Shown here in pieces: positions 1 through 38,040 of a stretch of 38,040 bases of DNA. The stretch spans positions 1 through 38,040 of the forward strand of contig JADZEO010000051.1 of the NCBI GenBank assembly GCA_020850475.1, read 5' to 3'. Within the stretch, counting starts at the first letter, position 1; the number at the start of each line of letters is the position of its first letter. This DNA comes from Bdellovibrionales bacterium (GTDB lineage Bacteria > Bdellovibrionota > Bdellovibrionia > Bdellovibrionales > UBA1609). The notes under the pieces are model-generated. The model made no database searches, was not told the DNA's origin, and saw only the letters and a list, made by a program, of their open reading frames with translations. The translations under genes were made by a program, and so were the position numbers.

Positions 1-384
1 CTTCTCGCGGGCCACATTGACCAAATCCACGCGATTCGCACCACTGATTAATTCTTGAAACATTTGTTGGGTTTTGGCGGCGACCTCGCGTTCACAGGCA
101 TCATCGGAACGAATTTCCGCAGTGTCAATTCCGTGCACTCGCACCTTCATATTCTTGCCGAGCAAGGGATGAACATCCGCGACATCAAACGTGAGAGTGT
201 CGCCATCGTAGTTTCCGACGTACTCGACGCAATTAAAGCGAGTAGCGGAGTGTTTGCAATTAGCCCCCATGAGATCGACGACTTCCGTGCCGCCATCGAG
301 CTCGCCCATCCCCTGAGCGGCGGCCGACGCCACCATCACTAGCCCGATAAGACCCATTCTTCCTGATTGGAAAAAGTGCTTCAT
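1..384 (-). CDS. Exported thermonuclease-like (SNase fold) protein, 3' part outside window
   Basis: Reading the minus strand from the ATG at 384 gives 128 residues before the window ends. The first ~23 residues form a signal peptide (basic start, then a hydrophobic stretch ending AAA-Q), so the product is exported. Residues ~58-92 carry the staphylococcal-nuclease signature: NYDGDT (Asp62 for calcium), then VRVHGIDTAEIR, where Arg82, Asp87 and Glu90 fit the family's active-site Arg/Asp/Glu. SNase-family enzymes cut DNA and RNA with calcium. The second active-site arginine would lie in the missing part. A GGGGG tract a few bases before the ATG can serve as ribosome binding site. An extracellular or periplasmic nuclease is a good inference. 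Substrate is unknown, and truncation is due only to the window edge. Confidence 0.82.
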   Translation of the reverse strand, partial: MKHFFQSGRMGLIGLVMVASAAAQGMGELDGGTEVVDLMGANCKHSATRFNCVEYVGNYDGDTLTFDVADVHPLLGKNMKVRVHGIDTAEIRSDDACEREVAAKTQQMFQELISGANRVDLVNVAREK

Positions 385-609
385 TAAACCCCCACATCCT
401 TAGTTCGGTTTCGTCCCTGATGAATGAATTGGCTCTATCGGTACTAAGGAGTTTTGAGTTTTGCCACTAAATAGAGTGTTTTAAGCGCCGCGCACCCATG
501 ACTCGTCGAGTAATGCTTGCTCGATAAGCAATTTGGGTCGTGGCCAGAAGGAAATCAAACCGAATCCTCACCTGGTGCAGACTGTTCTTGTTTGACAGGT
601 GCAATAGGC

Positions 610-638
610 TTGCGGCAGGCGCACACCCCAGTTAAGTT
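610..638 (+). promoter_or_regulatory. Candidate sigma-70 promoter for leaderless dapF
   Basis: TTGCGG (610-615), a 17-base spacer and TAAGTT (633-638) stand exactly six bases before the dapF ATG at 645. Transcription starting seven bases after the -10 box would begin on the A of the start codon. No Shine-Dalgarno sequence precedes the ATG. The boxes are only moderate matches, so this is a suggestion. Confidence 0.35.
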
Positions 639-644
639 TCAAAT

Positions 645-1523
645 ATGGCTCCAGCTGAATTCGTCTTCACCAAAATGAGCGGGACCGGGAATATTTTTAT
701 TCTGGTCGACCTAAGGAACCCAAACCAAAAAAAGTTGTGGAGCCAACAGCCGGCCCACCAAATCGCCCGCGACCAACTGGCCACCTTGCTTTGTCAAAAC
801 GGGACGGGTTTTAGTGCCGACGGACTGCTCTTTATCGAACCCTGTTCCACTAAAGATGCAAACTTCGAATGGGACTTCTACAACGCCGATGGCAGTCGCG
901 CCGAAATGTGTGGCAATGCCGCTCGCTGTGTTGCTTTGTTTGCTCATTCCACCGGTGACATCGCCAATGTCATGAAATTTAAAACCCAGGCCGGGATCGT
1001 CGGAGCCAAGGTTAATGATCGCCAGAGTGTCACCGTGCAGATGCCGGTCATCGGTGAATCCAAATGGGATCAGTATGCAACGATTGATGATCTCAAAACC
1101 CATTACCACCTCGTTAACTCGGGTGTTCCTCACGCCGTCGTCGGCAATGACAATGTCATTTTGACCGAAGAAGCGCGCTTGTTTGCTTCGCGCCTTCGCA
1201 ACCATGAGGACCTGCAGCCCAGTGGCGCGAATGTTACTTTTTATCGCCCAATCAAGAGCGGACAAATCCAAGCCGTCACCTATGAGCGAGGAGTTGAAAA
1301 CTTCACCCAAGCCTGTGGGACGGGAGCGGTGGCCGCAGCTTGGTGTCACACCCAAAGGCAGCAAGGGCCCCAGCGAGTCGAGGTGGTGATGCCCGGTGGA
1401 CCACTCCTCGTGGAATTTGCTGGCTCACAACCGCTTTTGACCGGACCAGCCTTTTTTATTGGCGAGTTCCGCCTCCACGCGGACTATTTCAAGAATCTGA
1501 CGGTTCCGCCCTATGGTGAGTAG
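645..1523 (+). CDS. dapF: Diaminopimelate epimerase
   Basis: DapF converts LL- to meso-diaminopimelate in the cytoplasm, the last step before lysine and the source of the peptidoglycan cross-linking residue. The 292-residue protein has the expected two-lobed pattern. An N-terminal KMSGTGN motif carries the substrate-binding Asn. The first catalytic Cys is in NADGSRAEMCGNAARC and the second in the ERGV...ACGTGAVAAA stretch. Length is close to the usual ~275. Two unusual positions stand out: the near-invariant GNDF is GNIF, and the common GVEDET before the second Cys reads GVENFT. Both catalytic cysteines and the ER pair are intact, so activity is expected. No Shine-Dalgarno is visible, and a -10-like box lies six bases before the ATG. 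The 3' end overlaps the next gene by 11 bases, suggesting co-translation. Confidence 0.93.
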   Translation: MAPAEFVFTKMSGTGNIFILVDLRNPNQKKLWSQQPAHQIARDQLATLLCQNGTGFSADGLLFIEPCSTKDANFEWDFYNADGSRAEMCGNAARCVALFAHSTGDIANVMKFKTQAGIVGAKVNDRQSVTVQMPVIGESKWDQYATIDDLKTHYHLVNSGVPHAVVGNDNVILTEEARLFASRLRNHEDLQPSGANVTFYRPIKSGQIQAVTYERGVENFTQACGTGAVAAAWCHTQRQQGPQRVEVVMPGGPLLVEFAGSQPLLTGPAFFIGEFRLHADYFKNLTVPPYGE

Positions 1524-2628
1524 TCAAAACTTGAAACTCTTTGCGTTGATAGTTTCGCAAGTGCGACGAGAAACTCCCGATACGACGACGCTGGAACTGT
1601 CGGTTCCGGCAGAGCTCAAAGACTCCTTTCAGTATCGGGCTGGGCAATACCTTGCCGTGCACCTCAATTTCGCGGGCGAAGAAGTGGTGCGGAGCTACAG
1701 CATGAGTTCGGCCCCCGAAGTCGACAGCCACCTGACGATTACAATCAAAAAAGTTCCCGGCGGGCGGGCCAGTGGCTTTCTCGTTGATCAAGTCAAAGCG
1801 GGCGACACCCTGTTATGCGGCAAACCCAAGGGACACTTTTTTCACGAGCCCCTGGCTCCTTGCCATTATGTTCTTCTTGCGGCGGGCTCGGGCGTTACCC
1901 CTTTATGGTCAATTCTTAAGCATGTCCTCTCCACCAACAGCCAATCAGTCATTACCTTGATTTATACCAGCCGCGAGCAAGACCAAATTATTTTTCGTAG
2001 TGAATTAGAAGCCTGGGCCCATCGATTCCCCGAGCGACTGCGCGTGGTCCACATCTTGACCCGCCCTCAACCCGGGTGGTCTGGTTGGTCGGGAAGACTG
2101 ACAGCAAAATCACTTGCGACCTTGCTACAACAAAGCAACACTAGTGATTTCCCTCGACAGTACTACATTTGTGGACCCACGGAGTTTATGAACATGGCCA
2201 AATCATCTCTGACCGAGCTCGGTGTTAACAAAGGCGATATTCACGCAGAATCGTTTGGCTCCGCTCACCAGCCGGTGAAGCAGCCGCTCGAGGGAGAACA
2301 GCCGGACGGGTCAGTTATCGTCGGCGAACCACTCAAAGATCCCAATGAAAAGCCAGAAACTATCGAAGCGTTTATTGATGGGGAAATGGTCACCGTTAAA
2401 GTGGAACCCAATCAGTCGATACTGGATGTTCTTCTTAATGCTGGCCACAATCCACCTTACTCTTGTATGAGCGGATCTTGCACGGCCTGCTTGGCTCAGG
2501 TGGAAGTCGGACGGGTCAAACAAAAGGAAGCTGGCGCCTTGTCATCTGAAAATTTTGGGAATCGCGAAGTCCTCACTTGCCAAACGGTTCCACTGAGCCG
2601 ACGTGTGCGCATTCGCTATCAAGGATGA
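1513..2628 (+). CDS. Ferredoxin-NAD(P)H reductase with C-terminal 2Fe-2S domain (PaaE/Hmp-reductase type)
   Basis: This 371-residue flavoprotein should pass electrons between NAD(P)H, FAD and a plant-type 2Fe-2S centre. Residues ~1-105 are the FAD domain, with RAGQYL and the FAD-binding RSYSMSS motif. Residues ~110-240 are the NAD(P)H domain, with AAGSGVTPLWS and the YICGP motif. Residues ~285-371 are a ferredoxin domain whose four cluster cysteines lie in SCMSGSCTAC and LTCQT. The order FAD-NAD-Fer2 matches reductase components of multicomponent oxygenases such as PaaE. No oxygenase subunits lie nearby, so the partner is unknown. It begins 11 bases before the end of dapF in another frame and is probably translated from the same mRNA. 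The biochemical class is secure, the pathway is not. Confidence 0.88.
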   Translation: MVSSQNLKLFALIVSQVRRETPDTTTLELSVPAELKDSFQYRAGQYLAVHLNFAGEEVVRSYSMSSAPEVDSHLTITIKKVPGGRASGFLVDQVKAGDTLLCGKPKGHFFHEPLAPCHYVLLAAGSGVTPLWSILKHVLSTNSQSVITLIYTSREQDQIIFRSELEAWAHRFPERLRVVHILTRPQPGWSGWSGRLTAKSLATLLQQSNTSDFPRQYYICGPTEFMNMAKSSLTELGVNKGDIHAESFGSAHQPVKQPLEGEQPDGSVIVGEPLKDPNEKPETIEAFIDGEMVTVKVEPNQSILDVLLNAGHNPPYSCMSGSCTACLAQVEVGRVKQKEAGALSSENFGNREVLTCQTVPLSRRVRIRYQG

Positions 2629-2667
2629 TCGGTTAGATTCTGACTCCGACCCATTGAAGACCTGCGC

Positions 2668-3060
2668 CTAGCAGGATCGACACCAACGTCGGTTCAAGTA
2701 GTGCCCACGCAAAAGCAGCAAGCTACCGACGATCGTCAGAGCGTACTCGGGCTTGCCATCTAAAACAAAAGTTGCAAAAGCCACGACGGCCACGCCCAGC
2801 CCTAACCAAACAATGGGGGCCCAGCGGTGATGTCGCCGGAAGCCACTGAACATGGCAAAAGCGGCGATGGGCAATAGCAAAAGAAAAAACAAGCTGTGCC
2901 CATGCCCCTCGGCCTGCAGCCAATGAGGAACCAAGGCCGGCAGAATAACGAGAGCCAGTGGCGTGAGCAAACAATGGACCAAGCAAACTCCAGAAAGAAT
3001 TAATCCCCAAAAATCCCACTGGGGCAGTTCAACTGTGCTCGGCTCGGCTTTGTTTTTCAT
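2668..3060 (-). CDS. MerC-domain integral membrane protein
   Basis: This is a 130-residue inner-membrane protein with four predicted membrane spans (about residues 17-42, 55-72, 80-98 and 103-120). Near the start the CLVHCLLTPL motif carries the paired cysteines and His of the MerC family, whose founder takes up Hg(II). Chromosomal MerC-domain proteins without a mer operon are common in proteobacteria and their substrates are mostly unknown. No merR, merA or merP is nearby. The family call is good, and mercury transport should not be assumed. It converges on the ferredoxin reductase gene with a 39-base gap. Confidence 0.78.
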   Translation of the reverse strand: MKNKAEPSTVELPQWDFWGLILSGVCLVHCLLTPLALVILPALVPHWLQAEGHGHSLFFLLLLPIAAFAMFSGFRRHHRWAPIVWLGLGVAVVAFATFVLDGKPEYALTIVGSLLLLRGHYLNRRWCRSC

Positions 3061-3183
3061 AGGCTGTTACATAGGGCCCGAGACTCAATGAGTCAACGCA
3101 AAAGGGGTTGCCCAAGGCCATGAGCCCAAACTTTAATATGACTCGGCTTACACGAGCGCTAATTGAAATGAAGTGAGGGATTT

Positions 3184-3486
3184 ATGATTAAGAACATTGC
3201 AAAAGTGATTGGCTGTTTAGGATTAGTTGGATTCATCGGAGGTTGCTCCTCTCAATCGGTACTGCCAGACAAGGAAGATATTAAAACCTCACGCAGCAAA
3301 CCGAGCGACAAGTGCGAACTCATTGGCAAAGTCGCGGGCAACAGCCTGTCAACTAAAGCAACTCCCGAACAGGTGCTCGAAGACATGAAGCAAGATGCGG
3401 CCAACAAAGGTGCTAATTACGTGATGGTAGAGCAATACTCGCCAACGGGGACTTCGGTCACGGGCATCGCTTACAAGTGCCCGTAA
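3184..3486 (+). CDS. Small DUF4156-like lipoprotein
   Basis: A 100-residue protein with a lipoprotein signal (basic start, hydrophobic core, lipobox FIGGC at residues ~17-21). The mature part has CELIGKVAG, then QDAANKGANYVMVE and a final Cys. This pattern resembles DUF4156, which is related to the RcsF fold of small outer-membrane lipoproteins: a repeated V-G-x-A-G strand followed by a helix with conserved Ala/Gly/Asn. The ribosome site GAGGG lies seven bases before the ATG. No function is known for this member. It is a stand-alone gene convergent with the esterase. Confidence 0.72.
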   Translation: MIKNIAKVIGCLGLVGFIGGCSSQSVLPDKEDIKTSRSKPSDKCELIGKVAGNSLSTKATPEQVLEDMKQDAANKGANYVMVEQYSPTGTSVTGIAYKCP

Positions 3487-3521
3487 GCTCGCGCCCGCTG
3501 AGAGAGCCGGAGCGCGCGAAA

Positions 3522-4238
3522 TTAGTTTTGCGGTGGTGGCAAAAGCCCGTGGATAAAAGCTTTAAGTTCCATTAAAATTTGCAAGGGTATTTCATGTCCG
3601 CCACGAAAGGCCCTCAGGTGACCCTTCCATCCGGCCTCGCGAAGTAACTGTTCAAGTTTTTGCGCCCCACCAAATGCCAGCAGAGCATCTTGAGTGCCAT
3701 GCGACTGAAAAAACGGCACTGGCGGACGGGCCTTCGCTTTGGCGCGCCAATTGGCTTGATCGAGTAAAGCCCCGGAGAGCAGAACCACTCCGTCCACTTT
3801 CATCGGAGTCGAAAGCACCACTTCGGCGGTCAACATGGCTCCCTGACTAAAGCCCCCGACAATGACTCGAGAGTAAGTTTCGGGCTCCAAAACTTGAAAA
3901 AGCTTTTGCACCTCGAGCAAGACCTTGTCCATTTCGGCAGGACGCAATTGGGAGAGGTCACGATGCTGTCCCAGGGCCATCGCCGCCTCAAGAGCGGCGA
4001 TGTCGATTTGAAACCAAGCACGCCCGGTCCATCCCGGACCAATCGGCACCTCGAGAGTTCCATTCGGAAAGACCCAGGTGGCTCCCTCGACGTCAAGTTC
4101 ATGACTGAGCGGTGCTAAATCCCAAGCGTCGGCTCCGTAGCCATGAAAGAACACGATCAAAGGTCCGCCGTCCTCACCAGGAAAGTAGGCACAATCAAGA
4201 TTCGCAATACGCTGTAGTTTTTGTTTTCGCTGTCCCAT
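3522..4238 (-). CDS. Alpha/beta-hydrolase, phospholipase/carboxylesterase family
   Basis: A 238-residue cytoplasmic hydrolase of the Abhydrolase_2 (YpfH/EstB-like) group, which cuts small carboxylic esters. The oxyanion-hole motif FFHGYGAD is at ~30-37. The nucleophile Ser131 sits in GGFSQGA, the acid Asp184 in HGTQD, and the base His215 in RGGHE, in the correct order and spacing. The C-terminus is a short proline tail. No signal peptide is visible. There is no clear ribosome binding site before the ATG at 4238, though it is the only start that keeps the first strand. Natural substrate unknown. Confidence 0.86.
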   Translation of the reverse strand: MGQRKQKLQRIANLDCAYFPGEDGGPLIVFFHGYGADAWDLAPLSHELDVEGATWVFPNGTLEVPIGPGWTGRAWFQIDIAALEAAMALGQHRDLSQLRPAEMDKVLLEVQKLFQVLEPETYSRVIVGGFSQGAMLTAEVVLSTPMKVDGVVLLSGALLDQANWRAKAKARPPVPFFQSHGTQDALLAFGGAQKLEQLLREAGWKGHLRAFRGGHEIPLQILMELKAFIHGLLPPPQN

Positions 4239-4563
4239 GCAGGGGGATTGTTAATCCTTTGAGGGCTCAGGCACAAGGAAAATGCCAAAGTACCGCGGCC
4301 ATTCTAATTTTTCTCGGCGGCATCGGCGCTTTGGGTGTCTCGTCTTGAGACGGCGCCCGCCGTGGCTCCTCGAAGTGGTCTTCGATTTATCGACAGTTGA
4401 GCGATAAAAGTTTGTACAGCTGTTGAATCTCTATTCGAGAATAATTTCGAATTTCATAATAGTTTCGGCTGGTTCTAGAATATCGAATCGAAGCAGTCTA
4501 TACTGAGAAAGTCAAACCGGAGTACGTTCTACAACTTATGAATACTTGTCTGTGGGGTACAAA
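4239..4563. other. 325-base intergenic region between divergent genes, with a branched inverted repeat
   Basis: No convincing gene is seen here. The plus-strand reading frame running from 4112 into this region is mostly the antisense of the esterase. The region holds a nested hairpin at 4315-4362 (separate entry). An AT-rich part, about 4430-4500, has repeated TCGAA-type words, including ATTCGA and TCGAAT as inverted arms separated by eight bases. It probably contains the promoters of the flanking divergent genes. Confidence 0.5.
4315..4362. repeat. Nested inverted repeat (three coaxial stems)
   Basis: Three stems nest. CGGCG (4315-4319) pairs with CGCCG (4358-4362). GGCGC (4325-4329) pairs with GCGCC (4353-4357). 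GTCTC (4337-4341) pairs with GAGAC (4347-4351) around a five-base loop. That makes 15 pairs in all, with bulges on the left side. It lies between divergent genes, where a terminator is not expected, and no T-run follows on either strand. Confidence 0.55.
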
Positions 4564-4749
4564 ATGGAAGCAATGGAAAAGATAGTCTACGAAGTTAAGC
4601 CTTACGCCTGCGTCGCTCTGGCTTTTTTTGCCTTGCAAGTCGCCGATGTCCATTCAGCAATGGGTAAACTCGCTGCACTGACACTTCTCGTTTTGGGAAG
4701 TATTCTCGTCTACGCCCGCCTCCGTGGTCGCGGCATTATTAAGTGGTAA
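4564..4749 (+). CDS. Small hypothetical membrane protein
   Basis: A 61-residue product with two predicted membrane spans (about residues 12-30 and 33-52) and a basic C-terminal tail (RLRGRG). I do not recognise a family. The start at 4564 is chosen because GGGG lies seven bases upstream. An in-frame ATG at 4546 has no ribosome site, and another at 4573 is possible. A stem-loop follows the stop. The hydrophobic pattern and the terminator-like structure make it a plausible gene, but its function is unknown. Confidence 0.5.
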   Translation: MEAMEKIVYEVKPYACVALAFFALQVADVHSAMGKLAALTLLVLGSILVYARLRGRGIIKW

Positions 4750-4758
4750 TGAACCCAG

Positions 4759-4788
4759 GCCAGGCTCTTATCCTGGCTGAGATTTTAT
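4759..4788 (+). terminator. Terminator-like hairpin after small membrane protein gene
   Basis: GCCAGG (4759-4764) and CCTGGC (4772-4777) form a six-pair stem with a seven-base loop. A short T-rich stretch, GATTTTAT, follows at 4781-4788. The T-tract is weak, so termination may be partial, allowing read-through into the DUF2914 gene 16 bases on. Confidence 0.5.
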
Positions 4789-4803
4789 CCGATCAATAGG
4801 TAA

Positions 4804-5949
4804 ATGGAACTCCCACGCCTCGATCCTCCCTCTGAATCTCGTCCACTGTGGGTCAAAGCCCACCAACTCTGGCAAAAAAATGAAAGATATCTCGCCGCCG
4901 AGTTTTTTCTTGCCGGATTTATTTTTGACATTGCGACCTTAAGCCGAATCGATGAATGGCTCACCATCCTTCAGCAGGGCGTTTTTATTTTTCTCGCACT
5001 TGCTTTGTTGTGTATCAAGACCTTGAACTGGGAAATGCCGTCGACTTGGCCGCGACTTTTCCACCGCGCCTGGGGCTACCAGATTGAAGCCCTGCACTTT
5101 GTCTTTGGCAGCTTGCTCAGCGCCTTCACCTTGTTTTACTTTAAGAGCTCGTCGATCTTTGTGTCCTTTGCCTTTTTGCTGATTCTTCTCGCTCTTCTTG
5201 TAGCCAATGAACTGCAACGATTTCAGCGCTTGGAGCTTCCCTTCAAGTGGGGACTTTTTGTTTTGTGTTTGGTGTCGTTCACTTCCTATGTCGTTCCGAT
5301 CCTTCTCGGATTTATTGGCGTCACGACCTTTCTCATATCCGTTACGTTAACCATCGGGGTGGTGGGGCTCACTTTTCGCTGGCTCGTTCGCCGCAGCCCT
5401 GATCCGGCCATGGTCAAACTTCTCCGCAAAAATGTGCTGCTACCCACCGCAGCCGTAACAGCGTTTTTCGTGGCTGCCTACCTATTGAATTTGGTGCCGC
5501 CGGTTCCACTCTCACTCAAATTTGTCGGCATTTATCATCAGGTGTCCCGCACAGGGGATGGCACCTACGAGCTCCAACATGAAAATCCTTGGTGGCGATT
5601 TTGGCACACCGGTGACCAAGACTTTCGGAGTCTATCGGGCGACAAGATTTACTGCTACTTTCGACTGTTTTCGCCCGGAGGATTTAAAGACGAAATCCGT
5701 TTGCACTGGCTCCTAAAGGAACCCCGTTCTGGTTGGACCACGCAAGACAAGATTCCCCTCAAGGTGCTCGGAGGACGCGACGAAGGCTATCGCGGATTCG
5801 GGGCCAAAGCGAATTTTTCTCCGGGGCAATGGCGGGTGCAGGTGGAAACCACCGAGGGCCGCGAGATTGGTCGCATTTATTTCACGGTGAGTCCCAACAC
5901 CGAAGTCACCGAACCGCTTGATCGCCAGTTTGAACTCGAAATTCAATAG
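4804..5949 (+). CDS. Membrane protein with C-terminal DUF2914 domain
   Basis: A 381-residue protein. Residues ~40-235 hold six or seven predicted membrane spans, with an RRSPD cytoplasmic loop near 195. The rest, from about 240, is a soluble domain. Its core (KIYCYFRLF, then HWL, a W-T-Q-D strand, GYRGFGAK and PGQWRVQVET...G) matches DUF2914, a short beta-rich domain of unknown function that is often fused to membrane segments. The ribosome site AGG lies five bases before the ATG. The domain call is good and no biochemical role can be given. Confidence 0.75.
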   Translation: MELPRLDPPSESRPLWVKAHQLWQKNERYLAAEFFLAGFIFDIATLSRIDEWLTILQQGVFIFLALALLCIKTLNWEMPSTWPRLFHRAWGYQIEALHFVFGSLLSAFTLFYFKSSSIFVSFAFLLILLALLVANELQRFQRLELPFKWGLFVLCLVSFTSYVVPILLGFIGVTTFLISVTLTIGVVGLTFRWLVRRSPDPAMVKLLRKNVLLPTAAVTAFFVAAYLLNLVPPVPLSLKFVGIYHQVSRTGDGTYELQHENPWWRFWHTGDQDFRSLSGDKIYCYFRLFSPGGFKDEIRLHWLLKEPRSGWTTQDKIPLKVLGGRDEGYRGFGAKANFSPGQWRVQVETTEGREIGRIYFTVSPNTEVTEPLDRQFELEIQ

Positions 5950-5980
5950 AGACACTAAACTTAAACCTTGGCCAATGGCA

Positions 5981-6580
5981 CTAGTCCTCAAACTTGCACT
6001 CGAGCTTCTTGCCCCTGATGCGCTCCCGGAACACGTAGCGGTTGAAAGCTGCCAAGAATAACTCTGTGGCGACTTTCGCTTCCTTCGCCTCGCTCTGGCT
6101 CGCCTTGAAAAACTCATGCAAACTATCATGCTCGCGCCGTGAGACTAAAACGCGAGTGAAGGCTTGGCCTTGCCAGAACTTGCCGAACTTCTGCCCGCGC
6201 CTGGCGCCAGTGACCGCGCGTGCGATCAGAGTCGTAATGGCCTTCAAATAAGCATTAAACGAGGTTCGAGAGGAAATTCGGACCTTCAGGTGAAGGGCAT
6301 TGCCGACGTTACTATACTGAGAAATGCGAACCCCAAATTTTTGGGCTTTGTCTCTGATGATCGACTCCACCAAGGGTTTGTTCTTAGCGGTCAATAAACT
6401 CAATTCCCCTTCGGCCTTATGAGATTTTAAAACCAAATGTATGGGGTGTGAGGTTGAAAGCGGACGCTCTATCTTTCGGTGACCTTTGGACTCAACTCCC
6501 CCGTGCTGAGTGCGCCCATACCGCCGACGAGTCTTCCTGGTATCAAAGTAATCGAGTAAGTTCGTTTGTGCTTCTTCCAT
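5981..6580 (-). CDS. IS200/Y1 (HUH) transposase-like protein with key residues replaced
   Basis: A 199-residue protein resembling REP-associated tyrosine transposases. It opens with an RRYGRTQHGG motif and a RPLSTSHPIHLVLKS strand (residues ~40-53). The HUH-motif strand is at ~92-101 and a GKFWQGQAF motif at ~133-141. Where the family has His-x-His (as in NHVHLL) this reads NALHLKV: Ala95 replaces the first metal His, with His97 kept. In the C-terminal helix, where the family has a nucleophile Tyr in a Y-x-x-N-P context, I see LHEFFKASQ, with Phe. Cutting and joining activity is therefore doubtful. Start 6580 is chosen because the 67 in-frame residues upstream look non-coding and because a strong promoter ends six bases before this ATG. 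No IS ends are visible. A domesticated DNA-binding protein is plausible. Confidence 0.7.
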   Translation of the reverse strand: MEEAQTNLLDYFDTRKTRRRYGRTQHGGVESKGHRKIERPLSTSHPIHLVLKSHKAEGELSLLTAKNKPLVESIIRDKAQKFGVRISQYSNVGNALHLKVRISSRTSFNAYLKAITTLIARAVTGARRGQKFGKFWQGQAFTRVLVSRREHDSLHEFFKASQSEAKEAKVATELFLAAFNRYVFRERIRGKKLECKFED

Positions 6581-6586
6581 TAGGGC

Positions 6587-6615
6587 AATATAATAAAATA
6601 GCTGCCAGAAGTCAA
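6587..6615 (-). promoter_or_regulatory. Strong candidate promoter of the Y1-like gene
   Basis: On the minus strand TTGACT (6615-6610), a 17-base spacer and TATATT (6592-6587) make a good sigma-70 promoter. The predicted first transcribed base, seven after the -10 box, is 6580, the A of the chosen start codon. There is no Shine-Dalgarno sequence, so the mRNA would be leaderless. Confidence 0.6.
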
Positions 6616-6639
6616 AAAATTTCTGGTTTACTTTTGACT
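6605..6639. repeat. Two overlapping inverted repeats at the Y1-like promoter
   Basis: CCAGAA (6605-6610) and TTCTGG (6621-6626) form one inverted pair. AGTCAAAA (6610-6617) and TTTTGACT (6632-6639) form a second, overlapping pair. Both cover the -35 box of the Y1-like gene. They could be an operator or alternative hairpins of the kind that Y1 proteins recognise. Confidence 0.5.
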
Positions 6640-6852
6640 TTTTCAAGATCTTGGCTCGTGTCGCATTGCAATTTCGACCTTTACTCGTGCCACCACCGCT
6701 CTCCGTTGCTACACTCATTCCAAGCCTCGCCTCTCCGCCCACCCAAGGCGAATAAAAGCATGGGAGGAAGGTTGAGGTCATTTGCTACATCGAATACTTG
6801 TCCTCACGCACCTTTCGGCCGCGGGTGAGGCTTACAACGATGGAGGGGCAAC

Positions 6853-7338
6853 GTGGTGCGGGTGCTGTTTGTTTGTTTGGGAAACATCTGTCGAAGTCCA
6901 GCGGCTGAGGGCATCTTTATCAAGATGGTCGAACAAGCAGGTCTGAGTCATCAAGTGCAAATTGATTCCGCCGGGACTTCCGCCCATCACACCGGAGAAC
7001 CGGCCGATGCCCGCATGCAACAACATGCGGCCGAACGGGGCTATCGCCTCCCGAGCCGAGCTCGGCAGTTTGATCATACGCTTGATTTCGAGCGCTTTGA
7101 CTTCATCATCACCATGGACGAACACAACTACAACGACGTGATTGACTTAGCTCCGGACCCGCAGGCTCGCGACAAAGTGATTCCCTTGGTTGAACTTTGT
7201 CGAACCCACGCGGTGGCGCGAGTCCCCGATCCCTACTACGGCGGAGACGATGGCTTTCGCCTGGTCCTCGATATCCTAGAAGATGGTTGCGAGCAGTTGC
7301 TCAACCAGGTTCGTGCGATGGTGCGTCCGCCCACTTAG
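6853..7338 (+). CDS. Low-molecular-weight protein-tyrosine phosphatase
   Basis: A 161-residue cytoplasmic phosphatase. The signature loop C-x5-R is Cys8 to Arg14 in CLGNICRS right at the N-terminus, and the catalytic Asp lies in VPDPYYGG at ~130. This is the complete active site of the LMW-PTP family. Members dephosphorylate tyrosine on proteins (often bacterial tyrosine kinases controlling capsule) or act as arsenate reductases. Clustering with kinases or ars genes is not seen, so protein phosphatase is the default. It starts at GTG 6853, preceded five bases upstream by a strong GGAGGGG ribosome site. The stop codon lies within the loop of a nine-pair hairpin. Confidence 0.92.
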   Translation: MVRVLFVCLGNICRSPAAEGIFIKMVEQAGLSHQVQIDSAGTSAHHTGEPADARMQQHAAERGYRLPSRARQFDHTLDFERFDFIITMDEHNYNDVIDLAPDPQARDKVIPLVELCRTHAVARVPDPYYGGDDGFRLVLDILEDGCEQLLNQVRAMVRPPT

Positions 7339-7350
7339 ACTGGCGGACGC
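7323..7350. terminator. Nine-pair hairpin spanning the phosphatase stop codon
   Basis: GCGTCCGCC (7323-7331) and GGCGGACGC (7342-7350) pair perfectly, with a ten-base loop holding the stop codon TAG (7336-7338). There is no T-tract. Lying between convergent genes, it may end or protect transcripts from both sides. Confidence 0.5.
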
Positions 7351-7369
7351 TGATCCGTTACGAACCCTC

Positions 7370-10255
7370 TTAGTTTCGACTTTCCGGTACCAGCCACAGC
7401 TGCACCACTTGGCTTTTGCGCTTGACTAAAACCTTGGCTTTTTCGCCAACCCGAAGGTGATCGAGCGCATTGGTGTAGTCATGAATGTTCTCAACCTTGT
7501 GACCACCCAACTCAACGACGATGTCGCCGGCTTGAATCCCGGCCTTTTCGGCGGGTCCACCCTTTTTTACTCCGTTGATGGGCAAACCTTTTCCAGAATC
7601 ATCAGCATAGTTAGGAATGGTGCCAATATAAATGCGCAATCGCCGAGTGCTGTCGCTCTTCTTAACCTCGACCTCAGAATAGCGCAGATCCTCGCGGCGT
7701 GACGCCAATGCGGTCGTGAGGTCGTGTACTAACGAAACGATGCGCGTACCGTCCTCATAGTCGATTTTATCGGCGACATCTCGCGGGGTATGGTAATCCT
7801 CGTGAGCACCGGTGAAAAAATTAACCGTGGGAACTCGCGCCAGATAAAAAGGCGTCGAATCCGTGGGCAAATAAGGATCCACCTGCAAGGCCAGCGGCAA
7901 ATTCTTGCTCACGCTCGCTTGCTCAACCAAACCCACCCAATCGGCACTCGAACCCAAACCCTGCACAATCAACTTGTTGTTGAGTCGCCCGATCATATCC
8001 ATGTTCACATAGGAGTGAACCGCCAACTTTTTGGTCTCGACCCAATCTTTGATAAACCGATTCGACCCCAAAGTGCCGAGCTCCTCACCCGACCACAAAA
8101 CAAAGATGACATCTCGCTCAAGTTTTTTGCCTGTGGACTTCAAGCGATGACTGAGTGCCGCGGCGATTTCCAAAACTCCCGCCACACCTGATGAGTTGTC
8201 ATCGGCTCCATAGTGAATTTGGTTGGCTTCATCGGGGCGCGCGAGCGAATTCATTTTGTGTCCCTGCCCGAGATGATCATAGTGCGCTCCCACCACAACT
8301 GCGGCGGAGGACTTGCCCGGCAGCACGGCCACCACGTTGCGGCCCTCGGCCTTCACGCGGTTGAGGGCAATTCGTCCGCTCAACTCCAATGAGCCGAGCG
8401 CGAGCGCCTTGAGTTCTTTGCCCGAATCGAGCAGTTTTTGATAAGCCGCTAACTTTTCTCCCGACTCCGCCAACAATTTCTCCGCCACCGCACCTGACAC
8501 CGAAATGACCGGCAAACTCATGGCCCCGGAAACTTCATTCGATTCAAAAGCCACCAAAGGAAATTTGGTCTTTGTCACCGGACCGTTGACCAAGATCAAA
8601 CCCTTGGCTCCCAAGTCGCGAGCTAACATCGCTTTATCCCTCAGCGTGGAATATCGCGAAAGGTGCTGACGCGTCTTAGGATCAGTATTTTCCGGCTGAA
8701 AGCGGAAAACGATAACCCACTTGCCTTTGACATCAAGGCCTTCATAGGAGTCATAGGCTTCGGCGCCGTCACTCTTGGGTGCGCGAATACCATATCCGGC
8801 AAATACCAACTCCCCACCCGTCAAATCCACCGAATCTGAAAAATTAAGCGGAATCCAATCTTGACTGAGCTTGAGCGTTTCCTCTTTGCCTTTGAGCTTC
8901 AAGACCAATTGATTTTCGCCACCCAACTCAACCCGCGAGGTAAACTCAAAGGGCTGGAAAAAGTCTGAAAGACCTTTGAGCGGAGCCAGACCTAACGAAC
9001 TAAAATTTCTCGCAATGTAATCAGCCGCAAGTCTCTCACCAGGTGAGCCGGTGAGCCGACCGCCCATTTCGGCCGAGGACAGCAACCGCACATGGGATTC
9101 AAAACTCGCCCGATCGATTTGGGCGTGGGCCAACGGCGGAACTCCACGCGCCTCACCAAGTCCCAGTGCCTTGCGGGCGGCGCGATCATCCCACCCAGCC
9201 ATAAAGATTTGCGCCTTGCCGTCACCCGACCGCGTTGCGGTCCAGGCCAAGGAACGACCATCCGGACTAAACACCGGCAAACTGTCAAAGGCCTCGTGGT
9301 TGGTCACCTGCACCAATTTACCCTGCCCATCCGCTCGCACGAGGTACAATTCAAAATTGTGTCCGCCACTGAGGTTGCTGGCAAAAATCAAATAGTCACC
9401 ACTCGGGTGAAAAAACGGCGCCCAAGAGATCGCGCCAAACTTGGTGAGTTGCCGTTCCCCCGTGCCATCCGTATTCATCACAAAGATCTCGGCACTTCTC
9501 GCATCGGGAGCAAATCGTCTCCAAGTCAACAGTTTGCCGTCAGCACTAAAGAAGGGGCCGCCATCGTAACCGCGCGAGGTGGTCAGTCGTTTGACCTCTT
9601 TGCCATTGGCGCGCATCAGGTACAAATCAATCATATACGAGGGATCGACCTTAAAAATCTTGGCCTCGTCGTCGCTGAGTTTTTCGGTGTACCCGGCGCG
9701 ATTGGAAGCAAAAACGATCCACTCGCCGTCGGGCGAATAAGAACCTTCGGCATCGTAACCCATTTCCTGAGTCAGGCGCCGGTGATTTTTGCCGGCAAAG
9801 TCAGTCACAAAAAGATCATAATTTTCATCGTAGTCCCAAGCGTAGCGCCGTTTATTGCCTTCGGCTCGAACTTTGAATTCCGCGGTTTGCTTGTCTCGCG
9901 CCTGACGATCGAGGTGAGTGGAAGCAAATAGCACCTTTTCATCGGTGGGATGAACCCAGGCGCAAGTGGTTTTGCCAAATCCGGGCGATACTCTCTGCGT
10001 GGTGCCCGTCTGCAAATTCATCAAGTAGATTTGGTAAAAGGGGTTCTGCGACTCGCGTTCACTTTGAAAAACGAGATATTGCCCATCTTGGCGAAAATAT
10101 CCCTCGCCACTACGAGCTCCCGCCAAAGTGAGCTGGCGAACATCCGCCATAAAACGGTCGTTGGCCGACTTATCGACATTATCGACCACCGCCCCCGCGC
10201 CGACGGCCCACCCCAAAACGAATCCAAGTGCAATTCGACGAAGTACCAAAAGCAT
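7370..10255 (-). CDS. Exported multi-domain peptidase: PD40 propeller, PA domain, M28 aminopeptidase, PDZ
   Basis: A 961-residue exported protein. After a signal peptide (~1-23) come TolB-like PD40 propeller repeats (~40-365) with recurring FSPDGR/W- or HPSGDYLIFAS-type motifs. A PA-like insert (~475-650) contains GELVFAGYGI and VKGKWVIV. Next is an M28 zinc aminopeptidase domain (~655-855). Its ligands and base are visible in order: His in GAHYDHLG, Asp in ADDNSSG, Glu-Glu in SGEELG, Asp in NMDMIG and His in EDYHTPRD. A C-terminal PDZ domain (~875-961) ends the protein. The M28 site is complete, so it should trim N-terminal residues from peptides in the periplasm or outside. The ATG at 10255 is preferred because GAGGAGA lies upstream and the signal peptide follows directly. 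The in-frame start 13 codons earlier lacks both. Confidence 0.9.
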   Translation of the reverse strand: MLLVLRRIALGFVLGWAVGAGAVVDNVDKSANDRFMADVRQLTLAGARSGEGYFRQDGQYLVFQSERESQNPFYQIYLMNLQTGTTQRVSPGFGKTTCAWVHPTDEKVLFASTHLDRQARDKQTAEFKVRAEGNKRRYAWDYDENYDLFVTDFAGKNHRRLTQEMGYDAEGSYSPDGEWIVFASNRAGYTEKLSDDEAKIFKVDPSYMIDLYLMRANGKEVKRLTTSRGYDGGPFFSADGKLLTWRRFAPDARSAEIFVMNTDGTGERQLTKFGAISWAPFFHPSGDYLIFASNLSGGHNFELYLVRADGQGKLVQVTNHEAFDSLPVFSPDGRSLAWTATRSGDGKAQIFMAGWDDRAARKALGLGEARGVPPLAHAQIDRASFESHVRLLSSAEMGGRLTGSPGERLAADYIARNFSSLGLAPLKGLSDFFQPFEFTSRVELGGENQLVLKLKGKEETLKLSQDWIPLNFSDSVDLTGGELVFAGYGIRAPKSDGAEAYDSYEGLDVKGKWVIVFRFQPENTDPKTRQHLSRYSTLRDKAMLARDLGAKGLILVNGPVTKTKFPLVAFESNEVSGAMSLPVISVSGAVAEKLLAESGEKLAAYQKLLDSGKELKALALGSLELSGRIALNRVKAEGRNVVAVLPGKSSAAVVVGAHYDHLGQGHKMNSLARPDEANQIHYGADDNSSGVAGVLEIAAALSHRLKSTGKKLERDVIFVLWSGEELGTLGSNRFIKDWVETKKLAVHSYVNMDMIGRLNNKLIVQGLGSSADWVGLVEQASVSKNLPLALQVDPYLPTDSTPFYLARVPTVNFFTGAHEDYHTPRDVADKIDYEDGTRIVSLVHDLTTALASRREDLRYSEVEVKKSDSTRRLRIYIGTIPNYADDSGKGLPINGVKKGGPAEKAGIQAGDIVVELGGHKVENIHDYTNALDHLRVGEKAKVLVKRKSQVVQLWLVPESRN

Positions 10256-10447
10256 GAGACATCTCCTCAACTTAGCATCAATTTGAAACGCCAAACTACA
10301 GAAGCTCGCGCCATCTGTCTATGCCAGAAAGGCCTCACTAACGCAGCATCTCCTGTAACCGCAAGACCTGGGTCCAAACATTGGACAGAAACCGCTTTCG
10401 CCGGTAACTCTACCGACCATATTTTATGAATGGGGAGTGAAAGCCAA

Positions 10448-10879
10448 ATGATCATCGAAGGACACTTGGGTCAGCTCATGGTGATTGTCGACAAGGGCAT
10501 GAAGCTGGTCGAAACTTTGACCGAAGTTGCGCGTACCCGCCAAATCAAGGGTGGCCGGATTTCTGGCGTCGGAGCTCTTGAACAGGTCCAATTGGGATAC
10601 TACGAACTGCACGACAAAACCTACATCCGCAAAACCTTTGATCAAGGAGACTACGAACTGATCTCTCTTAACGGCAATATTACGCTCAAAGGGGGCGAGC
10701 CCTATGTGCATGTGCACACCACCATCGGCGACCGCAACTTTCAGGTCTTTGGTGGCCACCTTTTTGAGGCTGTCGTCGCCGTCACCGCCGAAGTGCATAT
10801 TCTCCCCTTGGGCGTCTTTCCGGAACGGCAGCCGGTTAAGGAAATTGGTCTCGATTTGATTTGTTCCGTTCGCCCATGA
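10448..10879 (+). CDS. PPC/DUF296-domain protein
   Basis: A 143-residue protein made almost entirely of one PPC (DUF296) domain. It has an N-terminal LVETLTEVARTRQIKGGRISGVGAL-type helix and strand, then YELISLNGNI, then the metal-binding HVHTTIG and GGHLFEA histidines, then EVHIL. In plants the domain occurs in AT-hook proteins. Stand-alone bacterial members form trimers of unknown biochemical role and are often called DNA-binding by analogy only. The ATG at 10448 is chosen over 10430 because GGGGAG lies eight bases before it. The last four bases overlap the next start (ATGA), so the two are translationally coupled. Confidence 0.85.
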   Translation: MIIEGHLGQLMVIVDKGMKLVETLTEVARTRQIKGGRISGVGALEQVQLGYYELHDKTYIRKTFDQGDYELISLNGNITLKGGEPYVHVHTTIGDRNFQVFGGHLFEAVVAVTAEVHILPLGVFPERQPVKEIGLDLICSVRP

Positions 10880-11886
10880 CAGACTTCAAGCCGACGGCTT
10901 TTCGCTGTTTTCGAGTTTACCATGACGCCGGCGGGATTCGCGGTCGCCTGGAGACCTCTCGCCTTGAGGACCTTCAGCCCGGTTCGGTGGTCATCAAAGC
11001 TCATTACTCCAGCATCAATTACAAAGATGCTTTGGGCGCGACCGGCACCGGTAAAATATTGCGCCGATTTCCCTTGATCGCTGGCATCGACGTGGCGGGC
11101 GAAGTCCTGACTTCACAAGACTCGCGCTTTCATCCGGGGCAACTGGTGCTCATCACTGGCTGTGGCCTGGGCGAAGACCACGACGGAGGCTATTCCGAAA
11201 TTGTCCGCGCTCCCGCCGACTGGGTCGTACCCCTTCCTCAGGGTTTGACCCCAGCCGAAGCCATGAGCCTGGGGACCGCCGGTTTTACCGCCGCCCTTTG
11301 TCTGCATCGTTTGGAACAAAACGGGCAACGACCCGATCAAGGACCCTTGGTCATTACCGGGGCCTCGGGCGGAGTGGGAATTCTGGCGACCCAAATTCTC
11401 AGCCAATGTGGATATCAGGTCGTCGCTGTGAGTGGAAAGCCCTCGGCCCACGAGTATTTGCGCGAACTGGGAGCTCAGCAGGTCTGCGAGCCCCAAGCTC
11501 TGGCCCTGGGCAAGCGCCCTCTCGAGGCCGCCCGCTGGGCAGGCGCAATCGACAACATCGGTGGTGAAGTGCTGGCCGGCCTCCTTCGTCACATCGACTT
11601 ATGGGGGAACATCGCCAGCGTGGGAATGGCCAGTCATCATCAACTCGACACCACGGTGTTTCCCTTTATCCTTCGCGGGGTCAGTCTTTTGGGCATTAGC
11701 TCAACTAACTGCCCCATGCCTTTGCGCCAACAACTCTGGCAGCGATTGGCCACCGCTTGGAAACCTCACGCTCTGGCCCGTTCGGTGAGCCGCACTCTGA
11801 GCCTCAATGAACTCGAGACGGGGTTTGCCTTATTGCTCAGTCGGCAAAATCAAGGCCGCATTTTGGTGGATTGCCAAAAATCTTGA
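10876..11886 (+). CDS. YhdH/AcuI-family NADPH-dependent quinone/acrylyl-CoA reductase
   Basis: A 336-residue zinc-free medium-chain reductase. The N-terminal half has the family's SSINYKDALGATG motif and a PLIAGIDVAGEV strand. The nucleotide-binding motif GASGGVG is at ~155-161, and GYSEIVRAP and the LGTAGFTAAL stretch are characteristic of YhdH/YhfP/AcuI. AcuI reduces acrylyl-CoA to propionyl-CoA with NADPH, but many relatives have unproved substrates. The ATG at 10876 shares ATGA with the stop of the PPC gene, so the two are made together. Family confident, substrate open. Confidence 0.88.
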   Translation: MTDFKPTAFRCFRVYHDAGGIRGRLETSRLEDLQPGSVVIKAHYSSINYKDALGATGTGKILRRFPLIAGIDVAGEVLTSQDSRFHPGQLVLITGCGLGEDHDGGYSEIVRAPADWVVPLPQGLTPAEAMSLGTAGFTAALCLHRLEQNGQRPDQGPLVITGASGGVGILATQILSQCGYQVVAVSGKPSAHEYLRELGAQQVCEPQALALGKRPLEAARWAGAIDNIGGEVLAGLLRHIDLWGNIASVGMASHHQLDTTVFPFILRGVSLLGISSTNCPMPLRQQLWQRLATAWKPHALARSVSRTLSLNELETGFALLLSRQNQGRILVDCQKS

Positions 11887-11955
11887 CCTTTGTGGCGATT
11901 GACGTCACAAGAGTTGTCACGAAAACAACCCATTTTTACCAAGGAGTTGGGGCCC

Positions 11956-12930
11956 ATGAGTGGACCAGTTACCCAGTTCATTAACACTCACTATCGACAC
12001 TTTAATGCTAAGACCTTGCGGTGGGCGTCGGAGGCTTATGTTGAGCACATCAACAACGGCGGCCAAATGCTGGTCGCCTTGGCCGGAGCCATGAGTACCG
12101 CCGAACTCGGTAAATCACTGGCTGAGATGATCCGCCAGGGGAAGGTTCACGCCATTTCCTGCACCGGTGCCAACCTCGAAGAGGATGTTTTTAATCTTGT
12201 CGCTCATGATCACTATCGACAAATTAAGGATTTCCGCAGCCTCACCAAAGAAGACGAGCACCAACTGTATCTAGAAGGATACAATCGCGTGACTGACACT
12301 TGCATTCCGGAAGACAAGGCTTTTAAAGTCATTCACAAGCATTTCATCAAGATCGTTAAAGATGCGGAAGCTAAGGACGAGCGCTTGTTCCCGCATCAAT
12401 TGTTTTATCGTTTGTTTGAATCAAAAACTTTGGACAAATCTTTTCAGGTGGATCCTAAGGATTCTTGGCTCTATGCCGCCTGGAAGAAAAACTTGCCGAT
12501 TTATGTTCCCGGTTGGGAAGACTCGACCATGGGCAATCATATTGCGGCATCTTGCTTGGATGGAACCTTCAAAAGTCCCCGCGTGATTCGCAGTGGACTT
12601 GAGTACATGATGGCGCTGTCCGAGTGGTACCAGAGTGCGACGAAGCAAGCGAGCATCGGCTTTTATCAAATCGGCGGCGGAATCGCTGGTGACTTCCCGA
12701 TTTGCGTCGTGCCAATGTTAGAAAAAGATCTGGAGCTCCAAGACGTGCGTAAGTGGGGATACTTTTGCCAGATCAGTGATTCAACGACGAGCTATGGATC
12801 GTACTCAGGAGCTTTCCCCAACGAAAAAATCACTTGGGGCAAACTGACCAAAGAAACTCCCAGCTTCATCATCGAGTCGGATGCGACCATCGTCGCTCCG
12901 CTGATGTTTGCTTATATTTTGGGCTGGTAA
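11956..12930 (+). CDS. Deoxyhypusine-synthase homologue (possible polyamine synthase)
   Basis: A 324-residue member of the deoxyhypusine synthase family, which uses NAD+ to transfer the aminobutyl part of spermidine. Conserved blocks are visible: the GAMSTAELG and SCTGANLEED NAD-binding motifs, VPGWEDSTMGNH, QIGGGI, and the catalytic-lysine block NEKITWGK, with Lys296. In eukaryotes the target is eIF5A, which bacteria lack. A cyanobacterial homologue, SpeY, makes homospermidine, so polyamine synthesis is the best inference. Strong AAGGAG lies nine bases before the ATG. The next gene is a small XRE regulator, and no other polyamine genes are close by. Confidence 0.85.
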   Translation: MSGPVTQFINTHYRHFNAKTLRWASEAYVEHINNGGQMLVALAGAMSTAELGKSLAEMIRQGKVHAISCTGANLEEDVFNLVAHDHYRQIKDFRSLTKEDEHQLYLEGYNRVTDTCIPEDKAFKVIHKHFIKIVKDAEAKDERLFPHQLFYRLFESKTLDKSFQVDPKDSWLYAAWKKNLPIYVPGWEDSTMGNHIAASCLDGTFKSPRVIRSGLEYMMALSEWYQSATKQASIGFYQIGGGIAGDFPICVVPMLEKDLELQDVRKWGYFCQISDSTTSYGSYSGAFPNEKITWGKLTKETPSFIIESDATIVAPLMFAYILGW

Positions 12931-12947
12931 AAAAATAATTAATGCGA

Positions 12948-12970
12948 GCGGCGGCGCAGATGCCCGCCGC
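12948..12970. terminator. GC-rich hairpin after the deoxyhypusine-synthase homologue
   Basis: GCGGCGG (12948-12954) pairs with CCGCCGC (12964-12970). An A-tract lies before it and only CTTT after it. It may act as a weak terminator of the upstream gene. Confidence 0.45.
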
Positions 12971-13151
12971 CTTTGGGTGGTGCAATTTATCACCACACCT
13001 CTCTCGGCCGAGAGTTCGTTGATGAATTGTTTCACCGAGTTTGGCGGTCAAAAAATTCAATCACGAGCGGCAGTGCATATCAGTTTACACACTCATGAAG
13101 CTTCGTTAGAACTTTCTTATCTGGGGGATTTTTCTCTAGAGGGGGGAACTA

Positions 13152-13451
13152 ATGATGTCAGCTACATCTGGACCGTTTCACGAGCGGTTACGATCGCTCC
13201 GTAAATCCAGGGGACTGACCATGCGCGAGATGGCTCGCCGTGTGGGAGTGCCCGAGACCACTTATCGAGAGTGGGAAGTAGGACGCGCGATTCAAGGCGA
13301 ACCTTATGTCAGGATGTCCGAGGCTCTGGGCGTAAGCCTCAGTGAGCTCTTGACTGGGGAGCGTCCGGATCGAGCAAAGCTTTTAGCCGAAATTGAGTTG
13401 ATGGAAGAGGGGCTCAAGCAACTCAAGAATAAGCTCAACGCTCTGATTTGA
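13152..13451 (+). CDS. Small XRE-family helix-turn-helix regulator
   Basis: A 99-residue cytoplasmic DNA-binding protein. An HTH_3 domain fills residues ~8-65: RLRSLRKSRGLTMREMARRVGV then PETTYREWEVGRAI, the usual two helices with the recognition helix at TYREWE. A charged C-terminal helix (residues ~72-98, ELMEEGLKQLKNKL) has coiled-coil spacing and probably dimerises it. The start is clear, with GGGGGG six bases before the ATG. Its target is unknown, and the divergence-free position between two plus-strand genes gives no strong hint. Confidence 0.88.
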   Translation: MMSATSGPFHERLRSLRKSRGLTMREMARRVGVPETTYREWEVGRAIQGEPYVRMSEALGVSLSELLTGERPDRAKLLAEIELMEEGLKQLKNKLNALI

Positions 13452-13558
13452 TACGAAACATCCCCCTGGGATAAAGATTGGTTTCCAGGGAGGTGCTTCT
13501 GCCAACGTTGGCGCGAGCAAAATCTCACAAGTTTTGTGCAAATTCGAGGGGGAGTGCA

Positions 13559-14422
13559 ATGCGGCATTGGGGTCTTTTAATTTTTGCATTGGGATTGAGT
13601 TTTAGGGTGTGGGCTTTTGACAACGAGCAAATCTACACCGGCGACCAACTCCAGCCCGTGTCATTGGCGCAGGCACTCAGCCAGGTGTCGCCTGGGACGG
13701 TCGTGATCGTGAGCGAACAACACGATCACCTCCCTCACCACCGGCATCAGGTGGCGGTGTTAAAGGAACTGCGAATGACCGTGCCCGTGGTCAGCGTCGG
13801 CATGGAGTTTTTTGAATACACGAAACAGCCCGTTATCGATGAATTCATGGCGGGCAAATTGTCTGAGTCTGATTTTCTCACTCAAGTGGGTTGGGGCGGC
13901 AACAACTGGCCAAACTACCGCGAGCAGGTGCTGGAACCTTTGCTGAGTGGCGGAACCACGATTGCGCTGAATTCGCCGCGTGCGTTGACGAGCAAAGTGG
14001 CCAAAAGTGGAGTCGAAAGCTTGAGCCAAGAAGAGGCGTCACAATTGCCGCCGAATTGGAGCTTGGGCAATGACCTCTATTTTGAGCGCTTCAAGGCCGT
14101 CATGGGTGGGGGGCATATCCCCGAACAAGCGATCCTGCGCTACTTCACGGCCCAGAGCATTTGGGACGAAACCATGTCCTGGCGGGCCGTGGAATTCCTG
14201 CGGAAAAATCCCTCCCATGTCCTGGTGATCATCGTTGGTGATTTTCATGCCCAATATGGTGGTGGATTACCCGACAAGCTTCGACAAAGAGGATTAAACA
14301 AGATCGTGACCATTTCCCAGGTGAACCTGACTGATCTCACTCCAGAGGAGCAAGCCGCCGAGATGGAACCCCATCCGAGTTATGGTCCTCGTGCGGATTT
14401 TATTTGGGTTGGCGACCGTTAA
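13559..14422 (+). CDS. ChaN/DUF399-like exported protein
   Basis: A 287-residue protein with a signal peptide (residues 1-19, cleavage after VWA). It lacks the lipobox Cys of classical ChaN lipoproteins. The ChaN/haem-binding uptake domain is recognised by VVIVSEQHDHLPHHRHQ, GMEFFEY, QPVIDEFMAG and the C-terminal VIIVGDFHAQYGGGLPDKL. The DFH-type motif and the EQH histidines are the family's conserved core. ChaN of Campylobacter binds haem cofacially, but most relatives are uncharacterised. The start at 13559 is chosen because GGGGGAG lies six to seven bases upstream and a signal peptide follows. Confidence 0.84.
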   Translation: MRHWGLLIFALGLSFRVWAFDNEQIYTGDQLQPVSLAQALSQVSPGTVVIVSEQHDHLPHHRHQVAVLKELRMTVPVVSVGMEFFEYTKQPVIDEFMAGKLSESDFLTQVGWGGNNWPNYREQVLEPLLSGGTTIALNSPRALTSKVAKSGVESLSQEEASQLPPNWSLGNDLYFERFKAVMGGGHIPEQAILRYFTAQSIWDETMSWRAVEFLRKNPSHVLVIIVGDFHAQYGGGLPDKLRQRGLNKIVTISQVNLTDLTPEEQAAEMEPHPSYGPRADFIWVGDR

Positions 14423-14580
14423 AATTTCCTTTATGGTCCTATAGTTGCAAATTTGAGGCAGGAACTATCGATCTCTCGATTGCACGAGCTTTGAGTCCTT
14501 TTCAGTGACAAAACTCGGCACTCAAGAGTTCAGGGCGCCCACTTAGCGCCTCTTGCTGCCTTAGGAGTGTTTCGGTCACT

Positions 14581-16767
14581 ATGGAATTGCCCTTCTCTCA
14601 AGCCTACCGGCAAATTCGTTGGAAACAGTATCGCGTGCTGCTCGCCTGTGTGGCGTTTGGTGTGAGCTGGGTCCTTCTTACCGAGCATTTCATGACGCCG
14701 GAGTCGGTAGGATCTGGCGCCTATGAGTGGCTTCTGCGCAACAATCATTGGGTCTTGATCGGGTTGACCTCAGTCTTAGCTTACGTTTTTGTGCGACATC
14801 AGCGCAAGCAACACAGCCGGATTGAGCACCTCCTCGCCCATGATGCCAAGCGCTTTCATGCCTTGATTCAAAACGTGCCGAGCCTGGTGTTTGTCACTGA
14901 CCTTCGCGCCAATATTAGCTACATCAATCGGGTCAACATCCCACTGCCGATTGAAGAAGTGATCGGGCGCAATGTTTTTGATTTTGCCCACAAGAACGAT
15001 CAAGAAACCATTCGCAATGCGATCCGCAAAGCCATCGAAACCGGTGGGCCCGTCAACTACGAGGCCGGCAACCCCGAAGGAGCTCCCTCGGCTTGGTACA
15101 ATGTGCAGATCCAACCACTCATGTCCGGCGGTAAGGTGCAAAGTCTGGCGTTTTTTTGCACCGATATCACTGGCCGCAAACACATCGAAGATGCTCTTCG
15201 TGAGAGTGAAGCGCGCTACCGTGACGTCGCCTCGAACATTCCGAACATGATGGTGTACCAGTTTGTTTTGACTGCCGAGGGTCGCTATCAAATGCCCTTT
15301 GTGAGCTCGCGGGTGCAGGATCTTTTTGAGGTTTCTCCCGAGCAGGCGCAGGCCAATGTTGAGGTCTTGTTAAAAATGGTCCACGAAGAAGACAACGACC
15401 TCTTCTTTAAGAGCATCGCTCTCTCCGCTCGCAATTTATCCATTTGGAGTCACGAATTCCGAACGGTTTTAAAGAGTGGTAAGATTCGGTGGATTCGCGG
15501 CACCTCCACACCTCGACTCATGCAAAATGGCGACATCTTGTGGAACGGTATTCTGGTCGACATCACTCAAGAGCGGGAAGACAAACTCCAACGCAAACAA
15601 CTCGAGCGCCAGTTGCAACAGGCGCAAAAACTCGAGGCGCTTGGCACCTTGGCCAGCGGTGTCGCCCACGACTTTAATAATTACTTGCAGATGATTACGA
15701 TGTCCGTTGAGCTGGCCCAACAGCACATGTACAACGCCGAAGTGGCCCAGAGCTATCTGGAGCGAGCCTTGGCGACGGCGTCGGGCGGTCGCCACCTCAT
15801 TCGTCAAATTTTGACCTTTGCCCGTAATGAAGAAGTGGAGTCAAAGCCCATCGATTTGAGTGCGTCGATGAACGACTTTCTTCAGATGATTCGGGCAACG
15901 GCTCCGACGACAACTCAGTTCAATTACGAAATCGAACCCAAGCTCTTTGTTCGCGGCAACATGACGCAAATTCATCAGGTCCTAATTAACCTTTGCACCA
16001 ATGCCTTTTATGCTCTTAAAGACCGTCCGGGCGGTCGAATTCAAGTTCGATTGGCAAAGGCTTTTGTTTGCGAATGCTCAAAACCGAGTCCCATTCCGGC
16101 CGGAGAGTATGCTGAACTCATTGTTCAAGACGATGGCAAGGGTATGACACCCGAACAAGTGGACCGCGTCTTTGAGCCCTTCTACACCACGAAACCGGTT
16201 GGCCAGGGCACGGGCTTGGGATTGTCGGTGGTTCACGGAATTGTTCGTTCCCACCAAGGACATATTGAGGTCAAGAGTTCGGTTGACGAGGGCACTAGTT
16301 TCCGTGTTTTGTTTCCGATCAGCGAAGTGCGAGAGCGGACTCATGATCAAGTGGTTGCCAACCCCAATCACGGACGCGGGCAAAAGGTCTTGGTGGTCGA
16401 AGACGAGACGGAACTTCTGGAGCTGGAATCGTCGATGCTCGAGGGCCTCGGCTTTGAAGTTTTCAGAGCGCCGGATGGAACTCAAGCTCTGCAGCTTTTT
16501 AGTGAGCTGGGCTTCCAGCTTGATCTCGTCATTAGCGATAATTCTTTGCCGGGCATTACTGGACTCGAACTCTTCCGCGAAATGCGCAAAGTGAACCAAT
16601 CGATTCCCTTGATTTTGGCCTCGGGCCTAGATGAACGAAAGGTGCGTGAGCAAGAGAGTCAAGTTGACGTGACCGTCGATCGATTTCTGGCCAAGCCCTT
16701 TACGAGTCAGGAATTAGGTGATGTCTTACATTCGGTTTTACCTTCCCGACCGAACCACCCTCGTTAA
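14581..16767 (+). CDS. Hybrid PAS-sensor histidine kinase with C-terminal receiver
   Basis: A 728-residue membrane sensor. Two membrane spans (~residues 20-38 and 56-75) bracket a short periplasmic loop. Two PAS domains follow (~90-210 and ~215-330), each ending in a PAC-like D-I-T motif. The HisKA phospho-acceptor is His363 in GVAHDFNN. The ATPase domain (~460-580) has the N-box NLCTNAFYAL, the G1 box DDGKGM and the G2 motif GQGTGLGLSVV. The receiver (~600-725) has Asp653 in ISDNSLPG. The GVAHDFNN form is typical of large hybrid kinases with internal phosphorelay. No partner output regulator is adjacent, and the signal is unknown. A possible AGGAG lies rather far upstream (about 12 bases). 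Confidence 0.92.
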   Translation: MELPFSQAYRQIRWKQYRVLLACVAFGVSWVLLTEHFMTPESVGSGAYEWLLRNNHWVLIGLTSVLAYVFVRHQRKQHSRIEHLLAHDAKRFHALIQNVPSLVFVTDLRANISYINRVNIPLPIEEVIGRNVFDFAHKNDQETIRNAIRKAIETGGPVNYEAGNPEGAPSAWYNVQIQPLMSGGKVQSLAFFCTDITGRKHIEDALRESEARYRDVASNIPNMMVYQFVLTAEGRYQMPFVSSRVQDLFEVSPEQAQANVEVLLKMVHEEDNDLFFKSIALSARNLSIWSHEFRTVLKSGKIRWIRGTSTPRLMQNGDILWNGILVDITQEREDKLQRKQLERQLQQAQKLEALGTLASGVAHDFNNYLQMITMSVELAQQHMYNAEVAQSYLERALATASGGRHLIRQILTFARNEEVESKPIDLSASMNDFLQMIRATAPTTTQFNYEIEPKLFVRGNMTQIHQVLINLCTNAFYALKDRPGGRIQVRLAKAFVCECSKPSPIPAGEYAELIVQDDGKGMTPEQVDRVFEPFYTTKPVGQGTGLGLSVVHGIVRSHQGHIEVKSSVDEGTSFRVLFPISEVRERTHDQVVANPNHGRGQKVLVVEDETELLELESSMLEGLGFEVFRAPDGTQALQLFSELGFQLDLVISDNSLPGITGLELFREMRKVNQSIPLILASGLDERKVREQESQVDVTVDRFLAKPFTSQELGDVLHSVLPSRPNHPR

Positions 16768-16832
16768 GATCAGATTAATAGTGCACCAGCTCTCTGCGAA
16801 AGTGCATCTCGCCCTTCACCGGCGATTCCATT

Positions 16833-17780
16833 GTGGATATGCTTGTGACAATGAGATGGTTCAATCTCCTTAAGCGCCGGCATCGCGATCAACGGTACCA
16901 ACCGGTCGTTCTCGTGACCGGCTGTAGCTCGGGAATTGGCTTGGCACTGGCGCGACTCCTCTGGAAGCTGCCCCAGTATCGGGTCGTGATTACCTTGAGA
17001 AGTCACTCTCTGGGTAAACTGAGTGACGCCGGCTTAACTAATAACGAGCGCTTTTGGATCCAACAACTCGATGTGACCTCCGCCGAAGATCGTCGTCGCC
17101 TGATTAACGAGATCACTCAACGGTGGGGTAAGGTCGATATCCTCGTCAATAACGCAGGCATCAGTTATCGCGCCGTCGTCGAACATATGGATTCGGCAAC
17201 TGAGCTTTTGCAACTTGAAACCAACTACCTTGGCCCAATGGGACTCATTCGCCTGGTACTGCCTGGGATGCGCCTCACGGGGCGGGGAAAAATCATCAAT
17301 GTTTCGTCAGTGAGCGGGATGCTAGCGATGCCCACAATGGCTTCTTATAGCGCTTCTAAGTATGCTCTTGAAGGCGCCTCTGAGGCCCTGTGGTACGAGA
17401 TGCGCCCTCTCGGAATCAACGTGAGTCTGATCCAACCTGGTTTTGTCCGCTCCAACTCCTTCCGCAATGTCGTTTACTCCTCCCAGTCGGCCTTGTCTCA
17501 AGCGATGGGTGGTCCTTACAGTGAATACTATCGGCACATGTCGCCGTTCATCGAGAAGATGATGCAACGATCACGCACCACTCCTGAGACCGTCGCGCAC
17601 ACCATTCTGCGCGTGATTAGGACTGAGAACCCTCCGTTGCGCGTTCCCGCTTCCATCGATGCCTCAGTTTTTTACTATATCCGCCGCTGGGTTCCGCGGC
17701 GCTTATTGCACCCGTTTCTCTTTTGGTGTCTGCCGGGCTCAAGGACATGGGGGCTGCTCTACTCTCAAAAGCGCGGTTAA
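16833..17780 (+). CDS. Short-chain dehydrogenase/reductase
   Basis: A classical SDR of up to 315 residues. The Rossmann cofactor motif TGCSSGIG (~31-38), the NNAG motif (VNNAGIS), the catalytic Ser in NVSSVSG, and Tyr172/Lys176 in YSASK are all present. These NAD(P)H enzymes reduce or oxidise many substrates (ketones, acyl groups, sterols), so the substrate is not predictable. The start is uncertain. GTG 16833, ATG 16839 and ATG 16851 are all in frame, none has a clear ribosome site, and a -10-like TATGCT lies seven bases before 16851. The stop TAA overlaps the LysR stop by four bases (TTAA shared). Confidence 0.88.
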   Translation: MDMLVTMRWFNLLKRRHRDQRYQPVVLVTGCSSGIGLALARLLWKLPQYRVVITLRSHSLGKLSDAGLTNNERFWIQQLDVTSAEDRRRLINEITQRWGKVDILVNNAGISYRAVVEHMDSATELLQLETNYLGPMGLIRLVLPGMRLTGRGKIINVSSVSGMLAMPTMASYSASKYALEGASEALWYEMRPLGINVSLIQPGFVRSNSFRNVVYSSQSALSQAMGGPYSEYYRHMSPFIEKMMQRSRTTPETVAHTILRVIRTENPPLRVPASIDASVFYYIRRWVPRRLLHPFLFWCLPGSRTWGLLYSQKRG

Positions 17781-18679
17781 CTTGGGGGCCGGCGCGACCG
17801 CTGTTTTCGGCGAATGTTGCCGAGCTCCTGCCACAAGTACTGATGCGCCTTGCCGACCACCACTCCTGTCCGCCGTAGCAGCCACTGGTCTTCGTGGATT
17901 CCCTTAAACTCAGGAACCTTGAGGCGCACCAATCGATGAGCCGCCAATTCATCTTTCACCAGGTGAAACGGCATGTGTCCCCAGCCCAATCCCCCTCGTA
18001 GCAACACGAGCTTGGTTTGAAAATCCGGCAAACTCCAGGTGAGGGCTCCCTCCATGATCCCCGCCGAGTCCTTGGGATTTCCCCCCGTGCTACGCAAAAT
18101 TAAGTGGGGATAGTTCATCAAGTGAGTCTGGTGGAGCACTGATTTGACCTTGGCCAGAGGGTGAGTGGGTGCTGCCACGGTGACCAGATGAATGGGCAAA
18201 AAGGCTTCGACCTCGAACTGACTCGGGTCGAGATCTCGACCTTCGGTGACGGCAATGTTGGCCACTCCCGAACGCACGCGATCAATGGCCCCAAAAATCT
18301 CCACACTCATTTTTAGTCGCGTGTGAGGAAAGCGCCGGGCGAATTCTCGTAATACGGGAATGATCGGCTCCATCGGTGTCAAAGCGCTAATCGCCAGCGA
18401 CACTTCGGGTTCAACGCCCAGCCCGAGATGATGGCCCAGACTTTCGAATTCATTCACCTCCTGCAGGAGTCCTCGCGCTCGCTCGTACATCGACCGCCCG
18501 GCCGCGGTCAGCTCTGGGCGATACTGCTCGCGAGAAAAAACTTGGATGTTAAATTCCTCTTCAAGTTGGCGGATGGAATAGCTCAGCGAGCTTTGTGATT
18601 TGTGGAGAACTTCGGCGGCGGCCCGAAAGCTGCCCGATTCGACGATCGCGCATAGGGTGCGAAGCTGTTCAAGAGTCAT
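17777..18679 (-). CDS. LysR-family transcriptional regulator
   Basis: A 300-residue regulator of the usual LTTR length. The N-terminal winged helix (residues ~1-60) has MTLEQLRTLCAIVESGSFRAAAEVLHKSQSSLSYSIRQLEEE, and the rest is the periplasmic-binding-fold effector domain. It diverges from doxX-pirin across a 110-base gap holding a palindrome, the normal layout for a regulator of its neighbour. Its likely targets are itself and the doxX-pirin pair. No Shine-Dalgarno precedes the ATG. A perfect TATAAT box ends six bases before it, so the mRNA may be leaderless. The inducer is unknown. Confidence 0.92.
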   Translation of the reverse strand: MTLEQLRTLCAIVESGSFRAAAEVLHKSQSSLSYSIRQLEEEFNIQVFSREQYRPELTAAGRSMYERARGLLQEVNEFESLGHHLGLGVEPEVSLAISALTPMEPIIPVLREFARRFPHTRLKMSVEIFGAIDRVRSGVANIAVTEGRDLDPSQFEVEAFLPIHLVTVAAPTHPLAKVKSVLHQTHLMNYPHLILRSTGGNPKDSAGIMEGALTWSLPDFQTKLVLLRGGLGWGHMPFHLVKDELAAHRLVRLKVPEFKGIHEDQWLLRRTGVVVGKAHQYLWQELGNIRRKQRSRRPPS

Positions 18680-18685
18680 ACAAAC

Positions 18686-18706
18686 ATTATAATCTATTTA
18701 TTAGAT
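18686..18706 (-). promoter_or_regulatory. lysR -10 box and LysR-type palindrome
   Basis: TATAAT on the minus strand (18691-18686) is six bases before the lysR ATG. Immediately upstream is the perfect palindrome ATCTA-N5-TAGAT (18692-18706), fitting the T-N11-A form of LysR sites. Confidence 0.6.
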
Positions 18707-18729
18707 CATTTTAATCAAAATATTATACT
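18701..18729 (+). promoter_or_regulatory. Candidate doxX-pirin promoter
   Basis: TATACT (18724-18729) is a good -10 box. The TTAGAT 17 bases upstream (18701-18706) is a poor -35 and is the right arm of the LysR palindrome, as expected for a promoter that needs an activator. Confidence 0.45.
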
Positions 18730-18789
18730 TTTTTTCGATCATCTATTGGCCGATCATTAAGCCAGGAACACACTCACAAGGAGATTGAG

Positions 18790-19179
18790 GTGAAAAACAA
18801 AGTTGTCTTAGGCTTACGCTTGGTTTTGGGCTTAATGCTGGTCGTTTTTGGACTCAATGGGTTCTTCCAGTTTTTGCCGATGCCGCCCCCCACGCCTGAA
18901 GGCGGTGCTTACCTAGGTGCGCTCGCCGGGACGGGATACTTCTTTCCGTTTCTCAAAGCCACCGAAGTGCTCGTGGGCGTGGCCCTGCTGTCAGGATTTT
19001 TTGTCCCTCTGGCGCTCGTGGTTCTAGCACCCATCAGTATTCAGATCCTGCTCTACCACATGTTTTTAGACACGAGTAATGTCGTGATGGCTCTCTTTAT
19101 TTTTGGTGTCAACCTCGCCTTGGGCCTTCTGCAAATTCAGGCCTATAAACCTTTGCTAACCGCTAAAGCCTCAAACTAA
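18790..19179 (+). CDS. DoxX-family membrane protein
   Basis: A 129-residue inner-membrane protein with four predicted spans (~residues 5-25, 55-73, 75-95 and 100-118). A conserved FGLNGFFQFLPMP motif closes the first helix and LKATEVLVGVALLSG opens the second, both typical of DoxX-like proteins. DoxX family members are small quinone-associated or redox-stress membrane proteins of mostly unknown role. It starts at GTG 18790, with AAGGAG just upstream. Pirin follows 11 bases on. The LysR-DoxX-pirin combination is a commonly seen neighbourhood in proteobacteria. Confidence 0.87.
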   Translation: MKNKVVLGLRLVLGLMLVVFGLNGFFQFLPMPPPTPEGGAYLGALAGTGYFFPFLKATEVLVGVALLSGFFVPLALVVLAPISIQILLYHMFLDTSNVVMALFIFGVNLALGLLQIQAYKPLLTAKASN

Positions 19180-19190
19180 AAGGGGGGCAT

Positions 19191-19892
19191 ATGATTTCTT
19201 TGCGCCTCAATAAGGAACGTGGAGTCGGGAACTACGGCTGGCTCAACGCTCGCTACACCTTCTCCTTCGCCAATTACTTTGATCGGCGCTTCATGGGCTT
19301 TCGTACTCTGCGGGTCATCAATCAAGACACCATTGAACCGGGTGGGGGGTTTCCCACCCACCCTCACAATGACATGGAAATTCTCACCTATGTGATTCAA
19401 GGGGCGGTCAAACACGTTGATTCGATGGGTAATACCACCACGATTCCCGCCGGCGAAGTGCAACTGATGAGCGCCGGCAGCGGAATCGAGCATAGCGAAT
19501 TCAATGCCTCCACCCGGGAGCCCCTTGAGCTCTTACAGATTTGGATTCTCCCAGACAGTCGAGGCTACCAGCCCAACTACCAACAGATGAAAATCAATTC
19601 TCCAGCTCGGCAAAATCAGTGGCTCACCTTGGTGAGCCCCGAAGGTGGGCCGGCAGGCTCGATGACGATTCGCCAGCGGGCCTTCGTGCACACGGCCGCG
19701 CTCGAGGCCGGCAAGTCCATCACCTACCAGCCCCTGTTGGGCGGAAGTATTTGGCTCCAACTCATTAATGGAGCGCTAAAAATTGAAGGGCACGATCTAA
19801 GTCCTGGTGATGGAATGGCGTGTACACAAATCGAACAGCTGAATTTGCATGCGACAAAGGATGCCGAAGTCCTGCTTTTTGATCTCGCCTGA
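19191..19892 (+). CDS. Pirin-family bicupin (YhhW-like)
   Basis: A 233-residue two-cupin protein. The metal site of the N-terminal cupin is HPHNDMEI with a second part GIEHSEFN, giving three His plus Glu, which in E. coli YhhW and human pirin bind a divalent metal. YhhW shows quercetin 2,3-dioxygenase activity in vitro. The physiological role of bacterial pirins is mostly unknown, with links to redox and metabolism. The C-terminal cupin has no obvious metal site. The ribosome site AGGGGGG lies four bases before the ATG. It is co-transcribed with doxX. Confidence 0.9.
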   Translation: MISLRLNKERGVGNYGWLNARYTFSFANYFDRRFMGFRTLRVINQDTIEPGGGFPTHPHNDMEILTYVIQGAVKHVDSMGNTTTIPAGEVQLMSAGSGIEHSEFNASTREPLELLQIWILPDSRGYQPNYQQMKINSPARQNQWLTLVSPEGGPAGSMTIRQRAFVHTAALEAGKSITYQPLLGGSIWLQLINGALKIEGHDLSPGDGMACTQIEQLNLHATKDAEVLLFDLA

Positions 19893-19915
19893 CCTCGACC
19901 TCACACCAGAAGTGC

Positions 19916-19930
19916 GTCTCAAAACGAGAC
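19916..19930. repeat. Short inverted repeat after pirin gene
   Basis: GTCTC-AAAAC-GAGAC, a five-pair stem and five-base loop, 24 bases after the pirin stop. It could be a weak terminator. The same arms with a different spacer occur at 4337-4351. Confidence 0.4.
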
Positions 19931-19998
19931 ACTGGTCTGTTTGAGGTTTCACACATCTCGTGAATGATTCATAATGGAATGCAGGTGGGAGATATCAA

Positions 19999-21618
19999 GT
20001 GATCCGAGACAAGCGCCAACGAACGCGCTTTCGGCCAAGGTTGAAACGTTACCTCTCCGTCGGCACGACTGCACTAGTAGGAATAACGATATTACTTTTT
20101 CAAAACTGCCAGCCCAACTACCTATTAAAGGTAGCGCTGCTTGCTGCTCAGAGTGAAAACTCGGCGGCGCAAACGGTTGAAACACCGCTGGCTTCACCCT
20201 TTGCGGATGGCAAACTGCAAGTGAGTTGGCGTCAGCTACTGGCGGACGAAGACTTCCGTGTGAGGAATCAGTCGGCCTTTAGTCGGGCCTCAGACTCGCT
20301 CTTTTCTTTTGGTCAAAATTTGCCGCTCGGGCTGCAGGATCCAATTCCTTCCGAGGAGGATCTTGTGGTTGATGAAGACCGCGCCGCTTTTTTGGCGGGT
20401 CAAGAGATGGTGGTTTTGATCGATAACCATTGCCGTCGCCAGCAACAAGGGACCTCAACCTTTTCCACTGTCTTGGAAAGCCAACTCGCCGGTGTTGAGC
20501 GACCCGCCCTTTCGGTTGAAGCCTACGCCTATGAGTTTTCTGATTCGCAATCCGTCAGTCAGTTTCGCGATTGGTTGGAAAGTGATCCCTGTATCATCGG
20601 CGCCAGTGAAAACCAAGTGGCCTCGATCGCTGCTGAGTCACTTAACAATGACCCTGACTTTAGTAAACTAACCCATCTGCGAGCCATCAATTTCGTCAAC
20701 GCTCAAGATCTCTTTTACCTTTCTAGTCTTAAAGTTACTCAAGATGTCGTCATTGCCATTGGTGATACTGGGGTTGCCCACGACCATCCCGATCTCCAGA
20801 ATGTTATGTGGCGAGATGGTTCAGGAAAATTTGGTCACGATTATATCAATAACGATGACAACCCGATGGATGACCATGGTCATGGCTCGCACTGTGCTGG
20901 CTTGGCTGCGGCCCAAAACAACAACGGTATCGGCGTATCGGGTGTAATGGGCGTCCATGCTCGAATTATGGGAATCAAGGTCCTAGCCGCAAATGGCTCG
21001 GGGTATACCAACCAGATTGTAAACGGTATCAACTATGCGGCGGACAACAACGCCGACGTCCTCAACCTGTCCCTGGGTGGGGCCGGCCAAAATGCCTCTT
21101 ACCAGGATGCCATGGCGAGAGCCGTGGCCGCCGGAACTTTTGTGGCCGTGGCCGCCGGTAACGACAATACCCAAATCACCACGTCATCATTTTTCTCGCC
21201 GGCCGGATATGCCAAAGACATTCATGGGGCCATGTCAGTGGGCTCTTACGATGCCATGAACTACGCGAAGTCTTCGTTCTCTAATTACAGCACTTCTTAC
21301 GTTGAAATTGGCGCACCTGGTTCTTCTGGCACAACCAAACTTTTATCGACGGTGCCGGGCGGTGGCTATGCTTACATGCACGGGACTTCCATGGCCTCCC
21401 CTGTCCTCGCCGGAGCTGCCGCTCTTACGATTGGAATTCTTCGCACCAATGGGATCAGCTACACCCCGGCAGATATCGAAGACATTTTGTTCAACGGCTC
21501 TCCCTCGCGCTCTGGCCTCAGCACTTATTTCAAGGACGGCAAAGCGCTCGATTTGGAAAAGGTCGGCGAATACATTCAACGCGTTTACTTGTTCGGCCAA
21601 ACAGGAGGGTTTAACTGA
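19999..21618 (+). CDS. Subtilisin-like (S8) serine protease, predicted lipoprotein
   Basis: A 539-residue protease. A basic N-terminus and hydrophobic segment end in LLFQNC (residues ~32-37), a Bdellovibrio-style lipobox that departs from the usual L-x-(G/A)-C, so surface or periplasmic anchoring is likely. Residues ~125-210 look like an I9-type propeptide. The catalytic triad is complete: Asp256 in IGDTGVAHDHP, His295 in HGHGSHCAG, and Ser464 in HGTSMASPV. It begins at GTG 19999, with GGGAG about seven bases upstream. The stop overlaps the next ATG by one base, so protease and pseudo-metallopeptidase are translationally linked. Roles in prey or protein degradation are possible. Confidence 0.9.
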   Translation: MIRDKRQRTRFRPRLKRYLSVGTTALVGITILLFQNCQPNYLLKVALLAAQSENSAAQTVETPLASPFADGKLQVSWRQLLADEDFRVRNQSAFSRASDSLFSFGQNLPLGLQDPIPSEEDLVVDEDRAAFLAGQEMVVLIDNHCRRQQQGTSTFSTVLESQLAGVERPALSVEAYAYEFSDSQSVSQFRDWLESDPCIIGASENQVASIAAESLNNDPDFSKLTHLRAINFVNAQDLFYLSSLKVTQDVVIAIGDTGVAHDHPDLQNVMWRDGSGKFGHDYINNDDNPMDDHGHGSHCAGLAAAQNNNGIGVSGVMGVHARIMGIKVLAANGSGYTNQIVNGINYAADNNADVLNLSLGGAGQNASYQDAMARAVAAGTFVAVAAGNDNTQITTSSFFSPAGYAKDIHGAMSVGSYDAMNYAKSSFSNYSTSYVEIGAPGSSGTTKLLSTVPGGGYAYMHGTSMASPVLAGAAALTIGILRTNGISYTPADIEDILFNGSPSRSGLSTYFKDGKALDLEKVGEYIQRVYLFGQTGGFN

Positions 21619-22802
21619 TGAAACCAAGTAAGTTGGTTTGCTCTCCCGTCATCGCGTTGCTGCTGAGTATTGCTCTCCTGAGCGGCTGTTCATTTGAGGG
21701 CTTTAGAGCCAAGCTCTTCGGCAGCTCGAGTGTTTTAGCCTCGCGCATTCCTCCCACCGACAAGATCGATGAGAACTGCGCAACGTCACCGGCCTATTCA
21801 ATGTGTATTTTTATGAAAGACCCTGTCAGTCAGGCCCAAGAGCCCTTCGCCGACCCCAATTCTCCTCTGGTGAATGAGCGCCGGATTTTCGGAGTCAAGC
21901 TAACCGGAGTCGATGGTTCCGGGCGCCTCCAAAACAGCTCAATTGAAGTTCACAGCCTCGATGGGACGAACGTGAACATCCATGAATTAGAAAGCTACAA
22001 AACCAAGGCGATCGACGACGGCTCCAACTTTGCTGAACAGCAAATGGCCTACTACTGGGCCAACCGAACCATCGAGTACCTCGGCGCTCGCACGGGCAAG
22101 TTTTACGCCCGTAACCAACAGATCAAGATCTTTGTCGATGATCGCACCTATGGGTGGCGACCCGCGACCAAGTCCATTCATCTCAAGCGCACACAACTTT
22201 CAAAGTCCATGGCGCTGAATGGCGGTTTCATCGTCCACTTGTTAGGACAAGCAAACCTGTCGATTGCCACTAACGGCGAAATCAACAATCTCACCGGCAG
22301 TAACAAACACAAGGCCTGTGGAACTTCCAAGTACGGATGTTGCCTGGAGTGGGTTGGTTGTTCTCAAGCGATCGCCGCCGGCGCTGCCGACTACCTTGTC
22401 GCGATCATGTTTCCTGACGATCCCGGTCTCGGGGAGTTCTGGAACAATTCTCTCGATGGAGCCAAAGCGTGCACGCAGTCGCGCAACCTCAAATTCATGT
22501 CTTCAGTCACCGCCCAGGCCGCTAACCAAGTTTGCGCGGGATCGGGACAAACCGGCGAAGTTCATGCTCTCGGGAGCGTCTACGCTTCCATTTGGTGGGA
22601 AGTTCGAAACAAAGCCGAAGAAGAGCGTCCGGGCTCCAGCCGTGAAGTCGACACACTGTACATGGAGCACTTGGCGCGCCTTAGTGGCTCCGACGACTTC
22701 TTAACCGCGCTCAGCAAGATCGAAGAGCTCGACGCCGAGATGTTTGGCAGTCGGTACAGCTCGAAATTTCGCGACGAGTATCAGCGCCGCGAACTCTTTT
22801 AG
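21618..22802 (+). CDS. Lipoprotein with gluzincin (M36/thermolysin-like) fold signature but no zinc site
   Basis: A 394-residue lipoprotein with lipobox LLSGC at ~20-24. The C-terminal two-thirds follow the order seen in bacterial M36/M4-type peptidases: AYYWANRTIEYL helix, KIFVDD strand, a helix in the place of HExxH, an ADYL helix, and GEVHALGSVYASIWWEV (~315-331) near the end. At the zinc helix the expected H-E-x-G-H reads His207-Leu-Leu-Gly-Gln211. The expected E-G-F-A-D-Y reads A-G-A-A-D-Y. The catalytic Glu and two of the zinc ligands are thus absent. It is probably a non-catalytic binding or inhibitory partner of the subtilisin it overlaps. No N-terminal domain (residues 25-130) is recognised. 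Confidence 0.7.
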   Translation: MKPSKLVCSPVIALLLSIALLSGCSFEGFRAKLFGSSSVLASRIPPTDKIDENCATSPAYSMCIFMKDPVSQAQEPFADPNSPLVNERRIFGVKLTGVDGSGRLQNSSIEVHSLDGTNVNIHELESYKTKAIDDGSNFAEQQMAYYWANRTIEYLGARTGKFYARNQQIKIFVDDRTYGWRPATKSIHLKRTQLSKSMALNGGFIVHLLGQANLSIATNGEINNLTGSNKHKACGTSKYGCCLEWVGCSQAIAAGAADYLVAIMFPDDPGLGEFWNNSLDGAKACTQSRNLKFMSSVTAQAANQVCAGSGQTGEVHALGSVYASIWWEVRNKAEEERPGSSREVDTLYMEHLARLSGSDDFLTALSKIEELDAEMFGSRYSSKFRDEYQRRELF

Positions 22803-22822
22803 CGTCAACCCTTCCGCCTACT

Positions 22823-22856
22823 ATTCACCGGTGTTGGTGTGCCACCACCGGTGAAT
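22823..22856. terminator. Strong hairpin in the intergenic region after the pseudo-peptidase gene
   Basis: ATTCACCGG (22823-22831) pairs with CCGGTGAAT (22848-22856), and TGGTG (22835-22839) pairs with CACCA (22843-22847). A three-base bulge separates the two stems, and the loop is TGC. No T-tract follows. It lies 20 bases after the stop, fitting an end-of-operon structure. Confidence 0.5.
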
Positions 22857-23039
22857 TCGGGCGCAAAAGGTGGTGGGTAGACGTTAAAAACTTTGACAAC
22901 GCACTCTGATTAAACACCTGAGCTGTCCCCCGCCTCGCGTAGGCATTCGCAATGTGGCCCGATTTTGGCAATATATTAAGAGTAGGGGTGGACTGTTCCG
23001 TGGGATCCGCAGGCCAGGAAGGCCGAGGAACGGTGGGTT

Positions 23040-24764
23040 ATGATCTGCAAACTCCGCTCAGGATTGAGTTTGGTGTTTGGTATCAGCCTTGGAGTCATCT
23101 TACTCGGATGCTCAGACGTTAGAATTAAGGGTCTCGCTGAAAATCGCAGCTACTCGAGTAAATCCAATCTCTGTCTAAAACCACCTGAAAATCTCACCCG
23201 CATCAATAAGGTTTTATTTGTGGTGGACAAGTCGGGCTCCAACGAGGCGATTGGTACGCTGCCAGGAAACGACATGGATGACACGCGCCGAGCTGACAAC
23301 ATCCAAAACTTTTTTAACCTCCATCGCAACGAGGCCTTCTACCGCTGGGGCTACATCGTTTTTGGGGTCGAACTCAATCAAGCCCAAGCCTATATCAACA
23401 ACGGCACCCTCAACAGCCCCACCTTTGGGAATGCCAATCAAATGCAAGCCGCCATTGACCGCCATCGCGCCACACCCGACGACGGGTGCACTCCCTATCT
23501 TGCGGGTATCGCGCTGGCCAAGAGGGCGATCGAAGATGACTTGCGCAACTTTCCCAATGAAGACTCGGTCTACAACATCTTTTTTATGTCGGATGGCTTT
23601 CCGAACGACGCCAACTCGGCCGAAAACTGCGGCTCCACGACTCCCGTGAGTTCCTCGCCGACTGATCCGTACATCCTCGCCGTTCGCGATTTGGTGCGAG
23701 TGGCACCTGATCGAATCTTTTTTAGTACCGCCTATTATGCCTTGCCCGTGAATGATCCCGCTCGAATGGCCGCTGACGGGCTCCGTTACATGTCCGAGGC
23801 CGGCGGCGGGCGTTTTGCTGACCTCCAGGGCTCTGACACCTTAAACTTTGAAGCGCTCACGCTCGGGCCGCATCCCGAATCCTGGGTGCTGAAGCGAATG
23901 TCCGTCTATAATTTTAATGCGGCCAATTGCAGTGACGGCTCTCGCGACGCGGACTCAGACGGCGACGGACTATGCGATAAGGATGAAATCGAGTTCAATA
24001 CCAAATTTGCCAGCCGTTTAACTGGTTCTCAGCAATTTGATCCCGTCAATCGCAACTCGATCAATCCCCGATACTCGGATTTGTTTTCTTACAAATTTCA
24101 GGTTCTTCCAACAGGCGAAGGACTGCGAGCTTGTGCCGAGCCAGAGCCCGATGAAGACCATGATCTCCTCAACCTTTGCGAAGAGCGAATGTTGTTCGAC
24201 AACCAAGCCAATGGACCGACGCCTCAATGGACGGAGCAAATGCGTGAGGCCGGCGCCGGAACCGCCAATACTCTCAACCCCGACACCGACGGAGATGGCT
24301 TTCTTGATAGTATTGAGTTCTTTTCGCTCGGAGTAAAATCCACACCGGTCAATTACAACAACATATTTGATCGTTACACTGGTGGCATTACCGCTGAAAC
24401 TCTGCTCGCCGAGCAACGCCACCCGATGCGGCCGACCGAAGCGGGACCAGACACCACTGACTTCCGTGTGACGTTCAGTGGGATTAATACGGCCGGCGAA
24501 AACTGTTACAATGTGGACCTTGTTCGCCTTCCGCTCTTTGCCACCCGAGGCGTGGGCATTAATCGGGTGAGCGGCATTCCGGAGCTGGCGCACGCCGATG
24601 ATGAGAGCGTGGTCTTGCTCTACTACATCATTACTCAAGAGCGAAATCCCAACGGTAAAGGGTATCTTTTTTATTCCTACCGAAAACTCCACCGGCAGCA
24701 GGGCTGGTCAAATGGGCTGGAGCTCAATAACTTTCAGAACTTCAAGGTCCCTGAGGTGTTTTAG
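23040..24764 (+). CDS. VWA-domain lipoprotein with calcium-binding (TSP3/EF-hand-like) repeats
   Basis: A 574-residue exported protein with lipobox ILLGC (~20-24). The von Willebrand A domain (~55-270) has the metal-ion-dependent adhesion site DKSGS (DxSxS) after KVLFVV, with FFMSDG as the later MIDAS strand. After it come Asp-rich loops of the thrombospondin type 3/EF-hand kind: DADSDGDGLCDKDE (~302-315) and NPDTDGDGFLD (~418-428), with a degenerate DEDHD between. The rest is unrecognised. Calcium-stabilised adhesion or binding at the cell surface is the inference. It is separated by a 237-base gap from the protease pair and may have its own promoter. A weak GGTGGG lies before the ATG. Confidence 0.82.
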   Translation: MICKLRSGLSLVFGISLGVILLGCSDVRIKGLAENRSYSSKSNLCLKPPENLTRINKVLFVVDKSGSNEAIGTLPGNDMDDTRRADNIQNFFNLHRNEAFYRWGYIVFGVELNQAQAYINNGTLNSPTFGNANQMQAAIDRHRATPDDGCTPYLAGIALAKRAIEDDLRNFPNEDSVYNIFFMSDGFPNDANSAENCGSTTPVSSSPTDPYILAVRDLVRVAPDRIFFSTAYYALPVNDPARMAADGLRYMSEAGGGRFADLQGSDTLNFEALTLGPHPESWVLKRMSVYNFNAANCSDGSRDADSDGDGLCDKDEIEFNTKFASRLTGSQQFDPVNRNSINPRYSDLFSYKFQVLPTGEGLRACAEPEPDEDHDLLNLCEERMLFDNQANGPTPQWTEQMREAGAGTANTLNPDTDGDGFLDSIEFFSLGVKSTPVNYNNIFDRYTGGITAETLLAEQRHPMRPTEAGPDTTDFRVTFSGINTAGENCYNVDLVRLPLFATRGVGINRVSGIPELAHADDESVVLLYYIITQERNPNGKGYLFYSYRKLHRQQGWSNGLELNNFQNFKVPEVF

Positions 24765-24768
24765 CCTT

Positions 24769-24792
24769 GCGGCCATTTTTTTTGGTGGCCGC
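24769..24792. terminator. Hairpin between convergent genes
   Basis: GCGGCCA (24769-24775) and TGGCCGC (24786-24792) pair perfectly around a ten-base loop with eight T's. It separates the VWA and glutamate-synthase-like genes and could stop transcription from both sides, though T-runs outside the stem are short. Confidence 0.55.
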
Positions 24793-24795
24793 TCT

Positions 24796-26391
24796 TTAGA
24801 TTTCGGCACCTGAGGCATGAAAGCTGTCTGCCACCGCTGCTTGGCAAGCCCGTGTGTAGGAGTTGGTGCCGTGGCTTCCGAGCAGATCACCGGGTCTCAG
24901 ATACTCATAGAGTTCGCCGTAGTGCTTGACCTCAGTGGCACTCACCCGACGCATGAGATTCCACGGACGCAGATCTGAGGTCTTAGCGACACTCATCGCT
25001 CCCATGATTTCTGCGGCACTCTTGACCGTTTCCCGATGAAAAGTTGCCACTCGATGCCGTTTGTCCGAAACAAACAGACCGGCCGCGAGTGACGGATCTT
25101 GAGTTGCAACACCCGTTGGACAAGTGTTGTTGTTACAACGCAACGCCTGAATGCAACCCAATGCCAACATGAATCCACGGGCGGAATTGACCATGTCAGC
25201 CCCCATGGCCAGGCGCTTAACAATTTCAAAACCAGAAGTAACCTTTCCCGAAGCAATGACCCGTATGCGCTGACGCAAATCAAAACCCACGAGAGCATTG
25301 TGGACAAAGATCAATCCTTCGGTCAGAGGGGTGCCGATGTGATTGGAAAACTCCAGTGGTGCCGCTCCCGTTCCACCTTCGGCCCCATCGACGGTGATAA
25401 AGTCCGGAGAAATCCCCGTTTGGTGCATGGCCTTGCAGAGCGCTAAAAATTCGCGGCGCTTGCCGATGCACAATTTAAAACCAATGGGCTTACCGCCTGA
25501 CAGCTCCCTTAACTTCTTGATAAACTTCATCAGCTCAATCGGAGTCGAAAAGGCGGTGTGCGCCGGGGGAGAAATGACGTCTTTCCCCATCGGAACACCG
25601 CGAATCTCAGAAATTTCTTTGGTGACCTTAGCCGCCGGCAAGATACCACCATGCCCAGGCTTAGCCCCCTGGGACAATTTGATTTCAATCATTTTTACTT
25701 GCGGTAGCCGCGCCCGCTCCGCGAATTTGCTCTCGCTAAAGGTGCCGTCATCGGCCCGGCAACCAAAATATCCAGTACCAAATTGCCAAACAACGTCTCC
25801 GCCGTTTTCTAAGTGATAGGGGCTTAAGCCGCCCTCGCCAGTGTTGTGATAAAACCCATCGTCTTTGGCTCCGCCATTAAGAGCCTTTACCGCATTCGCG
25901 CTCAGGGCACCGTAGCTCATAGCCGAAATATTTAAGACACTCGCCGAGTAAGGTTGTTGGCAGTCGGGACCTCCGACCGTCACTCGCAAGGATTTAGGAT
26001 CAATATGAATGGGATGCAGCGAGTGACAGAGCCACTCATATCCCACTTCATAGACATTGCGTTGAGTGCCAAAGGGCAAAGTATCGAGGGTCCCCTTGGC
26101 CCGCTGGTAAACCAGACTTCGCTCTTCGCGACTGAACGGAACGCCATCGGTGTTGGATTCAACAAAGTACTGATTGATTTCTGGTCGAATCGCTTCAAAC
26201 ACGTACCGAAAATTCCCCAACACCGGAAAGTTACGTCGGATGGAGTGTTTGACTTGAAAAAAATCAACCAAACCGATGGCAATGATGGGACCAAACAGTA
26301 TCAGGGACCACAACACATGGGGATAAAAGGGAGCTGCAATCGCAACGCCCACGGTAATGATGACCACACCGATAACAAACTCGCGCCTCAT
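24796..26391 (-). CDS. Membrane-anchored FMN-binding glutamate-synthase-like protein
   Basis: A 531-residue protein. Two N-terminal membrane spans (~residues 4-44) are followed by a domain homologous to the synthase (FMN) domain of the large subunit of glutamate synthase (GltB). Visible motifs are ISAMSYGALS, NTGEGGLSPYH, KLSQGAKPGHGG, the GAEGGTGAAP phosphate-binding stretch and the CNNNTCPTGVATQ loop, whose cysteines resemble those that hold the 3Fe-4S cluster in GltB. It lacks the glutaminase (GATase) domain, so it is not a complete glutamate synthase. Related stand-alone proteins have uncertain roles. The ATG at 26391 is chosen over GTG at 26400, with GAGGGTGG as ribosome site. Confidence 0.86.
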   Translation of the reverse strand: MRREFVIGVVIITVGVAIAAPFYPHVLWSLILFGPIIAIGLVDFFQVKHSIRRNFPVLGNFRYVFEAIRPEINQYFVESNTDGVPFSREERSLVYQRAKGTLDTLPFGTQRNVYEVGYEWLCHSLHPIHIDPKSLRVTVGGPDCQQPYSASVLNISAMSYGALSANAVKALNGGAKDDGFYHNTGEGGLSPYHLENGGDVVWQFGTGYFGCRADDGTFSESKFAERARLPQVKMIEIKLSQGAKPGHGGILPAAKVTKEISEIRGVPMGKDVISPPAHTAFSTPIELMKFIKKLRELSGGKPIGFKLCIGKRREFLALCKAMHQTGISPDFITVDGAEGGTGAAPLEFSNHIGTPLTEGLIFVHNALVGFDLRQRIRVIASGKVTSGFEIVKRLAMGADMVNSARGFMLALGCIQALRCNNNTCPTGVATQDPSLAAGLFVSDKRHRVATFHRETVKSAAEIMGAMSVAKTSDLRPWNLMRRVSATEVKHYGELYEYLRPGDLLGSHGTNSYTRACQAAVADSFHASGAEI

Positions 26392-26461
26392 GTCCACCAC
26401 CCTCGTTGAAGTCTCATTGTCGACGATTCATTTCGGGCGAGCAAGACCTGTCTGCTAAGTC

Positions 26462-26490
26462 TTGCGATCCTCGTTCTCTCGTCTTACAAT
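26462..26490 (+). promoter_or_regulatory. Promoter of the CPBP-family gene
   Basis: TTGCGA (26462-26467), 17 bases, then TACAAT (26485-26490). Transcription would start about 26497, leaving a leader of only five or six bases and no Shine-Dalgarno. Confidence 0.55.
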
Positions 26491-26502
26491 TTCCCACAAA
26501 GC

Positions 26503-27264
26503 ATGAATCAACTTAAGACCTATATCCGCAAACACTTCTTACCGGAAACTCTACCAAAGGCGAGTGAGCGTGGCTCGTGGCTGAGCTTGCCGTTGATCGC
26601 CTTCTTGCTGTTGGTTTACGAGTACTTCGGCTGGCAGATGCCTTTTATGAGGTTGTCTCTGCAAGTCTCTTGGCTATCTAACTTTCCACCCAACAGTCTG
26701 AAGTATATCGCGCAAGCCTATACCTCCACGAGCTTTGTAATATTGTTCGTGCTGATCCCGTTGATTTTTTCGCGCCTCTTTCCAGTGGACGGACCCAATC
26801 CGTTTTCCTTTCGCCTGGAGCTATTCAAACAATTTATTCCCTCTTACTTGCCCCTGATTGTGTTGATGACTCCGGTGTTGTGGGTTGCCGCCGGCCGTCC
26901 GGACTTCAATCGGTTTTATCCACTTTACGAACCGGAGACTCTTCATCACTTGCTCGCCTATGAGACCATTTATATGGTCCAATTTGTCGCCATCGAATAT
27001 TTCTTTCGAGGTTTTATGCTGTTCCGGATGGAGCGCGCAGCTCCGGGCTATGGCGTGTGGGTCATGCTGATTCCCTATGCCCTCGTTCACATTCACAAGC
27101 CCTTCCCCGAGGCGGTCGCTTCTATTTTTGCGGGAATTGTTTTGGGTTTTCTTGCCCTTAAAAGTCGCTCAATTTGGCCCGGCGTACTGGTCCACTGTTA
27201 TGTTGCTCTCTCGACGGATTTGTTTTCACTGATTCGGTCAGGGCGCTTTTCAGTCTTGTTCTGA
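26503..27264 (+). CDS. CPBP-family (Abi/Rce1-like) intramembrane protein
   Basis: A 253-residue protein with about seven membrane spans. The CPBP domain (~150-240) has EYFFRGFML, the PYALVHI histidine and a later GVLVHCYVAL histidine. In the EExxxR motif the second Glu and the Arg are present, but the first Glu is Ile. This E-x-F-F-R-G form looks like a recognised sub-group. Founders of the family are CAAX prenyl endopeptidases and bacteriocin self-immunity proteins, and bacterial members are presumed glutamic intramembrane proteases. Activity is less sure without the first Glu. It has a promoter very close to the ATG. Its 3' end overlaps the next convergent gene by 15 bases. Confidence 0.84.
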   Translation: MNQLKTYIRKHFLPETLPKASERGSWLSLPLIAFLLLVYEYFGWQMPFMRLSLQVSWLSNFPPNSLKYIAQAYTSTSFVILFVLIPLIFSRLFPVDGPNPFSFRLELFKQFIPSYLPLIVLMTPVLWVAAGRPDFNRFYPLYEPETLHHLLAYETIYMVQFVAIEYFFRGFMLFRMERAAPGYGVWVMLIPYALVHIHKPFPEAVASIFAGIVLGFLALKSRSIWPGVLVHCYVALSTDLFSLIRSGRFSVLF

Positions 27265-28761
27265 CTGAGCCGGCAGACGAACCGTGCCTTGAGCCCTAAC
27301 AGGCTTCGGACTCTTGTTCGGCGAACGCTCCACCTTTGCTTCTTGATTTGGCGTCCCCGGCTGAGGCCGGCACATCCGCACGACACTTGAAGTGCTTTGT
27401 ATTCCACCCTTAAGGTAATGAACAAAGCTGCCGTCGATATAGTGAAGATCCAATCCCAAAGATTTTAATTTCCTTTCAACATCATCATGAAAGGTGGGCA
27501 AGATCTGTCGAGGCACAACCAACAAAGGACCTACCGGAATTGAGTTGACGGGATTGGGATTGAGATTCACCGCATGATCATCCCATTGACCATATTTTGC
27601 TTTGATGCGTTCCGGAGCAAAAACCAGCGGCAGCGGCACCGTCTTAATTTCGGCACAGTTGGTGCGCTTTTTAACTTCTTCAGTAATGGCCGTCAGGCCC
27701 TCGTCGATAATTTGGGCATAGGTCTCATTCGCCTTGAGGAGTTCTTCGCAAAGTTTGCGCGTCTTAGCGGGTGCCGACGCCACTTTATCTTGAGCGATAA
27801 GCTCCATGCATGGAGAAAAATCATCGCGTTGAACCACTGGGATTGCATCTTTTCCCTCGGGAATGGGCGGACTGATTTGAAATTCACCACTTCCGGATTT
27901 ACTTGCTTTAATCAATTCCAGCGCCAACCGAGGCGCGGCGTGGGTAATGGCAAAATCACATTGGTCGGCCGGCTGGGCCCTCACCCTCAATACGCCAAAA
28001 ATCTCGTTCACCATTCCCGGGTCGCCCCAGGCCGTATTCACCGTCATCAAATCTTGAGCGAGATTAACATCAAGAACCTTTTGCGTCGTCGCCGTCAGGT
28101 TGTTCCCCGCAACGATGAGGTTGCCGGGGAAGGGGGCAATATTGCCGCCAAAGTCGCCGTGTCCCGGATAATCTTTGCTCTTCGGCAGCGACTCTTGAGC
28201 GACGTAACCCATTTGGCAACTCAGCGCCACCGCTGCCGGAGTGGAATCCTCGTCGCGGCTCACATGAGGCAGATCAAAAATCGTCCCGCGACCTGTGCTG
28301 TTGGAAACTGCTACTTCGAAGTAGTCTTGGACCCATAAGGCCTCGTCGGTCGGAACTGGAATAAACCGAACAAAGTCGGCATAGGGCGGCTCAAGAAATT
28401 TATTAAACAATCGATAGACTTCCGAATTTTCCAGCCGCGGTACTAAAATCGCGACCTGTGGCCGACTCTCATCTTCGACCAACTTTTCGATGAGTTCCCG
28501 CAAAAACTGGACGTGCGATGGCTGAGGCGAATATCCCAGAAAAATCAGTCCCGGAGGAAAGGTCGGCGGCAGCAGGACTAAGCCCTCACTGCCCGGACAA
28601 ACGGGAACCTTCTCACTGCGCCACTTGGATTGGAAAAAGTAGTTTCGGCATCCAGCAAAAGCTTCGTCATATTCTGAATCGGTCGCAACGTTATTCTTGC
28701 CAATAAGACTACAGGCTGACAGCGAAACCGCACAACTAAGAGCTAAAATTGACTTCCGCAA
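27250..28761 (-). CDS. Lipoprotein homologous to protein-arginine deiminase, catalytic residues lost
   Basis: A 503-residue lipoprotein (lipobox LSAC at 14-17). Residues ~60-460 follow the catalytic domain of vertebrate protein-arginine deiminases in order. WVQD (Asp146) matches the WIQDEMEIGY aspartate. GDFGGNIAPFPG matches the GNLEVSPP loop. PGMVNEIF occupies the place of VGHVDEFL. LGLDLHYID...GGIQSTSS occupies the place of LGLHCTFIDD...GEVHCGTN. On this alignment the family's His is Met250, its second Asp is Asn252 and its nucleophile Cys is Ser456 (codon AGC where TGC encodes Cys). Only the first Asp is kept, so it cannot use PAD chemistry. It may bind arginine-rich protein. A basic Pro/Lys-rich tail of ~45 residues follows. 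The ribosome site is GGAGG. Confidence 0.8.
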   Translation of the reverse strand: MRKSILALSCAVSLSACSLIGKNNVATDSEYDEAFAGCRNYFFQSKWRSEKVPVCPGSEGLVLLPPTFPPGLIFLGYSPQPSHVQFLRELIEKLVEDESRPQVAILVPRLENSEVYRLFNKFLEPPYADFVRFIPVPTDEALWVQDYFEVAVSNSTGRGTIFDLPHVSRDEDSTPAAVALSCQMGYVAQESLPKSKDYPGHGDFGGNIAPFPGNLIVAGNNLTATTQKVLDVNLAQDLMTVNTAWGDPGMVNEIFGVLRVRAQPADQCDFAITHAAPRLALELIKASKSGSGEFQISPPIPEGKDAIPVVQRDDFSPCMELIAQDKVASAPAKTRKLCEELLKANETYAQIIDEGLTAITEEVKKRTNCAEIKTVPLPLVFAPERIKAKYGQWDDHAVNLNPNPVNSIPVGPLLVVPRQILPTFHDDVERKLKSLGLDLHYIDGSFVHYLKGGIQSTSSVVRMCRPQPGTPNQEAKVERSPNKSPKPVRAQGTVRLPAQSEQD

Positions 28762-28813
28762 ATTGCCTCCACCTCAATCAAAAATTTACAATGTCTTAAG
28801 GATCGGATCAACC

Positions 28814-29440
28814 CTAAGGTGAAGAATTTGGTGCCGCCTCTTGATCGGCAAGAACCACGACGTGGGGATGCTCTTTGAGCAAACGGGTGGCCGGCACATC
28901 GATCTTCGCGTCCAGCACCTGTCGCAAGATTTTTCGCTTGCTCGCGCCATTAACCAGCAACAAGACCTTGGCGGTAGACAAAATTGCACTCAGTCCGTAA
29001 GTCACACCCCAGCTCCCGCGCGGGATTTTGAGTGTGTCGCAGGTCTCGTTGCACAGAGGCACGCAGGCTTGGTACAAAGCCCAAGGAAGTCCTGGTTCAT
29101 GAAATCCCAAATGGCCGTTGAGTCCTAAGCCAAGCACCGCGACATCGCCTTGAGTGTATTGGTCACCCGATACAAAGCGGCTTTGATAGTGTGGCAGATG
29201 TTCAATAAAAAATTTGGCGAACAAGCCGTGGTGCGGCGAGCTCACCACATCATCGATTTGAATCAAGTGACTTTGGGCTAGGAAGGCGGGTCTGGTTTTC
29301 TCCCAATATTCATAAAGTGGAGTTGGCGTTTTTCCCGCTGGCAAATAATACGTGCGGTGTCCGTCCTGGAAGGACTCCACACACCATTGGTGGGCCCGCT
29401 CCACCCAACTCGCCATTCCCTTGCAAACAACTAGCTTCAT
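28814..29440 (-). CDS. Glucosamine-6-phosphate deaminase-like protein
   Basis: A 208-residue member of the GlcN-6-P isomerase/6-phosphogluconolactonase superfamily. The YLPAGKTPTPLY strand-loop near residue 32 binds the sugar phosphate, and the hallmark GLGLNGHLGFHEPG (~126-139) is the NagB catalytic block (general base and phosphate-contact residues). The FHEPG ending favours deaminase over lactonase. It is shorter than NagB from E. coli (266), but the core is complete. It diverges from a PIG-L-type deacetylase with only 30 bases between, hinting at one amino-sugar pathway. No obvious ribosome site is seen; CATAAT lies eight bases before the ATG. Confidence 0.82.
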   Translation of the reverse strand: MKLVVCKGMASWVERAHQWCVESFQDGHRTYYLPAGKTPTPLYEYWEKTRPAFLAQSHLIQIDDVVSSPHHGLFAKFFIEHLPHYQSRFVSGDQYTQGDVAVLGLGLNGHLGFHEPGLPWALYQACVPLCNETCDTLKIPRGSWGVTYGLSAILSTAKVLLLVNGASKRKILRQVLDAKIDVPATRLLKEHPHVVVLADQEAAPNSSP

Positions 29441-29470
29441 GGTTCAAAATTATGTCCTGCAGAGGACGAG

Positions 29471-30151
29471 ATGAAAAGCAAAAAGTGCAACTTAGTGGTC
29501 GTAGCGCATCCGGATGATGAAACTCTCTTTTTTGGTGGTCTCATCCAAATGCACCGCCGCCACCCCTGGGAAGTGGTCTGTGCTACAGATGGTAACGCCG
29601 ACGGCTTCGGCGCTCAACGCAAGCTCCAATTTGAGCGGGCATGTCGGACTCTCGGGGTAAAGAAAACTCACTGGCTCGGCTTTCCTGATGTTTATGAAAA
29701 TCGGCTGAACTTGACCGAGCTCTGCTCCCAACTCAAAGAATTCACGCATGCTCAAGATGTATTCACTCACAACAGCTTGGGTGAGTATGGTCATCCCCAC
29801 CACCAAGATGTGTGTGCCGCGACTCATGAGGCCTTCGCCAAACACCAAAATGTTTTTAGCACCGCCTACAATGCCTACCCAGAAAAGATCTTTCGACTCA
29901 CCCCGCGCGCGTATCAAAATAAGACGAAGGTGCTCACCAAGATTTATAGCTCCGAGACCCGGCGCTTCACTCACCTGTTGCCGGCGACCTGGACGGAAGG
30001 CTTTGTACGCGTTTCTTCGCGCGAGGCCCGGGCCCTTTACGCTTATCTCGCCAGCGGCGCCCCCTTGGCCGCCAAGGACCTGAAGGTATTTCGTTGGTAC
30101 CTCCCCTACCTCGAAGGAGAAGCCCTCCGCAAAATGCCCCGACCGTTCTGA
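29471..30151 (+). CDS. PIG-L/LmbE-family N-acetylglucosaminyl deacetylase
   Basis: A 226-residue zinc hydrolase. The metal/base motif HPDDE is at residues 13-17, and the third metal histidine lies in GEYGHPHHQDV (~100). The family removes acetyl groups from GlcNAc-containing glycans or conjugates such as bacillithiol precursors. There is no signal peptide, so it acts on cytosolic sugars. The ribosome site GAGGACGAG lies just before the ATG. With the divergent deaminase it could release acetate and ammonia from peptidoglycan-derived GlcNAc, a reasonable but untested link in a cell that recycles prey or own wall. Confidence 0.86.
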   Translation: MKSKKCNLVVVAHPDDETLFFGGLIQMHRRHPWEVVCATDGNADGFGAQRKLQFERACRTLGVKKTHWLGFPDVYENRLNLTELCSQLKEFTHAQDVFTHNSLGEYGHPHHQDVCAATHEAFAKHQNVFSTAYNAYPEKIFRLTPRAYQNKTKVLTKIYSSETRRFTHLLPATWTEGFVRVSSREARALYAYLASGAPLAAKDLKVFRWYLPYLEGEALRKMPRPF

Positions 30152-30248
30152 GTTAGGCGTCTTGTTTAGAGCCAGTTTTCTCAAGAAAAATTCACTTAAC
30201 GGGCGTCGCTATAATTCCGAATGAATAGAGAGGAAAAACGATTTTTGT

Positions 30249-30629
30249 ATGTCCAAATCAAAACAGTCCACAATACTTGTTGTTGAAGATGATCCCACCT
30301 TGCTGGAGTTTCTGGTCGACACCCTCAAAGCCCAGGACTTTCTGGTGTTGGCGGCGGCCAGTGGCAATCAGGCCTGGCAGATGATCCAAACTTCTGCGAT
30401 TGATCTTCTCGTCACGGACTCGGCGATGCCCGATGGTAACGGCTTTCAACTGATCCGCCAGATCGAGCAGAGTGGCCGAGCCATGCCCGTCTTGGTTCTC
30501 TCCGGGTATTTGAGTCTCGATGAAAAGAGCGCAAAAAAGCGGGGAGCGACGGCCTACCTGCGAAAACCCGCTACCCCGAGTGAGCTCGTGAGCGCAGTCA
30601 AGTCGCTGATTGGTTCTCACGCCGCTTAA
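30249..30629 (+). CDS. Stand-alone receiver (CheY-like) response regulator
   Basis: A 126-residue protein that is one receiver domain with no output domain. Acidic residues EDD (15-17), the phosphorylated Asp57 in LVTDSAMPDG, the conserved Ser/Thr position in VLVLSGY, and Lys in YLRKPAT are all visible. It will carry phosphate from a kinase to a partner protein or act as a competitor. No kinase is adjacent. The nearest in this window is the hybrid kinase at 14581. GAGAGGA is visible upstream but about 16 bases from the ATG. Confidence 0.9.
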   Translation: MSKSKQSTILVVEDDPTLLEFLVDTLKAQDFLVLAAASGNQAWQMIQTSAIDLLVTDSAMPDGNGFQLIRQIEQSGRAMPVLVLSGYLSLDEKSAKKRGATAYLRKPATPSELVSAVKSLIGSHAA

Positions 30630-30715
30630 TCCTCGTCCCCGAAGCGTTTTTCATTTGAGCTCACTCCTCTGAATCGATACAATCCTCGGCATTTCCATCA
30701 GCCTAGGGTGGTCGA

Positions 30716-31852
30716 ATGAAAACGATTGATTGGGATCAGGAACGACAGGATTTTCCCGCCGCCCTTTCGCATACCTACTTGTTAACCGCCGCCGTCGGCC
30801 CAATTTCCAGCCCTGTGTACCGCGCTTATGAGCGTCACTACCGTGGCCTGCTGGAAAACGGCGACTATAATTGGCTGGACAATGTCAACATGCTTGACCA
30901 AGTTCGAGTGCGGGCGGCGCAGTTTCTGAGTGCTTCAAGTCCACAAGAGGTCGGCTTTAGCAACTCGACCAGTATGGCCATGAACTATTTGGCGACCATG
31001 ATGGCCCGCCATCTACGGAGCCGGGGAGTTCCCCTCCGCATCCTCTCGTGCCAAGAAGAATTTCCTTCAACGACCGTGCCCTGGCTCTATCAAGGTTTCG
31101 AGGTCAGCCAAGTGCCCGCAGCACAATTGATTGCTGAGATTGAGCGCCAACGCCCCACTTTGGTCGTCACCAGTGCCGTTCAGTTTGGGACTGGCTATCG
31201 GCAAGATCTTAAGTTGTTGGGCGAGGTTTGTCGGCAAAACCAGGCTCAATTGATTGTGAACGCCACGCAAGCCCTGGGGGCCTTCCCGGTGAGTGTCAAG
31301 GAGTGCAATATCACCGCGCTCACGGCAACTTGTCATAAGTGGATGTGCTGTGGGTACGGATTGTGTCTCCTTTACGTTGCAAACGAATTGAGTGCCGCGA
31401 TGACTCCCGCCTTGGCCGGTTGGCTGAGCGTGAAAGATCCCTTGGCAATGAACAATCGCAGTGTCGAGGTAAAAAATGAAGCCACGGCGGTGGAGATGGG
31501 AATTCCTGGTTTTGCGACCATCGGCGCCTTTGGCCAACAACTCCAGACGATTGAGCGCCTTGGTATCGATCGCATCGCCTCACGAATTCTCGATCTTTCC
31601 AAATATGCTCATCAAGAGCTCTCGGCCATCTGTCGGGTGGCCAGCACTCGCACGAACTCTCCCAACTTGTCCAGTCCTGACAGTGGAATACTCATGCTTC
31701 AGATCAATGATGCTGAGGCGATTGCACAAAAGCTGGGTGAGCAAAACATCTATGTTTCGGTTCGGCAAGGTGGGTTGCGAATTGCGACTCACTATTTTAA
31801 CAACCACCACGACGTCGATCGTTTGGTCGACGGACTCAAAGGTCTGCTATGA
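30716..31852 (+). CDS. Class V aminotransferase-fold PLP enzyme
   Basis: A 378-residue PLP-fold protein related to cysteine desulfurase and isopenicillin-N epimerase-type class V enzymes. The PLP lysine is Lys208 in TATCHKWMCC. The TSAVQFGTGYRQDL loop and FSNSTSMAMNYLATMM are as in the family. At the position where an Asp usually contacts the pyridine nitrogen (VDATQ), here VNATQ with Asn182. This change usually weakens PLP catalysis, but Asn/other residues are known in some PLP enzymes. Specific reaction unknown. The ribosome site AGGGTGG is close to the ATG. The stop overlaps ilvE in ATGA. Confidence 0.8.
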   Translation: MKTIDWDQERQDFPAALSHTYLLTAAVGPISSPVYRAYERHYRGLLENGDYNWLDNVNMLDQVRVRAAQFLSASSPQEVGFSNSTSMAMNYLATMMARHLRSRGVPLRILSCQEEFPSTTVPWLYQGFEVSQVPAAQLIAEIERQRPTLVVTSAVQFGTGYRQDLKLLGEVCRQNQAQLIVNATQALGAFPVSVKECNITALTATCHKWMCCGYGLCLLYVANELSAAMTPALAGWLSVKDPLAMNNRSVEVKNEATAVEMGIPGFATIGAFGQQLQTIERLGIDRIASRILDLSKYAHQELSAICRVASTRTNSPNLSSPDSGILMLQINDAEAIAQKLGEQNIYVSVRQGGLRIATHYFNNHHDVDRLVDGLKGLL

Positions 31853-32907
31853 CGATCAATATTGATCCCCACTGTGATTCTCTTGTGGCTAAGACTTCGT
31901 TGCCCCAGGAGCTCGGGTTCGGCAAATTTTTTGCGCCGCTGATGGTGACCGCGCAATACCGAGACCAAAAATGGCAGAACTTAACTCTCGGGCCATACGC
32001 TCCTCTCGCCCTCGATCCGGCCACGATGGTTTTCCATTATGGACAAAGTATTTTCGAAGGTCTAAAGGCCTATCGCAATCGCTCTTCGCTTCATTTGTTT
32101 CGGGTCATGGACCATGCTCGACGCTTTAACCTTTCCGCCAAGCGAATGGCCATGCCCGTCTTGCCGGAAGAAATGTTCGCCGAAGGGGCCGTGGCTTTTT
32201 GTCGCGCGGTCGCGCCCCTGGTTCCTTCTGATGACGTGTCAAACCTCTACTTGCGACCCTTCATGTTTGCCGATCAAGTGGGACTTGGCGTTCGCCCCTC
32301 CGAATCCTACCTCTTTTTGATTATTGGAACTCCCTCTGGAAAATATTTTGCCGACGAAGCGGTCAAGGTGATGATCGAGCGCAGTTATAGCCGGGCTGCT
32401 TCCGGTGGAGGCACCGGGGCCGTTAAGACGGGAGGAAACTACGCCGCCAGCCTCTTGAGTGACCGTCGAGCGAAGACCGCCGGCTTCCATCAAACACTTT
32501 GGCTCGACTCGTCCACCCGCAAGAATGTCGAAGAGCTCACGGGCATGAATATCTTTTTTGTGCGCAACAATTCGCTGGTAACTCCTCGGTTGAACAATTC
32601 AATTCTTCCCGGAGTGACTCGCGATACAATTTTTGTGTTAGCCAAAGAGCTCAATATTCCGGTGGTTGAAGAAGTCGTGCCGATCGACAACATTTTGCGG
32701 GACATCAAGGGGCAAACTTGTACCGAGTGCTTTGTCTGCGGAACAGCCGCGGGAATCACTCCCGTCGCTTTGCTGGGGGAACCGGGCCTGCCTCCCTACA
32801 CCCTCGCCGCAAGCCCTGGTCCAATTACCCAAAAACTTGCCAAAGCTCTGCACGAAACGCAACGAGGACAGCGCCCCTCTCCAGCGGAGTGGATTGTTCG
32901 CGCATGA
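31849..32907 (+). CDS. ilvE: Branched-chain amino-acid aminotransferase
   Basis: A 352-residue cytoplasmic PLP enzyme of fold type IV. It interconverts Leu/Ile/Val with their 2-oxo acids using glutamate/2-oxoglutarate. The conserved HYGQSIFEGLKAYR, the PLP lysine Lys193 in GAVKTGGNYAASL, and the catalytic-face VEELTGMNIFFV and CTECFVCGTAAGITPV are all seen. The length (352) is right for the longer (type II, BCAT) form. It starts four bases before the stop of the class V aminotransferase and ends four bases into the astacin ATG, so three proteins are made from one message. Confidence 0.92.
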   Translation: MTINIDPHCDSLVAKTSLPQELGFGKFFAPLMVTAQYRDQKWQNLTLGPYAPLALDPATMVFHYGQSIFEGLKAYRNRSSLHLFRVMDHARRFNLSAKRMAMPVLPEEMFAEGAVAFCRAVAPLVPSDDVSNLYLRPFMFADQVGLGVRPSESYLFLIIGTPSGKYFADEAVKVMIERSYSRAASGGGTGAVKTGGNYAASLLSDRRAKTAGFHQTLWLDSSTRKNVEELTGMNIFFVRNNSLVTPRLNNSILPGVTRDTIFVLAKELNIPVVEEVVPIDNILRDIKGQTCTECFVCGTAAGITPVALLGEPGLPPYTLAASPGPITQKLAKALHETQRGQRPSPAEWIVRA

Positions 32908-33857
32908 AGCTTCCCGGGCGGGTAAGCATCGCTGTTGCCGTGGGCGCCTCTCTTTACTGGCTCTGGAGTCGCGCAACGCTTTCTCGGGTCGAGGCGCCTC
33001 CGCCCCCAACTGCTGCCTCTGCCGAATCCACGCCTGTCGTTGCCGCCAAATCACCGCAGGTTTCGCGCAGCTCAACACCGTCTCCGCTTCCTCCCTCAGC
33101 CGCTCCCCGTCCCATTGCCGTCGAGGCCACGCCCGTTGAGTCTTCAGTGCGAACCTGGGCTCAAGCTCAGACTCGCATTCCCTTTCGAATCGACAACAAC
33201 TGGGCCATCGCCTACGGTGATGTGTTATTAGGAACCGTCACCGCACCAGCCAACGTCACCTCTGGAACTCATGAGCCCGAACGCCCCCGGCTTTGGGAGA
33301 GTCCCGTAATTCCCTATGCCATTCATCGCGAACTGACCAATCCTGCCCGAGTTGAGGCGGCAATAAGGTATTTTAACGAAAACACTCCTATTCAGTTTGT
33401 GCCCCTGGAAGCGGAAGGCGAAGACGCCATTGTTTTTGTTCCCGATGCTAAAAATTGTGCGTCCTATGTCGGTCGCATCGGGGGACCTCAGCCCATTATG
33501 GTAGCTGATCGCTGTGGACGTCAGGAACTCATCCATGAGTTGATGCACGCCTTGGGCTTTGTCCACGAGCACTCACGACTGGACCGCGATCAGTTTATCG
33601 AGATCGTCTGGGACAACATTGATTCGCAATACTGGCCACAGTTTGCAATGGTGCCCGAACTGATGGTTCTCGATTACCAAGGGCGGACCTTCGATTTTGA
33701 TTCTTCCTCGGCAATGCTGTATCCCCCGTCGGCCTTTCCGCGCCAACCGGGTTTGGTTACCGTGCAGGGCAAGGCCGGAACTCGCGTAAGCCCAATAACT
33801 TCGGGCCTCAGTGCCAGCGATCGCGAACGACTCAATGTGTGGTATGGCAGAAATTGA
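32904..33857 (+). CDS. Astacin-like (M12A) zinc metallopeptidase, exported
   Basis: A 317-residue exported metallopeptidase. A short N-terminal signal anchor (~5-22) is followed by a Pro/Ser/Ala-rich linker (~30-75). The astacin catalytic domain (~125-317) has the full zinc signature HELMHALGFVHEHSRLDRD (His211, Glu212, His215, His221). The Met-turn reads SAMLYPPSAF where most family members have S-x-M-H-Y: the Met and Tyr are kept and the His is replaced by Leu. The zinc site is intact, so it should cut proteins outside the cytoplasm. The ATG at 32904 lies in the ilvE stop (ATGA). Confidence 0.9.
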   Translation: MKLPGRVSIAVAVGASLYWLWSRATLSRVEAPPPPTAASAESTPVVAAKSPQVSRSSTPSPLPPSAAPRPIAVEATPVESSVRTWAQAQTRIPFRIDNNWAIAYGDVLLGTVTAPANVTSGTHEPERPRLWESPVIPYAIHRELTNPARVEAAIRYFNENTPIQFVPLEAEGEDAIVFVPDAKNCASYVGRIGGPQPIMVADRCGRQELIHELMHALGFVHEHSRLDRDQFIEIVWDNIDSQYWPQFAMVPELMVLDYQGRTFDFDSSSAMLYPPSAFPRQPGLVTVQGKAGTRVSPITSGLSASDRERLNVWYGRN

Positions 33858-33871
33858 TCCGCCTCGTGGCA

Positions 33872-34375
33872 CTAGGTCGATTTGGCCATGGCCTTGCGCT
33901 TGGCCAGCCACGAATCATAAAAGAGCAAAAGTACTCCAGCGATAATCGCCATATCCGCAATATTAAAAATCCCAGTGCGCAAACTGCCGATTCCCATGTT
34001 CATGAAGTCGATAACTGAGCCTTCCTCACGAAAAAATCGATCAAGGAGATTACTGATTCCTCCACCCACTACCAAGGAAATCCCCAACACCACTTCGCGG
34101 CTCGGGCTGCCTTTGAGCAAATGATAACTGTAGGCACCAAGAAACAAGAGAACTACCACACCCAACAACCAAAAACGGTGACCGTCGGAGAGCCCCGATC
34201 CCAAACTTAAGAAGGCTCCTTTATTCTCAGCATACTGAAGCCGAAAGGTGTCGCCTAGAAAGGACAGCATTTCCCTTCCTCGCAAAAAGTAAATGGCAAC
34301 CTCCTTGGTAAGTTGATCTAACCCAAGGATCAGCCCTACGACCAAAGCCATAACTTGCCACTTTTTATGAATCAT
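33872..34375 (-). CDS. lspA: Lipoprotein signal peptidase (signal peptidase II)
   Basis: A 167-residue inner-membrane aspartic protease that removes signal peptides from diacylated prolipoproteins, needed for the many lipoproteins coded nearby. Four membrane spans are seen. Catalytic Asp112 lies in ISNLLDR and Asp141 in FNIADMAI. The N-terminal DQLTK motif, RLQYAENKGAFLSLG and DFMNMG are all present. The start at 34375 gives the normal length. ATG at 34405 is another possibility, and neither has a good ribosome site. It is convergent with the astacin gene, 14 bases apart. Confidence 0.93.
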   Translation of the reverse strand: MIHKKWQVMALVVGLILGLDQLTKEVAIYFLRGREMLSFLGDTFRLQYAENKGAFLSLGSGLSDGHRFWLLGVVVLLFLGAYSYHLLKGSPSREVVLGISLVVGGGISNLLDRFFREEGSVIDFMNMGIGSLRTGIFNIADMAIIAGVLLLFYDSWLAKRKAMAKST

Positions 34376-34514
34376 CCCCTGCTGAGGCGAAAAATCCTGT
34401 CCCATGAAACCATATTGGCAAGGATTCCCAGACTTGACTAGGCAGAAAGTCGTCATTGAAAATGGTTATTCGTTGGTCTCGAAAACGGCACCCTGCACGG
34501 CGGAGTATAGAGAT

Positions 34515-34976
34515 ATGAGAAAAGCCCTCTACCTGATTACTTTCACCGTTACTTTCCTGGTGGGCCAGCGCGTCCATGCCGGTCCTTTTGGGTTGGGAGT
34601 CGTCATCGGCGCTCCCATCGGCATCGCCGCCAACTACCACTTGGGACGCAACAACTCAATCGATGGCGTTCTCTCCCCGGATTTTGGTGATCACGGGGGT
34701 ATTTATGTCCACTCCACTTACCTCTGGCACTATCCAGCAATTCTACACATTGATCATCTTCCGTTTGGAGGTTTCTGGGGAATTGGTGCGCGCTTCCGCG
34801 TTCAGGACAAAAAAGAAGATGAGGTCCGCTTTGGTCCCCGCCTCTCGGGAGGCATGCTCTACCAAGTAAAATCGGCTCCGGTCGACATTTTTTTGGAAGT
34901 CGCAATTGTTGTGGATTTGGTCGAAAAGACTGGCTTAGCTGCTAATCTCGGCCTTGGCGCTAGATACTATTTTTAG
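34515..34976 (+). CDS. Small exported protein, probable outer-membrane beta-barrel
   Basis: A 153-residue protein with a signal peptide (cleavage after VHA at ~22). The mature chain has alternating hydrophobic strands (GLGVVIGAPIGIAANYHL; GGIYVHSTYLWH; GIGARFRV; GGMLYQV; IFLEVAIVVDLV), Gly/Tyr-rich turns and a terminal aromatic triplet YYF, the signal that lets outer-membrane barrels be recognised by BamA. Six to eight strands are likely. I know no family for it. The start is chosen for GGAG about ten bases upstream. Its 3' end overlaps the convergent lipoprotein gene by 17 bases. Confidence 0.7.
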   Translation: MRKALYLITFTVTFLVGQRVHAGPFGLGVVIGAPIGIAANYHLGRNNSIDGVLSPDFGDHGGIYVHSTYLWHYPAILHIDHLPFGGFWGIGARFRVQDKKEDEVRFGPRLSGGMLYQVKSAPVDIFLEVAIVVDLVEKTGLAANLGLGARYYF

Positions 34977-35583
34977 CCGAACTCATCAGCAACTCCTGGC
35001 ACTCTCCCTTGGTCACGTGCTCTTCAATTAATCCTAAGTCAGGAACAGACTCTACGTAGGCCTGCTCTTTAAATGGATCGTTTTGTAGCTCGACGATATG
35101 GGCATATTTTTCTTTCCACTTGCCGCCCTTGAGCCGATAGCCGTGCCAGACGATTTCCGGGGCCTGACTGGACAAGCAATGACCAACAAAAACTCGGACC
35201 TTTTCTTTGAGTTGGTTGTCCATGGAGTCAAAGTGCGAACCCGGCGGTGAATAGCGCTTCTGATTCGAGCCCGACTGCGCCGAACCCAACCGTGGCCGAT
35301 AGAGATAGAGTCCTGGTGATTCATCACAGTCTCGACAGGCCAGTCCGACCACCAGCAAGACGGGTTGTCCATCGATGTCACTCATTTCTGAAAGTAACTG
35401 GGGCGAAATCAACTTTGTATCCCACGATTGGCCGTTCGCAAAAACCACGGTGCTCCCAGACAACTTAGAGACCTTCCAACCAGAATTCGTCGGCGTCCCG
35501 GTGCCCACCTTCGGAGAAGACGAACAACTCCATAGGACCAATGTTGTAACAATCACTCCGATTCGAGAGAGGGTGACCATCAT
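34960..35583 (-). CDS. Hypothetical lipoprotein
   Basis: A 207-residue protein with a lipoprotein signal (lipobox LVLWSC at ~15-20). The mature part has no family I recognise. It contains CRDCDESPGLYLYRPR (a CxxC pair), SHFDSMDNQ and a few conserved-looking Trp/Cys residues. The CxxC could form a disulphide. The start at ATG 35583 is chosen because GGGAG lies six bases before it. Two adjacent ATGs and an upstream ATG exist, but the upstream reading adds only Lys/Asn-rich residues. It diverges from the acyl-CoA ligase gene, 185 bases away. Confidence 0.65.
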   Translation of the reverse strand: MMVTLSRIGVIVTTLVLWSCSSSPKVGTGTPTNSGWKVSKLSGSTVVFANGQSWDTKLISPQLLSEMSDIDGQPVLLVVGLACRDCDESPGLYLYRPRLGSAQSGSNQKRYSPPGSHFDSMDNQLKEKVRVFVGHCLSSQAPEIVWHGYRLKGGKWKEKYAHIVELQNDPFKEQAYVESVPDLGLIEEHVTKGECQELLMSSAKNSI

Positions 35584-35664
35584 TTCGACTCCCAATTTTG
35601 TTTTGTTAAGCTTCGGTTTGTTTGGATTGCGGGGCAAGCGGAACCTGAATTTTTTATAAAAATC

Positions 35665-35680
35665 TAGCTTAATAGCTTAA
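35665..35680. repeat. Tandem octamer in the divergent promoter region
   Basis: TAGCTTAA occurs twice in direct tandem. It lies between the lipoprotein and acyl-CoA ligase genes, 89 bases before the ligase start, and may be a regulator site for one of them. Confidence 0.4.
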
Positions 35681-35768
35681 AGGCGGGTTCAATGGTGGTA
35701 ACACCTGTAGAACACCGTACCACTGAGCGCTTGAGAGTTACGCGCAATCCTAAATGGAGGGATCAAAA

Positions 35769-37421
35769 ATGCCCCAACCTTCGCTTGAAAAATTGCCCTT
35801 AGAAATGCTTTACCACTGGACCAAAGAAAATCCCGAGGCGGTTTACCTCCGCCAACCGATCAACGGCCAGTACCATGACTTCACTTGGAAAGAAGTCAAT
35901 CGACAAGCGCGCTTGATCGCCGGCTACTTAAAGTCACTCGACCTTCCGGCCAGCAGCAACGTCGGGATTTTTTCTAAAAACTGTGCCCATTGGATTATTG
36001 CCGATCTCGCAATTATGATGGCTGGTCACGTCTCGGTGCCGCTCTATCCCAACCTCACGGCCGAGTCGATTTCGCAAATCATGGTTCACTCCTCAACCAA
36101 GGTTTTGTTTGTTGGCAAACTCGACAACTTTCAATCAATGGCCCCGGGAATTCCCGCCTCAACGTTGACCATTGGTTTTCCGTACCCAGGCGCTGAATCC
36201 AAAGTTAAGTGGGAGGACATTTTGGCTTCGGCGACTCCCGTGACCGACTCACCCACTCGTCACGAATCCGAGTTGGGCACGATCATTTATACCTCTGGGA
36301 CTTCGGGCGCGCCCAAAGGAGTCATGCATACCTTTAAAGCCATGACTTCGGTTGGAGCCAACGGCAAGATGATCGCCGACATCACTCCTAAAGACCGTTT
36401 CTTTTCCTATTTGCCGCTCGCCCATTGCGCCGAACGTGCTCTGGTCGAATTGTGCAGCCTGTATGGGGGCGGAACAATCTACTTCGCCGAGTCTCTCGAC
36501 ACCTTTGCCGAAAACTTGCGCGCGGCCCGGCCCTCGCTGTTTTTGGGCGTCCCCCGAATTTGGACTAAATTTCAAGCGGGAATTCTCGCAAAAATGCCGG
36601 CCCAAAAGTTGGATCGGCTGCTGAAGATTCCCCTTCTTTCATCGATCGTTAAAAAGAAAATCGTCAAGGGCTTGGGCTTAGATCAAGCCAAACTGGTACT
36701 CACCGGTGCAGCCCCCACACCCGCCTCATTGATCGAATGGTTTGCTCGACTGGGGATTCATCTTCACGAAGCTTATGGGATGACCGAGAACTTTGCTTAT
36801 TCACACATGAACCCGCTGGGCCAAATTAAGGTCGGCACCGTCGGCCGAACAAACCCCGAAATGGAAACTACCCTGAGCGAGGAATCTGAAATTTTGGTCA
36901 AAGGCCCGACGACCATGGTGGGCTATTTTCGTGAACCGGCAATGACGGCCGAGATGTTTAACGGCGAATACCTCCGCACCGGAGACAAGGGCTCGATCGA
37001 CGCTGATGGTTATCTCAAGATCACGGGGCGAGTGAAGGACTTGTTCAAAACCTCAAAGGGTAAGTACGTGGCCCCGGCCCCAATTGAACTGCGAATTGCC
37101 AAGTCGGAGTTGGTTGAGCAGGTGTGCGTCGTCGGTTCAGGACTCCCGCAACCGCTGGCGATCATCGTTCTTAACCAGAACGCGCGGCAGACTGACGTAA
37201 AGCAAATCGTCGATCACTTCACTCAGCTCTTAGAGGAAACTAACTCTCAGCTCGATAGCCATGAACAATTACGAAAAATTGTGGTTATTGACGATGAGTG
37301 GACCGTCGAAAATAGCTTCCTCACTCCCTCTCTCAAACTCAAGCGAGCCAAGGTCGAGGACAAATACAGCCAAAACTATGAGCCGTGGTTTAATCAAACG
37401 GGACGGGTCATTCGCCAATAA
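35769..37421 (+). CDS. Long-chain acyl-CoA synthetase (AMP-binding)
   Basis: A 550-residue adenylating enzyme that activates fatty acids with ATP to acyl-AMP then acyl-CoA. The P-loop IIYTSGTSGAPKGV (~172-185), the HEAYGMTEN motif (A5) and YLRTGDKG plus the GRVKDLFKTSKGKYV (A8-A10) with its C-terminal hinge are present. Length and the LPLAH and YFAESL motifs fit the long-chain FadD15-like group. The start is ATG 35769, with GGAGGG eight bases before it. The ATG at 35754 overlaps this site and is less likely. Cytoplasmic, acting on exogenous or prey-derived fatty acids is an inference. Confidence 0.9.
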   Translation: MPQPSLEKLPLEMLYHWTKENPEAVYLRQPINGQYHDFTWKEVNRQARLIAGYLKSLDLPASSNVGIFSKNCAHWIIADLAIMMAGHVSVPLYPNLTAESISQIMVHSSTKVLFVGKLDNFQSMAPGIPASTLTIGFPYPGAESKVKWEDILASATPVTDSPTRHESELGTIIYTSGTSGAPKGVMHTFKAMTSVGANGKMIADITPKDRFFSYLPLAHCAERALVELCSLYGGGTIYFAESLDTFAENLRAARPSLFLGVPRIWTKFQAGILAKMPAQKLDRLLKIPLLSSIVKKKIVKGLGLDQAKLVLTGAAPTPASLIEWFARLGIHLHEAYGMTENFAYSHMNPLGQIKVGTVGRTNPEMETTLSEESEILVKGPTTMVGYFREPAMTAEMFNGEYLRTGDKGSIDADGYLKITGRVKDLFKTSKGKYVAPAPIELRIAKSELVEQVCVVGSGLPQPLAIIVLNQNARQTDVKQIVDHFTQLLEETNSQLDSHEQLRKIVVIDDEWTVENSFLTPSLKLKRAKVEDKYSQNYEPWFNQTGRVIRQ

Positions 37422-37443
37422 GGGGCAGCGCGACTTGTCTGCG

Positions 37444-38040
37444 TTAGGAGATTCGTCCGGCCATGAGCTCCGCGAGTGGCCGGGTGGGAACGAATCGCTC
37501 CAGTACAATCTTGATCAGGGCCGTGATCGGCACGGCCAAAAACATTCCGGCCACTCCCCAAATGAGCCCCCAAAACATCAAAAAAATGAGAATCGTCACC
37601 GGATGCAAATCCATGCTTTCGCCAAGAAACCGGGGTTCCAGCACATTGCCAAACAAGGTTTGAACCGCCAAGCTGAAGGCCAAAACTCCGACGAGACGAC
37701 CACCCACTCCGTACTCCAATAATATCAGTGGTACCGGCAAGAGCGTGGAGATAATGCCGCCAACGTTCGGAATAAAGTTGAGAAAAAAAGTGAGCAGACC
37801 GATGAGGACAGCCAGCTCCACCTCAAACAACAGCAAGATCACGGTAACACCCAGTCCGGTGGCAACCGAAAGCAAAAATTTGACCAACAGGTAACTTGAG
37901 ATCTTGCTCAAAACTTCATCCAAAACCGGATGAGGTTTGTGGTCCGCTTGCTCACCGACGATCAAGAAGAAAACAAAAATCAAAACCAAAAAAATATTTC
38001 CTAATATAACCGTTAACCCTCCCGTCACCTTCTGGAACAC
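37444..38040 (-). CDS. AI-2E family transporter (PerM/YdiK-like), N-terminal part outside window
   Basis: The last 198 residues of a multi-span membrane protein, with its N-terminus cut by the window edge. At least five hydrophobic spans are seen. The family's core motifs are present: FFLNFIPNVGGIISTLLPVPL, then VEP-like NVLEPRFLGESMDLHPVTIL and FWGLIWGVAGMFLAVPITALIK. These define the AI-2E transporter (UPF0118) family, whose members include exporters of AI-2 or Na+/H+ antiporters; the real substrate is not determined. Convergent with the acyl-CoA ligase, 22 bases apart. Confidence 0.9.
   Translation of the reverse strand: MFQKVTGGLTVILGNIFLVLIFVFFLIVGEQADHKPHPVLDEVLSKISSYLLVKFLLSVATGLGVTVILLLFEVELAVLIGLLTFFLNFIPNVGGIISTLLPVPLILLEYGVGGRLVGVLAFSLAVQTLFGNVLEPRFLGESMDLHPVTILIFLMFWGLIWGVAGMFLAVPITALIKIVLERFVPTRPLAELMAGRIS

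Follow-up and report, generated by a model that had tools for sequence, protein, structure and literature searches.

Protein-arginine deiminases (PADs) work by thiouronium chemistry and form, together with the Porphyromonas enzyme PPAD and the agmatine deiminase family (PF04371), one guanidine-modifying superfamily. Among inactive PADs, mammalian PAD6 (PADI6) is the well-studied one, and a bacterial example would be an independent case for the PAD fold without catalysis. In PAD6, the position of Cys645 of PAD4 is occupied by Ala676 (PMC11067741), and the calcium-1 glutamates are replaced, E411 of PAD4 corresponding to Met420, with both Asp residues and the His retained (PMC11402830). According to a survey from 2021, which took in representative PADs of fungi, actinobacteria, cyanobacteria and animals, all catalytic residues are conserved among the PADI homologues (PMC8826395). 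No papers on bacterial pseudo-PADs or on PADs of Bdellovibrionota were found in the library searched, in which subscription journals are few.

The window analysed here, a stretch of 38,040 nucleotides from a Bdellovibrionales bacterium (contig JADZEO010000051.1), contains an ORF at positions 27250..28761 of the minus strand (503 aa, stop codon included in the coordinates) which, according to coding statistics and a Pfam PAD match, encodes a putative pseudo-PAD lipoprotein, referred to below as the window protein. The ORF starts with TTG, has a Shine-Dalgarno-like sequence, GAGGTGGAGG, just 5' of this codon (28766..28775, minus strand), and stays open over 1,509 bases (503 codons). Its codon statistics are close to those of the neighbouring genes, and the alternative frames score clearly lower. 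Re-reading of the ORF (Asp146 GAC, Met250 ATG, Asn252 AAC, Ser456 AGC) showed both the coordinates and the residue numbers 146, 250, 252 and 456 of the initial annotation to be correct. The source assembly is fragmented (175 contigs), and the genus is represented by one genome in the collections searched, the best relative having ∼35% identity; no close homologue was found there, and the inactive state is therefore known from a single genome.

The N-terminus carries a signal peptide (28711..28761, minus strand) with the lipobox LSAC at residues 14-17 of MRKSILALSCAVSLSAC and Cys17 as the residue to be lipidated, as judged by a regular expression and a hydropathy check. This motif agrees with the previous designation of the product as a bacterial lipoprotein, and the pseudo-PAD is probably lipid-anchored in the envelope. 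At the other end, a Pro/Lys-rich C-terminal tail (residues 467-503; 27253..27363, minus strand) extends 37 residues past the usual CRP end of the family. Within the subfamily only the window protein has such a tail, and its low model confidence is typical of disordered tails.

Assignment to the PAD family is supported by both profile and structure. PF03068 (PAD) was matched with 33.2 bits against a curated cut-off of 25 and was the sole Pfam family found at E values up to 1, neither PF04371 (PAD_porph) nor PF02274 (ADI) being matched; the NCBIfam and PHROGs searches gave no match. An AlphaFold model obtained from 26 aligned sequences (mean pLDDT 83, pTM 0.83) had human PAD4, PAD3, PAD1 and PAD2 as its best matches among solved structures, the Foldseek match to PAD4 reaching an E value of 5e-20. 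According to VIA-align (Z 36.2, 332 aligned residues), model residues 59-468 superimpose on residues 294-660 of human PAD4, that is, on the whole catalytic domain. The predicted PAD catalytic-domain fold thus corresponds to positions 27358..28587 of the minus strand, and the first 58 and the last 35 residues lie outside it. A search of the single sequence against solved structures returned chance matches only, and the family profile retrieved PAD1-4 as well as PAD6 by sequence. The earlier claim of a PAD fold is thereby borne out, and on profile and model the window protein is a member of PF03068 by homology. Like the active PAD1-4, it has the catalytic fold from end to end, the WxQD and GN blocks and the conserved Asn406; unlike them, it has three of the four catalytic residues replaced and lacks the space for N-terminal immunoglobulin-like domains. 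In contrast to the Porphyromonas PPAD/agmatine deiminase family, it has no match to PF04371, and that family is absent from the source genome.

In the alignment with PAD4, Asp146, Met250, Asn252 and Ser456 are equivalent to D350, H471, D473 and C645, respectively. The WVQD block (28324..28335, minus strand) retains Trp143 and the catalytic Asp146 (W347 and D350 of PAD4). Meanwhile Met250-Val-Asn252 (28006..28014, minus strand) replaces the catalytic His-x-Asp (H471 and D473), and Gln455-Ser456 (27394..27399, minus strand) replaces the His-Cys pair at the nucleophile position (H644 and C645). The catalytic Asp-His-Asp-Cys set is therefore incomplete, Asp146 alone remaining, and the alignment with PAD4 and the relatives upholds the initial annotation in its statement that the catalytic His, Asp and Cys are lost and the first Asp is kept. 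The aligned equivalents of the PAD4 calcium-1 ligands Q349, E353 and E411 would be Gln145 and Glu149, both retained, and Ala209 (28135..28137, minus strand), which stands in place of the Glu (PMC11402830); some of the relatives lack an equivalent of E353. Position 209 is Glu in 51 and Asp in 4 of 60 relatives. Trp143, Gln145, Glu149 and Asn406 are all retained in the window protein, and its pocket, as deduced from the alignment, is now less acidic, two acidic side chains (at positions 252 and 209) being gone. The description of the chain given in the initial annotation stands as regards residues and fold but omitted H455Q, E209A, L246G and the 37-residue C-terminal tail.

The changes are concentrated at the active site. 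Of the 23 columns in which 24 or all of 25 relatives agree, taken here as near-invariant, 19 are unchanged in the window protein, the four altered ones being H250, D252, H455 and C456. Leave-one-out comparison of the subfamily members gave at most one such difference each, namely a gap in L007. All four altered columns, as well as D146, are invariant in the full-length relatives compared (60/60). Each of the eight mature cysteines (38, 55, 182, 268, 318, 338, 369 and 464) is matched by a cysteine in most members of the active-looking subfamily; there is no new cysteine and none that takes the place of the nucleophile.

Comparison with PAD6 reveals both likeness and difference. Both proteins have the PAD catalytic fold (Z 28.8-29.5 for the model against PAD6 structures), a changed nucleophile and a lost equivalent of E411 (Ala209 here, Met420 in PAD6). 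However, PAD6 has flanking cysteines and keeps both Asp residues and the His, whereas the window protein has lost the His, one Asp and the Cys and has no replacement cysteine, so that the PAD6 pattern (Cys lost, His and both Asp residues retained) is not what is found here. In addition, PAD6 is a multi-domain protein of oocyte cytoplasmic lattices, whereas the window protein is a single-domain bacterial lipoprotein. Since the active-looking neighbours of the window protein in the tree are bacterial, the loss is most simply taken as independent of PAD6. Inactive PADs being already known from mammals, the novelty is a deeper, independent catalytic loss in a bacterial lipoprotein.

The family itself is fairly widespread. 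Within the class, 25 of 144 genomes have PAD-like proteins, and within the phylum Bdellovibrionota, 75 of 369 have PAD-like matches; one genome with a matching contig (G136) falls in the family of the source genome. An alignment-based scan of genome contigs yielded 34 named loci from bacteria of several phyla, a scan with the single protein gave no match in genome contigs, and no relatives were found in the viral contigs. Among the 84 full-length relatives from Bdellovibrionota and other phyla in which all four catalytic columns could be aligned, 83 retain Asp-His-Asp-Cys. The initial annotation had asked if Cys is missing from the whole family; the answer is no, and the catalytic loss, judging by these alignments, is secondary and not a family-wide trait. 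Exported PAD-like proteins of Bdellovibrionota such as L032-L035, L039 and L040 belong to the same subfamily, have the same cysteines and are exported, but retain Asp-His-Asp-Cys and lack the 37-residue tail. Motif and hydropathy analysis indicates export of the relatives by a lipobox, a single membrane anchor or a signal peptide. Two groups of loci, L032-L042 and L043-L059, form an extensive collection of exported, active-looking PAD-like proteins of Bdellovibrionota that seems to be undescribed and shows these three anchoring modes, and it is to this large unstudied family that the pseudo-PAD points. No conserved gene neighbourhood was found across the eleven subfamily loci, except at two near-identical ones. 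PAD-like fragments spread over several short frames in one genome (L120 and L132, genome G042) may be true pseudogenes or assembly breaks, unlike the gene of the window protein, which is intact.

In a tree built without the catalytic columns, the window protein is nested inside active-looking sequences, in sets with 91-94% bootstrap, the nodes nearest to it not being strongly supported. Its end branch (1.36-1.37) is comparable to those of its neighbours (1.1-1.4). The sole exception among the 84 relatives is L130 (L130:418-1935, plus strand, contig C5 of genome G040), which alignment shows to be a second, more eroded exported PAD-like protein with all four catalytic residues lost. It shares with the window protein the retained GGN loop and the ASP and TN motifs along with the loss of catalytic positions, but, in contrast to it, has also lost the first Asp, has an end branch of 3.51 and falls below the Pfam threshold, giving no Pfam match. 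No close relative of L130 was found in the phylum. A single shared loss, with the window protein and L130 forming one clade, was rejected by the AU test (p 0.009), the very long branch of L130 making its placement unsure.

Nested placement, an ordinary branch, retained cysteines and near-invariant columns altered only in the active site fit a maintained pseudoenzyme and not a decaying gene or an error. The explanation we regard as probable is that the window protein is an intact lipid-anchored protein of PAD fold which now acts as a non-catalytic binding or structural protein of the envelope. It would descend from an exported, active-looking PAD-like enzyme of Bdellovibrionota. Because the nucleophilic Cys, the general acid/base His and one substrate-binding Asp are gone, the window protein would be incapable of the deiminase reaction. 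The rigid, probably disulfide-bonded scaffold would have been retained by selection, and the protein would serve a non-catalytic envelope role, binding or structural, through the former substrate cleft or a different surface. Dead enzymes that retain their folds usually indicate a binding role, and since scaffold and cysteines are kept and a lipid anchor is probable, binding or structure in the envelope appears the most likely use; we infer that both a function and an envelope role persist. Regulation of an active homologue in its own genome was also considered and rejected: a second PAD, PAD_porph or ADI homologue was sought in the source genome and none was found, which makes such a role there unlikely. 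With somewhat less than even confidence, it may further be suggested that Bdellovibrionota have more than once turned an exported PAD-like enzyme into a partner-binding, non-catalytic envelope protein, convergent with PAD6 in oocytes.

The initial annotation had proposed a receptor or decoy, the dead cleft binding the arginine side chains of an arginine-rich protein or peptide while displayed on the cell by the lipid anchor; this is a special case of the binding role favoured above. Arginine binding by the cleft is possible, since Trp143, Asp146 and Asn406, its conserved residues, remain, and PAD4 inactivated at Cys645 alone still binds substrate in crystals (C645A complexes, PMC11402830). However, the cleft of the window protein has lost both the second substrate Asp and the Glu of calcium-1, may not become ordered with calcium, and is less acidic after the loss of Asp252 and Glu209, a mild argument against tight binding of arginine. 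The active-looking relatives may or may not act on protein arginine, which makes the ancestral ligand uncertain too. The proposal is therefore not supported and seems rather unlikely.

That the gene died recently and is heading for decay, or is carried along as a hitchhiking relic, would accord with the occurrence of the inactive form in one genome only and with the family being dispensable, as its presence in about a fifth of the phylum genomes implies. Yet the open frame, the ribosome-binding site, the normal codon use and the ordinary branch length all argue against it. The altered codons 209, 250, 252, 455 and 456 require at least eight base changes in 15 bases, all three codon bases having changed in His250 to Met, and the frame has nevertheless remained open with the structural invariants retained, which argues against long neutral decay and sequencing error alike. 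In simulations of neutral drift, a stop-free frame was left in 0.7% of runs at 0.1 substitutions per site and in 0/300 at 0.2. Decay is accordingly considered improbable.

The clustering of the changes and the fully retained scaffold would also suit a refunctionalised enzyme, in which the altered cleft (Ser456, Gln455, Asn252, Met250 and perhaps a new His) catalyses another reaction. The aligned positions of H166, H201, H274 and H396 carry no His in the 11-member subfamily (for His166, 0/11), and His274 is found in 0/83 relatives. On the other hand, no His is known to be so placed as to activate Ser456, and Met at the His position is inert, so that a new catalytic activity is highly doubtful. 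An assembly or sequencing error making an active enzyme appear dead, for which the fragmented assembly might speak, has a practically negligible chance, as six sites in three separate stretches (E209A, L246G, H250M, D252N, H455Q, C456S) are affected with the frame undisturbed, and His to Met requires three base changes.

As regards the genomic surroundings, the pseudo-PAD gene may form an operon with the upstream sugar-phosphate isomerase gene, which lies 52 bases away; the promoter and terminator scans gave results near chance. The 3' end of the ORF overlaps a convergent gene for a CPBP/Rce1-like protease by ∼15 bases. A run of exported-looking proteins is encoded at 19999-24764. It includes a subtilase-like protein (19999) and two lipoproteins without a Pfam match, one at 21618 and a large one at 23040; the latter contains the motif DKSGS, which resembles the one in von Willebrand A domains. 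Finally, an astacin-family metalloprotease is encoded at 32718-33857, in the vicinity of the pseudo-PAD, and is probably exported as well.
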